Assembly (NCBI GenBank): GCA_029936175.1
Contig: JAPYUI010000006.1
Span: forward strand, 20,973 to 62,457
Source: Kiritimatiellia bacterium
Lineage (GTDB): Bacteria > Verrucomicrobiota > Kiritimatiellia > SS1-B-03-39 > UBA6053
Direction of reading: 5' to 3'
Length of the DNA stretch: 41,485 bases
The position numbers and the translations under genes were made by a program. The notes under the pieces are model-generated. The model searched no databases. It was not told the origin of the DNA and was given only the letters and a program-made list of their open reading frames with translations. This document shows, in pieces, positions 1 to 41,485 of this stretch; within the stretch, counting starts at the first letter, position 1; each line of letters starts with the position of its first letter.

Positions 1-2399
1 AGTTCGGCGGCGTCCTCACCGATCTCCTCCTGAAGGGCCTGGAGCGCGCTTTGAATGGCCTCGGACAGGGCTTCCTCCGATGCCGAATCGTCCTGCGCCT
101 GCTCGCTCAGCTCGGCAATGGTGTCCTCCAATTCCGAAAGCTCCGTAGCTTCTTCCGCAAGTTCCGAGGCCGTCTCCGCATCCTTCGCCATTTGCTCCGC
201 CAGCGCCTCCTGGTCTTCCCGGAGCAAGTCGCCCAACTCATTGGCCAGGCGCTGCTGATCTTTCTGCCACTCGGCCAGGGCCTTTTCCGCCTCCGGCTCA
301 CTCGCCTGCTCTTCCGCAAGCTCCTGCACCTCTTTGGCCAACTGGAATTCCTCCTTGGCCAAGTCGGTCAACTCAGCCAGTTCTTCCGCTTTCGCAGCCA
401 GCTCTTCCTTTTTCTTCAAGAGTTCCGTTACCCGGTTGATCGCAATCTGATTCTGGAGCTTCATCTCTTCCGCGTACGTCATGCGTTCGCTCTTGATGTC
501 GGTCAATTGCATCAACTCAGCCGCATTCTTTGCCCGGGTCGTATTTTTCTCGGCGATATCCGCCAGCTCGGGTGCCATACTCGCATAGGGCGTCTCCACC
601 ACTTCCTGTGCGAGCTGTTTCAGGCCCGCATCGGCTGCCGACAACTCCTTGTGACCACGCTTCAGGTGATCCCGCATCCAATCGGGCAGGCCATCATTTT
701 CCTTCACCCAGTTCGGCGCATGATGCGAAGATGCCCGCGCTCGGTTCAGGCGCTCAAGAATCTGTCGCAAGGCTTCTTCGACTTGCCGTTTCTGCTCTTC
801 ATTCTCCTGCTCGGCCAGTGATTGCGCGGTGCGGTCTATATCAATGACCAGGGTCCGACTGGTGCCCTCTTGCGGACCGTCAAAGGCGCCCGGAAGATTA
901 TCCCGGATCAAGAGATGTGCCCGCACTTGTCGCACGCCGTCGAGATTCAGCGAGGCGAGATCCAACAGGGCCCGGCCGGACCAGATCGGCTGGCTGCTCC
1001 CCGCCAGGCGCTTGGGCAGAGCCTGCGCCCGGGGAAGTTCTTTTTGCCCATCGAGATCCAGGTGCAGCTCGAGCTCGGTCAAGCCGTAATCTTCCTGCAC
1101 GAAATAGTCTAATGGCAGCAACTCCGTCGGCTGCAGGCGCAAGGTGGTGTCCTCCGGTTTCTGGATGGTAATTTCCGGCACCCGGTCAGCCACCGCGCTG
1201 ATCATACGCTCCTTGCTGCGATTCTCGTAGCCGTACCGGTCTTCCAGCTGGATTTTCCAGGCCGCGTCCATGCCCGGCTTGACCACGACCTGCCATTGGC
1301 CGGCGTTCTGTCCCACCACCCCTTCGCCAACCATGGCCTTCTCCAGTAGCAACGCCGAAAACTTCATCTTCTTGTTATAGGTGGCCCGAAAGGTCAGGTG
1401 GGTTCCCACCGGGGCCGTGATATTCTCTCCCCGGTTTGTTCGCGTGATATCAACCAGGCCGGTGTACCCGGGAAAATCCCATGTAACGGCCAGGGTCTCG
1501 ATCGCCGGCGCTTCGATCACCCGCACGGTATATGCGGCAGACTCCGCCTTCATGCTGCGCACACGGTACGTGAACGATTCGGTAACCGCGGGAAAATAGA
1601 TGCCAAAGACGGTATGATCCGCATCACTTTCTTCACTGCGCGTCATGCGTTCGGTCACCTCATCGGCGCCTTCCCGCTGCATCCGCATTTCTGAACGGCG
1701 TACCCGCGGACGATCGATGCTTACCTGGATGTTCAGTGAGTCCCCTTTAAGCACCACCTGGTCACCCGGCTCGACTTCCAGGATGCCTGCATACATGTTG
1801 CCCAGGTTGGCATAGGGCGCAATCACGCGGGCAAACAGTCGTGGGGAGAGCTGGGGCCAGATGATGAAGGAGAGTATCAACAGGGCCACCAGCGACCCTG
1901 CGGCAATGATGAACGGCTTGGCCTTTCGTCGCGTGAATTCCTCCTCCGGCCGAACCATCACGACATCGGTAATCGCTTCTTTGACCACCATGCGAATGAG
2001 CTGCTCGGACCCTTTCAATTCAGCCGGGTCATCGCTCGCGAGCAACTCCACCGAAGTGCTGATACGCTCCTGAAGCTCGGGGTGCCGCTGCTCAACGAGG
2101 CGAGCGATATCCGCGAGACTTAACTTGCAGGAAAGGGGTGCCAACAGAAAGCGCCAGGCGGAGTAGAGCAACACGCCCAGCACGGAAAGACTGCCCAGGT
2201 ACCCAACCCAGTCGGGCAGAAAAGGTACGGCGGCATACAGCATCATGATCGCGATTACGGTGCCCATGGTCAGCGCCGCTGTAGCAAACCCGCCCTTGAG
2301 GATAATGACCGCCCGCACACGACGAATCAGCGCCTGCAACTTCTCGACAATCGGCGCTGGTAATCGCCGAATACCTTCTTCCGTAAAATTCAAACTCAT
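1..2399 (-). CDS. DUF4175-like large membrane/coiled-coil protein, partial (runs off left edge)
   Basis: Not in the ORF track because it is open at the window edge. Reverse-strand reading from ATG at 2399 gives MSLNFTEEGIRRLPAPIVEKLQALIRRVRAVIILKGGFATAAL..., two TM segments, Ig-like region, then a long Glu/Ala-rich coiled coil (LAEEQASEPEAEKALAEWQKDQQRLANELGDLLRED...). Overlaps the stop of the upstream VWA gene by 4 bp. Confidence 0.8.
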   Translation of the reverse strand, partial: MSLNFTEEGIRRLPAPIVEKLQALIRRVRAVIILKGGFATAALTMGTVIAIMMLYAAVPFLPDWVGYLGSLSVLGVLLYSAWRFLLAPLSCKLSLADIARLVEQRHPELQERISTSVELLASDDPAELKGSEQLIRMVVKEAITDVVMVRPEEEFTRRKAKPFIIAAGSLVALLILSFIIWPQLSPRLFARVIAPYANLGNMYAGILEVEPGDQVVLKGDSLNIQVSIDRPRVRRSEMRMQREGADEVTERMTRSEESDADHTVFGIYFPAVTESFTYRVRSMKAESAAYTVRVIEAPAIETLAVTWDFPGYTGLVDITRTNRGENITAPVGTHLTFRATYNKKMKFSALLLEKAMVGEGVVGQNAGQWQVVVKPGMDAAWKIQLEDRYGYENRSKERMISAVADRVPEITIQKPEDTTLRLQPTELLPLDYFVQEDYGLTELELHLDLDGQKELPRAQALPKRLAGSSQPIWSGRALLDLASLNLDGVRQVRAHLLIRDNLPGAFDGPQEGTSRTLVIDIDRTAQSLAEQENEEQKRQVEEALRQILERLNRARASSHHAPNWVKENDGLPDWMRDHLKRGHKELSAADAGLKQLAQEVVETPYASMAPELADIAEKNTTRAKNAAELMQLTDIKSERMTYAEEMKLQNQIAINRVTELLKKKEELAAKAEELAELTDLAKEEFQLAKEVQELAEEQASEPEAEKALAEWQKDQQRLANELGDLLREDQEALAEQMAKDAETASELAEEATELSELEDTIAELSEQAQDDSASEEALSEAIQSALQALQEEIGEDAAE

Positions 2400-5300
2400 G
2401 CCAGACCGCCTTTCTTGCGTAAAACCCACTCGGTGGTCACCAGGCCGATGAACACCAGGAACAGGGGCCATGAATGCCAAAGCGGCGTTTCACGCTTTTC
2501 TTTCACGACTTCTTTCGTTTCACCAAACAGGTCAACCAGCGCAACTGCGTTTCCGGGAAAAGCTACCGCACCGCCGGTCAGGCTCGCCATGCGGGCCGGA
2601 ATTTCACGACTGGCCGTCAACTCGGCCAACTCGATCGGATTCTTCGTGGTCACAATTCGCAATTGGGTCTCAATCCTCTTCAAATTGTCTTTCGCGAGCA
2701 GCTTGCCCGCCTTCTTGCCCTTCAACTCGAGCCGATAACGACCCGGTTCGTCGATCGGGTTCAGCAGGCCTTCATAGAGGCCATTGGAGTCCTCGAGATA
2801 GTCCAGGCGCTTGGAAAGCACTTCCCGATCGTCCTTGTACAAGGTTACGATAATTTTATCGTCAAGTACAGGCCGTGATTTCTCGTCGATGACCTTGGCG
2901 GTCACTTTGATCGGATCGTGCGGCGTGTAGGAGAGCTGATCGGAGCCTAAACGAACCAAATCCGTCCCGGAACGCAGGTTTACCCCGGTACCCCAGCGCA
3001 GCACCTGCCCCCACAAGCGATGATGATAGGTATCCCCGACCCGATAGCGCAGGCGCCAGGTCCGATCCGTACAGAACATCGCCACCTTGCCCATCTCGTA
3101 CTTCTGGATCACCACCAAGGGGTTTTCCCGCTCGTATTGCTTGCGGCTGGCGAGCTGCTCGATCGCCTGCTCCACCGATTGCGCGTCTTCGATCCGGGTC
3201 AGGGCCCGGTCCTCGTCCACCAGGAGTGGTTTGGCATAGGCAAGGACGGTTGCGCCTTCCTTGGTGCTCTCCACTTCATGCCGCCACATGATCGGGGGAA
3301 TGCCGCCCCAGATCCGCGCATTGAGCGCACGGCTGGACGCCTGCTGCAGGATTACGTGATTCCGCCCTTCGCTGGTCGCCACAATCCGGAATGCCTCTTC
3401 CGGACTACCGTACTGGGTGCCGTTCGAACGTTGATAATTGATCGGACACATGTCAGCGAAGGCTTCCCCGCTATATGCATGCGGCATGAAGCGTGGTCCG
3501 GCGATGAGCACGAGCATGGCGCCGCGCCGTGACACGCAATACTCGATATGTTCCCATTGCTCATTGGTGAAGTAATTTGGATTGATGTCGCCCAGGATAA
3601 TCGCATCAAACTTAAGCCATTCCTCCAGGCTCTCCGGCAGGGCGGTCGCCTCGGCATCACCAAACTTTCTCCCGGCCGAAGCGGCAATGCGCGAACGTCG
3701 CCCCGCCCCCTCAATGGTATCGGGTTCCGTCAGGACAAACTGCAGGTGGACGGATTTATCGCGACCGTAAAACAAGTTTCGCAGGTAACGGAATTCCCAT
3801 CGGGGCGTTCCGTCGACGATGAGTACGTTTGTCCGGTCGTCGGTAACCGCCGTTTCAAAATCCCATTGGTTGTTACTGTGATACAATTCGCCATCGAGAT
3901 CTTCAATCCGGAGGCTGTACTTGAAGATGCCCTTCTCCTCGGGTGCGTGCCGAAAGCGCTGGGTGAAGCGGTAGTTCTCCTCCGGAATCCGTAGATCCAC
4001 CTCGTCGACGACTTCGCCACCGTAAAGCAGGCTCACCCGCGCACTTTCGCCGCGCATGCCATCAAACTTCAGGTCGGCCTTGATCACAATTTTGTCACCG
4101 AGATAAATCGACTCGGGTGCCGCCACCAGAAGCACCGAGGCATCCTTGGGTCCCTGACGGCTGCCGATCACCACCGAGCAGATCGGGGCATCCTGGACGC
4201 CGAGGGTCCTCGCCGCATCCTCCACCGCCTTGTGCGCGTTATGTCGGCCATCGGAAAGGACGAGTACGCCGGCGAGATTTTCACTGGGGACGGTTTTCAA
4301 CGCGTATTCGAGCGCACTCGCGATATCCGTCAATTGGCGAAAGGCTTTCCCCGGGTCGCTTTCCGTCGTCGCCTCAACGGCGGCATCCTGACCGGCCCCT
4401 TGATTGATCACGCTAGCAGGAGCGGAGTCAACATATCCGACGATATCCACGTCCACGGGATTGTGGGCGAAACGAACCAGGCGAAGGTTATATTTTTCAC
4501 CCAGCAAGCGCAACAACCCCGGAATCTCCTCCCCTTGACCAACCAGCAGGCGGTGAGCGATGGCGGCGCGGGTCTGCTCGGCCATGCCGTCGATGGCCCG
4601 ACGGTCCGCAGCGCTCAGCGCCCGGTAAAACACCGCATCGGTTTCGGAAATAGCCCGGGGCAGACGCTGCAGCAGGCTGCCCAGCTCGGTACTGATATCC
4701 GTCAAACTGCTTACAACGGTCGCATAATCCTGCACGGAACCTTCAGACCGCTTCGGCTCGATGAGCGCTTGCACACGATCTCGCTTTTCATTCATTTTCT
4801 CGCGAAGTCCCTGCTCGAAATCGCGGAGCAGATCCCGCGTGGGACCCTGGAAGTGATTCTCGCCCTTTCGCGTCTCCGCCAGATACTCAAGCGCACGCCC
4901 AGCGCCCTCGGAAAGGACGGTGACCAGTTCACCCAATGCCGCTCCTCGCTTGGTGAGCTGGTGCACTTTGGACTCATCCCCGGCGGCCGACGGCAAGGCC
5001 AGGGCTTCGACCTGGCGTTTTACTTCTCCGAGCATGGTAGAGGCCTCCTGGTGGAGACCCTGCAGAGGGTAACGCTGACGTGCACCGGGCACGTCAAAGA
5101 GGTGGGCAATTTCGAGCTTTTCGGAAATCGAGAGTCGCTTGTCAGTCAACTGCATGGATTCCGAATCATCGACCAGCACGACCACGTCACGGTCAATCGT
5201 CCGGTCTCCTTCGCGCGAGAACACCGGCTGCACCAACATCACAGCTAGGATAAAAACGGCCGCACCCCGAAGCCAGGCAAGCGCACGGCCCAGGCGTGGC

Positions 5301-5620
5301 GAAACGATGGAGCGTTCCCATTGGTAAAGCGCGAGTACACCCTCGATCGAAACGGCAGCAACCAGGGAAACAAACCATAACGACCAGTTCGTTTCGAGTA
5401 CGAGTAAGCGGCCGATGAACTGCCAGATGCCCCACATGGCGACGGTCCCCACGACGATACGGGCGCACAGATAGGCCCAACGAGAAACGCCATTCGGCAT
5501 CCGGTCTTTCAGGCGATGGGCAAAAAACCAGGCCGTAACCAGAACGGCCATCATCAGCAGGACGATAAAGGTCGGCACGTTAGCCGAGAGGAGATCGGTA
5601 CGTCCAAGATCCTTATCCAT
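2396..5620 (-). CDS. VWA-like / glutamine-amidotransferase-like membrane protein
   Basis: 1074 aa; N-terminal TM helices, MIDAS-like DVVVLVDDSESM, class-I GATase-like segment (TNVLIVDGTPRWEFRYLRN... CVSRRGAMLVLIAGPRFMPHAY), C-terminal TM. Confidence 0.85.
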   Translation of the reverse strand: MDKDLGRTDLLSANVPTFIVLLMMAVLVTAWFFAHRLKDRMPNGVSRWAYLCARIVVGTVAMWGIWQFIGRLLVLETNWSLWFVSLVAAVSIEGVLALYQWERSIVSPRLGRALAWLRGAAVFILAVMLVQPVFSREGDRTIDRDVVVLVDDSESMQLTDKRLSISEKLEIAHLFDVPGARQRYPLQGLHQEASTMLGEVKRQVEALALPSAAGDESKVHQLTKRGAALGELVTVLSEGAGRALEYLAETRKGENHFQGPTRDLLRDFEQGLREKMNEKRDRVQALIEPKRSEGSVQDYATVVSSLTDISTELGSLLQRLPRAISETDAVFYRALSAADRRAIDGMAEQTRAAIAHRLLVGQGEEIPGLLRLLGEKYNLRLVRFAHNPVDVDIVGYVDSAPASVINQGAGQDAAVEATTESDPGKAFRQLTDIASALEYALKTVPSENLAGVLVLSDGRHNAHKAVEDAARTLGVQDAPICSVVIGSRQGPKDASVLLVAAPESIYLGDKIVIKADLKFDGMRGESARVSLLYGGEVVDEVDLRIPEENYRFTQRFRHAPEEKGIFKYSLRIEDLDGELYHSNNQWDFETAVTDDRTNVLIVDGTPRWEFRYLRNLFYGRDKSVHLQFVLTEPDTIEGAGRRSRIAASAGRKFGDAEATALPESLEEWLKFDAIILGDINPNYFTNEQWEHIEYCVSRRGAMLVLIAGPRFMPHAYSGEAFADMCPINYQRSNGTQYGSPEEAFRIVATSEGRNHVILQQASSRALNARIWGGIPPIMWRHEVESTKEGATVLAYAKPLLVDEDRALTRIEDAQSVEQAIEQLASRKQYERENPLVVIQKYEMGKVAMFCTDRTWRLRYRVGDTYHHRLWGQVLRWGTGVNLRSGTDLVRLGSDQLSYTPHDPIKVTAKVIDEKSRPVLDDKIIVTLYKDDREVLSKRLDYLEDSNGLYEGLLNPIDEPGRYRLELKGKKAGKLLAKDNLKRIETQLRIVTTKNPIELAELTASREIPARMASLTGGAVAFPGNAVALVDLFGETKEVVKEKRETPLWHSWPLFLVFIGLVTTEWVLRKKGGLA

Positions 5621-8543
5621 GGCCCCTCATCTTTCCCAGGGCATCCTGGAATTCCTTCCCCGGTTGCATCATGCCTTCAAAATCGACGACCTCCTCGATA
5701 CCGGTGCGGCGTTGAACCGCGATCCAGCGCGAAAGCGCAATTTCGCCGAGCAAGAGCGCGAGGGCAGCCAGTGCCAGGTATTTCCACAATTCTTCACCAA
5801 ATGACTTTCCCATCAGGATGCCGGATACCTGCTCGCGCGATTCGGGCAGGAGCAGGTCGACATACCGCCTCATAAAGGCGACATCATCGGGCAAGAGGGT
5901 GGCCAGGCGGCTCTCGCGGGTGTCGGATTTTACCGTGAAAGGAATCGCCCCGTCCCGATCGAGCATCGGCTCAAAATCGCGGCGGCTCTTGTCGGGAATC
6001 ATCAGCATGTACAGGCCGGTCTCCACCTTGCCCTCCACCTTGGCCAACAGTCCCTCCGGACCGCGGTACAAGGCCGCCTCGCGCCGGTTCCCGGAGGGAT
6101 CCACCGCCTGGAGATCCATGGTTTTTTCCAGGCCGGCCAGGCTGCCCCGTTGCACGAACAACTGGCTCTCGGGCACGATCTCCAAGCCCTGGTGGGGGCT
6201 CTTCCAATGCAATTTGGTATAGGGACCATTCCCCTGGAGGTTGGCCTCGGCACGGAAATCATACAACTGGTTGGCATTGAGCACGATGGAGCCCTTTCCT
6301 CGCCGCTTGATGACGGACTGGCTGTCGATCCAGAGGTCGAATGAACCGGACGTGTCCACGGAGAATTCATATTCCTCCGAGTAGCGCGGCAGCAGGGAGC
6401 CGGACCACCGCACGGAATAGCTGCGACTGGTCACTTTCGGATGCCGGTAGCTGAGATGAAACTCGATCATCTTGTCGACATCACTGTAGAGGAGCTCGCG
6501 GCAGCGCGTTTTATTGTAAACCTCAACCTGAAGGCCGTTGCGGCCGCCTTTTCCCTCTCCCGACTCCCCCGAGCCCAGCTTGAGGGCAAGTTCCCAACCG
6601 GGCTCAAGGTTGAGTTGAACACCCGTCGGGTTGGCCAGGTAATACACCAACTCGTGCACGAGCGGGACAAAACACTGGCGTGTAGCCAGGCTGCTCCCGT
6701 TAATGTCCAGTGAACAGGCGAGCAGCAGGACGTTCCCTCCGCCAAATTTTCGCGAAACGATGAAGGGGTCGCCATTGTTCAGATTGCCGCCGACAGTCAC
6801 GAGATCATCGACGCCTTCGTCCGGCTGTAATTGCCAATAGGTGTACAGGCTGGTCGTGGCGATATCACTCCTCTCCGCGTTGGCGACCAGGCGGAGAGCA
6901 TGGTGGTTAAAGGTCCCGGGAGCGGGCTTGACATCATCTTCCGAAGGCTGAATCACAACCTGCCGGCCCAAGCGAGCAGGCACGAGCGGGGTGGTGTCCT
7001 CGGTCAGCCACTGGTCATAAAACTCTGGCAGGACCCTCCGCCCGGGAGCAATCATCAAGCCCCCACCCTTCTTGACGAAGGTGGAAATCTCCTTGGCCGT
7101 CTGCTGGGGCAATCGCGGGACATCGGCAAGAATAATCGCGTGATACGCAAACAAGTTGTCGACCGACTTGATATCCGTTGCGGAAACAACGTCCGGCTCG
7201 ACGAGAAATTCCTGGCTGTGCGAAGCCTGCGTTTTGATCCGGGCCTCCGTAGCCGATCCCGGTGCGAGCGCGAGCGCGGTGAATGCCGAGGCGCGCTCGA
7301 TGAAGCGATCGGAGGGATTACCATCAACAATGAGAACCTTCAGGGAGCCGAGCACGTTCACCGCGGTCTCGTAGGCATTATCCTGCATGAGCTCGTCCGT
7401 CACCTTGACTTCCGAGGAGATGACATGGGATCCCGCCTTTCGAAACTGGTAGCTGAAGCGCACGGTTTCGCTAGCGCCAGGCACCAGCTGGCCAATGGTA
7501 TTATCGACCAGGGTCTCACCCGCCACTTTCACCTCGATCTCCGAAGGGGTGACCGCCTCGGTACCGGTGTTTTCCACGGTGACATTAATGGTCACCGGGC
7601 GGTCGATGCCGACCACGTCCCGCGAAAAAGCCACCTCGGCGATAGAGATGTTTCGGAACTGCGTGGGCAAGGCGAGGTTCCGCACGATAAGCTTCGGGCG
7701 GACGGGCAGGTTGTCGAAGGCCTCGCTCAGAAAAGACCAGCGGGAAGGGCTCTCTGTTTCCCAGCCCAACTGCTGCCCGTCGGAGATCACGACGATCTGC
7801 TTGTTGGCGTTAAAGCCCTGGGTCAGGCCGAGGGCGGCCAGGGTCAGTGTGTCATAAGCCTGCATCGCCCCCCTGGTGGGCTCCAACCCGTCGAGCACCT
7901 GGTAGAGGTCGGGTCGACTGGTGATGGGCTGGTCGGTCTGCGCCTGGGGACTCGGGCCACCGAGAATGATGCTGTACGCCGTTCCGCGATGACTGTTTTC
8001 AATGATCTCGCGGGCTTCCTGCTTCGCCCGGTCAAAATTAGAAATGCCATCAACCTCCAGGGTCATGGAGCTTGATCCATCAATGACCAGGGCCACATCC
8101 TGGTGGCCATGGCTGCCGAAGCGCTTCAGGTCGAGGTATTTTTCAACCAGGATGAGCAAGCAACACAACAGGAGCACCATGAAGGACCCGCCCATGAGGA
8201 TCCACCGCCATTTCGGAAAATTCCACATGGTGAAGGAAACGCCGAAGGCCGCAACGGAGATAAGCAACAAGGGCAGGACGACCAACCAGGGAATGGTGGA
8301 GGTTGCAGGAACAAAGGGACGCATGACGGCAAGGGCCATCAAGCCGAAGAGGAGGCAGCGGCAGGCCATGAGCAGGGCCTCCTCCAGCTGGATACGCCGA
8401 CTGCGGGTCGCAAGGGACTCGAGCAGAAAGCGCATCGCACCCCAGTCGATATCCTTGGCCGACTTGCGATTGAGCAAGTGGATGATGATCGGGATGGCGA
8501 TCGCCCCCAGGCCCAAAGCCAGTCCTATGTTCAAGAAGAGCAT
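5613..8543 (-). CDS. BatA-like (aerotolerance-type N-terminus) VWA protein with embedded PA14 domain
   Basis: 976 aa; N-terminus MLFLNIGLALGLGAIAIPIIIHLLNRKSAKDIDWGAMRFL; MIDAS DVALVIDGSSSM; PA14-like stretch YSVRWSGSLLPRYSEEYEFSVDTSGSFDLWIDSQSVIKRRGKGSIVLNANQLYDFRAEANLQGNGPYTKLHWKSP. Confidence 0.85.
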   Translation of the reverse strand: MLFLNIGLALGLGAIAIPIIIHLLNRKSAKDIDWGAMRFLLESLATRSRRIQLEEALLMACRCLLFGLMALAVMRPFVPATSTIPWLVVLPLLLISVAAFGVSFTMWNFPKWRWILMGGSFMVLLLCCLLILVEKYLDLKRFGSHGHQDVALVIDGSSSMTLEVDGISNFDRAKQEAREIIENSHRGTAYSIILGGPSPQAQTDQPITSRPDLYQVLDGLEPTRGAMQAYDTLTLAALGLTQGFNANKQIVVISDGQQLGWETESPSRWSFLSEAFDNLPVRPKLIVRNLALPTQFRNISIAEVAFSRDVVGIDRPVTINVTVENTGTEAVTPSEIEVKVAGETLVDNTIGQLVPGASETVRFSYQFRKAGSHVISSEVKVTDELMQDNAYETAVNVLGSLKVLIVDGNPSDRFIERASAFTALALAPGSATEARIKTQASHSQEFLVEPDVVSATDIKSVDNLFAYHAIILADVPRLPQQTAKEISTFVKKGGGLMIAPGRRVLPEFYDQWLTEDTTPLVPARLGRQVVIQPSEDDVKPAPGTFNHHALRLVANAERSDIATTSLYTYWQLQPDEGVDDLVTVGGNLNNGDPFIVSRKFGGGNVLLLACSLDINGSSLATRQCFVPLVHELVYYLANPTGVQLNLEPGWELALKLGSGESGEGKGGRNGLQVEVYNKTRCRELLYSDVDKMIEFHLSYRHPKVTSRSYSVRWSGSLLPRYSEEYEFSVDTSGSFDLWIDSQSVIKRRGKGSIVLNANQLYDFRAEANLQGNGPYTKLHWKSPHQGLEIVPESQLFVQRGSLAGLEKTMDLQAVDPSGNRREAALYRGPEGLLAKVEGKVETGLYMLMIPDKSRRDFEPMLDRDGAIPFTVKSDTRESRLATLLPDDVAFMRRYVDLLLPESREQVSGILMGKSFGEELWKYLALAALALLLGEIALSRWIAVQRRTGIEEVVDFEGMMQPGKEFQDALGKMRGHG

Positions 8544-8599
8544 GCGTTATTCAAGGCCCGTCAAAGATCCGGGCAACCGCAGGATCAACAGGCACCCCT

Positions 8600-9544
8600 T
8601 CATCGATTATGCCTTCTGCGAGCGATGTAGGTCGCGAGCGCTTTCTCAAACGGTTCCTTGGTGGTCATCGGGACGTAATCCGCCTGCATCTGGCCGCAGC
8701 TGCGCTCCAGGCCGGCGACAAAGGCACGCACCCTGTCCAGGTAGTAGGCCTTGATGGATTTGGGGTCGATCTGCATGCGCTGGCCGTTCACTTCCAGGTC
8801 CTTGAAGGTGTTAAACTTGCTGAATGGAAAGGTGAGTTCCTCCTCGGCCATAATGTGATAGAGGATAACCTCGTGTCCGCGAAAGGCAAAGTGGTACAGT
8901 GCCTCGTTCACCGCGTCGGGGTCGTCGAACATGTCGCTGATGAGGCAAACCAGGCCCCGGCGCGGAATTCGTTCGGCAACCTCGTGCAAGACCTCTGCCA
9001 CGTTCGTGTCCTCGCCCGCCTCGGTCCGATGCAACTGGTCGAGGATACGTCGCACCTGGGATGGGCGGCTGCGCGCCGGGAGATACGAACGCACACGATC
9101 ATCAAAGGTCACCAGGCCGGCCGCGTCCTGCTGGCGGATCGCCAGGTACGAGAGGGCTGCGGCAAGGTACTGGCCGTACGCAAACTTGGTCACCGCCTGC
9201 TGCTCCACCTTGGCGCTCAGGTCCCCGCGGTAGTTCATCGAGCCGGAACAGTCGAGCAGAATGGTACAACGAAGGTTGGTCTCCTCGATGTACTGCTTGA
9301 TGTAATAGCGATCCTTCTTGCCATAGACCTTCCAGTCCAGGTTTCGAATATCATCACCCGGGGTATACTGCCGGTGCTCGGAGAACTCCACCGAGAAGCC
9401 CTTCTTGGGGCTCGAATGGCGACCGGTGATATTCCCATCCATCTTCTGGCGGGCGAGCATTTCCAGGCGGTCGATCGTCGCGGTTGTCTCCGGAGGGAGC
9501 AAACGCATGTATTCAACCTCTTTGAGGGAGCGCGGCATCAGCAA
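8600..9544 (-). CDS. DUF58 domain-containing protein
   Basis: 314 aa; GRHSSPKKGFSVEFSEHRQYTPGDDIRNLDWKVYGKKDRYYIKQYIEETNLRCTILLDCSGSM is characteristic of DUF58. True start may be a downstream Met. Confidence 0.93.
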   Translation of the reverse strand: MLMPRSLKEVEYMRLLPPETTATIDRLEMLARQKMDGNITGRHSSPKKGFSVEFSEHRQYTPGDDIRNLDWKVYGKKDRYYIKQYIEETNLRCTILLDCSGSMNYRGDLSAKVEQQAVTKFAYGQYLAAALSYLAIRQQDAAGLVTFDDRVRSYLPARSRPSQVRRILDQLHRTEAGEDTNVAEVLHEVAERIPRRGLVCLISDMFDDPDAVNEALYHFAFRGHEVILYHIMAEEELTFPFSKFNTFKDLEVNGQRMQIDPKSIKAYYLDRVRAFVAGLERSCGQMQADYVPMTTKEPFEKALATYIARRRHNR

Positions 9545-9587
9545 CTCTTGATCTCAATCATCATCTTGCGCCCACCCGGCCACATCA

Positions 9588-10703
9588 TCATACAGAAACG
9601 TCGACGACCGCGCCTTCAAAGTGTTCCAGGAGCATGCGGATGATCTCATCGCTGTTCACCCCGGCCGCCTCGGCATTAAAGGTGGTGACCACGCGGTGAC
9701 GAAGTACCGGGAAGGCCATCTTCTGTACATCCTCGGTGGTCACATGATACCGTCCCTGAAGAATCGCACGCGCCTTGGCGGCGGTGATCAGGTAGATGCC
9801 AGCACGGGGTCCGGCACCCCAGGCCACCATCTCCTTGATGAAGTCCGGGGCCTCCTCGGTCTTGGGACGCGTCGCACGAGCGAGGTTACTCGCGTATTCA
9901 ACCACGTGATCCGCCACGGGTACCCGTCGGACCACCTGCTGGAGACGAAGGATGTCCTCGCCGGTCAGGGCGACGTCGAGCTCCGGTTCGTAGGTTCCGG
10001 TCACCTGCTTGATGATCTGCTGTTCCTCAGCTGAGCTCGGGTACTCGACGATAATATTGAACATAAAACGGTCGAGTTGGGCTTCCGGGAGCGGGTAGGT
10101 GCCCTCCTGCTCGATTGGATTCTGGGTAGCCAGCACAAAGAAGGGCTTCGGCAGCATGTAGGTTTCATCTCCCACCGTCACATGGCGTTCCTGCATGGCT
10201 TCGAGCAGGGCGGCCTGGGTTTTCGGCGGCGTCCGGTTGATTTCGTCCGCAAGCAGCATGTTGGTGAAGATCGGTCCGTGTACAAAACGAAAAAACCGCC
10301 GGCCGGTGGTATGGTCTTCCTCAAGCACCTCGGTTCCGGTAATATCGGACGGCATCAGGTCGGGTGTAAACTGCACCCGCTTGAACTTGAGGTCCAACAC
10401 CTGACTGACGGTGCTGACGAGCAAGGTCTTGGCCAGGCCGGGTACCCCGACGAGCAGGGCATGGCCCCGGCAAAACATCGCGATGAGCACCTGGTCGATA
10501 ACGTCCGCCTGACCGATGATCACCTTCTGTACCTGCTCCTGCATGCGCGTGTACGCCTGGTTCAACTGCTGAACGATCTCGGTATCATCCGCATCAACCG
10601 ACAGCATGTGCTGAGACGCGTCTTCGGGCTCCGGTTCCGGTGCATGCTCCGGCACGTACTCGGCTTGCGACTCCGCTTGGTATTCAGCTTCTTCTTCGGA
10701 CAT
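9588..10703 (-). CDS. MoxR-family AAA+ ATPase
   Basis: 371 aa; [11 protein letters not shown] (Walker A), [57 protein letters not shown]. Confidence 0.96.
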
Positions 10704-10750
10704 GTGACCTCTCCTTAGGTTGGTAAACGCACTGAAATCGACCGTGTTCT

Positions 10751-10778
10751 ATAATGTATTTCTATTTATACGAAGCAA
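10751..10778 (-). promoter_or_regulatory. Possible sigma70-type promoter of the moxR operon
   Basis: Reverse strand TTGCTT (10778-10773), 16-bp spacer, CATTAT (10756-10751), in an AT-rich island upstream of moxR. Weak match. Confidence 0.3.
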
Positions 10779-11082
10779 ATCTGTCGGGTTGATTTGAAAA
10801 AAAATTACCTCCCGGGTCCAAAAGCGGCCCATTGTTATCCTCCTATGGCATCATGGCCGCACCGGTTCCCCTCCCTCAGGAGAAAATCTGTCTAGCAATG
10901 GCCGAGGACCGACACCGATGGATGTCTGAAGAGGGATCGTTTGGGACAGGATTCGGGTGCAATGCCGTGCGTTTCGAGGCCGATCCCCACCCCCATCATG
11001 CCCTCCATGCGACTAAAGTCCGGAATCCGTGGCCGGATGAATAATTGGGCGACCTTTTTCTATCTATTTCGAGGGAAGCGGC

Positions 11083-11110
11083 TTGACGATCCATTCCTTA
11101 CGCGTAGTAT
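11083..11110 (+). promoter_or_regulatory. Sigma70-like promoter of rplS
   Basis: TTGACG (11083-11088), 16-bp spacer, TAGTAT (11105-11110), 36 bp before the rplS ATG. Confidence 0.6.
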
Positions 11111-11146
11111 TTCGCGCCTTTCATAGGACACTAAACAGGTAAAATC

Positions 11147-11482
11147 ATGAGCCTTTTGCTAGAAAAAATCAGTCAGGAAAGTTTGAATGCGGAAATCCCC
11201 GCTTTTCGCGTCGGCGACGTGGTTAAAGTGCACGTGCGGATCAAGGAAGGCGATAAAGAGCGTGTTCAACTCTACACGGGTACCGTCATTGCCAAGGATG
11301 GTCATGGCGCGACCGAAACCTTTACCGTCCGCCGCGTCTCCTATGGCGAAGGGGTGGAACGGGTATTCCCGATTCACTCCCCCAACGTCACCAAGATCGA
11401 AATCGAGCGCAAGGGCAACGTGCGTCGGGCCAAGCTGTACTTTGTACGCAAGCTGAAAGGCAAAAAAGCCAAGATTACCTGA
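11147..11482 (+). CDS. rplS: 50S ribosomal protein L19
   Basis: 111 aa; FRVGDVVKVHVRIKEGDKERVQLYTGTVIA...TFTVRRVSYGEGVERVFPIHSPNVTKIEIERKGNVRRAKLYFVRKLKGKKAKI is diagnostic of L19. Confidence 0.98.
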   Translation: MSLLLEKISQESLNAEIPAFRVGDVVKVHVRIKEGDKERVQLYTGTVIAKDGHGATETFTVRRVSYGEGVERVFPIHSPNVTKIEIERKGNVRRAKLYFVRKLKGKKAKIT

Positions 11483-11506
11483 GCCCAGGCACTCAAGCAT
11501 GTGAAG

Positions 11507-11535
11507 AGGCGGACCTGGAGGGGTCCGCCTTTTTT
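11507..11535 (+). terminator. Rho-independent terminator after rplS
   Basis: Perfect 9-bp stem AGGCGGACC / GGTCCGCCT with 6-nt loop followed by a T run. Confidence 0.85.
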
Positions 11536-11593
11536 GACCCCAGGCCCCTACCGCCCGCCCAGGCTGCCCGGTATCCACCCCGTCCACGTATCC

Positions 11594-12220
11594 ATGCTCA
11601 CCTTCGAACGACAGTACTGGGAAAGGGGTGACCAGGCCATTGCCGGCCTCGACGAGGCCGGACGCGGTCCGCTCGCCGGTCCTGTCGTGGCTGCAGCCGT
11701 CATCTTCGACCGCGAATGGGTAACGGCAGAGCAACACGGCTCACTGAAGAACCTGAACGACTCCAAGCAGCTCACGGAGAAACAACGCGAACACTTTTTC
11801 GATATCCTGACGAGCCTGGACACGATCGCCTACGGGTTGGGACAGGCGGAGGCCGGGGAAGTCGACCGGCTCAACATCCTGCAGGCGACCTACGAAGCCA
11901 TGCGACGAGCAGTGACCAGCCTCCCCTCAGCTCCCGACCTGATCCTGGTGGACGGTAAAGCGGTACCCAGGCTGCCAGGCCCATCCGAAAACCTGATAAA
12001 GGGCGACCGGCGCAGCCTGTCCATTGCGGCTGCAAGTGTCATTGCCAAGGTTACCCGGGACCGGTTGATGCGGGCCTATGCAATAGAATATCCGGTCTAT
12101 GGATTCGAACGACACAAGGGCTATGGAACAAAGCTGCACATGGCGGCCTTGAACGAGCACGGCCCCTGCCCGATTCACCGATACTCGTTTAAGCCGGTGT
12201 GCCAGTTGCGAATTTTTTAA
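11594..12220 (+). CDS. rnhB: Ribonuclease HII
   Basis: AGLDEAGRGPLAGPVVAAAV...DSKQLTEKQRE...IAAASVIAKVTRDRLM...YGFERHKGYGTKLHMAAL. The listed ORF start at 11501 lies upstream of the rplS terminator, so the in-frame ATG at 11594 is preferred. Confidence 0.95.
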   Translation: MLTFERQYWERGDQAIAGLDEAGRGPLAGPVVAAAVIFDREWVTAEQHGSLKNLNDSKQLTEKQREHFFDILTSLDTIAYGLGQAEAGEVDRLNILQATYEAMRRAVTSLPSAPDLILVDGKAVPRLPGPSENLIKGDRRSLSIAAASVIAKVTRDRLMRAYAIEYPVYGFERHKGYGTKLHMAALNEHGPCPIHRYSFKPVCQLRIF

Positions 12221-12292
12221 AGCCACCCTCCGGCACAACCGGCTCGATCGACACGCGGGTCCGGACAGGTATGAAATCGGCCTGCAGAGACC

Positions 12293-12880
12293 CTACTCCT
12301 TGACCGCCATGCTCACGGCGTAGGTCTTTCCCTGCTTGAGTTTCTTGTAATTCCCGAAGATGTCCCGGAAATTTCGTTTACACCATTCGCGCAGTCCCGC
12401 GATAGTGACGACACAGAGACGGCCACCGGGTTCCAGATGATGCCAGGCATCCGTGACCATGATCGACAGCATCTCCTTGCCAACCTTGGCCGGCAGATTG
12501 GAAACAACATTGTTGAAGCGAAGATCGCCCGGCACGGCGGAGAAACCGTTGCTCAGGTAGGCCTCGGCATTGCTCAGTCCATTCAGCTCCGCGTTGCGCC
12601 GGGCGTAGTCAACGGCAACAAAATCACGGTCCACCAGGTGTACCCGGCCCTCCGGACATTGCTGGGCAATACTCAGGCCCAGGACACCATAGCCACAACC
12701 GAGATCCAGGCTCAGCTGTGAAGGCTCGACGGGGAAATGATTCAACAGGAGCAGCGAGCCTTCATCCAGCTGCCGCGGGCTGAAGAGTCCCCAGGTGGAA
12801 TGATAGGTAAATCCGTGCCCACGTACCTCCTGGGTAAAGACCAGGTCCCGCTTAATGGGGGCACAATCGGGCGCACTCAC
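12293..12880 (-). CDS. RsmC/RlmG-like class I SAM-dependent methyltransferase (MTS domain)
   Basis: 195 aa; FSPRQLDEGSLLLLNHF, LSLDLGCGYGVLGLSIA, VDRDFVAVDYARRNAELNG, motif IV position reads SNLPAK. Confidence 0.8.
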   Translation of the reverse strand: MSAPDCAPIKRDLVFTQEVRGHGFTYHSTWGLFSPRQLDEGSLLLLNHFPVEPSQLSLDLGCGYGVLGLSIAQQCPEGRVHLVDRDFVAVDYARRNAELNGLSNAEAYLSNGFSAVPGDLRFNNVVSNLPAKVGKEMLSIMVTDAWHHLEPGGRLCVVTIAGLREWCKRNFRDIFGNYKKLKQGKTYAVSMAVKE

Positions 12881-14445
12881 TCCGCTTCGTCCCCGGCTTC
12901 GTCCACCTTCAATTCCTCCGGCACCTTGCCGCTGTCCAGGCGGTCGCGGGCCGCCTGGTAGGAGAACAGCTTGCCCGCCTGCTCGCGTGGCCGGACCTGC
13001 AACTCCGCCCAGCTCCCAATATCCGTGCGGGTACCTTCACGCTTCAGCTTGTAGCGGTCGTAAAACTTCCGGGCAAGCACGGCAAAACCTTTTGCCCGAC
13101 CACGGGAACCCGCACCGATGTAGACATAACTCTGGTACAGAAACCCTTCAATCCGGGCAACCGCATCGGCCGAGGAGAGCTGGTCGATATCTTCCCCCAC
13201 GATTTCATCCATGACGTAGGTCTCATAACTCCGGTCCTTCACCATCCCGGGATAGGTATTCTTCAAGAGATCAAACATCTGTCGGGAAACCCGGGTCTGC
13301 GCGTACTGGGCGGCGATCAAGACCGCGTCGCGAATAAAGTAGCGATGGCCGTTTTCCACGCTCGCTCCCTCGTGGACCTCCAGGGCACGGTCGTAGGCCG
13401 CGAGGGTTTTCTCCAGCATCAGCAGGTTCGGGGAAAAGCGAGGCGGCTGCTCGGGGTCGATAATCTCCAGGCTTCCCGCGCGAAAGGCCGCGGCCATGCT
13501 CTGGAAAATCATCCGCTGCAACTTCACATCCTGGACCCCTTTTGCCGTGCGCAAGCCGCGAGAGGCCCAGTAAACAGAATGGGCCTGGGGCAGGCGCCAG
13601 TCAAAGGGCCCATACCGCTCATCGACCTCCTGCATGATGCTCAAGTCCAGCATGTACTCGCTTTTCAGGCGCTTCACCACGAGATACTGGTAGACCCGTT
13701 GGCCGAGATCGGAACGCATGACGCGCAACACCTCCGGCCGTGAAAATTGATCGATGGTCAAATTTTTCTCATCCAACCCATCCTCAATGCCCAGCTGTTT
13801 CAGGTTTTCGAGCAGCTCCCCGATACCGGGAAGCTTCAGGACCTCCTCCCGGCTCCGGGGGACCTCCGCGAACATCTCGTAATTCATAAACCCGGGCACG
13901 AGCAGGGACATTTCCTCGGCGAGAAATTTCTTGTAGTAGAAATGCATCTCATCGAGGTCCATGCCGATCTTGTGCTGATAGAACCAGCCGAGCTCCCATT
14001 GAAGCTGGGCACTGTCAGGGTTGTGCCGTAAGCCTTCATTCCGGATAAGCTCGATGCCGTTGCTGACCCAGCGCCAGCGTTCTTCCGGGGTGTTGAAGAG
14101 AACGCTGATATTGTACGCCATATTCCAGCCATGGAAGGCCCATACCTCCGGGATACGGGGTTCGAGCTTGGTGATCCACTGACTCAACTGCACCAGTTCA
14201 AAGTATTTCCCCTCCTCCTGCAAACGGGTAGCCCGGGTCCAGAGGATGTCGACGAGGATGCCGCGAAAGGCGCCCAGGCCCACCTGCACGAAACGCACCC
14301 AGGGATCCGCATCATCGAGTACGTTCACCTCGGGAATCAATCGGTGTTCAACCCGCAAATCAATCAAGTCATCATTCATGCGCCCGGCGAAACCAATGGC
14401 CAGGAGACCGACCACCAGGGTGGTCCAGGTGCGCCAGGGCTTCAT
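12877..14445 (-). CDS. Conserved membrane-anchored TPR-like protein of unknown function
   Basis: 522 aa; N-terminal TM then helical-repeat-like text (LWTRATRLQEEGKYFELVQLSQWITKLEPRIPEVWAFHGWNMAYNIS). Overlaps both neighbours by 4 bp. Confidence 0.7.
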   Translation of the reverse strand: MKPWRTWTTLVVGLLAIGFAGRMNDDLIDLRVEHRLIPEVNVLDDADPWVRFVQVGLGAFRGILVDILWTRATRLQEEGKYFELVQLSQWITKLEPRIPEVWAFHGWNMAYNISVLFNTPEERWRWVSNGIELIRNEGLRHNPDSAQLQWELGWFYQHKIGMDLDEMHFYYKKFLAEEMSLLVPGFMNYEMFAEVPRSREEVLKLPGIGELLENLKQLGIEDGLDEKNLTIDQFSRPEVLRVMRSDLGQRVYQYLVVKRLKSEYMLDLSIMQEVDERYGPFDWRLPQAHSVYWASRGLRTAKGVQDVKLQRMIFQSMAAAFRAGSLEIIDPEQPPRFSPNLLMLEKTLAAYDRALEVHEGASVENGHRYFIRDAVLIAAQYAQTRVSRQMFDLLKNTYPGMVKDRSYETYVMDEIVGEDIDQLSSADAVARIEGFLYQSYVYIGAGSRGRAKGFAVLARKFYDRYKLKREGTRTDIGSWAELQVRPREQAGKLFSYQAARDRLDSGKVPEELKVDEAGDEAE

Positions 14446-15809
14446 GCCGGAATCCCCAGCTCGCGCCGATTGAACAACAATACACCCATGCCGCCGATGA
14501 TGCCGGTGTACATGACAATTTTCACGAGAAATTCAGCCGCCACGATATCCCAGCCGACCACCACCCCGGAAGACAGCAACTCCAGCGGGTTGTTGGTCGA
14601 CAGGGGCTTCAGGAGGAGGTGCACACCTTTGTACATAAACATGGTAAGCTGCTCCACGATCGTAAGGGCACCCTCCGGGTCCACACTCGATCCGTCTGCT
14701 GCGGCGTCCTGGGTAATCGTTTCGATGAAGCCGCTGAACAGTTGGAGGATGATGATGAAAATCGAGGTGAAGGCGGCGACCGGCATGGAGAAAAGGGTTC
14801 CCATGGTCAAGCCCAGCGCGGCGTACAGGGCCAGTTGAAAGAATTGAATGAGCAAGGTCCGACACAGATTGGTGACGAAGGGATCCTGGAAGTACAGAAT
14901 CTGCACCCCTTCGTTTACGTCGAAGAGCACCGTGGTCGGGTTCGAATGGATGTTTGAATAGCCGACGATGATCTCGAGGTCTTCCCCGACCATCTCCTGC
15001 GGAATGGCCAGGCTGTGGGTGCCGGGGCCCTGCTGCAGCGGAATCATGATTTGACGCGCATCCTTGTTGTTCCCCAGAAACCACATTCCACTTACCGGTT
15101 CCTGGACCAGGCTTCCGAGCTGGTACTTGTACTGCAGGAAGACCTTGCGGCCCGCGGGTGGGCGCGTCGGCAAGGTGATCGACCAGGACCTGGTTGCGCC
15201 GTACTCCACGGAGTTGGTCTGGATCAACATGCGTTGCCGGATCGCCGTGAAGGCAGCCTCCGGAGACCTCCCGGGCTCAAGCCGGCCACTCGCAATCAAC
15301 TCCCGCAGGTGCAGCGTGGCGGCCCGATCCACCGGAGGCATATCCGCGGGGACAAGACGGCGCGCGACCAGGACCTCCTCCTGGAGCCTGGCGTACTCGT
15401 CTTCTTTCCATTCCGAGGCACGTGTCTGGTACGCCAACAGGCCGTAGACCGCCACCCCGGTGAGCAAGAGGGCCACCGCGTTCATCACGAGCAGGCCCAG
15501 CCACTTGCCCAGCCAGATCTGGGCCCGGCGAACCGGTTTCGTGACGACGAGGTGAATGCGGAAATCCTCCACCTCCGTGGAAACCGCGGCACAGCCGGAC
15601 CAGAGGGTGACGATGGCCAAAATGATCTGTGAGAAGGCGAGCGTGTAACTGACGAGCACCTGTACCTTGCTTTCAGGAGATCCATCCCCCTTCACGGTGA
15701 GCGGAATACCAATGATCGTGACCAGCAAGAGCAGCATCAAACAGATCACGACCTTGGAGCGCACGGAACTCCGCAGGGCAATCATTGCGATGGCCCAGAC
15801 CTTATTCAT
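14442..15809 (-). CDS. ABC-2 type transporter permease
   Basis: MNKVWAIAMIALRSSVRSKVVICLMLLLLVTIIGIPLTV... with several TM segments. Start moved to the Met at 15809, which overlaps the upstream ATPase stop. Confidence 0.8.
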   Translation of the reverse strand: MNKVWAIAMIALRSSVRSKVVICLMLLLLVTIIGIPLTVKGDGSPESKVQVLVSYTLAFSQIILAIVTLWSGCAAVSTEVEDFRIHLVVTKPVRRAQIWLGKWLGLLVMNAVALLLTGVAVYGLLAYQTRASEWKEDEYARLQEEVLVARRLVPADMPPVDRAATLHLRELIASGRLEPGRSPEAAFTAIRQRMLIQTNSVEYGATRSWSITLPTRPPAGRKVFLQYKYQLGSLVQEPVSGMWFLGNNKDARQIMIPLQQGPGTHSLAIPQEMVGEDLEIIVGYSNIHSNPTTVLFDVNEGVQILYFQDPFVTNLCRTLLIQFFQLALYAALGLTMGTLFSMPVAAFTSIFIIILQLFSGFIETITQDAAADGSSVDPEGALTIVEQLTMFMYKGVHLLLKPLSTNNPLELLSSGVVVGWDIVAAEFLVKIVMYTGIIGGMGVLLFNRRELGIPA

Positions 15810-16899
15810 CCTTGGGATCGCCCTGGTCGCCAAGCAGTTGATCGATGCGGCCGTCCAGGTCCTCACCGGCTGGAGCCACGGGTTCGCTTGCCGGATCGGC
15901 CGCTGCAGGGCTCGGTTCCGGGGCACGCTCTTTCAGGATCTCTTCCAGCACATCGCCCCCACCGGATGTCTCTTCTGCGCCTTGAAGGTAATCCGCCACC
16001 TGCTTCCCCGCCCCGGCCCCGGAAATTTCCCCTCCGGACGCACGCGCCTTGGAGATGACTTCCATGAAGAATTGTTCGAGGTTCCGGCGCGGATGTTCCA
16101 ACTCCGGCTCTGCACCCAGGGTTTCCCGCAACACCCGCAGGACGTTCTGCAACTGGTCCGGGGTGAGTCCGGACAGGGGCACCAGGTAATGCTCATCCAC
16201 CTGCAGGAGATCCACGATCGAGCCCTCGGCTTGCACTTGGCCAGCGTAAAGAATGGCAATGCGATCACAGACATCCTCCACATCCGCGAGAAGATGTGAG
16301 CTCAGAAAAACCGTCTTCCCCCGTTCGGCGAGGGTTTGAATCAGATCCTTCACCTGCCGGGTTCCAATGGGATCAAGCCCGGAGGTCGGTTCATCGAGGA
16401 TCACAATTTCCGGATTGTTGATCAAGGCCTGGGCGAGCCCGATCCGACGTGCCATCCCCTTGGAAAATTCCTTGATCGTGCGGCGGCCGGTGTGCTGCAG
16501 GCCGACCATTTCGAGCAGCTGGTCGATGCGCTGCCTGCGTTCCGGACCGCTCAGGTCGAACAGGCGGCCATAAAAATCCAGGGTCTCCCGGGCGGTGAGA
16601 TACGGATAGAGGTAAGATTCCTCGGGCAGATAACCGATGCGAACCTTGGATTGCACATCGCGGGGCGGCTTGCCCAACACGTGAATTTTTCCCCGGGTCG
16701 GGTGGAGCAGGCCGAGCAGCATCTTGATCGTTGTGCTCTTTCCGGATCCATTCGGCCCCAGCAGGCCGAAGACCTCGCCCCGCTTGACCTCGAAATCGAT
16801 ACCGTTCACCGCCTTGGCCCGCGGACGACCCCAGAAATCTTTAAACACCTTGTGCAGGCCCTCGACCGACAACACAATATCCGATGTTTCCTCCATCAT
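15802..16899 (-). CDS. ABC transporter ATP-binding protein
   Basis: Walker A GLLGPNGSGKSTTIKML, signature LSLVGL-region KEFSKGMARRIGLAQALINNPEIVILDEPTSGLDP, H-loop SSHLL. Confidence 0.97.
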   Translation of the reverse strand: MMEETSDIVLSVEGLHKVFKDFWGRPRAKAVNGIDFEVKRGEVFGLLGPNGSGKSTTIKMLLGLLHPTRGKIHVLGKPPRDVQSKVRIGYLPEESYLYPYLTARETLDFYGRLFDLSGPERRQRIDQLLEMVGLQHTGRRTIKEFSKGMARRIGLAQALINNPEIVILDEPTSGLDPIGTRQVKDLIQTLAERGKTVFLSSHLLADVEDVCDRIAILYAGQVQAEGSIVDLLQVDEHYLVPLSGLTPDQLQNVLRVLRETLGAEPELEHPRRNLEQFFMEVISKARASGGEISGAGAGKQVADYLQGAEETSGGGDVLEEILKERAPEPSPAAADPASEPVAPAGEDLDGRIDQLLGDQGDPKDE

Positions 16900-16902
16900 A
16901 TC

Positions 16903-17874
16903 CTACTTAATCTCGCTAAAGTTAAATAAACTTACGGCCAGGCAGAGTACCCCGGTCGTATACAATAGGGCATAACGACCCGTCGCCCAGACGACGCTCC
17001 ATTGGATCTCTCCCCCGCCAGTCAGGCCATCGACTACCCAGAAGTGCTGCCAATTCGGTATCACCGCGTAACCGATTTCCGCCCACCACCAGGTCTCCGC
17101 ATGACGCCCAAAGAAATAATCACTCAGCAGGCCAACCATCAAGACAACGGAACAAATGACCAGGGTGGGTACAGCGTCCAGACGGGTCGCCAGGGTGACC
17201 GCGATCGCCAACAAGGTCAAAAGTGCCATCGTCAGGAGCATTGCGGCGGGAATCAGCTTCCAGTTGTAGAGCAGGCCGAAGGCCTGCATGGCCCCGGTGC
17301 GATCCACGAATCCGGTCCAGACGAAGGCCAGCATCACGACGATGAACTGCAGAGCAAAGGCGTTGGAAACAAAATTCCGGTCGCTGAAATAGTTGATCAA
17401 GCCCGCGATCAGATAAGCTACAAACGGTGCCACGAGCAGGGAACCGGCGGAGTAGAAATCGATTTCGTACAACTCGCTCACCGTCCGCTCGCTCATAATG
17501 ACCGCCACCGCGACCAGCAGGCAATACAGCAGGATAATCCCGGTGATCCCCGCGAACTTGGCCAGGAGGAACAGGGTTCGGTTCACCGGCTTGGACAGGA
17601 CGGCCGAAATCGTCCCACTTTTCATCTCCCGGGTGATCGACAGGCAGGCAGCATAGGTACTAAGCAACACGCCCATGAGCAGAAAAACCGCGAGTCCACT
17701 GTCGCGGATGACCTTACCTGTTTCACCAAAGGTGTAGTTCACCACCAACGGGAGAACGCCAATGAACAGGACCGCAGAGGTGGTCAGGATCAGACAGATG
17801 GGCTGACGAACCGTTTCCAGGGCGGTCAGCCAGGCAATCGCGATCATTTGTTTGCAAGCGAGCCGCATGAGCAC
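16903..17874 (-). CDS. ABC-2 type transporter permease
   Basis: 323 aa, about six hydrophobic segments; SITREMKSGTISAVLSKPVNRTLFLLAKF is typical of ABC-2 permeases. 3 bp from the ATPase start. Confidence 0.85.
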   Translation of the reverse strand: MLMRLACKQMIAIAWLTALETVRQPICLILTTSAVLFIGVLPLVVNYTFGETGKVIRDSGLAVFLLMGVLLSTYAACLSITREMKSGTISAVLSKPVNRTLFLLAKFAGITGIILLYCLLVAVAVIMSERTVSELYEIDFYSAGSLLVAPFVAYLIAGLINYFSDRNFVSNAFALQFIVVMLAFVWTGFVDRTGAMQAFGLLYNWKLIPAAMLLTMALLTLLAIAVTLATRLDAVPTLVICSVVLMVGLLSDYFFGRHAETWWWAEIGYAVIPNWQHFWVVDGLTGGGEIQWSVVWATGRYALLYTTGVLCLAVSLFNFSEIK

Positions 17875-17994
17875 ATGTGTAAACCGCTACGCCTAAAATG
17901 TGAACCTTTATTCAGGCCTGGCCAAGCCTGAAGATGCCGGCCACACCCGCCATAGGGTATATGGACGATGGATTGAGGGCCCGCGCAGGAGAGC

Positions 17995-19266
17995 CTACTC
18001 AGAGTGCTCTTGGCGGAAACGGTCCATCAGGCGAAGCATGTCCTGGCGGATATCGTAGAGATTGCGGCGGAACTCGAGCAGTTGATGTTCTCCGATCAGG
18101 TTTTTCTGTTCCACCTTGGTCATGGCGGAGGCCGCCTCATTGAAATAGGTCAGGGCCCTCTTGAGACAGGCCACGATGAAACCCCCTTCAACGTAGGTGT
18201 CATAGGCCAGGCCATTCAGGGCACCCGCCAGCTTGGACGACAGGGTTTGTGCATGGAAAACCATCCGATGCAGGTCTTCGTCGCCATCTTCGCCGAGCAA
18301 TTTTCGATCATTGCAATGATGCCACATATCCATTGCCGTATGAAAAGCCCGGTCGGTGAGTGGATGGGTCACGTCTCCATTATCCTTGCGAATCCAGTCG
18401 ACGCCTTCGGATTCACGCTTCGGCACAAGAGGCCAGATGTCTTCACCGGACAGCTCCGCGTCTTCAAAGCCGGCCTCCTCGACATCTTCGAGCGCTTCTT
18501 CGAGCCAGCTCCATCCCATTTCACTCGCGACCATCCGGTCGCGATCGGGGTGGTCCATGTGCTTGTCCATCAACTTGCCGAACTTGTTCGTCAGTTCGTC
18601 CGACTCCTTGAGATGCCGCTCCCACTCATACTCATTCATCGCACGATAATCCTTAAAAGAATCATCGCATTCCTCGTCAAATAAATCCTCTTCCAGCAGA
18701 TCCTCCTCGACCCCCAACGTCCGCTTACGGGCTTCGTCGTCGATGCCAACCGCACGCATCTTCAGCTTCAGGTCGCCCCTCCAATCGTTGATCGCTTCGA
18801 TGTTCCTCCGGCACTGCTCATCTTCCTCCTCCTGCGACATGTGCCAATCATAGGCTGAAATCGCGGTAGTGAACTTCGTGCCTTCAATTACCACGTGACC
18901 GTTTTCCCCACTGAACCATTCCACGTAAAAGCTATTGCCGAGATGCTCGGGCACTTCCAGACCCTGCTCGCGGCGCTCACAGGCTTCTTTAACCGGGATG
19001 TCGAACACGCGTACCTTTCGCGAAGCCGTCAGATCACCCGCAACGCCATTTTGCTCCGTCTCCAAGTGGGTATCATCCCCCGCGACCGGACAGGGATTGG
19101 TAATCGTGATTTGTGCACCGGCGACATCACGCAGGGCGTTGCCGACGAGATTGAGCAGCACCGGTTCGTCACGATCGACCAACCAGATCAAACCACGAAC
19201 CTTCCCAGGTTGACGATTATCTAGTTCAATCCTGGATATCGAGTTACTCAAGCGCCAAGTCATCAC
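17995..19266 (-). CDS. Hypothetical acidic protein
   Basis: 423 aa long ORF, Glu/Asp rich (GVEEDLLEEDLFDEECDDSFKDY), no family recognised. Confidence 0.7.
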   Translation of the reverse strand: MMTWRLSNSISRIELDNRQPGKVRGLIWLVDRDEPVLLNLVGNALRDVAGAQITITNPCPVAGDDTHLETEQNGVAGDLTASRKVRVFDIPVKEACERREQGLEVPEHLGNSFYVEWFSGENGHVVIEGTKFTTAISAYDWHMSQEEEDEQCRRNIEAINDWRGDLKLKMRAVGIDDEARKRTLGVEEDLLEEDLFDEECDDSFKDYRAMNEYEWERHLKESDELTNKFGKLMDKHMDHPDRDRMVASEMGWSWLEEALEDVEEAGFEDAELSGEDIWPLVPKRESEGVDWIRKDNGDVTHPLTDRAFHTAMDMWHHCNDRKLLGEDGDEDLHRMVFHAQTLSSKLAGALNGLAYDTYVEGGFIVACLKRALTYFNEAASAMTKVEQKNLIGEHQLLEFRRNLYDIRQDMLRLMDRFRQEHSE

Positions 19267-19344
19267 ATCTATCCTTCCGGCTTTCCACCTCTTCCTTTTC
19301 GTTTACCCATTGGCCACCCGAGACTGGGGATGTTATAGTAGCGC

Positions 19345-20826
19345 GTGGCCGTATCAGACAAGGTAAAAAAGAAGCTCCACGAACTTCCTGACAAACCGGG
19401 GGTCTACCTCATGCGCGACCGGAACGGCAAGGTCATCTATATCGGGAAAGCCAAATCGCTTCGAAATCGCGTGCGGAACTATTTTCAGCGTGGCACCCTT
19501 CGCAGTGCGGATGCCAAAATCCGGGGTCTGATCAAGTCGATTGACGATTTCGACTTCCTGATCGTGAACAACGATGCGGATGCCATCCTCACCGAAGGGC
19601 GAATGATCAAGGAATACCGGCCGCGCTACAACACCTCCTTCAAGGACGATAAGTGTTTCTTATTGTTGCGCTTGAATCGCAACGATCCCTGGCCGGTGCT
19701 GAAACTCTGCCGCATCCGCCGAAATGATACCTCCACCTACTTCGGCCCCTACGCCTCGGCAGCTTCCGCACGCGCGGCCAAAAACTTCGCCGAAAAACGA
19801 TTCGGATTGAGACAGTGCACTCCACGCGAACCCGACAAGCAGACCTATAAGCACTGTTTGGACGACATTATACGTCACTGCCGTGCGCCCTGCGTCGGAC
19901 AGATTACACGGGAGGACTACCTCCAGCGCGTCGACGAGGCCACGGCATTTCTAAAAGGTGAACGGGGGGATATCCTCAAGGAGTTGCAGGCTGAGATGGA
20001 GGCGGAGTCCGAATCGTTGAATTTTGAACGCGCAGCCGTCCTCCGGGACACCCTGGTGCTACTGCGCCGGGCGGTAAAACAACGGGCCCGCGGGCTGAAA
20101 AGCCTCGTCACGAAGGCCGATGAAGCCCTTGAGGGCCTGAAGCAGTTACAGGAGGCCCTTCGCCTGCCCGCCCTCCCCCGCGTGATCGAAACCTTCGATA
20201 TTTCGAATATTTCCGGCACCTCCGCGACCGCCAGCATGGTGGTAGCGATCGACGGACTCCCCGCGAAAAACCGGTACCGGATGTTTCGGATTAACTCCGT
20301 TACCGGTCCAGACGATCCCGGGATGATGGCTGAGGCAACGCGTCGTCGATACAAGCGCCTGGTGGATGAAAACAAGCCCCTGCCCGACCTTATCGTGTTT
20401 GACGGAGGCATCACCCAGCTGCGGGCCGGGCGGGCCGAGCTGGACAAGCTCGACCTGCATCACCTGCCCAGCGTCGGCCTCGCCAAACGCTACGAAGAGG
20501 TCTATTGGGATATCACCAACAAGAGCGATCCGCTCCGCCTTCCGCTGGATTCCCCCGGACTCCGGGTGTTGACGAACATTCGCGACGAAGCCCACCGTTT
20601 TGCCCTCACCTATCACCGGAAGATCCGGGAAAAGCGGATTCGCGATTCTGCCCTCGACGAAATCCCCGGCATTGGTGAAAAACGAAAGTTGGCACTGCTT
20701 CAACATTTCGGATCGGTTGATCGGCTGCGGAAAGCCCGGGTCGACGAACTGGCCGAAACCCCCGGCATCGGGCACACCTTTGCGGAGCTGATCCACACCT
20801 GCTTGCATGGAGGCGCCAAGGTATGA
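19345..20826 (+). CDS. uvrC: Excinuclease ABC subunit C, shortened form
   Basis: GTG start; GIY-YIG (PGVYLMRDRNGKVIYIGKAKSLRNRVRNYF), Cys cluster (CTPREPDKQTYKHCLDDIIRHCRAPCVG), UVR motif, RIETFDISNISG-type endonuclease V-like core (IETFDISNISGTSATASMVV, PDLIVFDGGITQL), C-terminal HhH. Confidence 0.95.
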   Translation: MAVSDKVKKKLHELPDKPGVYLMRDRNGKVIYIGKAKSLRNRVRNYFQRGTLRSADAKIRGLIKSIDDFDFLIVNNDADAILTEGRMIKEYRPRYNTSFKDDKCFLLLRLNRNDPWPVLKLCRIRRNDTSTYFGPYASAASARAAKNFAEKRFGLRQCTPREPDKQTYKHCLDDIIRHCRAPCVGQITREDYLQRVDEATAFLKGERGDILKELQAEMEAESESLNFERAAVLRDTLVLLRRAVKQRARGLKSLVTKADEALEGLKQLQEALRLPALPRVIETFDISNISGTSATASMVVAIDGLPAKNRYRMFRINSVTGPDDPGMMAEATRRRYKRLVDENKPLPDLIVFDGGITQLRAGRAELDKLDLHHLPSVGLAKRYEEVYWDITNKSDPLRLPLDSPGLRVLTNIRDEAHRFALTYHRKIREKRIRDSALDEIPGIGEKRKLALLQHFGSVDRLRKARVDELAETPGIGHTFAELIHTCLHGGAKV

Positions 20827-21766
20827 AAACCCATTCCCACCCGGTTCCGAAACACCTTTGAACGAACGCCCAAGAAACCTGGCCCTCGGCGCTTTATGCA
20901 TGATCGGGTCTGCCCTTCTCTTCGCCATACTGGGCGCAATCATCAAGCGGCTCTCCGCAGACCTGGCGACTCCGACGGTGGTTTTCCTTCGAAATTTTTT
21001 CGGACTTCTCGCCCTCGTTCCCTGGCTGTATATCCATCGAAAAGAAGGTATACGAACCAAGCTTCATGCTCTTCACCTGGTTCGGGCCGCTACCGGCCTC
21101 AGCGCCATGTACTGCTGGTTTTATGCGTACCGTATCGTTCCGCTGGCCGAGGTAGACGTCCTGTCCAAGTCGCTTCCGTTATTCGTTCCGCTGATCGCCT
21201 GGCTGGGGTTAAAGGAAAAGGCATCCAGGACCTCCCTGTTGGCCATCGCGGTCGGCTTTCTCGGTGTCATGCTGGTTATCAGGCCCGGATCGATGGTCTT
21301 CCTGCCGGGCCACCTGATCGTCATTCTCGGTGGAGCTTTCGGGGCGGGTGCAATGGTAACGATTCGCCGTTTGTCGTCGGATGAACCCATCGTCCGCATC
21401 GTGTTTTATTTCGGCCTCATCAGCACCATCGTTTCCGCCCTGGGCCCGATTCTCCACCCGGAAGCCGTGCCGCGGACGCTTTGGCCCTGGGTCATCCTGC
21501 TCGGGTGCACCGCCACGGGTGGGCAATTGCTGCTGACCAAGGCCTACTCGCTCGCCCCGGCGTCCCAGGTCGCGCCCTTCAGCTATGCCACGGTAATTTT
21601 CTCGGCCCTCTTCGCCTGGGTCTTCTGGGGGGAAAGGATGGATGCCCTGAGTTGGGCGGGGGCGGGGGTGATCGGGCTTGCGGGGGTGATCGCCGGACAC
21701 CAGGTCGGGAGGCGCGCACGATCGTCTGCGGTCGTCGGGAGGCATGGAAATACCCAGGAAAAGTAA
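20807..21766 (+). CDS. EamA/DMT-family transporter
   Basis: 319 aa, about 10 TM helices in two EamA repeats (RNFFGLLALVPWL..., ATGLSAMYCWFYAYRIVPLAEVDVLSKSLPLFVPLIAWL). Overlaps the uvrC end by 20 bp. Confidence 0.88.
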   Translation: MEAPRYENPFPPGSETPLNERPRNLALGALCMIGSALLFAILGAIIKRLSADLATPTVVFLRNFFGLLALVPWLYIHRKEGIRTKLHALHLVRAATGLSAMYCWFYAYRIVPLAEVDVLSKSLPLFVPLIAWLGLKEKASRTSLLAIAVGFLGVMLVIRPGSMVFLPGHLIVILGGAFGAGAMVTIRRLSSDEPIVRIVFYFGLISTIVSALGPILHPEAVPRTLWPWVILLGCTATGGQLLLTKAYSLAPASQVAPFSYATVIFSALFAWVFWGERMDALSWAGAGVIGLAGVIAGHQVGRRARSSAVVGRHGNTQEK

Positions 21767-21837
21767 CCCGGACCGGTCATGCAGCCCGGTCGACAGGAAA
21801 TCCGCTACCCCGCACAAAGGGGAAGGCCCCGGAGGGG

Positions 21838-22488
21838 CTACGGCGATAGCCGCTCTTTAATCCAGGCATCCCCCTCCCGGCGGAACACGATCCGGTCATG
21901 CAAACGATTCGGCCGTCCCTGCCAGAATTCGACCCGATTGGGAATAACCCGGTAGCCCCCCCAGCACTCCGGGAGCGGAACCTGCTGCTCCCGGTATTGT
22001 TTATCCAACGCGATGTACCGGGCTTCCAGGTGGGCCCGGTCCGGAATCGTGCAACTCTGGCTCGATGCCAAGGCACCCACTTGGGCCTCGAAAGGCCGGC
22101 GGTGAAAATACGCATCCGAGCGCTCCCGGCTGGTCTTCTCCACCCGGCCCTGGACCATCACCTGTCGCTGGAGTTCGACCCAGAAAAACAAGAGGGCGGC
22201 CTGCGGATTTTCCTCAAGATCCCGGCCTTTCCGGCTGGCGTAATTGGTAAAAAAGATGAATCCACCATCATCGACATCCTTGAGCAACACGGTCCGGTTG
22301 GAAACAGTGCCATCCGCACCGGCTGTGGACAGCGTCATCGCGTTAGGCTCCGCCAGGTCGGAATGGAGGGCCTCATCGAACCAGGCCTGAAACTGTTTGA
22401 ATGGATCCTCGGAGAGATCGGCCTTATGCAAGGCCCGTGATGCGTACTCACGACGAAGGAGCGTGATCTTTTCTTCGATGGAAGCCAT
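21838..22488 (-). CDS. pdxH: Pyridoxamine 5'-phosphate oxidase
   Basis: LRREYASRALHKADLSEDPFKQFQAWFDEA...PNAMTLSTAGADGTVSNRTVLLKDVDDGGFIFFTNYASRKGRDLEENPQAALLFFW...GGYRVIPNRVEFWQGRPNRLHDRIVF...W..ERLSP. Confidence 0.97.
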   Translation of the reverse strand: MASIEEKITLLRREYASRALHKADLSEDPFKQFQAWFDEALHSDLAEPNAMTLSTAGADGTVSNRTVLLKDVDDGGFIFFTNYASRKGRDLEENPQAALLFFWVELQRQVMVQGRVEKTSRERSDAYFHRRPFEAQVGALASSQSCTIPDRAHLEARYIALDKQYREQQVPLPECWGGYRVIPNRVEFWQGRPNRLHDRIVFRREGDAWIKERLSP

Positions 22489-22507
22489 ACGCGCCCAGTC
22501 AAACGAC

Positions 22508-22981
22508 CTAAAGTCCGGCTTTTTCGAGTTTCATGGCCGCGGCGAAAATCTCATCGCACTCGCTTTCCCGGATGCCCCCGACCAATTCACAATCGAGGTC
22601 AACCGCGCGTTCAACGACTTCGGCCGCGGGGATTTCAATATGCCGGTAACCCAGCTCGCGCAAGGTCGCGAGGGAGGATCCGTAAACAACCTTGCCGATA
22701 CCGGTCCACAGGATACCGGAGATCGCCATGACGTTGGGCTCGGCGGTCGTGTAGAGGACAAAGCTCTTCCAGTCGGGATCCTCACAGTTCTTGACCGCCT
22801 CGGTGATAGCCACCAGTTCGGCATGCATGATCGGGTTGTGATAATTCTTGTTCAACCCCTCGGACACGACCTCCCCGTTCACCGGGTCAACGACAATCGC
22901 GGCAAAGGGACGTCTTAAATTCTGACAGGCCAGCTCCATCACCTGGCGCATGTAATCGGCGTGTTCGATTTCGGGGTCCAT
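22508..22981 (-). CDS. Nucleoside/tRNA-adenosine deaminase-fold protein lacking the PCxxC zinc motif
   Basis: 157 aa; RPFAAIVVDPVNGEVVSEG, MHAELVAI present, but LYTTAEPNVMAISGILW where LYTTxEPCPMCxxAI is expected. Confidence 0.82.
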   Translation of the reverse strand: MDPEIEHADYMRQVMELACQNLRRPFAAIVVDPVNGEVVSEGLNKNYHNPIMHAELVAITEAVKNCEDPDWKSFVLYTTAEPNVMAISGILWTGIGKVVYGSSLATLRELGYRHIEIPAAEVVERAVDLDCELVGGIRESECDEIFAAAMKLEKAGL

Positions 22982-23133
22982 CCGGGTTCCTTCTGACTGA
23001 AAGTTCTGGGTACGAGGTCCATCATAACACAGCCGAACGGCATGTCTATGCGAAAGGTGGGTGCCTCCTGCCCCGGCAAAACAGCCCCTCCGGAAGCATC
23101 GTCTACCGGGCCGCGTTCAAGGCCGAAGCCGGC

Positions 23134-23922
23134 TCAATCCTCGCCGCTCTCCGGGGTCTTTCCATCCACTTGCGGATGGGCCGGGGGCAAGGGACTGTGG
23201 ATGGTCCAGCCCCCATCAACCATGAGGGTTTCCCCCGTGATGTGCCGGGCTTCGTCCGAGGCGAGAAACAACGTAGCGTGGGCAATATCCACTACCGACG
23301 CCGTACGCCGGTTAGCGGCGACCGCATTCCAGTTTTCCTCGTAGTTGGGATCGTCCGCCAGGGTGCGCTCGGTGATCGTCGCTCCCGCGCCAATGGCATT
23401 CACCGTGATTCCGTGCGGGCCCAGCTCCAGCGCGAGGCAGGAGGCGAGATGACAGATGCCCGCCTTGGTCATCCCGTAGGCGCTGAGATTCTCATGGGCC
23501 GTAACCCCGCAAACCGAGGACATAAACACGATCCGGCCCGGTTTTCCTGCCTCGATCATCGAGCGCGCCGCGGCCTGGGCGGAAAAATAGCTGCCGCGCA
23601 GGTTCACGTTGACCACCCGGTCGAAGAGGGCCGGGTCGGAATCGATAAAAGGCCCGTAGTCGGTGGTTCCGGCGTTCGCGACCAGGATATCCACGGAGCC
23701 AAATGCCTGCATGGCCGACCGGAGTGCCTCGAGGTCTGCCACGTCGAAGGGCAAGGCTTGAACACGCTCTCCCAGCGCACACGCGGCCTGGTCCGCACGC
23801 TCCGGATCGAGGTCGTTCAGCCCCACCTGGGCACCTGATTCGGCAAATTGACGGCAGATTTCAAGACCGATGCCGGCCCCGGCCCCGGTAACGATCACCT
23901 TCTTTCCTGTAAAATCGGGCAT
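23134..23922 (-). CDS. SDR-family oxidoreductase
   Basis: VIVTGAGAGIGLEICRQFA (Rossmann), LVANAGTT, SAYGMTKAG (YxxxK), GETLMVDGGWTIHSPLP. Confidence 0.94.
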   Translation of the reverse strand: MPDFTGKKVIVTGAGAGIGLEICRQFAESGAQVGLNDLDPERADQAACALGERVQALPFDVADLEALRSAMQAFGSVDILVANAGTTDYGPFIDSDPALFDRVVNVNLRGSYFSAQAAARSMIEAGKPGRIVFMSSVCGVTAHENLSAYGMTKAGICHLASCLALELGPHGITVNAIGAGATITERTLADDPNYEENWNAVAANRRTASVVDIAHATLFLASDEARHITGETLMVDGGWTIHSPLPPAHPQVDGKTPESGED

Positions 23923-23977
23923 AGCCGATCCTAGCAGGAACCCGACCCACAGGGAATACCTGATCTACCACAGAACT

Positions 23978-24006
23978 AAAAAGATCGGCCCCTGCGGAGG
24001 GCAGCC
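23978..24006 (-). terminator. Rho-independent terminator at end of the seven-gene operon
   Basis: Reverse strand GGC-TG-CCCT-CCGC-AGGG-GCC-GATCTTTTT: 7 paired bp with a 2-nt bulge, 4-nt loop and a T run, 13 bp after the GT4 stop. Confidence 0.6.
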
Positions 24007-24018
24007 CGGTGATCCGTC

Positions 24019-25281
24019 TCAGTCGATCGCCTGGAGAAAGGCCTCGGCCATGTGCTGACTGCTGAATTTCCGGCCTACAACCGACCGGGCCTGCGCCGCT
24101 TCCTCGCGGAGGCCGGGAAGATCAGCCAATGCCCGCTTAAAACCCCCCGCGAGATCGTCGGCCGGACAGATCAAGCCGCCGCCGATCATTTCGACCAGCT
24201 CGGGAAAGGCGCCGCGATCGGGCAGCACCACCGGCACCGCGCTCGCAAGGGCTTCGAGTACGTAGAGGCCGAACGCTTCATCGTAGAGCGGAGGTGTGCA
24301 GAGGAAACTCAAGCCACGGAGGAATTCCTGCTTTTCTGCACGGGACATATTGGGGAAGACCTTTACATCGCCCCCATGGCCGGCGTCGTTGATCTTTTCC
24401 AGCAAGCCGTCCACGAATTTCACATCCTGGTTCACCTTGCTTCCACCGAGGTGTAGCCGGACTGCGGCATGTGCAGGATCCTGCTTGAGTGCCAGCCAGG
24501 CATCCACCAGGGATGCCAGACCCTTGGGCGCACACATGCGGGCAAGGAAACCGATCACCGGCGGATCGGGGGCCTTTTCTGCCGGGCCATAACCATCCAG
24601 CTGGAGGCCATTATACACCAGTCTCACCTGCTCGTCGGCTATACGCATGCAACGCTTCATCTTTCCCGCATACGAGACACTTACGGCGTGGTAGACGTCG
24701 ATGTATTTGGAATTCTGATGCAACATCTCCCAGACATCATCGGTGTATTCACCGAGCGTCTCGATAAAGCAGTCCTCCCCCTGCAAGGTGCAGACGACCT
24801 TGCATCCGAGTTCCGCCTTCAACTTCCTCGCCACACCATTAAGCATGGCATTGGACAGCACGACCACATCCGGCTTTCGTGGCTGCGCCTTGATCCAGTT
24901 CACCATGCGGTCGAGTTCCTTGGCCTGGTAACCCTCTTCGCCGCGCTGCATCGACAGGGTCATTGCCGCGAGTTCATGCGCATCGGTCATGCCCTCATGT
25001 TTCATTGCATTGCGGATCAATCCCCGGTGATCAAATAGGCGATCAACGAAGCGCGGGGTTTTCCGAAAAATCGGAAATTTTTGCTGCAGGTAACAGTTAA
25101 TGCCGCCAAAAAACAGCGGGCCCCTGGCATGCGCAACTTCTTCCAGCACGTGAGGAAGGTACATTTCCAGCACCGTAACCTCGTGGCCTTGCAGGCAAAG
25201 TTCCCGAACCAGGGTATGATCCCGCAGGCAGGTGCCGCAGAAGAAATTACCTGTTCCGGGAATCAGGAAGTGGAACTTCAC
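24019..25281 (-). CDS. Glycosyltransferase family 4 (GT-B) protein
   Basis: 420 aa; GTGNFFCGTCLRDHTLVRELCLQGHEVTV, VIGFLARMCAPKGLASLVDAW, PPLYDEAFGLYVLEALASAVPVVLPDRGAFPELVE. Confidence 0.92.
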   Translation of the reverse strand: MKFHFLIPGTGNFFCGTCLRDHTLVRELCLQGHEVTVLEMYLPHVLEEVAHARGPLFFGGINCYLQQKFPIFRKTPRFVDRLFDHRGLIRNAMKHEGMTDAHELAAMTLSMQRGEEGYQAKELDRMVNWIKAQPRKPDVVVLSNAMLNGVARKLKAELGCKVVCTLQGEDCFIETLGEYTDDVWEMLHQNSKYIDVYHAVSVSYAGKMKRCMRIADEQVRLVYNGLQLDGYGPAEKAPDPPVIGFLARMCAPKGLASLVDAWLALKQDPAHAAVRLHLGGSKVNQDVKFVDGLLEKINDAGHGGDVKVFPNMSRAEKQEFLRGLSFLCTPPLYDEAFGLYVLEALASAVPVVLPDRGAFPELVEMIGGGLICPADDLAGGFKRALADLPGLREEAAQARSVVGRKFSSQHMAEAFLQAID

Positions 25282-26546
25282 GCGGGTGCCGGGGCGATAT
25301 GCGGATTTCCATGCGGAACGGGCTCGGGGATGTCCGCAAACTCACTCACCGCTTCAAACAGGGCGTCGAAATCTTTCTCCACGTTGCCAATCAGGCAGTC
25401 GGTCAGGTCACCCCGCAGGTGCGGATGCTTCTTAATCACCGCGCCAAAACTGAAATTGGGATCGTAGAAGGCATAGACCAGTTTGCGCATGGCCTCGAGT
25501 CCCCCCCGGAACTTCTCGCCGTATTCAGTGAACCGGGCGGCACCGAAGTCGCCTACCGACAAGGCCTCATCGACGGCGTCCGCGGCCAGGACCCCGCTGT
25601 ACAGGGCGAGGAACAAGCCGGACGAAAACACGGGATCGAGGAAGGAAAAGGCGTCACCGGTGAGCACCAGGCCATCCGCGGCACAGTATTCCGAACGATA
25701 TGAATAGTCCCCGGTCGCCTGCACGGGCTCGACGCGTTTACCGGTAGACACGTGATCCTTGATCCAGGCATTTTTTTTGATTTCCCGGTCAAGGATCTGC
25801 TCCAGGTCACGGCCGTCACTGAACAGGTAGTCCTTGTCGCCGACCACACCGACGCTGACCCGGTCGTTCTGGAGCGGAATCCACCAGAACCAGTTCTTGT
25901 CATCCACATAGGCCACGGTAGTCGCGCCTTCGTCGAGGCCCGCATCGCGCTTCGCACCTTTGTAGTAGGACCAGATGGCTATTTTTTTGAGTTTCTTGTC
26001 GGGGATACGCCAGCGGTTACGCGAGCAGGCCAGGCCGTCTCGACCGGTTGCATCAATGGTGACCGGCGCGAGGAAGTCCTGCATGGATCCATCGGGCATC
26101 CTGGCGCGCACGCCCTTGGTCACACCCGCTTCCGTAATGAACTCCTTCGCAGCGACGCCTTTCTTAATCGTGGCTCCGCTCTCGCAGGCATGGCAAAGCA
26201 TCATCTTGTCGAAGGAGCTGCGCTCGACCTGCCAGGTCTGGGCCGAAGGGTGATCCATATGCCTGGAAAAGTAAAACGGTACCGAGGCCCCGGCGTCCTG
26301 GCTCACGAATTGCACACTGAACTTCTTGATAAAGCCCGCATCCTTCAGCTTCTCATTCATCCCAATGCGCTCAAGGGGATACCAGCAGAAAGGGATCATC
26401 GACTCGCCAATGTGGTAACGGGGGAAGATGTCCTTCTCCAACACGACCACGTTCCGGCCCTTCTGGGCGAGCAGGGCCGCGGACGAGGCCCCGGCGGGAC
26501 CCCCTCCAACGATCACGGCATCAAAGGCTTGTTCAGCATCCATCAT
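25278..26546 (-). CDS. FAD-dependent oxidoreductase, flavin-dependent halogenase-like
   Basis: GGGPAGASSAALLAQKGRNVVVLEKDIFPRYHIGESMIP; WFWWIP matching WxWxIP; GDAFSFLDPVFSSGLFLAL matching FxxPxxSxG. Start set at the Met at 26546 (CATCAT codons), after the upstream stop. Confidence 0.88.
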   Translation of the reverse strand: MMDAEQAFDAVIVGGGPAGASSAALLAQKGRNVVVLEKDIFPRYHIGESMIPFCWYPLERIGMNEKLKDAGFIKKFSVQFVSQDAGASVPFYFSRHMDHPSAQTWQVERSSFDKMMLCHACESGATIKKGVAAKEFITEAGVTKGVRARMPDGSMQDFLAPVTIDATGRDGLACSRNRWRIPDKKLKKIAIWSYYKGAKRDAGLDEGATTVAYVDDKNWFWWIPLQNDRVSVGVVGDKDYLFSDGRDLEQILDREIKKNAWIKDHVSTGKRVEPVQATGDYSYRSEYCAADGLVLTGDAFSFLDPVFSSGLFLALYSGVLAADAVDEALSVGDFGAARFTEYGEKFRGGLEAMRKLVYAFYDPNFSFGAVIKKHPHLRGDLTDCLIGNVEKDFDALFEAVSEFADIPEPVPHGNPHIAPAPA

Positions 26547-26569
26547 GCATATCCTGTACCCAGCCAGGC

Positions 26570-27127
26570 CTAGGGGGGCAGAATTTCCACCACTTCGGCC
26601 AGCTTCGTGCCATCCAGCAACCACAACTGGTTCTTCCGGCCGTAGAGTTCGTATGCTTGTTCCAGATCAAGCTTTAACGCTTTCTTGATCGCGTTATCTG
26701 CCCGAACCTTGAAGTAGGCCTTGGGGGAACTTCGGTGTTCAATATCGAAAAAAGCCAGCAGCCCACCCAGCGGCTTATGGCCGAGTACGACCGCGTCTGC
26801 AACCGGTACGGGCAGGTGCTCCAGGTTGATGCAAATGGCACCGAACTCGGCGGGCTTTTCGTTCTCCGAACCGATCAGCACCACCATGCGTGCACAGGTT
26901 TTCTCGTCGCGCTCGTGATCGATCACGTGGAGACACATCGACTGCTCGTAGTGCAGCTCCAGGGTCGGGGTCATGTCGTTTTCATGTACCAGCAGGCCCT
27001 TATAGGGCTCCGGCATTTCTTCACGCACGAGCGTTACCAGTTCGGGCGGCGTGTTCCCGGAGCGGGAATAAAAGTACGCGAGCGGATCGAGTCCAGCCAC
27101 ATCCTGGATGGTGGAGTTCTCAAGCAT
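26570..27127 (-). CDS. Chorismate pyruvate-lyase-like (UbiC/UTRA fold) protein
   Basis: 185 aa; LLVHENDMTPTLE resembles LLLTDGSLTxxLE; LGHKPLGGLLAFFDIEHR resembles LGxxPLGxxLF; YGRKNQLWLLDGTKLAEVVEILPP resembles the UbiC C-terminus xxRRSxFxxxGxPLLVxExFLP. Remote similarity judged by eye. Confidence 0.6.
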   Translation of the reverse strand: MLENSTIQDVAGLDPLAYFYSRSGNTPPELVTLVREEMPEPYKGLLVHENDMTPTLELHYEQSMCLHVIDHERDEKTCARMVVLIGSENEKPAEFGAICINLEHLPVPVADAVVLGHKPLGGLLAFFDIEHRSSPKAYFKVRADNAIKKALKLDLEQAYELYGRKNQLWLLDGTKLAEVVEILPP

Positions 27128-28457
27128 ACCGCTGGTTCACATGTTCGGGTAAAAAGAATTCATGGAGGAGCACGTCAATCTGTAGCAGGCCCTGGCGCGT
27201 CACGCTGATAATCGTGTCATCCCGGTCGATAAAGCCCCACTTTTTCATGTGACCCAACTGTTCGGAAAAACGCTCGCGCACATCCACACCAAACTTTTCC
27301 CGGTAATACGCGGGGTCAATCCAACCGAGCTTGAAATGCAGGATGAACTCGCGAATCAACCGTTCTTCGTCGGTCGGGGTCAGGGCCCGATAAATCGGGA
27401 ACTGATCCTTCCCAACCAGGTCCAGGTAGGGATCGATATCATGGTTGTTCTGGTAATGCGTTCCGTTGATATGACCAAAGGAGGCCACGCCGAGCGAAAG
27501 CAGGTCGGCACCCTTCCAGAGCAGGTCGCGATACAGGAACTCTGCATTCTTCCCTTTCTTGACCGCGGTGTAGGCGCTTTTCACCTCGTAACCGGATTGC
27601 TCCAGCTGTTCGTAGGCATAGGTCACCCAGCGGCGTTTCGTCTCCCAGTTGGCGACGGGAGCCTTGAGCATGCCCGACTCCTTCATCCGCTGGTAGATGG
27701 TGGTGTTGTAAGGCACTTCCATCTGGTAGACCGTGATGCTTTCCGGATCCATGGCGATGGCCTTTTCGACGGTCCGCTTCCAGTTGTCCTCGGTCTCCTC
27801 AAGCATCCCTGCAATCAAGTCGATGTTGATTTGCTCAAAGCCCGCATCCTGCGCGGCCTTGTAGGCCCGCTCGATTTCCGGGGTACGGTGGGCCCGGCCA
27901 TTGATCTCCAGGATATGATCGTCGAGATTCTCGACCCCCAGGCTCAAGCGGGTGATGCCCAGGTCCTTGATGACCTTGATCTTTTTTTCCGTCAGGGTGC
28001 CCGGCTCGCACTCGAAGGCGATTTCCTTCGCATCACTCCAGGAAAGGCGTTTGTCCATTTCCTCCACCAGTTCTCTCAGCATGTCCGTCGACAGAAACGA
28101 AGGGGTTCCGCCACCAAAATAGATGAAGCTGGGCTTGCGGTTTCCAATGAAGGGCTGGGCGGTGTACATGTCCAGCTCCTTGAGCGCCGCCGCAACGTAA
28201 TCCTTGATCTCGGCTGATTTCGCACCGGTATACACCCGGAAGTAGCAGAAGTGGCAACGCTTTCGGCAGAAGGGAATGTGCAGGTACATACCGAGAGGAT
28301 TGCCCGGCTCCGGCGAACGCGCCATGGCGTCCTGGATCTCGTTCACCTTATCGGGCGACCAAAAGGAATACGGAGGATAATTGGAAATGAAAAAATTTCC
28401 AACCTCGGTCGCGCCTTTCAACTCATAATCGGAGGAATCGCTCGCTTGCTTACTCAT
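27120..28457 (-). CDS. HemN/HemW-like radical SAM protein
   Basis: MYLHIPFCRKRCHFCYF (CxxxCxxC), PSFIYFGGGTPSFLS, LGVENLDDHILEINGRAHRTPEIERAYKAAQDAGFEQINIDLIAGMLEET. Start moved to MSKQASDS at 28457. Confidence 0.93.
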   Translation of the reverse strand: MSKQASDSSDYELKGATEVGNFFISNYPPYSFWSPDKVNEIQDAMARSPEPGNPLGMYLHIPFCRKRCHFCYFRVYTGAKSAEIKDYVAAALKELDMYTAQPFIGNRKPSFIYFGGGTPSFLSTDMLRELVEEMDKRLSWSDAKEIAFECEPGTLTEKKIKVIKDLGITRLSLGVENLDDHILEINGRAHRTPEIERAYKAAQDAGFEQINIDLIAGMLEETEDNWKRTVEKAIAMDPESITVYQMEVPYNTTIYQRMKESGMLKAPVANWETKRRWVTYAYEQLEQSGYEVKSAYTAVKKGKNAEFLYRDLLWKGADLLSLGVASFGHINGTHYQNNHDIDPYLDLVGKDQFPIYRALTPTDEERLIREFILHFKLGWIDPAYYREKFGVDVRERFSEQLGHMKKWGFIDRDDTIISVTRQGLLQIDVLLHEFFLPEHVNQRYA

Positions 28458-29625
28458 GGTCCGTGTCTTTTCTCTCTCCAAAGGCATACACCGAACCGTC
28501 AAGGCTGCCAATGTATATATGCCCGTCGGCCACCGAGGGGGAGCCCTGCACCGGCTCTCCAATTTCGAAAGACCAGATTTCTTCGCCGGTTTTCAGGCTC
28601 AGCATGTACAGAAATCCGTCATCGGATCCCACCACGACCTTGTCGCCGCTGATGACCGCCGAACTATCGATCGCCCCACGCGTTTTAAAATGCCAAAGCT
28701 CCTCCCCCGTTGCCCGGTCGAGGCAGTGCACCCGCTTATCGCGCCCCCCGATGACGACGACATCATCGGTCAGCGCCGGGGTTGCGTAGAAGGGAAAGGA
28801 GCGATCCTTGAAGGTCCAGGCCACGACACCGGATACGATATCGACGCATTGCACGACTTCCCCGTAGTGACCGACGTAAATGTGCCCGTCCTTCCCGGCC
28901 AGGGAGCCGGCAATGTATGCGCCCATCGAAATGCCGTTGAGCAATTTTCCGTTTTCGAGATCCACGACATGCACGATTTCGTCGCAACCACCGACCACGG
29001 CCTTATTGGCCATGATACAGGGGGTCCCATTGATAAAATTCTCGGACTCGTACTTCCAGATGACCTTGCCGGTGTCGGCGTCTACGCAGTGGATAAAAAA
29101 GTCGTAGCTGCCGACAACGATACGCAACACACCATCCTCGCCGGTATAATGATTGGCTGCCCCGAGTATCCGGTCGTCGGTTTCATAGGCCCATAATTTC
29201 TCGCCCGTCTGCAGCTTCAACGCGTAAAGCGACCCGTCACCGGAGCCCACGAAGACAACGCCGTCCAGCACCAGCGGAGAGGATTCCACTTCGCCCTCCG
29301 TCTTGAAGTCCCAGACCTTTTTCCCGGTGTCCTTATCCAGGCAGTACACCTTTTCATCCCCGGAACCGAACACGGCCTTATCGCCCACGATGGCGACAGA
29401 GGACTTGACTTCAAATTCCGTCTTGAAGGTCCAGAGGAGTTCCAGCTTGTCGGGCAGCTTCCCCGGGGCAAGGCCGATGAGGGACGGGCCGCCGCGGTAC
29501 ATGTAGAAATTCTCCCCACCGGCACCCACGGGCGGATCCGCCTCGGCTATGACCCCCGGCTCGACCGCGTCGCAGGCGATACCCAGCAGTAGGCACCCGA
29601 CAAAATAACCCCTACAGAGCCGCAT
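28450..29625 (-). CDS. PQQ-like beta-propeller repeat protein, exported (possible lipoprotein)
   Basis: Repeats of the type GEELWHFKTRGAIDSSAVISGDKVVVGSDDGFLYMLSLKTGEEIWSFEIGEPVQGSPSV; N-terminus MRLCRGYFVGCLLLGIAC. Start moved to 29625. Confidence 0.92.
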   Translation of the reverse strand: MRLCRGYFVGCLLLGIACDAVEPGVIAEADPPVGAGGENFYMYRGGPSLIGLAPGKLPDKLELLWTFKTEFEVKSSVAIVGDKAVFGSGDEKVYCLDKDTGKKVWDFKTEGEVESSPLVLDGVVFVGSGDGSLYALKLQTGEKLWAYETDDRILGAANHYTGEDGVLRIVVGSYDFFIHCVDADTGKVIWKYESENFINGTPCIMANKAVVGGCDEIVHVVDLENGKLLNGISMGAYIAGSLAGKDGHIYVGHYGEVVQCVDIVSGVVAWTFKDRSFPFYATPALTDDVVVIGGRDKRVHCLDRATGEELWHFKTRGAIDSSAVISGDKVVVGSDDGFLYMLSLKTGEEIWSFEIGEPVQGSPSVADGHIYIGSLDGSVYAFGERKDTDHE

Positions 29626-30811
29626 GAAACAGGGCCTCAAAATGCGTAATCTCGATTTCACGCGGGTTGAACATGGCGGTCCACTGCTGGCTGGCCTCCC
29701 GGGCCAGCTCGGGAATCTTGTGCGGCTCGACATGCAGGTCGCGGAGGGACTTTTTCAGTTTCATCATTTCCAGCAGGGCTTCAACCTGCTCGACCAGGGC
29801 CTGCACCGCAGAGGCCGAATCGTCGCCGGCCCCGGAGAGGCCAGCTGATACCGCCAGGGCATGGTAAAGAGCGGCTGCTTCAGGATCTTCGCCGTTAAAT
29901 CGAATCACGTGCGGCAGCATCACCCCTACCGCCTGGCCGTGCACCGTGTTGTAATGCGCGGTTAAGGGGTTGGCGCAGGAGTGCGCGGCACCCAGCATGC
30001 TGTTCTCGATTGCCATGCCAGCCAGGGCGGCACCCAGTTGCAGGGCCCCACGCTTCTCCACGTTGGTCGGATCGTCGACGATGCAGGAAAGGTTCTTCAC
30101 GATAAGCGAAAAAGCCTTGTGTGCATACAACAGGGAGACGGGGTTTCGCGCATTGGTCACCGCGGTCTCCACGGCATGGGTCAAGGCATCGATGCCGGTG
30201 ACCGAGGCGACATGAAAGGGCTGGGAAAGCGTGAGCAGTGGATCGAGGATGCTGATCTTTGCGGCGGCCCGCAAATCCCCGCAGGCCATTTTCATGTGGG
30301 AGGTCTCATCGGCAATCAACGCAAAGGACTGGCATTCACTCCCCGTCCCCGCTGTCGTCGGAATCGCGATCAGCGGAAGCATCTCCTTCCGGGCTTTGCC
30401 CCTGCCCCAATAGTCCTTCATCTGGCCCCCATTGGTAAGCAGAAAGTTGCAGCCCTTGGCGGTATCCATGCTGCTGCCGCCACCCAGGCCGACGATACAA
30501 TTAATCGGCGCGCTCTTGGCCAGGTCCAGGCAGTCATCAACATCCCGGGTCGTAGGATTTTCGCGCACTTTATCGTACACCAAGATCTGGATACCCGCCA
30601 GGGTGAGTGAATCAGCGAGCCGGTCGAAATGCCCGGCCTCGACGATGCCGGGGTCGGTGACGATGAGGACATTGGTGGCGCCCAACTCCTTCGCCAGGGC
30701 TCCGGCCTGATCCATCGCCCCCACCCCCTGCACCAGGCGGGTGGGCCGCTGCAGCAGGTCGAGGGTTAACCTGGCGGACGGGTCAGGCAAGGTCTTCGCT
30801 CCGACTGACAT
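29612..30811 (-). CDS. Iron-containing alcohol dehydrogenase
   Basis: IVGLGGGSSMDTAKGCNFLL, IAIPTTAGTGSECQSFALI, GIDALTHAVETAVT, GAAHSCANPLTAHYNTVHGQAVGVMLPHVIRFN. Confidence 0.96.
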   Translation of the reverse strand: MSVGAKTLPDPSARLTLDLLQRPTRLVQGVGAMDQAGALAKELGATNVLIVTDPGIVEAGHFDRLADSLTLAGIQILVYDKVRENPTTRDVDDCLDLAKSAPINCIVGLGGGSSMDTAKGCNFLLTNGGQMKDYWGRGKARKEMLPLIAIPTTAGTGSECQSFALIADETSHMKMACGDLRAAAKISILDPLLTLSQPFHVASVTGIDALTHAVETAVTNARNPVSLLYAHKAFSLIVKNLSCIVDDPTNVEKRGALQLGAALAGMAIENSMLGAAHSCANPLTAHYNTVHGQAVGVMLPHVIRFNGEDPEAAALYHALAVSAGLSGAGDDSASAVQALVEQVEALLEMMKLKKSLRDLHVEPHKIPELAREASQQWTAMFNPREIEITHFEALFHAAL

Positions 30812-32237
30812 GAATAGCCCTCCGGCGGTACAGGAACTCGAACAAGTTGCCCTCGTGGGGTTGGTTCCACTCGACAAAGGCGGTCGGTACGCGGCCGATA
30901 TTCAAGCGGGGGATATCGGAAGATGCCAGCAGGGCCTCGATAAAAGGTCGATCTTCGGTGACGGCCGAGACCACCAGGCTGGGGCCGATCTGCTCCAGCA
31001 TCTGGTCCTGGGGAACTTCCACCACGCAGGCATATGGAAAGAGGTACTCCGTCCGGGCGAGCGGACGATCGATCGTGTCCGCATAGCAGAGCGTGGGCTG
31101 CAGGAAGGTGCTGCCGTTCAGCTGGACCAGGCGTTCCCCCTGGCGGAACCGTGCCGTTATATCCTCCACCCCGGAACCCTGCAACTCGTCGTCAATCCTG
31201 GCGTTGATCGATTCGGCGACCGCGGGGTTGGCGAAAGCAGAAAGCGCCGCGCTTTCATCGTCGAGGGGCCTGGGTTGGATTTCGGCCAGTTTTTTCGCCA
31301 GGGCCTCGGCGAGCTCCCGGCCCTTGCGCGGGACGATAATCGCCGAGGCGTTGATGCAGGAACGACCGCCCCCGCGCGCGACGGATGCGACCAACACATC
31401 GAGGTACGCTTCATAGTCATCGATTTGATCCTCCCCGATGAGTACCTTGCTGAAACCCGGTCCGTGAATGGAGACCGAATCGTCCTGCGCGTACTTTTGC
31501 ACGGTCTTGGCGTCGCCAAAGAGGATGGATCGTCCGGTCATCTCCAGGACCGCGCCCGAACCCTCGTGCGTAGTCGGGTAAAAACAGAAGGCCTCCTTCG
31601 GGCAACCGGCGGCCATGAAAGCCTGCATGAGACGGAAAGGCGTCCAGGGCTCCTCGCGACCCGGCTTCATGATCACCGGAATCTTCAGGGTGAGCGAAGG
31701 CAGCCAGAGGGAATTCACGCCGGGCGAATTGCTGGGGAGGATAATCCCGAGCGAATGCGAGGTGGGAAAGTAGCTGTAAGCCATGCCGTCCTGCTCGACG
31801 ATCCCCTTGTCCAGCACGGAGAGATCGAGCCCGCGCGAGAGGCCCGCGAGGACGGTGTCGGTGTTGCCCAGCACGTAATGGATCTTCTCCATGTTCTGGC
31901 GAACCATGACCTGGGGCAGGCCGCTGGTCGCCGAGAGGTTCTCGATGTACTGCTCAGCGCTCTGGGTATCGTCACCGAGGGGCAGGGTGCCTCCCATGAA
32001 GAGCTCGCCCGCCTTGCGGGAGATCTCGACCAGTTCGGCGACGGTTTTCTGTCCGAGCGCGTCGTATGCCTGCTTGACCTTTTTCAGGTCGCGACGAATG
32101 AGCCCGGCATTGACCACGCTGGTCCGGGCGAGAACCTCCCCGGTCCGGCAGTCCGGGATATCATTCAAGTCAAGGCTCTGGTAGGCCTCGCCAAATCGCA
32201 ATGCGGGTATGTGCGCTATACTCATCATTCCATCCAT
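30783..32237 (-). CDS. Aldehyde dehydrogenase-superfamily protein (candidate reductive, LuxC/EhpG-like)
   Basis: 484 aa; GIILPSNSPGVNSLWLPSLTLKIPVIMKPGREEPWTPFRLMQAF, catalytic-Cys segment GGGRSCINASAIIVP, C-terminal NLFEFLYRRRAIHVS. Confidence 0.9.
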   Translation of the reverse strand: MDGMMSIAHIPALRFGEAYQSLDLNDIPDCRTGEVLARTSVVNAGLIRRDLKKVKQAYDALGQKTVAELVEISRKAGELFMGGTLPLGDDTQSAEQYIENLSATSGLPQVMVRQNMEKIHYVLGNTDTVLAGLSRGLDLSVLDKGIVEQDGMAYSYFPTSHSLGIILPSNSPGVNSLWLPSLTLKIPVIMKPGREEPWTPFRLMQAFMAAGCPKEAFCFYPTTHEGSGAVLEMTGRSILFGDAKTVQKYAQDDSVSIHGPGFSKVLIGEDQIDDYEAYLDVLVASVARGGGRSCINASAIIVPRKGRELAEALAKKLAEIQPRPLDDESAALSAFANPAVAESINARIDDELQGSGVEDITARFRQGERLVQLNGSTFLQPTLCYADTIDRPLARTEYLFPYACVVEVPQDQMLEQIGPSLVVSAVTEDRPFIEALLASSDIPRLNIGRVPTAFVEWNQPHEGNLFEFLYRRRAIHVSRSEDLA

Positions 32238-32282
32238 CGGCCCCTAAACGTGCCCTGCTGTCCGGGAACCTACCCTTCAGCC

Positions 32283-32350
32283 TCTTCCGACAAGCGGGAA
32301 GACTTTCAGCCTGTTTTTCCACGTCTGGAAAAAGCGCGGAAAAGTCTTCC
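32283..32350 (-). promoter_or_regulatory. Nested inverted repeats in the 5' leader of the ALDH operon
   Basis: Perfect 10-bp arms GGAAGACTTT (32297-32306) / AAAGTCTTCC (32341-32350) enclosing perfect 8-bp arms TTTTTCCA (32314-32321) / TGGAAAAA (32326-32333) with 4-nt loop; TCTTCC (32283-32288) can alternatively pair with GGAAGA (32297-32302). Confidence 0.55.
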
Positions 32351-32474
32351 TATGATCAGAAGGCGCCATCTATAAAGATATTCACATTTTTGGGAAGAAA
32401 TATGACGGGAAAAGCCCCGGTTTTTCGTGCAACTATCACGGAACGAGGGTTTTCTGGGGATCTCCTACCCTCAC

Positions 32475-32696
32475 ATGACTACAAAGCCGAACAGAACGAA
32501 GCGCAAACACGGGCAGGTCTCGCCTGAAACCCGGGCGCGAAAACGCCGGGTCTTTTTTTTCAGCATGCTCGGGATCGTGGTGGCCTGGCTGATTCTCTCG
32601 TTTTACCTCGTGCTGAGCGGGAACCTGGAGGAATGGATGGAGCGGAAAGAAAAACCGACGCCGGATCCGCGGATGGAACGGTTGGAAGATTTCTAG
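32475..32696 (+). CDS. Small single-TM basic protein
   Basis: MTTKPNRTKRKHGQVSPETRARKRRVFFFSMLGIVVAWLILSFYLVLSGNLEEWMERKEKPTPDPRMERLEDF: basic N-terminus, one clear TM helix, charged tail. Confidence 0.55.
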   Translation: MTTKPNRTKRKHGQVSPETRARKRRVFFFSMLGIVVAWLILSFYLVLSGNLEEWMERKEKPTPDPRMERLEDF

Positions 32697-32748
32697 CACG
32701 AACCCGGCCCATCCTGCAGGACGCCGACGGAGCACGAAGGGTTAAACC

Positions 32749-33822
32749 CTAATATACGCCCTCGACGATCGTCTTCTTCTGGGCGCCAAAGGGGCGAACC
32801 TGCCCGGCCCCGTCCCACGGATACCCCTCCGTGCCCTCGCAGCGCATGGCTTCGTCACGCTCGAGGAAACGCGGCATGAAGAGTTCCCGGGTCAACGTGG
32901 TCAACTCCACCCGGCCGAAGGCGCCATAGGACACGAGCTCCACGGTATTTTCGGGGTCGACCACGCGGGTGACCGCGCGGGGCTGGGGCGCGTAGTAGGT
33001 GATGGCGTAATCGTCTTCGGCCTTCAGCGGCTTGCTGTGCGCCAGTCCCATGAGCGTATTGCCGTAAACCGGCTTAAACGCAACCTCGCCTTCAAGAACT
33101 TCCTCGATGAGAAAGCGGACGTTTTGCGGATTCATTTCGGTGCCCCCGCAAAAAACACCCTTGATCCCGGCATCGGGAATGGACACTTTTTCGCTGAGTG
33201 CCTCGAGCAGCTTGGGGGTGGTGAACAGGGCGCTGACCGCGCGATGCTTCATGATCAACAGGGCCTGGTCGATCACGTGCTCCATGTAGCCCTTGGCCTG
33301 GTCGTACTCGCCGCGGGAAATCAACTTCTTCACCCAGCGTGGATCGAGGTCGACGAAGTAGCAACTGCCGCCCCGGTGATTCGCGAGATGCTCGATGGAA
33401 AGGCGCAGGCGACGCGGACCCGTCGGGCCCATCATCAACCAGTTCTCGCCCTTGGGAAATTCGAGGTCATCGAGCGTGTCGGAGAAACTTTCGTAGTCGT
33501 GCTTGTAGTCGTCCCAGCCGATGCGCTGCTTGGGCATCCCGGTGGTGCCGCCGGTTTCAAAAATGGAATAAGCGCGGCCCTCGTATTGCTTCGGCACCCA
33601 GCGATCGGGTTGCTCGTAGCGCAGCCAGTCGTCCTCGAAATGCGGAAAACGCGCAACGAGGTCAGCGAAGGTCTTAACCTCCGCGCGGGGATCCCAACCG
33701 GCCTTTCCCACCCACTCCAGCCAAAAGGGACATCCGGTTTCCGGGGAAAAATGCCAGTCGATGATTTCAACCAGGTGCTGGTTCAGGGCCTCTTTTGCTG
33801 CTTCAGGTGTCTGCGTATTCAT
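32749..33822 (-). CDS. ANL-superfamily adenylate-forming enzyme, EhpF-like, without C-terminal lid domain
   Basis: 357 aa; WHFSPETGCPFWLEW, SIFETGGTTGMPKQRI (P-loop-like A3 motif), MMGPTGPRRLRLSIEHLANHRGGSCYFVDLDPRWV, FKPVYGNTLMGLA; the ORF ends soon after the N-domain. Confidence 0.8.
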   Translation of the reverse strand: MNTQTPEAAKEALNQHLVEIIDWHFSPETGCPFWLEWVGKAGWDPRAEVKTFADLVARFPHFEDDWLRYEQPDRWVPKQYEGRAYSIFETGGTTGMPKQRIGWDDYKHDYESFSDTLDDLEFPKGENWLMMGPTGPRRLRLSIEHLANHRGGSCYFVDLDPRWVKKLISRGEYDQAKGYMEHVIDQALLIMKHRAVSALFTTPKLLEALSEKVSIPDAGIKGVFCGGTEMNPQNVRFLIEEVLEGEVAFKPVYGNTLMGLAHSKPLKAEDDYAITYYAPQPRAVTRVVDPENTVELVSYGAFGRVELTTLTRELFMPRFLERDEAMRCEGTEGYPWDGAGQVRPFGAQKKTIVEGVY

Positions 33823-33863
33823 CGGGGCTTGGTTTTGGCTTAATTATGCGGGTTTACAATCGT

Positions 33864-35417
33864 TTACTTTGGAAAAAAACGCCGGATGGTATCCGGATGG
33901 GGTGCCGGGGTGAGTAAACTGACCACGAACATGGCTATCGCGCCCGCAGCAAAACAAAGGGCCACGGGCATAATCCGGCCCCCCACCGCGTACTCCCCGC
34001 CATAGCCGGAAAGGTGGAAGAACCAGAGCCAGGTGAGCATGGCGGCCACGATCGAGGCATAAGCCCCGGCCTTGGTCGCACGCTTCCAGTACAGGGCGGA
34101 AAATACCAGCGGCGTAAGGGCGGCAAAGCCACTGAAGCTCCATATCGCCAGGTCGAAAATATTCTTGGGAGCGAGGAGGGAGAGAACGTAGGTCAGGGCC
34201 ACGACACCCACCACGAAACACCGGGCGATGCTTATAATCTGCCGATCATCATACCGTCCGGGGCCCGCGCGATGCAGCACGATGTCGTTGGTGAACATCG
34301 ATCCCAGGCAGAGGAACTGCGAATCCAGCGAGGACATGACGGCCGCGAGGATCCCCGCGGTGACCAACCCGATGATCACCGGGCTGTGGATCAGCTTGGC
34401 GACCATGATGCTGAGCACGGCCCCCACCTTGTCGTCGGTCAAGGGCGGCATGCCCGCCGCAGACCCGGTGGCCCAGACCCCGATAAGCACGCAGGGCACC
34501 CAGACGATCATGATGCAGACCGGGTGCATGATGACAGTCAGCTTAAAGCTCTTCGCATCCCGCGCGGTCAACCAGTGCTGAAAGATATGGGGAAACATCC
34601 CCACGCTCATGGGGATAAACATGTAGCTCAAGAACATGAGTGGCGGGACCCCCACGTGTCGCACGAACTCGTGCTCGCCACTGCCCAGGGTGATGCTTGA
34701 GGGCGTTCGGACCAGGTGCTCGGGATTGGCCTGCTGGATCGCGGCATGCAGGCCTCCCAGCTTGTTGGAGATCAGCACGAACGCGAGGATGCCCATGCAC
34801 ATGAACACCAGGGTTTGAAAGGTGTTGGCCCAGGCGGCCGATCGCGAGCCCCCGGCAAAAACATAGGAGAGCACAACCGCACAGACCACGAACCCGCTGA
34901 GCCAGGGAGGCACGGCACCGATCCAGTCCGGGTCGGCGCTGAAGGTATGGGGAAACATCCCCTTGGTCATGCCCAGTATGGTTTTCTCCGCCCCCAGGAT
35001 CCCGATTAGCAGGTAGGGAACCACGAGGCCCACCAGGATAGGAAACAACAGGTAGCCCAGCCGATTGGACTCGAAGCGCTGGCGGAAAAACTGGATCTGG
35101 GTGACGTAGCCATACTTTTTCCCGATGGCCCAGAGCCGAATCCCGATGAAGTAGAAGCAGAGGGCGTGTATGAGACCGGAGGAAGAAGCCATCAATCCGT
35201 AGGTCCCGATCCCTCGCTGGAAGGCCTTTCCGGTGGACCCCACCAGCGCGAAGGCGGTCATGGTGGTGCCGAATACCGACATGAGCAGCATGAACGGACC
35301 GATGCTGTGGCTGGCTACGAAATAATCCTTGCTCGTCCCGCGGAAGAAAAACTTGCTGGCCAAGCCCAGGCACAGCAAGGCAAGCAGGTAAACCAGGACG
35401 ATCACCAGGGAGATCAT
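33864..35417 (-). CDS. Sodium:solute symporter (SSS family)
   Basis: 517 aa, about 13 TM helices; FFRGTSKDYFVASHSIGPFMLLMSVFGTTMTAFALVGSTGKAFQRGIGTYGLMAS, SSLDSQFLCLGSMFTNDIV. Confidence 0.94.
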   Translation of the reverse strand: MISLVIVLVYLLALLCLGLASKFFFRGTSKDYFVASHSIGPFMLLMSVFGTTMTAFALVGSTGKAFQRGIGTYGLMASSSGLIHALCFYFIGIRLWAIGKKYGYVTQIQFFRQRFESNRLGYLLFPILVGLVVPYLLIGILGAEKTILGMTKGMFPHTFSADPDWIGAVPPWLSGFVVCAVVLSYVFAGGSRSAAWANTFQTLVFMCMGILAFVLISNKLGGLHAAIQQANPEHLVRTPSSITLGSGEHEFVRHVGVPPLMFLSYMFIPMSVGMFPHIFQHWLTARDAKSFKLTVIMHPVCIMIVWVPCVLIGVWATGSAAGMPPLTDDKVGAVLSIMVAKLIHSPVIIGLVTAGILAAVMSSLDSQFLCLGSMFTNDIVLHRAGPGRYDDRQIISIARCFVVGVVALTYVLSLLAPKNIFDLAIWSFSGFAALTPLVFSALYWKRATKAGAYASIVAAMLTWLWFFHLSGYGGEYAVGGRIMPVALCFAAGAIAMFVVSLLTPAPHPDTIRRFFPK

Positions 35418-35647
35418 TCGGATCCGCCCCCTGTATCATCCGGTTCATCCGCCCAGGCCTCGAGATGCCGGGGCCAGGCGACCTTGATCACCCAGGCCCA
35501 GCACAGGGCGGCAACCAGCGAATAGCCCGCGTGATAGGCCAGGCCCGCCGGCATGAAGCCGAAAACAAGGCGCGCATCATCCCACAGCCAGAAATCCTGG
35601 TGCAGGACCAGGAGCAGGAACAACACGAGGTAAACAAACTTGTTCAT
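35414..35647 (-). CDS. DUF3311-like small membrane protein (symporter partner)
   Basis: 77 aa, two TM segments; overlaps the SSS gene by 4 bp, the arrangement typical of DUF3311/SSS pairs. Confidence 0.65.
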   Translation of the reverse strand: MNKFVYLVLFLLLVLHQDFWLWDDARLVFGFMPAGLAYHAGYSLVAALCWAWVIKVAWPRHLEAWADEPDDTGGGSE

Positions 35648-35759
35648 GGGGAACTATTGCACCGCATCCCGCTAAAAAGTGCAAGATTAAGTGTTTTCCC
35701 ATCGACGAGGCCAAGGCAAACCCAGCATCATGAACCGGAATCAATCCAGGGGCACAACC

Positions 35760-36686
35760 ATGAAACATTCGATCCGCCTGGCCGCGATATGCGGCCTTTT
35801 CAGCCATATCCTGTTCGCGGAGGAGGCCATCACCCTCCGCCTCAAGTGGCAACCCGGCAAGACCTACCAGATGTCGACCGTCACGAAATCCAACACCCGG
35901 ATGAGCATGGGCGGCCAGGATATCAGCCAGAAGCACACGATCAACCAGGACCTGTCGATGACGGTCAGCCAGGCCGATGACCGGAACCAGATGGAGGTGA
36001 CCACGACCTTTGGGCGCATGGCCATGGACCTGTCGATGGGGGGGCAATCCGTAATGAGCGTGGATTCAGCCAAGCCGGAAACCGTGGCGGGACCGATGGC
36101 GGAAGTCACAAAAATGGTGGGCGAGTCATTCACCTTCGTCGTCGACCAGGATGCGAAGATCGTCGCGTACAAGGACCTGAAGGCCCTGCTCGGGGACGCA
36201 GCGAGCAATCCGATCGCGGCCGCCCTGATGGACGAACAGAAACTGAAGGATATGTCGGGCCAGGGCATGCTCCAGGCCCTTCCCGAGAAGGCGGTGAACC
36301 CGGGCGACACCTGGCCCTTCAAGGTTGAAATCCCCCTCCCCCAGGTGGGCGACATGGCCGTAAATGGCCGCTACACCTTTGAGCGCATGGATGTCTTTGA
36401 AGGGCATGCCTGCGCGGTCATCACGCTGACCGCAGACATCAAGGCCGATTTCAGCGGGCTCGACGAGGTCAATCCCCAGGCAAAGGCCATGGGTTTGAAA
36501 ATTGATAAGGGGAGCATGAGCGGGACCTATTACCACGACAATGCCCTCGGCATGGCCCGCCAGACGATCATCCGGCAGCACTTCGACATGACGATGAAGA
36601 ATCCCGTGGACGGGGAAGCGATGACCATTCCCGTCGATCAAAGTACGACAACGACGGTCAAGAAGGTCGAAGATACGAAGAAATAG
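35760..36686 (+). CDS. DUF6263-like secreted protein
   Basis: Signal peptide MKHSIRLAAICGLFSHILFAEE; KWQPGKTYQMSTVTKSNTRMSMGGQDISQKHTINQDLSMTV..., ALPEKAVNPGDTWPFKVEIPLPQVG. Start set at ATG 35760. Confidence 0.72.
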   Translation: MKHSIRLAAICGLFSHILFAEEAITLRLKWQPGKTYQMSTVTKSNTRMSMGGQDISQKHTINQDLSMTVSQADDRNQMEVTTTFGRMAMDLSMGGQSVMSVDSAKPETVAGPMAEVTKMVGESFTFVVDQDAKIVAYKDLKALLGDAASNPIAAALMDEQKLKDMSGQGMLQALPEKAVNPGDTWPFKVEIPLPQVGDMAVNGRYTFERMDVFEGHACAVITLTADIKADFSGLDEVNPQAKAMGLKIDKGSMSGTYYHDNALGMARQTIIRQHFDMTMKNPVDGEAMTIPVDQSTTTTVKKVEDTKK

Positions 36687-36723
36687 CCCTTCACTCCCCC
36701 GGACAGGCCGCTATGATCCCGGC

Positions 36724-38622
36724 ATGCCTACCCGGTACAGATGGGGTATCGCGATCGTCGCCGGCCTGCTGGTCCTGGCGGGGATACGGATCCTCCGCCC
36801 CTCGCACCCGCAAATGGAAAGGTCCTCCCCGGCGACGGAAGCCCGGGTCACCAATCGCCCCCTGGAAATCGCGGAAGATCCGTACATCGGCTCGCAGGCC
36901 TGCCGGGAATGCCACAAAAAGGAATTTGCAAGCTGGCATCATTCCTACCACCGGACGATGACCCGCAAGGCGACGCCGGAGAATGTACTGGGGAACTTTG
37001 ACCAGGTCCACTTGACCTACGCGGGCCGGGCGTTCCGATTATCCCGCGATGCGGACACCTTCCAGGTATCCTTTACCGAGCATGAATCGGGCCGGGAGGT
37101 GACGCAACCGGTCGTGATGACAACCGGGCGGCATCACATGCAGTTCTACTGGATGGCAACGGACAAGGGACGTCAGACCGCAAAATTTCCCTTCGTCTGG
37201 CTGCTGCCGGAAAAACGCTGGGTTCCCGCGGATGTCACCTTCCTCAAGCCCCCGGATGTACAGACCAGCCTGGAAATCGGGCAATGGAATTACAATTGCA
37301 TCGCCTGCCACACCACCGGCGGAGAGCCCGGCCTCTCCTTCAAGGATGATCCGTCGCTGCATCGAGACACGATTGAAGGAATGGAGACCCGGGCGTCGGA
37401 ATTCGGCATCGCCTGCGAGGCCTGCCACGGACCCGGCCGGGACCACGTGCTCGCACAGGCGGACACCCACACGGCAGACGACCGGTACATCACGCACCCG
37501 GAATCCCTGCCCGGGCATCTATCCTCCCAGGTTTGTGGGCAATGCCACAGTATCCAGGTGCCCCGCAGCGCGGTCGATCACCGGGCGCTCCTGCAGACGG
37601 GCAACCCCTATCGACCCGGTAGCGACCTCTTCGACGCGACACGCTCCGCCACCCTGGTGATGCAACAGGCGCATTTTGCAACGTACACGAACACGCAACC
37701 CCTGAACCCGGACTTCATGGCCACCCGCTTCTGGTCAGACGGCATGGTGCGCGTGTCCGGGAGAGAATTTAACGGCTTGATCGAGTCGCCCTGCTATACC
37801 CACGGGGACCCCGTGCGCGGGATCATGTCCTGCATGTCCTGCCACACCATGCATCCCGGGGAAAGCAGCGACCTGGACGCGTGGGCGGATGACCAGTTGA
37901 AACCCGGCATGCGCGGCAACCGGGCCTGCCTGCAGTGCCACGAGGACTACCAGGGCGAGGCCCTCACCCGCCATACCCACCACGCGAGCGGGTCCAGCGG
38001 GTCGCTCTGCTATAACTGCCACATGCCCTATACAACCTACGGCCTGCTCAAGGGCATTCGCAGCCACACCATCGATATACCTTCCGTGCTGACTGCCCAG
38101 GAAACCGGGCGACCCCTGGCCTGTAACCAATGCCACCTCGATCAGACCCTGGCCTGGACGGCGAGCCGACTGGAGGCCTGGTACGGCATCAGCCCACCGC
38201 CGCTCAGCCCGGAGGATGAGAACCTGGCCGCTTCCGTCCGCTGGACCCTGCAGGGGGACGCCGGGCAACGAGCCCTGATGGCCTGGAACTTCGGCTGGGA
38301 ACCGGCACGGGACGCTTCCGGTGAATCGTGGATCCCGCCCTACCTGATCATCCTGCTGAATGACCCCTATGACGCGGTGCGCATGATTGCCCACCGCAGC
38401 CTGAAAACCTATGCGGGTTACCGCTACACCGGATACGATCCCCTGGCTGACAGCACCGGGCGCCGGATGGCGATCGGGAAAGCCCTGGGGATCTGGCGGT
38501 CCCGTTTCGACGGCCCGGCACATCCGGCCGTGTTGATACGCGGCAAGGGCGCATTCGACCGGGTCAGGGCCAATACCTTGCTCGCTCGCCGCGACAACCG
38601 GCGGGTGACCCTCGACGAGTAG
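36724..38622 (+). CDS. Octaheme cytochrome c (membrane-anchored) with HEAT-like C-terminal segment
   Basis: Eight CxxCH motifs: CRECH, CIACH, CEACH, CGQCH, CMSCH, CLQCH, CYNCH, CNQCH; N-terminal TM anchor. Confidence 0.93.
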   Translation: MPTRYRWGIAIVAGLLVLAGIRILRPSHPQMERSSPATEARVTNRPLEIAEDPYIGSQACRECHKKEFASWHHSYHRTMTRKATPENVLGNFDQVHLTYAGRAFRLSRDADTFQVSFTEHESGREVTQPVVMTTGRHHMQFYWMATDKGRQTAKFPFVWLLPEKRWVPADVTFLKPPDVQTSLEIGQWNYNCIACHTTGGEPGLSFKDDPSLHRDTIEGMETRASEFGIACEACHGPGRDHVLAQADTHTADDRYITHPESLPGHLSSQVCGQCHSIQVPRSAVDHRALLQTGNPYRPGSDLFDATRSATLVMQQAHFATYTNTQPLNPDFMATRFWSDGMVRVSGREFNGLIESPCYTHGDPVRGIMSCMSCHTMHPGESSDLDAWADDQLKPGMRGNRACLQCHEDYQGEALTRHTHHASGSSGSLCYNCHMPYTTYGLLKGIRSHTIDIPSVLTAQETGRPLACNQCHLDQTLAWTASRLEAWYGISPPPLSPEDENLAASVRWTLQGDAGQRALMAWNFGWEPARDASGESWIPPYLIILLNDPYDAVRMIAHRSLKTYAGYRYTGYDPLADSTGRRMAIGKALGIWRSRFDGPAHPAVLIRGKGAFDRVRANTLLARRDNRRVTLDE

Positions 38623-38678
38623 GGGGGCGGGCGAGCTGCCTTGCCGGGACGGACGAAGCATCCCGCACCCGCCGGGAC

Positions 38679-40898
38679 TCAGCGGCCGGGAGGCCCGCGC
38701 TGTGGACGGTTCAACTGTTCCGACAACCGCTGCAGCGCAACCGAATCCGGCCGGACCTGCAGCCCGGCCTCGACCACGGCCCGAGCCTCGCCGAAGCGGC
38801 CCAGGTCACCGAGCATACGGGCCTTCATTTCATACGGGAGAACAAGGGCGGGATATTCCTTGAGCGCGCGATCGATCAACTGCAGGGCATAGGCCCGGTT
38901 GCCGTCGAGGAAATGCAGTTGGGCAACCGTGCTGGCCAGGCCGGGAAGGCCGGCGTTCAATTCAAGGGCCTCGTTCAGCAGTGGCATGGCGTACGACAAT
39001 TGTTTCTCGCGTATATACGCCTCGCCCTGCTGCTGCAGGCGAACGGCCCGGCGGAGACGCTTGAATACCTGCTCGCGCCGGTCCTCGATAAAGGTATCGC
39101 CCACCTGTTCACCAAAGGCCCCTGCATCGAAGAGGCACTGGTAGGAAGGCTCATATGGGTCCCCGGAAACCGCCTCCCTGAAGGCGTAAACCCGGTAGCG
39201 GGGATTCTGGAACACCGGGACGAACTGCGCCAGGGATGCGGGGCGAAACTGCATGCGATACGCCGCACTGTCGACCCTGAGTTCGAGTTGGTCCACGAGG
39301 TAGCGATCCGAGTCCGGGCCGAGCATGAGTACCGTCTGGGCATCCGTGACGACATAGCTAACCTCGTTGGAGCGGCAAAAGGAGGCGAAAGCCTCCTCGG
39401 AGGAAAAGAGGGCCTCGTAATAGGTGCGGATCCGGTGCCGGAGTTCCGGGTTCTCGGCCTTCGAGTGCAGCACGACCGGCCGGTGCGCGTACGCGGCAAT
39501 CACCGGCCCCAGGCTGTAGCTGGAGAGGATCCCGTCGTCTTCCCGGGTGAAGGCCTTGAGCCAGTCGACCAGGGTGAGGGTGTTGAAATGCCAGTCGGGA
39601 ACCCGTTCGTCGGCCACCGGGGGAAAGGTACGGTCCACCCATTGCTTGAACGGACGCGGCTTACCGTAGTGGTAAAAGGTATGCGCCTGGAAGGCCAGCC
39701 CGGCAAAGGCCAGATAGAAACAGAGGGTGCTGAGGCGCCTGCGGGCACCGAAATCGGCAAGCAGTGCTGCGCTGAGTACGCAGAGGAAGACGATGAGGAA
39801 CCCGTGCATGCGCTGAACGAGCAGGAAGAGCGACAGGAATACCCCGCCGAGCAAAAGGAACAGGATGGCCGGGCGATGCAGGGGGCGATGGCGCAGGATA
39901 CAGAACGCGCCGACAAGGGCGAGCAGGGGAATAAGGCCATAGCCATAGATCCAGGTGTTGAGATCCGGGCGGTTGAAGGCTTCGACCCAGAGAAAGCGGG
40001 TTTCAAACGGGAGCTCGGAGGGCATCGCGGGTTTCTGCCCGAAGTGGATGAGCTTGGACCAGAAGAGGGACCAGACATGTGTGTCTCCGCCGGGGTTCAG
40101 GAGGCGATGGCGCAGGGCAGGATCGACAAGAAAAACCAGGAGGATGGGGAGAAAAAGAAAGAGCAGGCCCCGGCGGGAAGGCTTCGCTTCCGCCTGCGGA
40201 TCAACGGGGTCAGCCTTGGCCGGGAGTAGCAGGACAAGCAGGTAGAGGGCCAGCATGAGTCCGACGGCGAAGCGGGCAAAATGCCAGGAAGCCAGGGAAA
40301 GCGAAAAGAAGAGCCCGGCGGCCAGGGCGAAGGTTCGCGCGTGGCGACCCGGTCGCATCGAGCGCATAAGCGCCCACAAGCCGGCGAAGACCAGGGGCAG
40401 GGTAAAGTGCTCCCGCCCATACGAGCCGAGGATGCGGGCAAAACCGGGCATGGACACGGTGTACAGGGCTGCGGCGTAGACCGCGGCCCAGGGATGCCCG
40501 GTCAGCTCCCGGGCCATGCCGTACACGGGGAAGACCACCAACATGGTGCTAAGGCAGATGCAGGCAATGAGGAAGACGTGGAAGGGGCGATCGCCGCCGA
40601 AGAGCCGATAGAGCCCGCCGTGCAGGTATTCCATCATCATGGTGAGGTGCTTCCGGGTATCGAGGCCGTGGGGATGCTCGAAGAGGGGATCGATACGCGG
40701 CGGCGAGCGACCTTCCGCGATCTCCTGCGCATAGTGATACTGCAGGGCGTTCTCGGTCCAGAAAAAGCCCACATCCGAGCCGGGGTGGTAGTTGGGCAGC
40801 TGTTTAAAAAGCCCGATTCGGTACCCGGCACCGGCGGCATAGATGACCAGCAGGCAAAGGACGACCGGGCCATGGGTTTTAAACCAGTGTAACAGCAT
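38679..40898 (-). CDS. STT3-like multi-TM glycosyltransferase-fold protein with C-terminal TPR region
   Basis: 739 aa; N-terminal loop SDVGFFWTENALQYHYAQEIAEGRSPPRIDPLFEHPHG, GREHFTLPLVFAGLWALMR, later DWLKAFTREDDGILSSYSLGPVIAAYAHRPVVLHSKAENPELRHR...SYVVTD; C-terminal TPR-like helices. Confidence 0.72.
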   Translation of the reverse strand: MLLHWFKTHGPVVLCLLVIYAAGAGYRIGLFKQLPNYHPGSDVGFFWTENALQYHYAQEIAEGRSPPRIDPLFEHPHGLDTRKHLTMMMEYLHGGLYRLFGGDRPFHVFLIACICLSTMLVVFPVYGMARELTGHPWAAVYAAALYTVSMPGFARILGSYGREHFTLPLVFAGLWALMRSMRPGRHARTFALAAGLFFSLSLASWHFARFAVGLMLALYLLVLLLPAKADPVDPQAEAKPSRRGLLFLFLPILLVFLVDPALRHRLLNPGGDTHVWSLFWSKLIHFGQKPAMPSELPFETRFLWVEAFNRPDLNTWIYGYGLIPLLALVGAFCILRHRPLHRPAILFLLLGGVFLSLFLLVQRMHGFLIVFLCVLSAALLADFGARRRLSTLCFYLAFAGLAFQAHTFYHYGKPRPFKQWVDRTFPPVADERVPDWHFNTLTLVDWLKAFTREDDGILSSYSLGPVIAAYAHRPVVLHSKAENPELRHRIRTYYEALFSSEEAFASFCRSNEVSYVVTDAQTVLMLGPDSDRYLVDQLELRVDSAAYRMQFRPASLAQFVPVFQNPRYRVYAFREAVSGDPYEPSYQCLFDAGAFGEQVGDTFIEDRREQVFKRLRRAVRLQQQGEAYIREKQLSYAMPLLNEALELNAGLPGLASTVAQLHFLDGNRAYALQLIDRALKEYPALVLPYEMKARMLGDLGRFGEARAVVEAGLQVRPDSVALQRLSEQLNRPQRGPPGR

Positions 40899-41040
40899 GG
40901 GGGGATTGTGTCAGGCGGAGGGGCATCTGTCTACGCAACTGCGCCTGCAGCAACGCGGAAAATCCTTTCCCAAGGTCGACCCGGACCGGGCCCAGAACCA
41001 GGAGGATCCAGCTGAAACGTCCATCGCAGGCACAAAAAAA

Positions 41041-41061
41041 ACGGGTGAACCAGTCACCCGT
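41041..41061 (-). terminator. Rho-independent terminator of the PEP-CTERM gene
   Basis: ACGGGTGA / TCACCCGT stem with 5-nt loop; eight A on the plus strand (41034-41041) give a T8 tract on the minus strand, and T5 on the other side. Confidence 0.8.
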
Positions 41062-41084
41062 TTTTCGCAAAAGCTTGGTCTTGT

Positions 41085-41485
41085 TCAGCTCAGGTCGCCG
41101 GCATACTTGCGGGCCGAGGACTCGTTCCGCAGGCGGCGGAAGAAACCGAGGATCCCGACGCCGAGGATCAGGCTGAGGGAGGTGGAAGGCTCCGGGACAA
41201 TGCCGAAATTATTGGTGACGGAGATGCCGAACACACCATCGGTGAGCAGCTCCGCAGCTGTATTATTAGCGCGGAAATCGAAACCATTGTTGAAATTATT
41301 TTTGACCGCGAGTTCAAAGGAGTCACCGCCGCCACCTTCCCAGATGGAGGTGTCGAGGTAAAAGCTTGTCGGAGACGCAAGGGTGAATTGGGCACCGGAC
41401 CATTTGTGTCCACGGCCGTTACCGAACCAGATTATCGAGTCGCCCGCACCGTTCACATCGGCCCCCACCAAACCTGATGCTCCGC
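41085..41485 (-). CDS. PEP-CTERM sorting domain-containing protein, partial (runs off right edge)
   Basis: C-terminus GIVPEPSTSLSLILGVGILGFFRRLRNESS...: PEP motif, TM helix, basic cluster. The frame stays open past the listed TTG start to the window edge. Confidence 0.88.
   Translation of the reverse strand, partial: GASGLVGADVNGAGDSIIWFGNGRGHKWSGAQFTLASPTSFYLDTSIWEGGGGDSFELAVKNNFNNGFDFRANNTAAELLTDGVFGISVTNNFGIVPEPSTSLSLILGVGILGFFRRLRNESSARKYAGDLS

Follow-up and report, generated by a model that had tools for sequence, protein, structure and literature searches.

What does a run of seven tightly packed minus-strand genes do in this bacterium, and do these genes really belong together? An earlier, sequence-only reading of the window (the whole 41,485-nucleotide stretch analysed here) had taken them for a real functional unit, complete in itself and free of polyketide synthase genes, that makes, reduces and tailors an aromatic acid. 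Here, we find that these genes form the central part of a set of about 15 that is kept or lost together by unrelated Verrucomicrobiota, Acidobacteriota and planctomycete bacteria. We propose, with a probability of about 0.5, that this set makes, tailors and moves a 4-hydroxybenzoate-type aromatic compound via a dedicated pathway. The features concerned are as follows.

33864..35417, minus strand: SSF sodium:solute symporter, 517 aa, first conserved-block gene in the window (Pfam SSF, 3.3e-33)
32749..33822, minus strand: EhpF-like adenylating enzyme (ANL) without the usual C-terminal domain, 357 aa (phmmer)
32475..32696, plus strand: small divergent ORF between ANL and ALDH, 73 aa, one hydrophobic stretch
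32297..32350, no strand: inverted repeat 5' of ALDH, possibly an operator or other regulatory site
30783..32237, minus strand: EhpG-like ALDH-fold enzyme, 484 aa (Pfam Aldedh, 5.5e-13)
29612..30811, minus strand: iron-type alcohol dehydrogenase, Fe-ADH (Pfam Fe-ADH, 1.4e-50)
28450..29625, minus strand: BamB/ACSF4-like PQQ-repeat beta-propeller with an N-terminal signal-like segment (Pfam Beta-prop_ACSF4, 3.8e-74; PQQ_2, 3e-46)
27120..28457, minus strand: HemN-like radical SAM protein (Pfam Radical_SAM, 1.2e-22; HemN_C, 4.9e-7)
26570..27127, minus strand: UbiC/DUF98-fold protein, 185 aa, candidate chorismate pyruvate-lyase (predicted fold)
25278..26546, minus strand: flavin-dependent halogenase-type FAD protein of the PltA/CmlS/ChlB4 group (phmmer, motifs)
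24019..25281, minus strand: GT4-family glycosyltransferase, 420 aa, last conserved block gene in the window genome (Pfam Glycos_transf_1, 1.2e-15)
23988..24002, minus strand: terminator-like hairpin and T-run 3' of GT4

All seven minus-strand ORFs lie in the window where the sequence-only reading had placed them. With homologue-supported starts (Fe-ADH at 30811, its longest ORF starting at 30877; propeller at 29625; radical SAM at 28457; FAD at 26546), the junctions agree exactly with the 4-29 bp overlaps and single 23-bp gap that it had described: the overlaps are 29 bp for ALDH/Fe-ADH, 14 for Fe-ADH/propeller, 8 for propeller/radical SAM, 8 for radical SAM/UbiC-like and 4 for FAD/GT4, and the gap separates the UbiC-like and FAD genes. 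The nested palindrome reported upstream is also real, with arms at 32297-32321 and 32326-32350 that are 76% complementary and a smaller repeat nested inside. The proposed terminator does have a hairpin with a T-run (24002-23988), but it is weak evidence alone because the number of terminator-like sites in the 12.2 kb scanned (16) is near the mean for shuffled sequence (12.2). GT4 directly follows the FAD gene in the fullest clusters of relatives. Similarly, the ANL gene is upstream on the same strand, as claimed, but 511 bp from ALDH, with the divergent 73-codon ORF (32475-32696) in between. This ORF, preferred over a minus-strand 99-aa ORF (32436-32735) that was dismissed as a gene, gave no convincing tblastn match in any relative locus and is probably outside the pathway.

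The claim of a functional unit is borne out by the relatives. In Opitutaceae, Roseibacillus and Phycisphaera the genes are collinear and form part of a 15-gene cluster (loci L081, L089, L094, L096, L098, L099 and L110) in the order PQQ2-SSF-ANL-ALDH-FeADH-PQQ-rSAM-UbiC-FAD-GT4-thioesterase-small membrane protein-PaaK-like ANL-ABC-FtsX; a nine-gene block occurs in loci L021 and L028-L031, and SSF is collinear with ANL in L021, L028, L029, L031 and the seven loci of the 15-gene cluster. The earlier description of the pathway as 'complete', and the boundaries drawn for it, were too narrow: the extra genes of the relatives (thioesterase, small membrane protein, PaaK-like ANL, ABC/FtsX and further propellers) sit on three other contigs in the window genome. 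Counted together with ANL and SSF, the seven genes make up the first two thirds of this conserved set of about 15.

Among 388 Verrucomicrobiota genomes searched, the radical SAM protein and the small membrane protein (F14) mark an identical 19; the PaaK-like ANL (ANL2) is found in these and two more, and the UbiC-like gene in 17. The EhpF-like ANL has one orthologue in each of the 19 radical SAM-positive genomes and in none of the 13 negative genomes tested. FAD protein, thioesterase, F14 and ANL2 are single high-scoring orthologues in 12 of 12 tested genomes, even where the genes are dispersed. The tightest neighbours are the radical SAM and UbiC-like genes (adjacent in 58 of the 71 loci with room), which persist together where the remaining genes have scattered. 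The gene set, its order and its co-retention were computed directly, as were the folds and catalytic motifs given below, and the conservation of order across phyla, together with co-occurrence in 19 of 388 genomes, rules out a chance arrangement.

Most of the earlier family assignments hold (ALDH, Fe-ADH, PQQ_2/ACSF4 propeller, radical SAM with HemN_C, Trp_halogenase/CmlS-like FAD and GT4). The ANL and ALDH are, as had been suggested, an EhpF/EhpG-type pair, with carboxylate reduction as the predicted function. The ANL, which belongs to a type of about 360 aa with a conserved ...EGVY end, matches the EhpF structures 3l2k/3hgu over residues 14-357 (phmmer E 1.6e-44) and adjoins the EhpG-like ALDH, in which Cys294 is invariant and an invariant His258 occupies the position of the general-base Glu of ordinary ALDHs. 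EhpG-type homologues adjoin EhpF-like genes on plasmids, and such pairs are found again in Streptomyces, Pantoea and a haloarchaeon; on a Halalkalicoccus plasmid the SSF-ANL-ALDH trio is found in the same order (SSF 27% identical). The best plasmid relative of ANL2 (39.8%) lies beside genes for phenylphosphate carboxylase, which leads from phenol to 4-hydroxybenzoate.

The UbiC-like and FAD proteins had been expected to belong to folds or families with aromatic chemistry, and both do. The FAD protein matches a halogenase (phmmer 7e-57) and PltA (5e-51) and carries the halogenase motifs (FAD-binding motif, catalytic Lys, WxWxIP and FxxPxxSxG). In 20 aligned members from Verrucomicrobiota, Acidobacteriota and Phycisphaera, the FAD-binding motif, Lys75, WFWxIP and FxDPVFSxG (FxDPVFSSG) are invariant, and Lys75 aligns with the Lys pair of PltA, ChlB4 and 3e1t. 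Related motifs occur in oxygenases too, and the enzyme is predicted either to halogenate or to hydroxylate.

Searches with Pfam, NCBIfam and phmmer gave nothing for the UbiC-like protein, and none of 43 members matches PF04345 (UbiC) or PF01947 (Rv2949c-like) at E 0.1. It is the predicted fold that supports the assignment: the AF2 model (pLDDT 93.9) has the DUF98/chorismate-lyase fold, common also to UTRA ligand-binding domains, with Foldseek matches to DUF98 2nwi (6.7e-8, TM 0.63/0.72) and E. coli chorismate lyase 1g81 (8.7e-5). A full-length profile match to one PF01947 protein (P 1.2e-6) was also found. The invariant residues are M52, R80, E94, R164 and E181; Arg80 and Glu181, invariant in all 43 sequences, align with DUF98 chorismate-lyase residues. 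Arg80 also aligns with active-site Arg76 of UbiC, but Glu181 falls one residue off UbiC Glu155 (MAFFT). An Azospirillum homologue that keeps 14 of 16 invariant residues shares its operon with genes for PabB and an aminotransferase IV. The protein is thus a candidate chorismate pyruvate-lyase. However, the aromatic acid must have another origin as well: the gene is broken in the complete genome G229 and lacking in genome G316 and in several Acidobacteriota although the rest of the set is kept, and therefore chorismate cannot be the sole entry.

The radical SAM protein carries CxxxCxxC (CRKRCHFC) and a HemN_C domain and matches HemN (PDB 1olt, 7e-32) and NocN (5e-29). The HemW label given to it earlier has to be dropped, as it scores 187.8 bits against the TIGR00539 cut-off of 205.4. 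It likewise falls short of the cut-off for HemN coproporphyrinogen oxidase (191.3 bits against 325 for TIGR00538), and an invariant YRDxLWxGxD block stands in place of the HemN FQGYTT stretch. The propeller looks BamB-like and is unlikely to be a quinoprotein dehydrogenase: it has about 390 aa, against a catalytic domain of about 550-600 aa in quinoprotein alcohol dehydrogenases, and the vicinal Cys pair, present in 2 of 54 relatives, is lacking in the window protein. For F14, neither Pfam nor the PDB offered a match, nor did the AF2 model (pLDDT 86.5, five helices) resemble any known fold significantly; 'EamA-like' is only an impression.

How might these proteins work together? We infer each reaction, the reaction order and the product. 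The UbiC-like protein would form 4-hydroxybenzoate by removing pyruvate from chorismate or a closely related compound, and ANL2 would join the 4-hydroxybenzoate to CoA as a thioester. The FAD enzyme belongs to a group that favours carrier- or thioester-bound substrates and would then halogenate or hydroxylate the ring, and the radical SAM enzyme would add a methyl/C1 unit or make some other radical change. After release of the acid by the 4HBT thioesterase, the EhpF/EhpG pair would reduce the carboxylate to the aldehyde, Fe-ADH would give the benzylic alcohol, and GT4 would glycosylate it. The ABC/FtsX pair and small membrane protein may serve export, with BamB-like propellers in the periplasm, and SSF (with a TonB-dependent receptor in several genomes) may take up the acid or product. 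As claimed earlier, the set is polyketide synthase-free: none of the cluster loci yielded a carrier protein (ACP) or a ketosynthase (scored as the KS Cys plus HGT motif pair). Rule-based cluster finders would probably overlook the set, because it has no ketosynthase or NRPS to key on. A lanthanophore or siderophore reading, considered in view of the TonB receptor and 4-hydroxybenzoate, was set aside, as NIS synthetase and NRPS are lacking in the block.

Two other readings of the set, both of which we consider unlikely, must be weighed against a dedicated biosynthetic pathway. The set could serve uptake and a largely catabolic or detoxifying conversion, in which the TonB receptor and SSF import an aromatic or other carboxylic acid that is activated, reduced and modified, with the UbiC-like protein as an optional helper. 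Its dispensability would fit, as would the trio on the Halalkalicoccus plasmid and the TonB receptors found beside the cluster in five or more genera. However, GT4, ABC/FtsX, radical SAM and halogenase-type FAD proteins are typical of biosynthesis, ring-cleavage genes are not recurrent in the loci, and catabolism does not usually run from an acid towards an alcohol. Alternatively, the product could be a cofactor, quinone or membrane-lipid head group, that is, a conserved cellular molecule and not a secreted metabolite. Single-copy orthologues are co-retained over several phyla even when dispersed round the genome, and such retention is unlike a rapidly turning-over secondary-metabolite cluster; yet the distribution is patchy, with the set in 19 of 388 Verrucomicrobiota genomes but in none of the 11 others of the window's own order, and prenyltransferase and UbiD-type genes do not recur in the block.

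More doubtful still is the view that the UbiC-like protein is a ligand-binding (UTRA-like) protein, or a recruited partner of the radical SAM enzyme, in a pathway not derived from chorismate. The fold shared with GntR/UTRA effector domains, and the pairing with the radical SAM gene that holds amid dispersal, speak for it, but the Arg80 and Glu181 shared with DUF98 chorismate lyases and the PabB neighbour in Azospirillum speak against it. We tentatively suggest a dedicated, hitherto undescribed pathway that crosses phyla (Verrucomicrobiota, Bryobacterales and Phycisphaerae) and may lead to one conserved aromatic molecule (a pigment, metallophore, signal or cofactor). Its core would consist of an uncharacterised chorismate-lyase family and a new HemN-like radical SAM reaction. 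The cluster offers a defined set of genes, open to testing, for a predicted aromatic compound in phyla with poorly known chemistry, and points to an uncharacterised chorismate-lyase-fold family beyond the sight of Pfam as well as a HemN-like radical SAM family that has a single constant partner.

No description of this gene combination was found in open-access PMC papers, but its parts recall several known systems. The UbiC-like protein shares its fold, Arg80 and probably a C-terminal Glu with the Rv2949c/DUF98 and UbiC chorismate pyruvate-lyases, but has no Pfam match and has Ala at the position of UbiC Arg91; its lyase activity is a prediction. Like the HemN-like class C enzymes (NocN, NosN, ChuW and C10P), the radical SAM protein has CxxxCxxC, a HemN-type core and HemN_C, but it falls below every NCBIfam HemN/HemW/ChuW cut-off and differs by its YRDxLWxGxD block. 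Aryl polyene, xanthomonadin and flexirubin clusters combine a 4-hydroxybenzoate-type starter with ANL, 4HBT thioesterase, halogenase-type FAD and export genes; the cluster here resembles them in these genes and in the proposed starter, whereas no ketosynthase motif or ACP occurs in the loci examined. As in phenazine (griseoluteic acid) clusters with EhpF and EhpG, the set here has a full-length EhpF homologue directly followed by an EhpG-type ALDH, and Pantoea, Streptomyces and Proteus carry such a pair too (PMC11278526). However, phenazine core genes (phz) are absent from the window and the loci scanned, and the partners are instead Fe-ADH, radical SAM, UbiC-like and FAD proteins. Finally, the bmp / 4-BP clusters unite a chorismate lyase, a flavin halogenase and a P450; the lyase supplies 4-hydroxybenzoate to the flavin-dependent halogenase, as we propose here, but in those clusters the halogenase takes free 4-hydroxybenzoate as its substrate and decarboxylation accompanies the reaction, and the P450 couples the phenols (PMC10579414). 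No P450 was recognised in the block described here, which has instead a PltA/CmlS-group FAD protein, two ANL enzymes, a thioesterase, an EhpF/EhpG pair, a GT4 glycosyltransferase and a radical SAM enzyme.

The sequence-only reading had described seven minus-strand genes (ALDH, Fe-ADH, PQQ propeller, radical SAM, UbiC-like, FAD and GT4) as an operon for aromatic-acid activation, reduction and tailoring. All seven genes are there, and with homologue-based starts the proposed junctions are exact (overlaps of 29, 14, 8 and 8 bp, a 23-bp gap and a 4-bp overlap). The inverted repeat 5' of the ALDH gene is real; the downstream terminator is plausible, but does not exceed the regional background of such sites. 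An ANL gene does lie upstream on the same strand, together with a sodium:solute symporter gene, and 511 bp containing a divergent 73-codon ORF separate this pair from the ALDH gene. Other features of the window are:
32475-32696, plus strand: this plausible 73-aa ORF, with a single membrane span, inside a cluster whose other genes are all on the minus strand; without relatives among the compared loci
35691-36686: DUF6263 protein, adjoining the next gene
36724-38622, plus strand: multihaem cytochrome-like protein, 632 aa, with Cytochrome_C7 and MtrC-like matches

In a first scan, the UbiC-like gene was found in 18 of 388 Verrucomicrobiota genomes, nearly always adjoining the radical SAM gene and often with the FAD and GT4 genes, and extended loci kept the order SSF-ANL-ALDH-FeADH-PQQ-rSAM-UbiC-FAD-GT4 at roughly 30-60% identity. 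The radical SAM alignment matched at least 577 places in GTDB genomes, the best 80 of which were mostly from Verrucomicrobiota, plus Acidobacteriota (Bryobacterales), one Phycisphaera and one Lentisphaerales. In seven of these best 80 loci the collinear genes number about 15: after GT4 come a thioesterase of the 4HBT type, the small membrane protein F14, the PaaK-like ANL2, and an ABC ATPase with an FtsX permease of 1100 aa. The UbiC-like gene follows the radical SAM gene in 58 of 71 loci with room, and the FAD gene does so in 47 of 64. Two loci (L053:6503-6937 and L054:9798-10217) carry a divergent small lipoprotein gene between thioesterase and F14.

We consider that these genes form one functional module (probability about 0.95). 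The radical SAM and F14 genes occur in an identical set of 19 of the 388 genomes, and ANL2 in the same 19 plus two; the EhpF-like ANL is present in all 19 radical SAM-positive genomes and in none of 13 without it. Identical sets of 19 would arise by chance at about 1e-32 if relatedness is ignored, a figure that relatedness inflates. The carriers represent eight families; elsewhere in the window's own order these genes are absent. Scattering in homologous genomes had been set as a refuting observation for the operon; the genes are indeed scattered in some, yet they are not independent, being co-retained. In Verrucomicrobiaceae they are dispersed, yet every one is retained as a single orthologue. 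In G068, F14 sits between ALDH and ANL, tying the two cluster halves together. The window genome itself holds the remainder on other contigs:
C361: ANL2-ABC-FtsX
C83: thioesterase and two further propellers (TE-PQQ3-PQQ2)
C199: F14

Family assignments are firm for GT4, the Trp_halogenase-type FAD protein, the radical SAM protein with HemN_C, the BamB/ACSF4-type propeller, Fe-ADH and ALDH; by sequence, the symporter also belongs firmly to the SSF family. The ANL is an EhpF homologue over its full length (E 1.6e-44) and so lacks the C-terminal domain typical of ANL enzymes. The ALDH keeps its catalytic Cys and has an invariant His at the general-base Glu position of ordinary ALDHs, as would be expected for reduction of an acyl intermediate, not aldehyde oxidation; its homologues adjoin EhpF-like genes on plasmids of Streptomyces, Pantoea, Burkholderia and haloarchaea. 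On plasmid 2 of the haloarchaeon Halalkalicoccus jeotgali (L168:6511-10569), SSF, EhpF-like and ALDH genes stand in cluster order beside haloacid dehalogenase and amine oxidase genes, and this trio looks like a mobile unit for acid uptake and reduction. The closest solved structures to the FAD protein are the halogenases PltA, ChlB4 and CmlS, and its conserved Lys, WFWxIP and FxDPVFSSG are all invariant. Its closest plasmid-borne relative (34.6%) lies on a 23.7-kb plasmid of Staphylococcus haemolyticus (NZ_CP120084.1:10645-11721), and G194 has three FAD oxidoreductases of its superfamily in tandem (L129:7643-11933), one a second copy of the cluster FAD gene (66%).

The UbiC-like protein was recognized by no sequence library tried. 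With a confident AlphaFold model from 43 orthologues (pLDDT 93.9), Foldseek ranked the DUF98 protein AF1396 first (6.7e-8), followed by UTRA domains and E. coli chorismate lyase, and in profile comparison the family aligned full length with a PF01947 chorismate pyruvate-lyase (P 1.2e-6). Arg80 aligns with UbiC Arg76 and Glu181 with the DUF98 Glu; in the alignment with UbiC itself, this Glu is displaced by one position and Arg91 is lost. The nearest plasmid homologue, in Azospirillum, retains 14 of 16 invariant residues and opens the series UbiC-like-SDR-PabB-aminotransferase IV. We regard the protein as a probable chorismate-type lyase. In these Azospirillum operons (L169:11956-15522, L170:9929-13561) an unannotated chorismate-lyase-fold protein adjoins aminodeoxychorismate synthase, and a Halorussus plasmid (L172:7941-14067) has genes for a PF01947 chorismate pyruvate-lyase, an FAD monooxygenase and MenA close to one for an ANL2-like ligase.

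The module is probably aromatic and chorismate-linked. The UbiC-like gene was lost in G316 (L162), a congener of G229, with the remaining cluster intact; in the complete genome of G229 it is a pseudogene with two stops (L146, G229:C1:57623-58087), the rest again intact; it is missing from several Acidobacteriota, and none was found in the incomplete genome G355. This implies a pathway able to operate without the UbiC-like gene, perhaps by using imported acid, given that SSF is part of the block and TonB-dependent receptors flank the cluster in several genera. At least five genera have such a flanking receptor, which lies either upstream of a third large propeller (PQQ3) or downstream of FtsX:
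L033:3293-5236
L155:8360-10417
L177:12880-14970
L179:8704-10794
L106:20525-
L176, L183 and L185

The reactions of the scheme are all inferred. Chorismate, or imported acid, would supply 4-hydroxybenzoate, which ANL2, whose best plasmid relative adjoins phenylphosphate carboxylase genes, would convert to its CoA thioester. The FAD protein may then halogenate or hydroxylate the ring and the radical SAM protein perform a radical step, before release by the thioesterase. The EhpF-like ANL, EhpG-like ALDH and Fe-ADH would form the acyl-AMP and reduce it to aldehyde and alcohol, GT4 would glycosylate, and ABC/FtsX with F14 would export. In outline we hold this scheme to be an even bet, and in detail much less.

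The pairing of the UbiC-like and FAD proteins would correspond to that of a chorismate lyase with a flavin halogenase in bmp-type clusters (PMC10579414), and the ANL and ALDH resemble EhpF/EhpG of phenazine clusters (PMC11278526); HemN-like radical SAM proteins are known from other natural products (PMC6050322). No published account of the combination of chorismate lyase/halogenase, EhpF/EhpG and HemN-like radical SAM protein was found in the open-access full-text literature searched. As all of its parts are known enzyme kinds, we rate the cluster not as categorically new but as a new combination.
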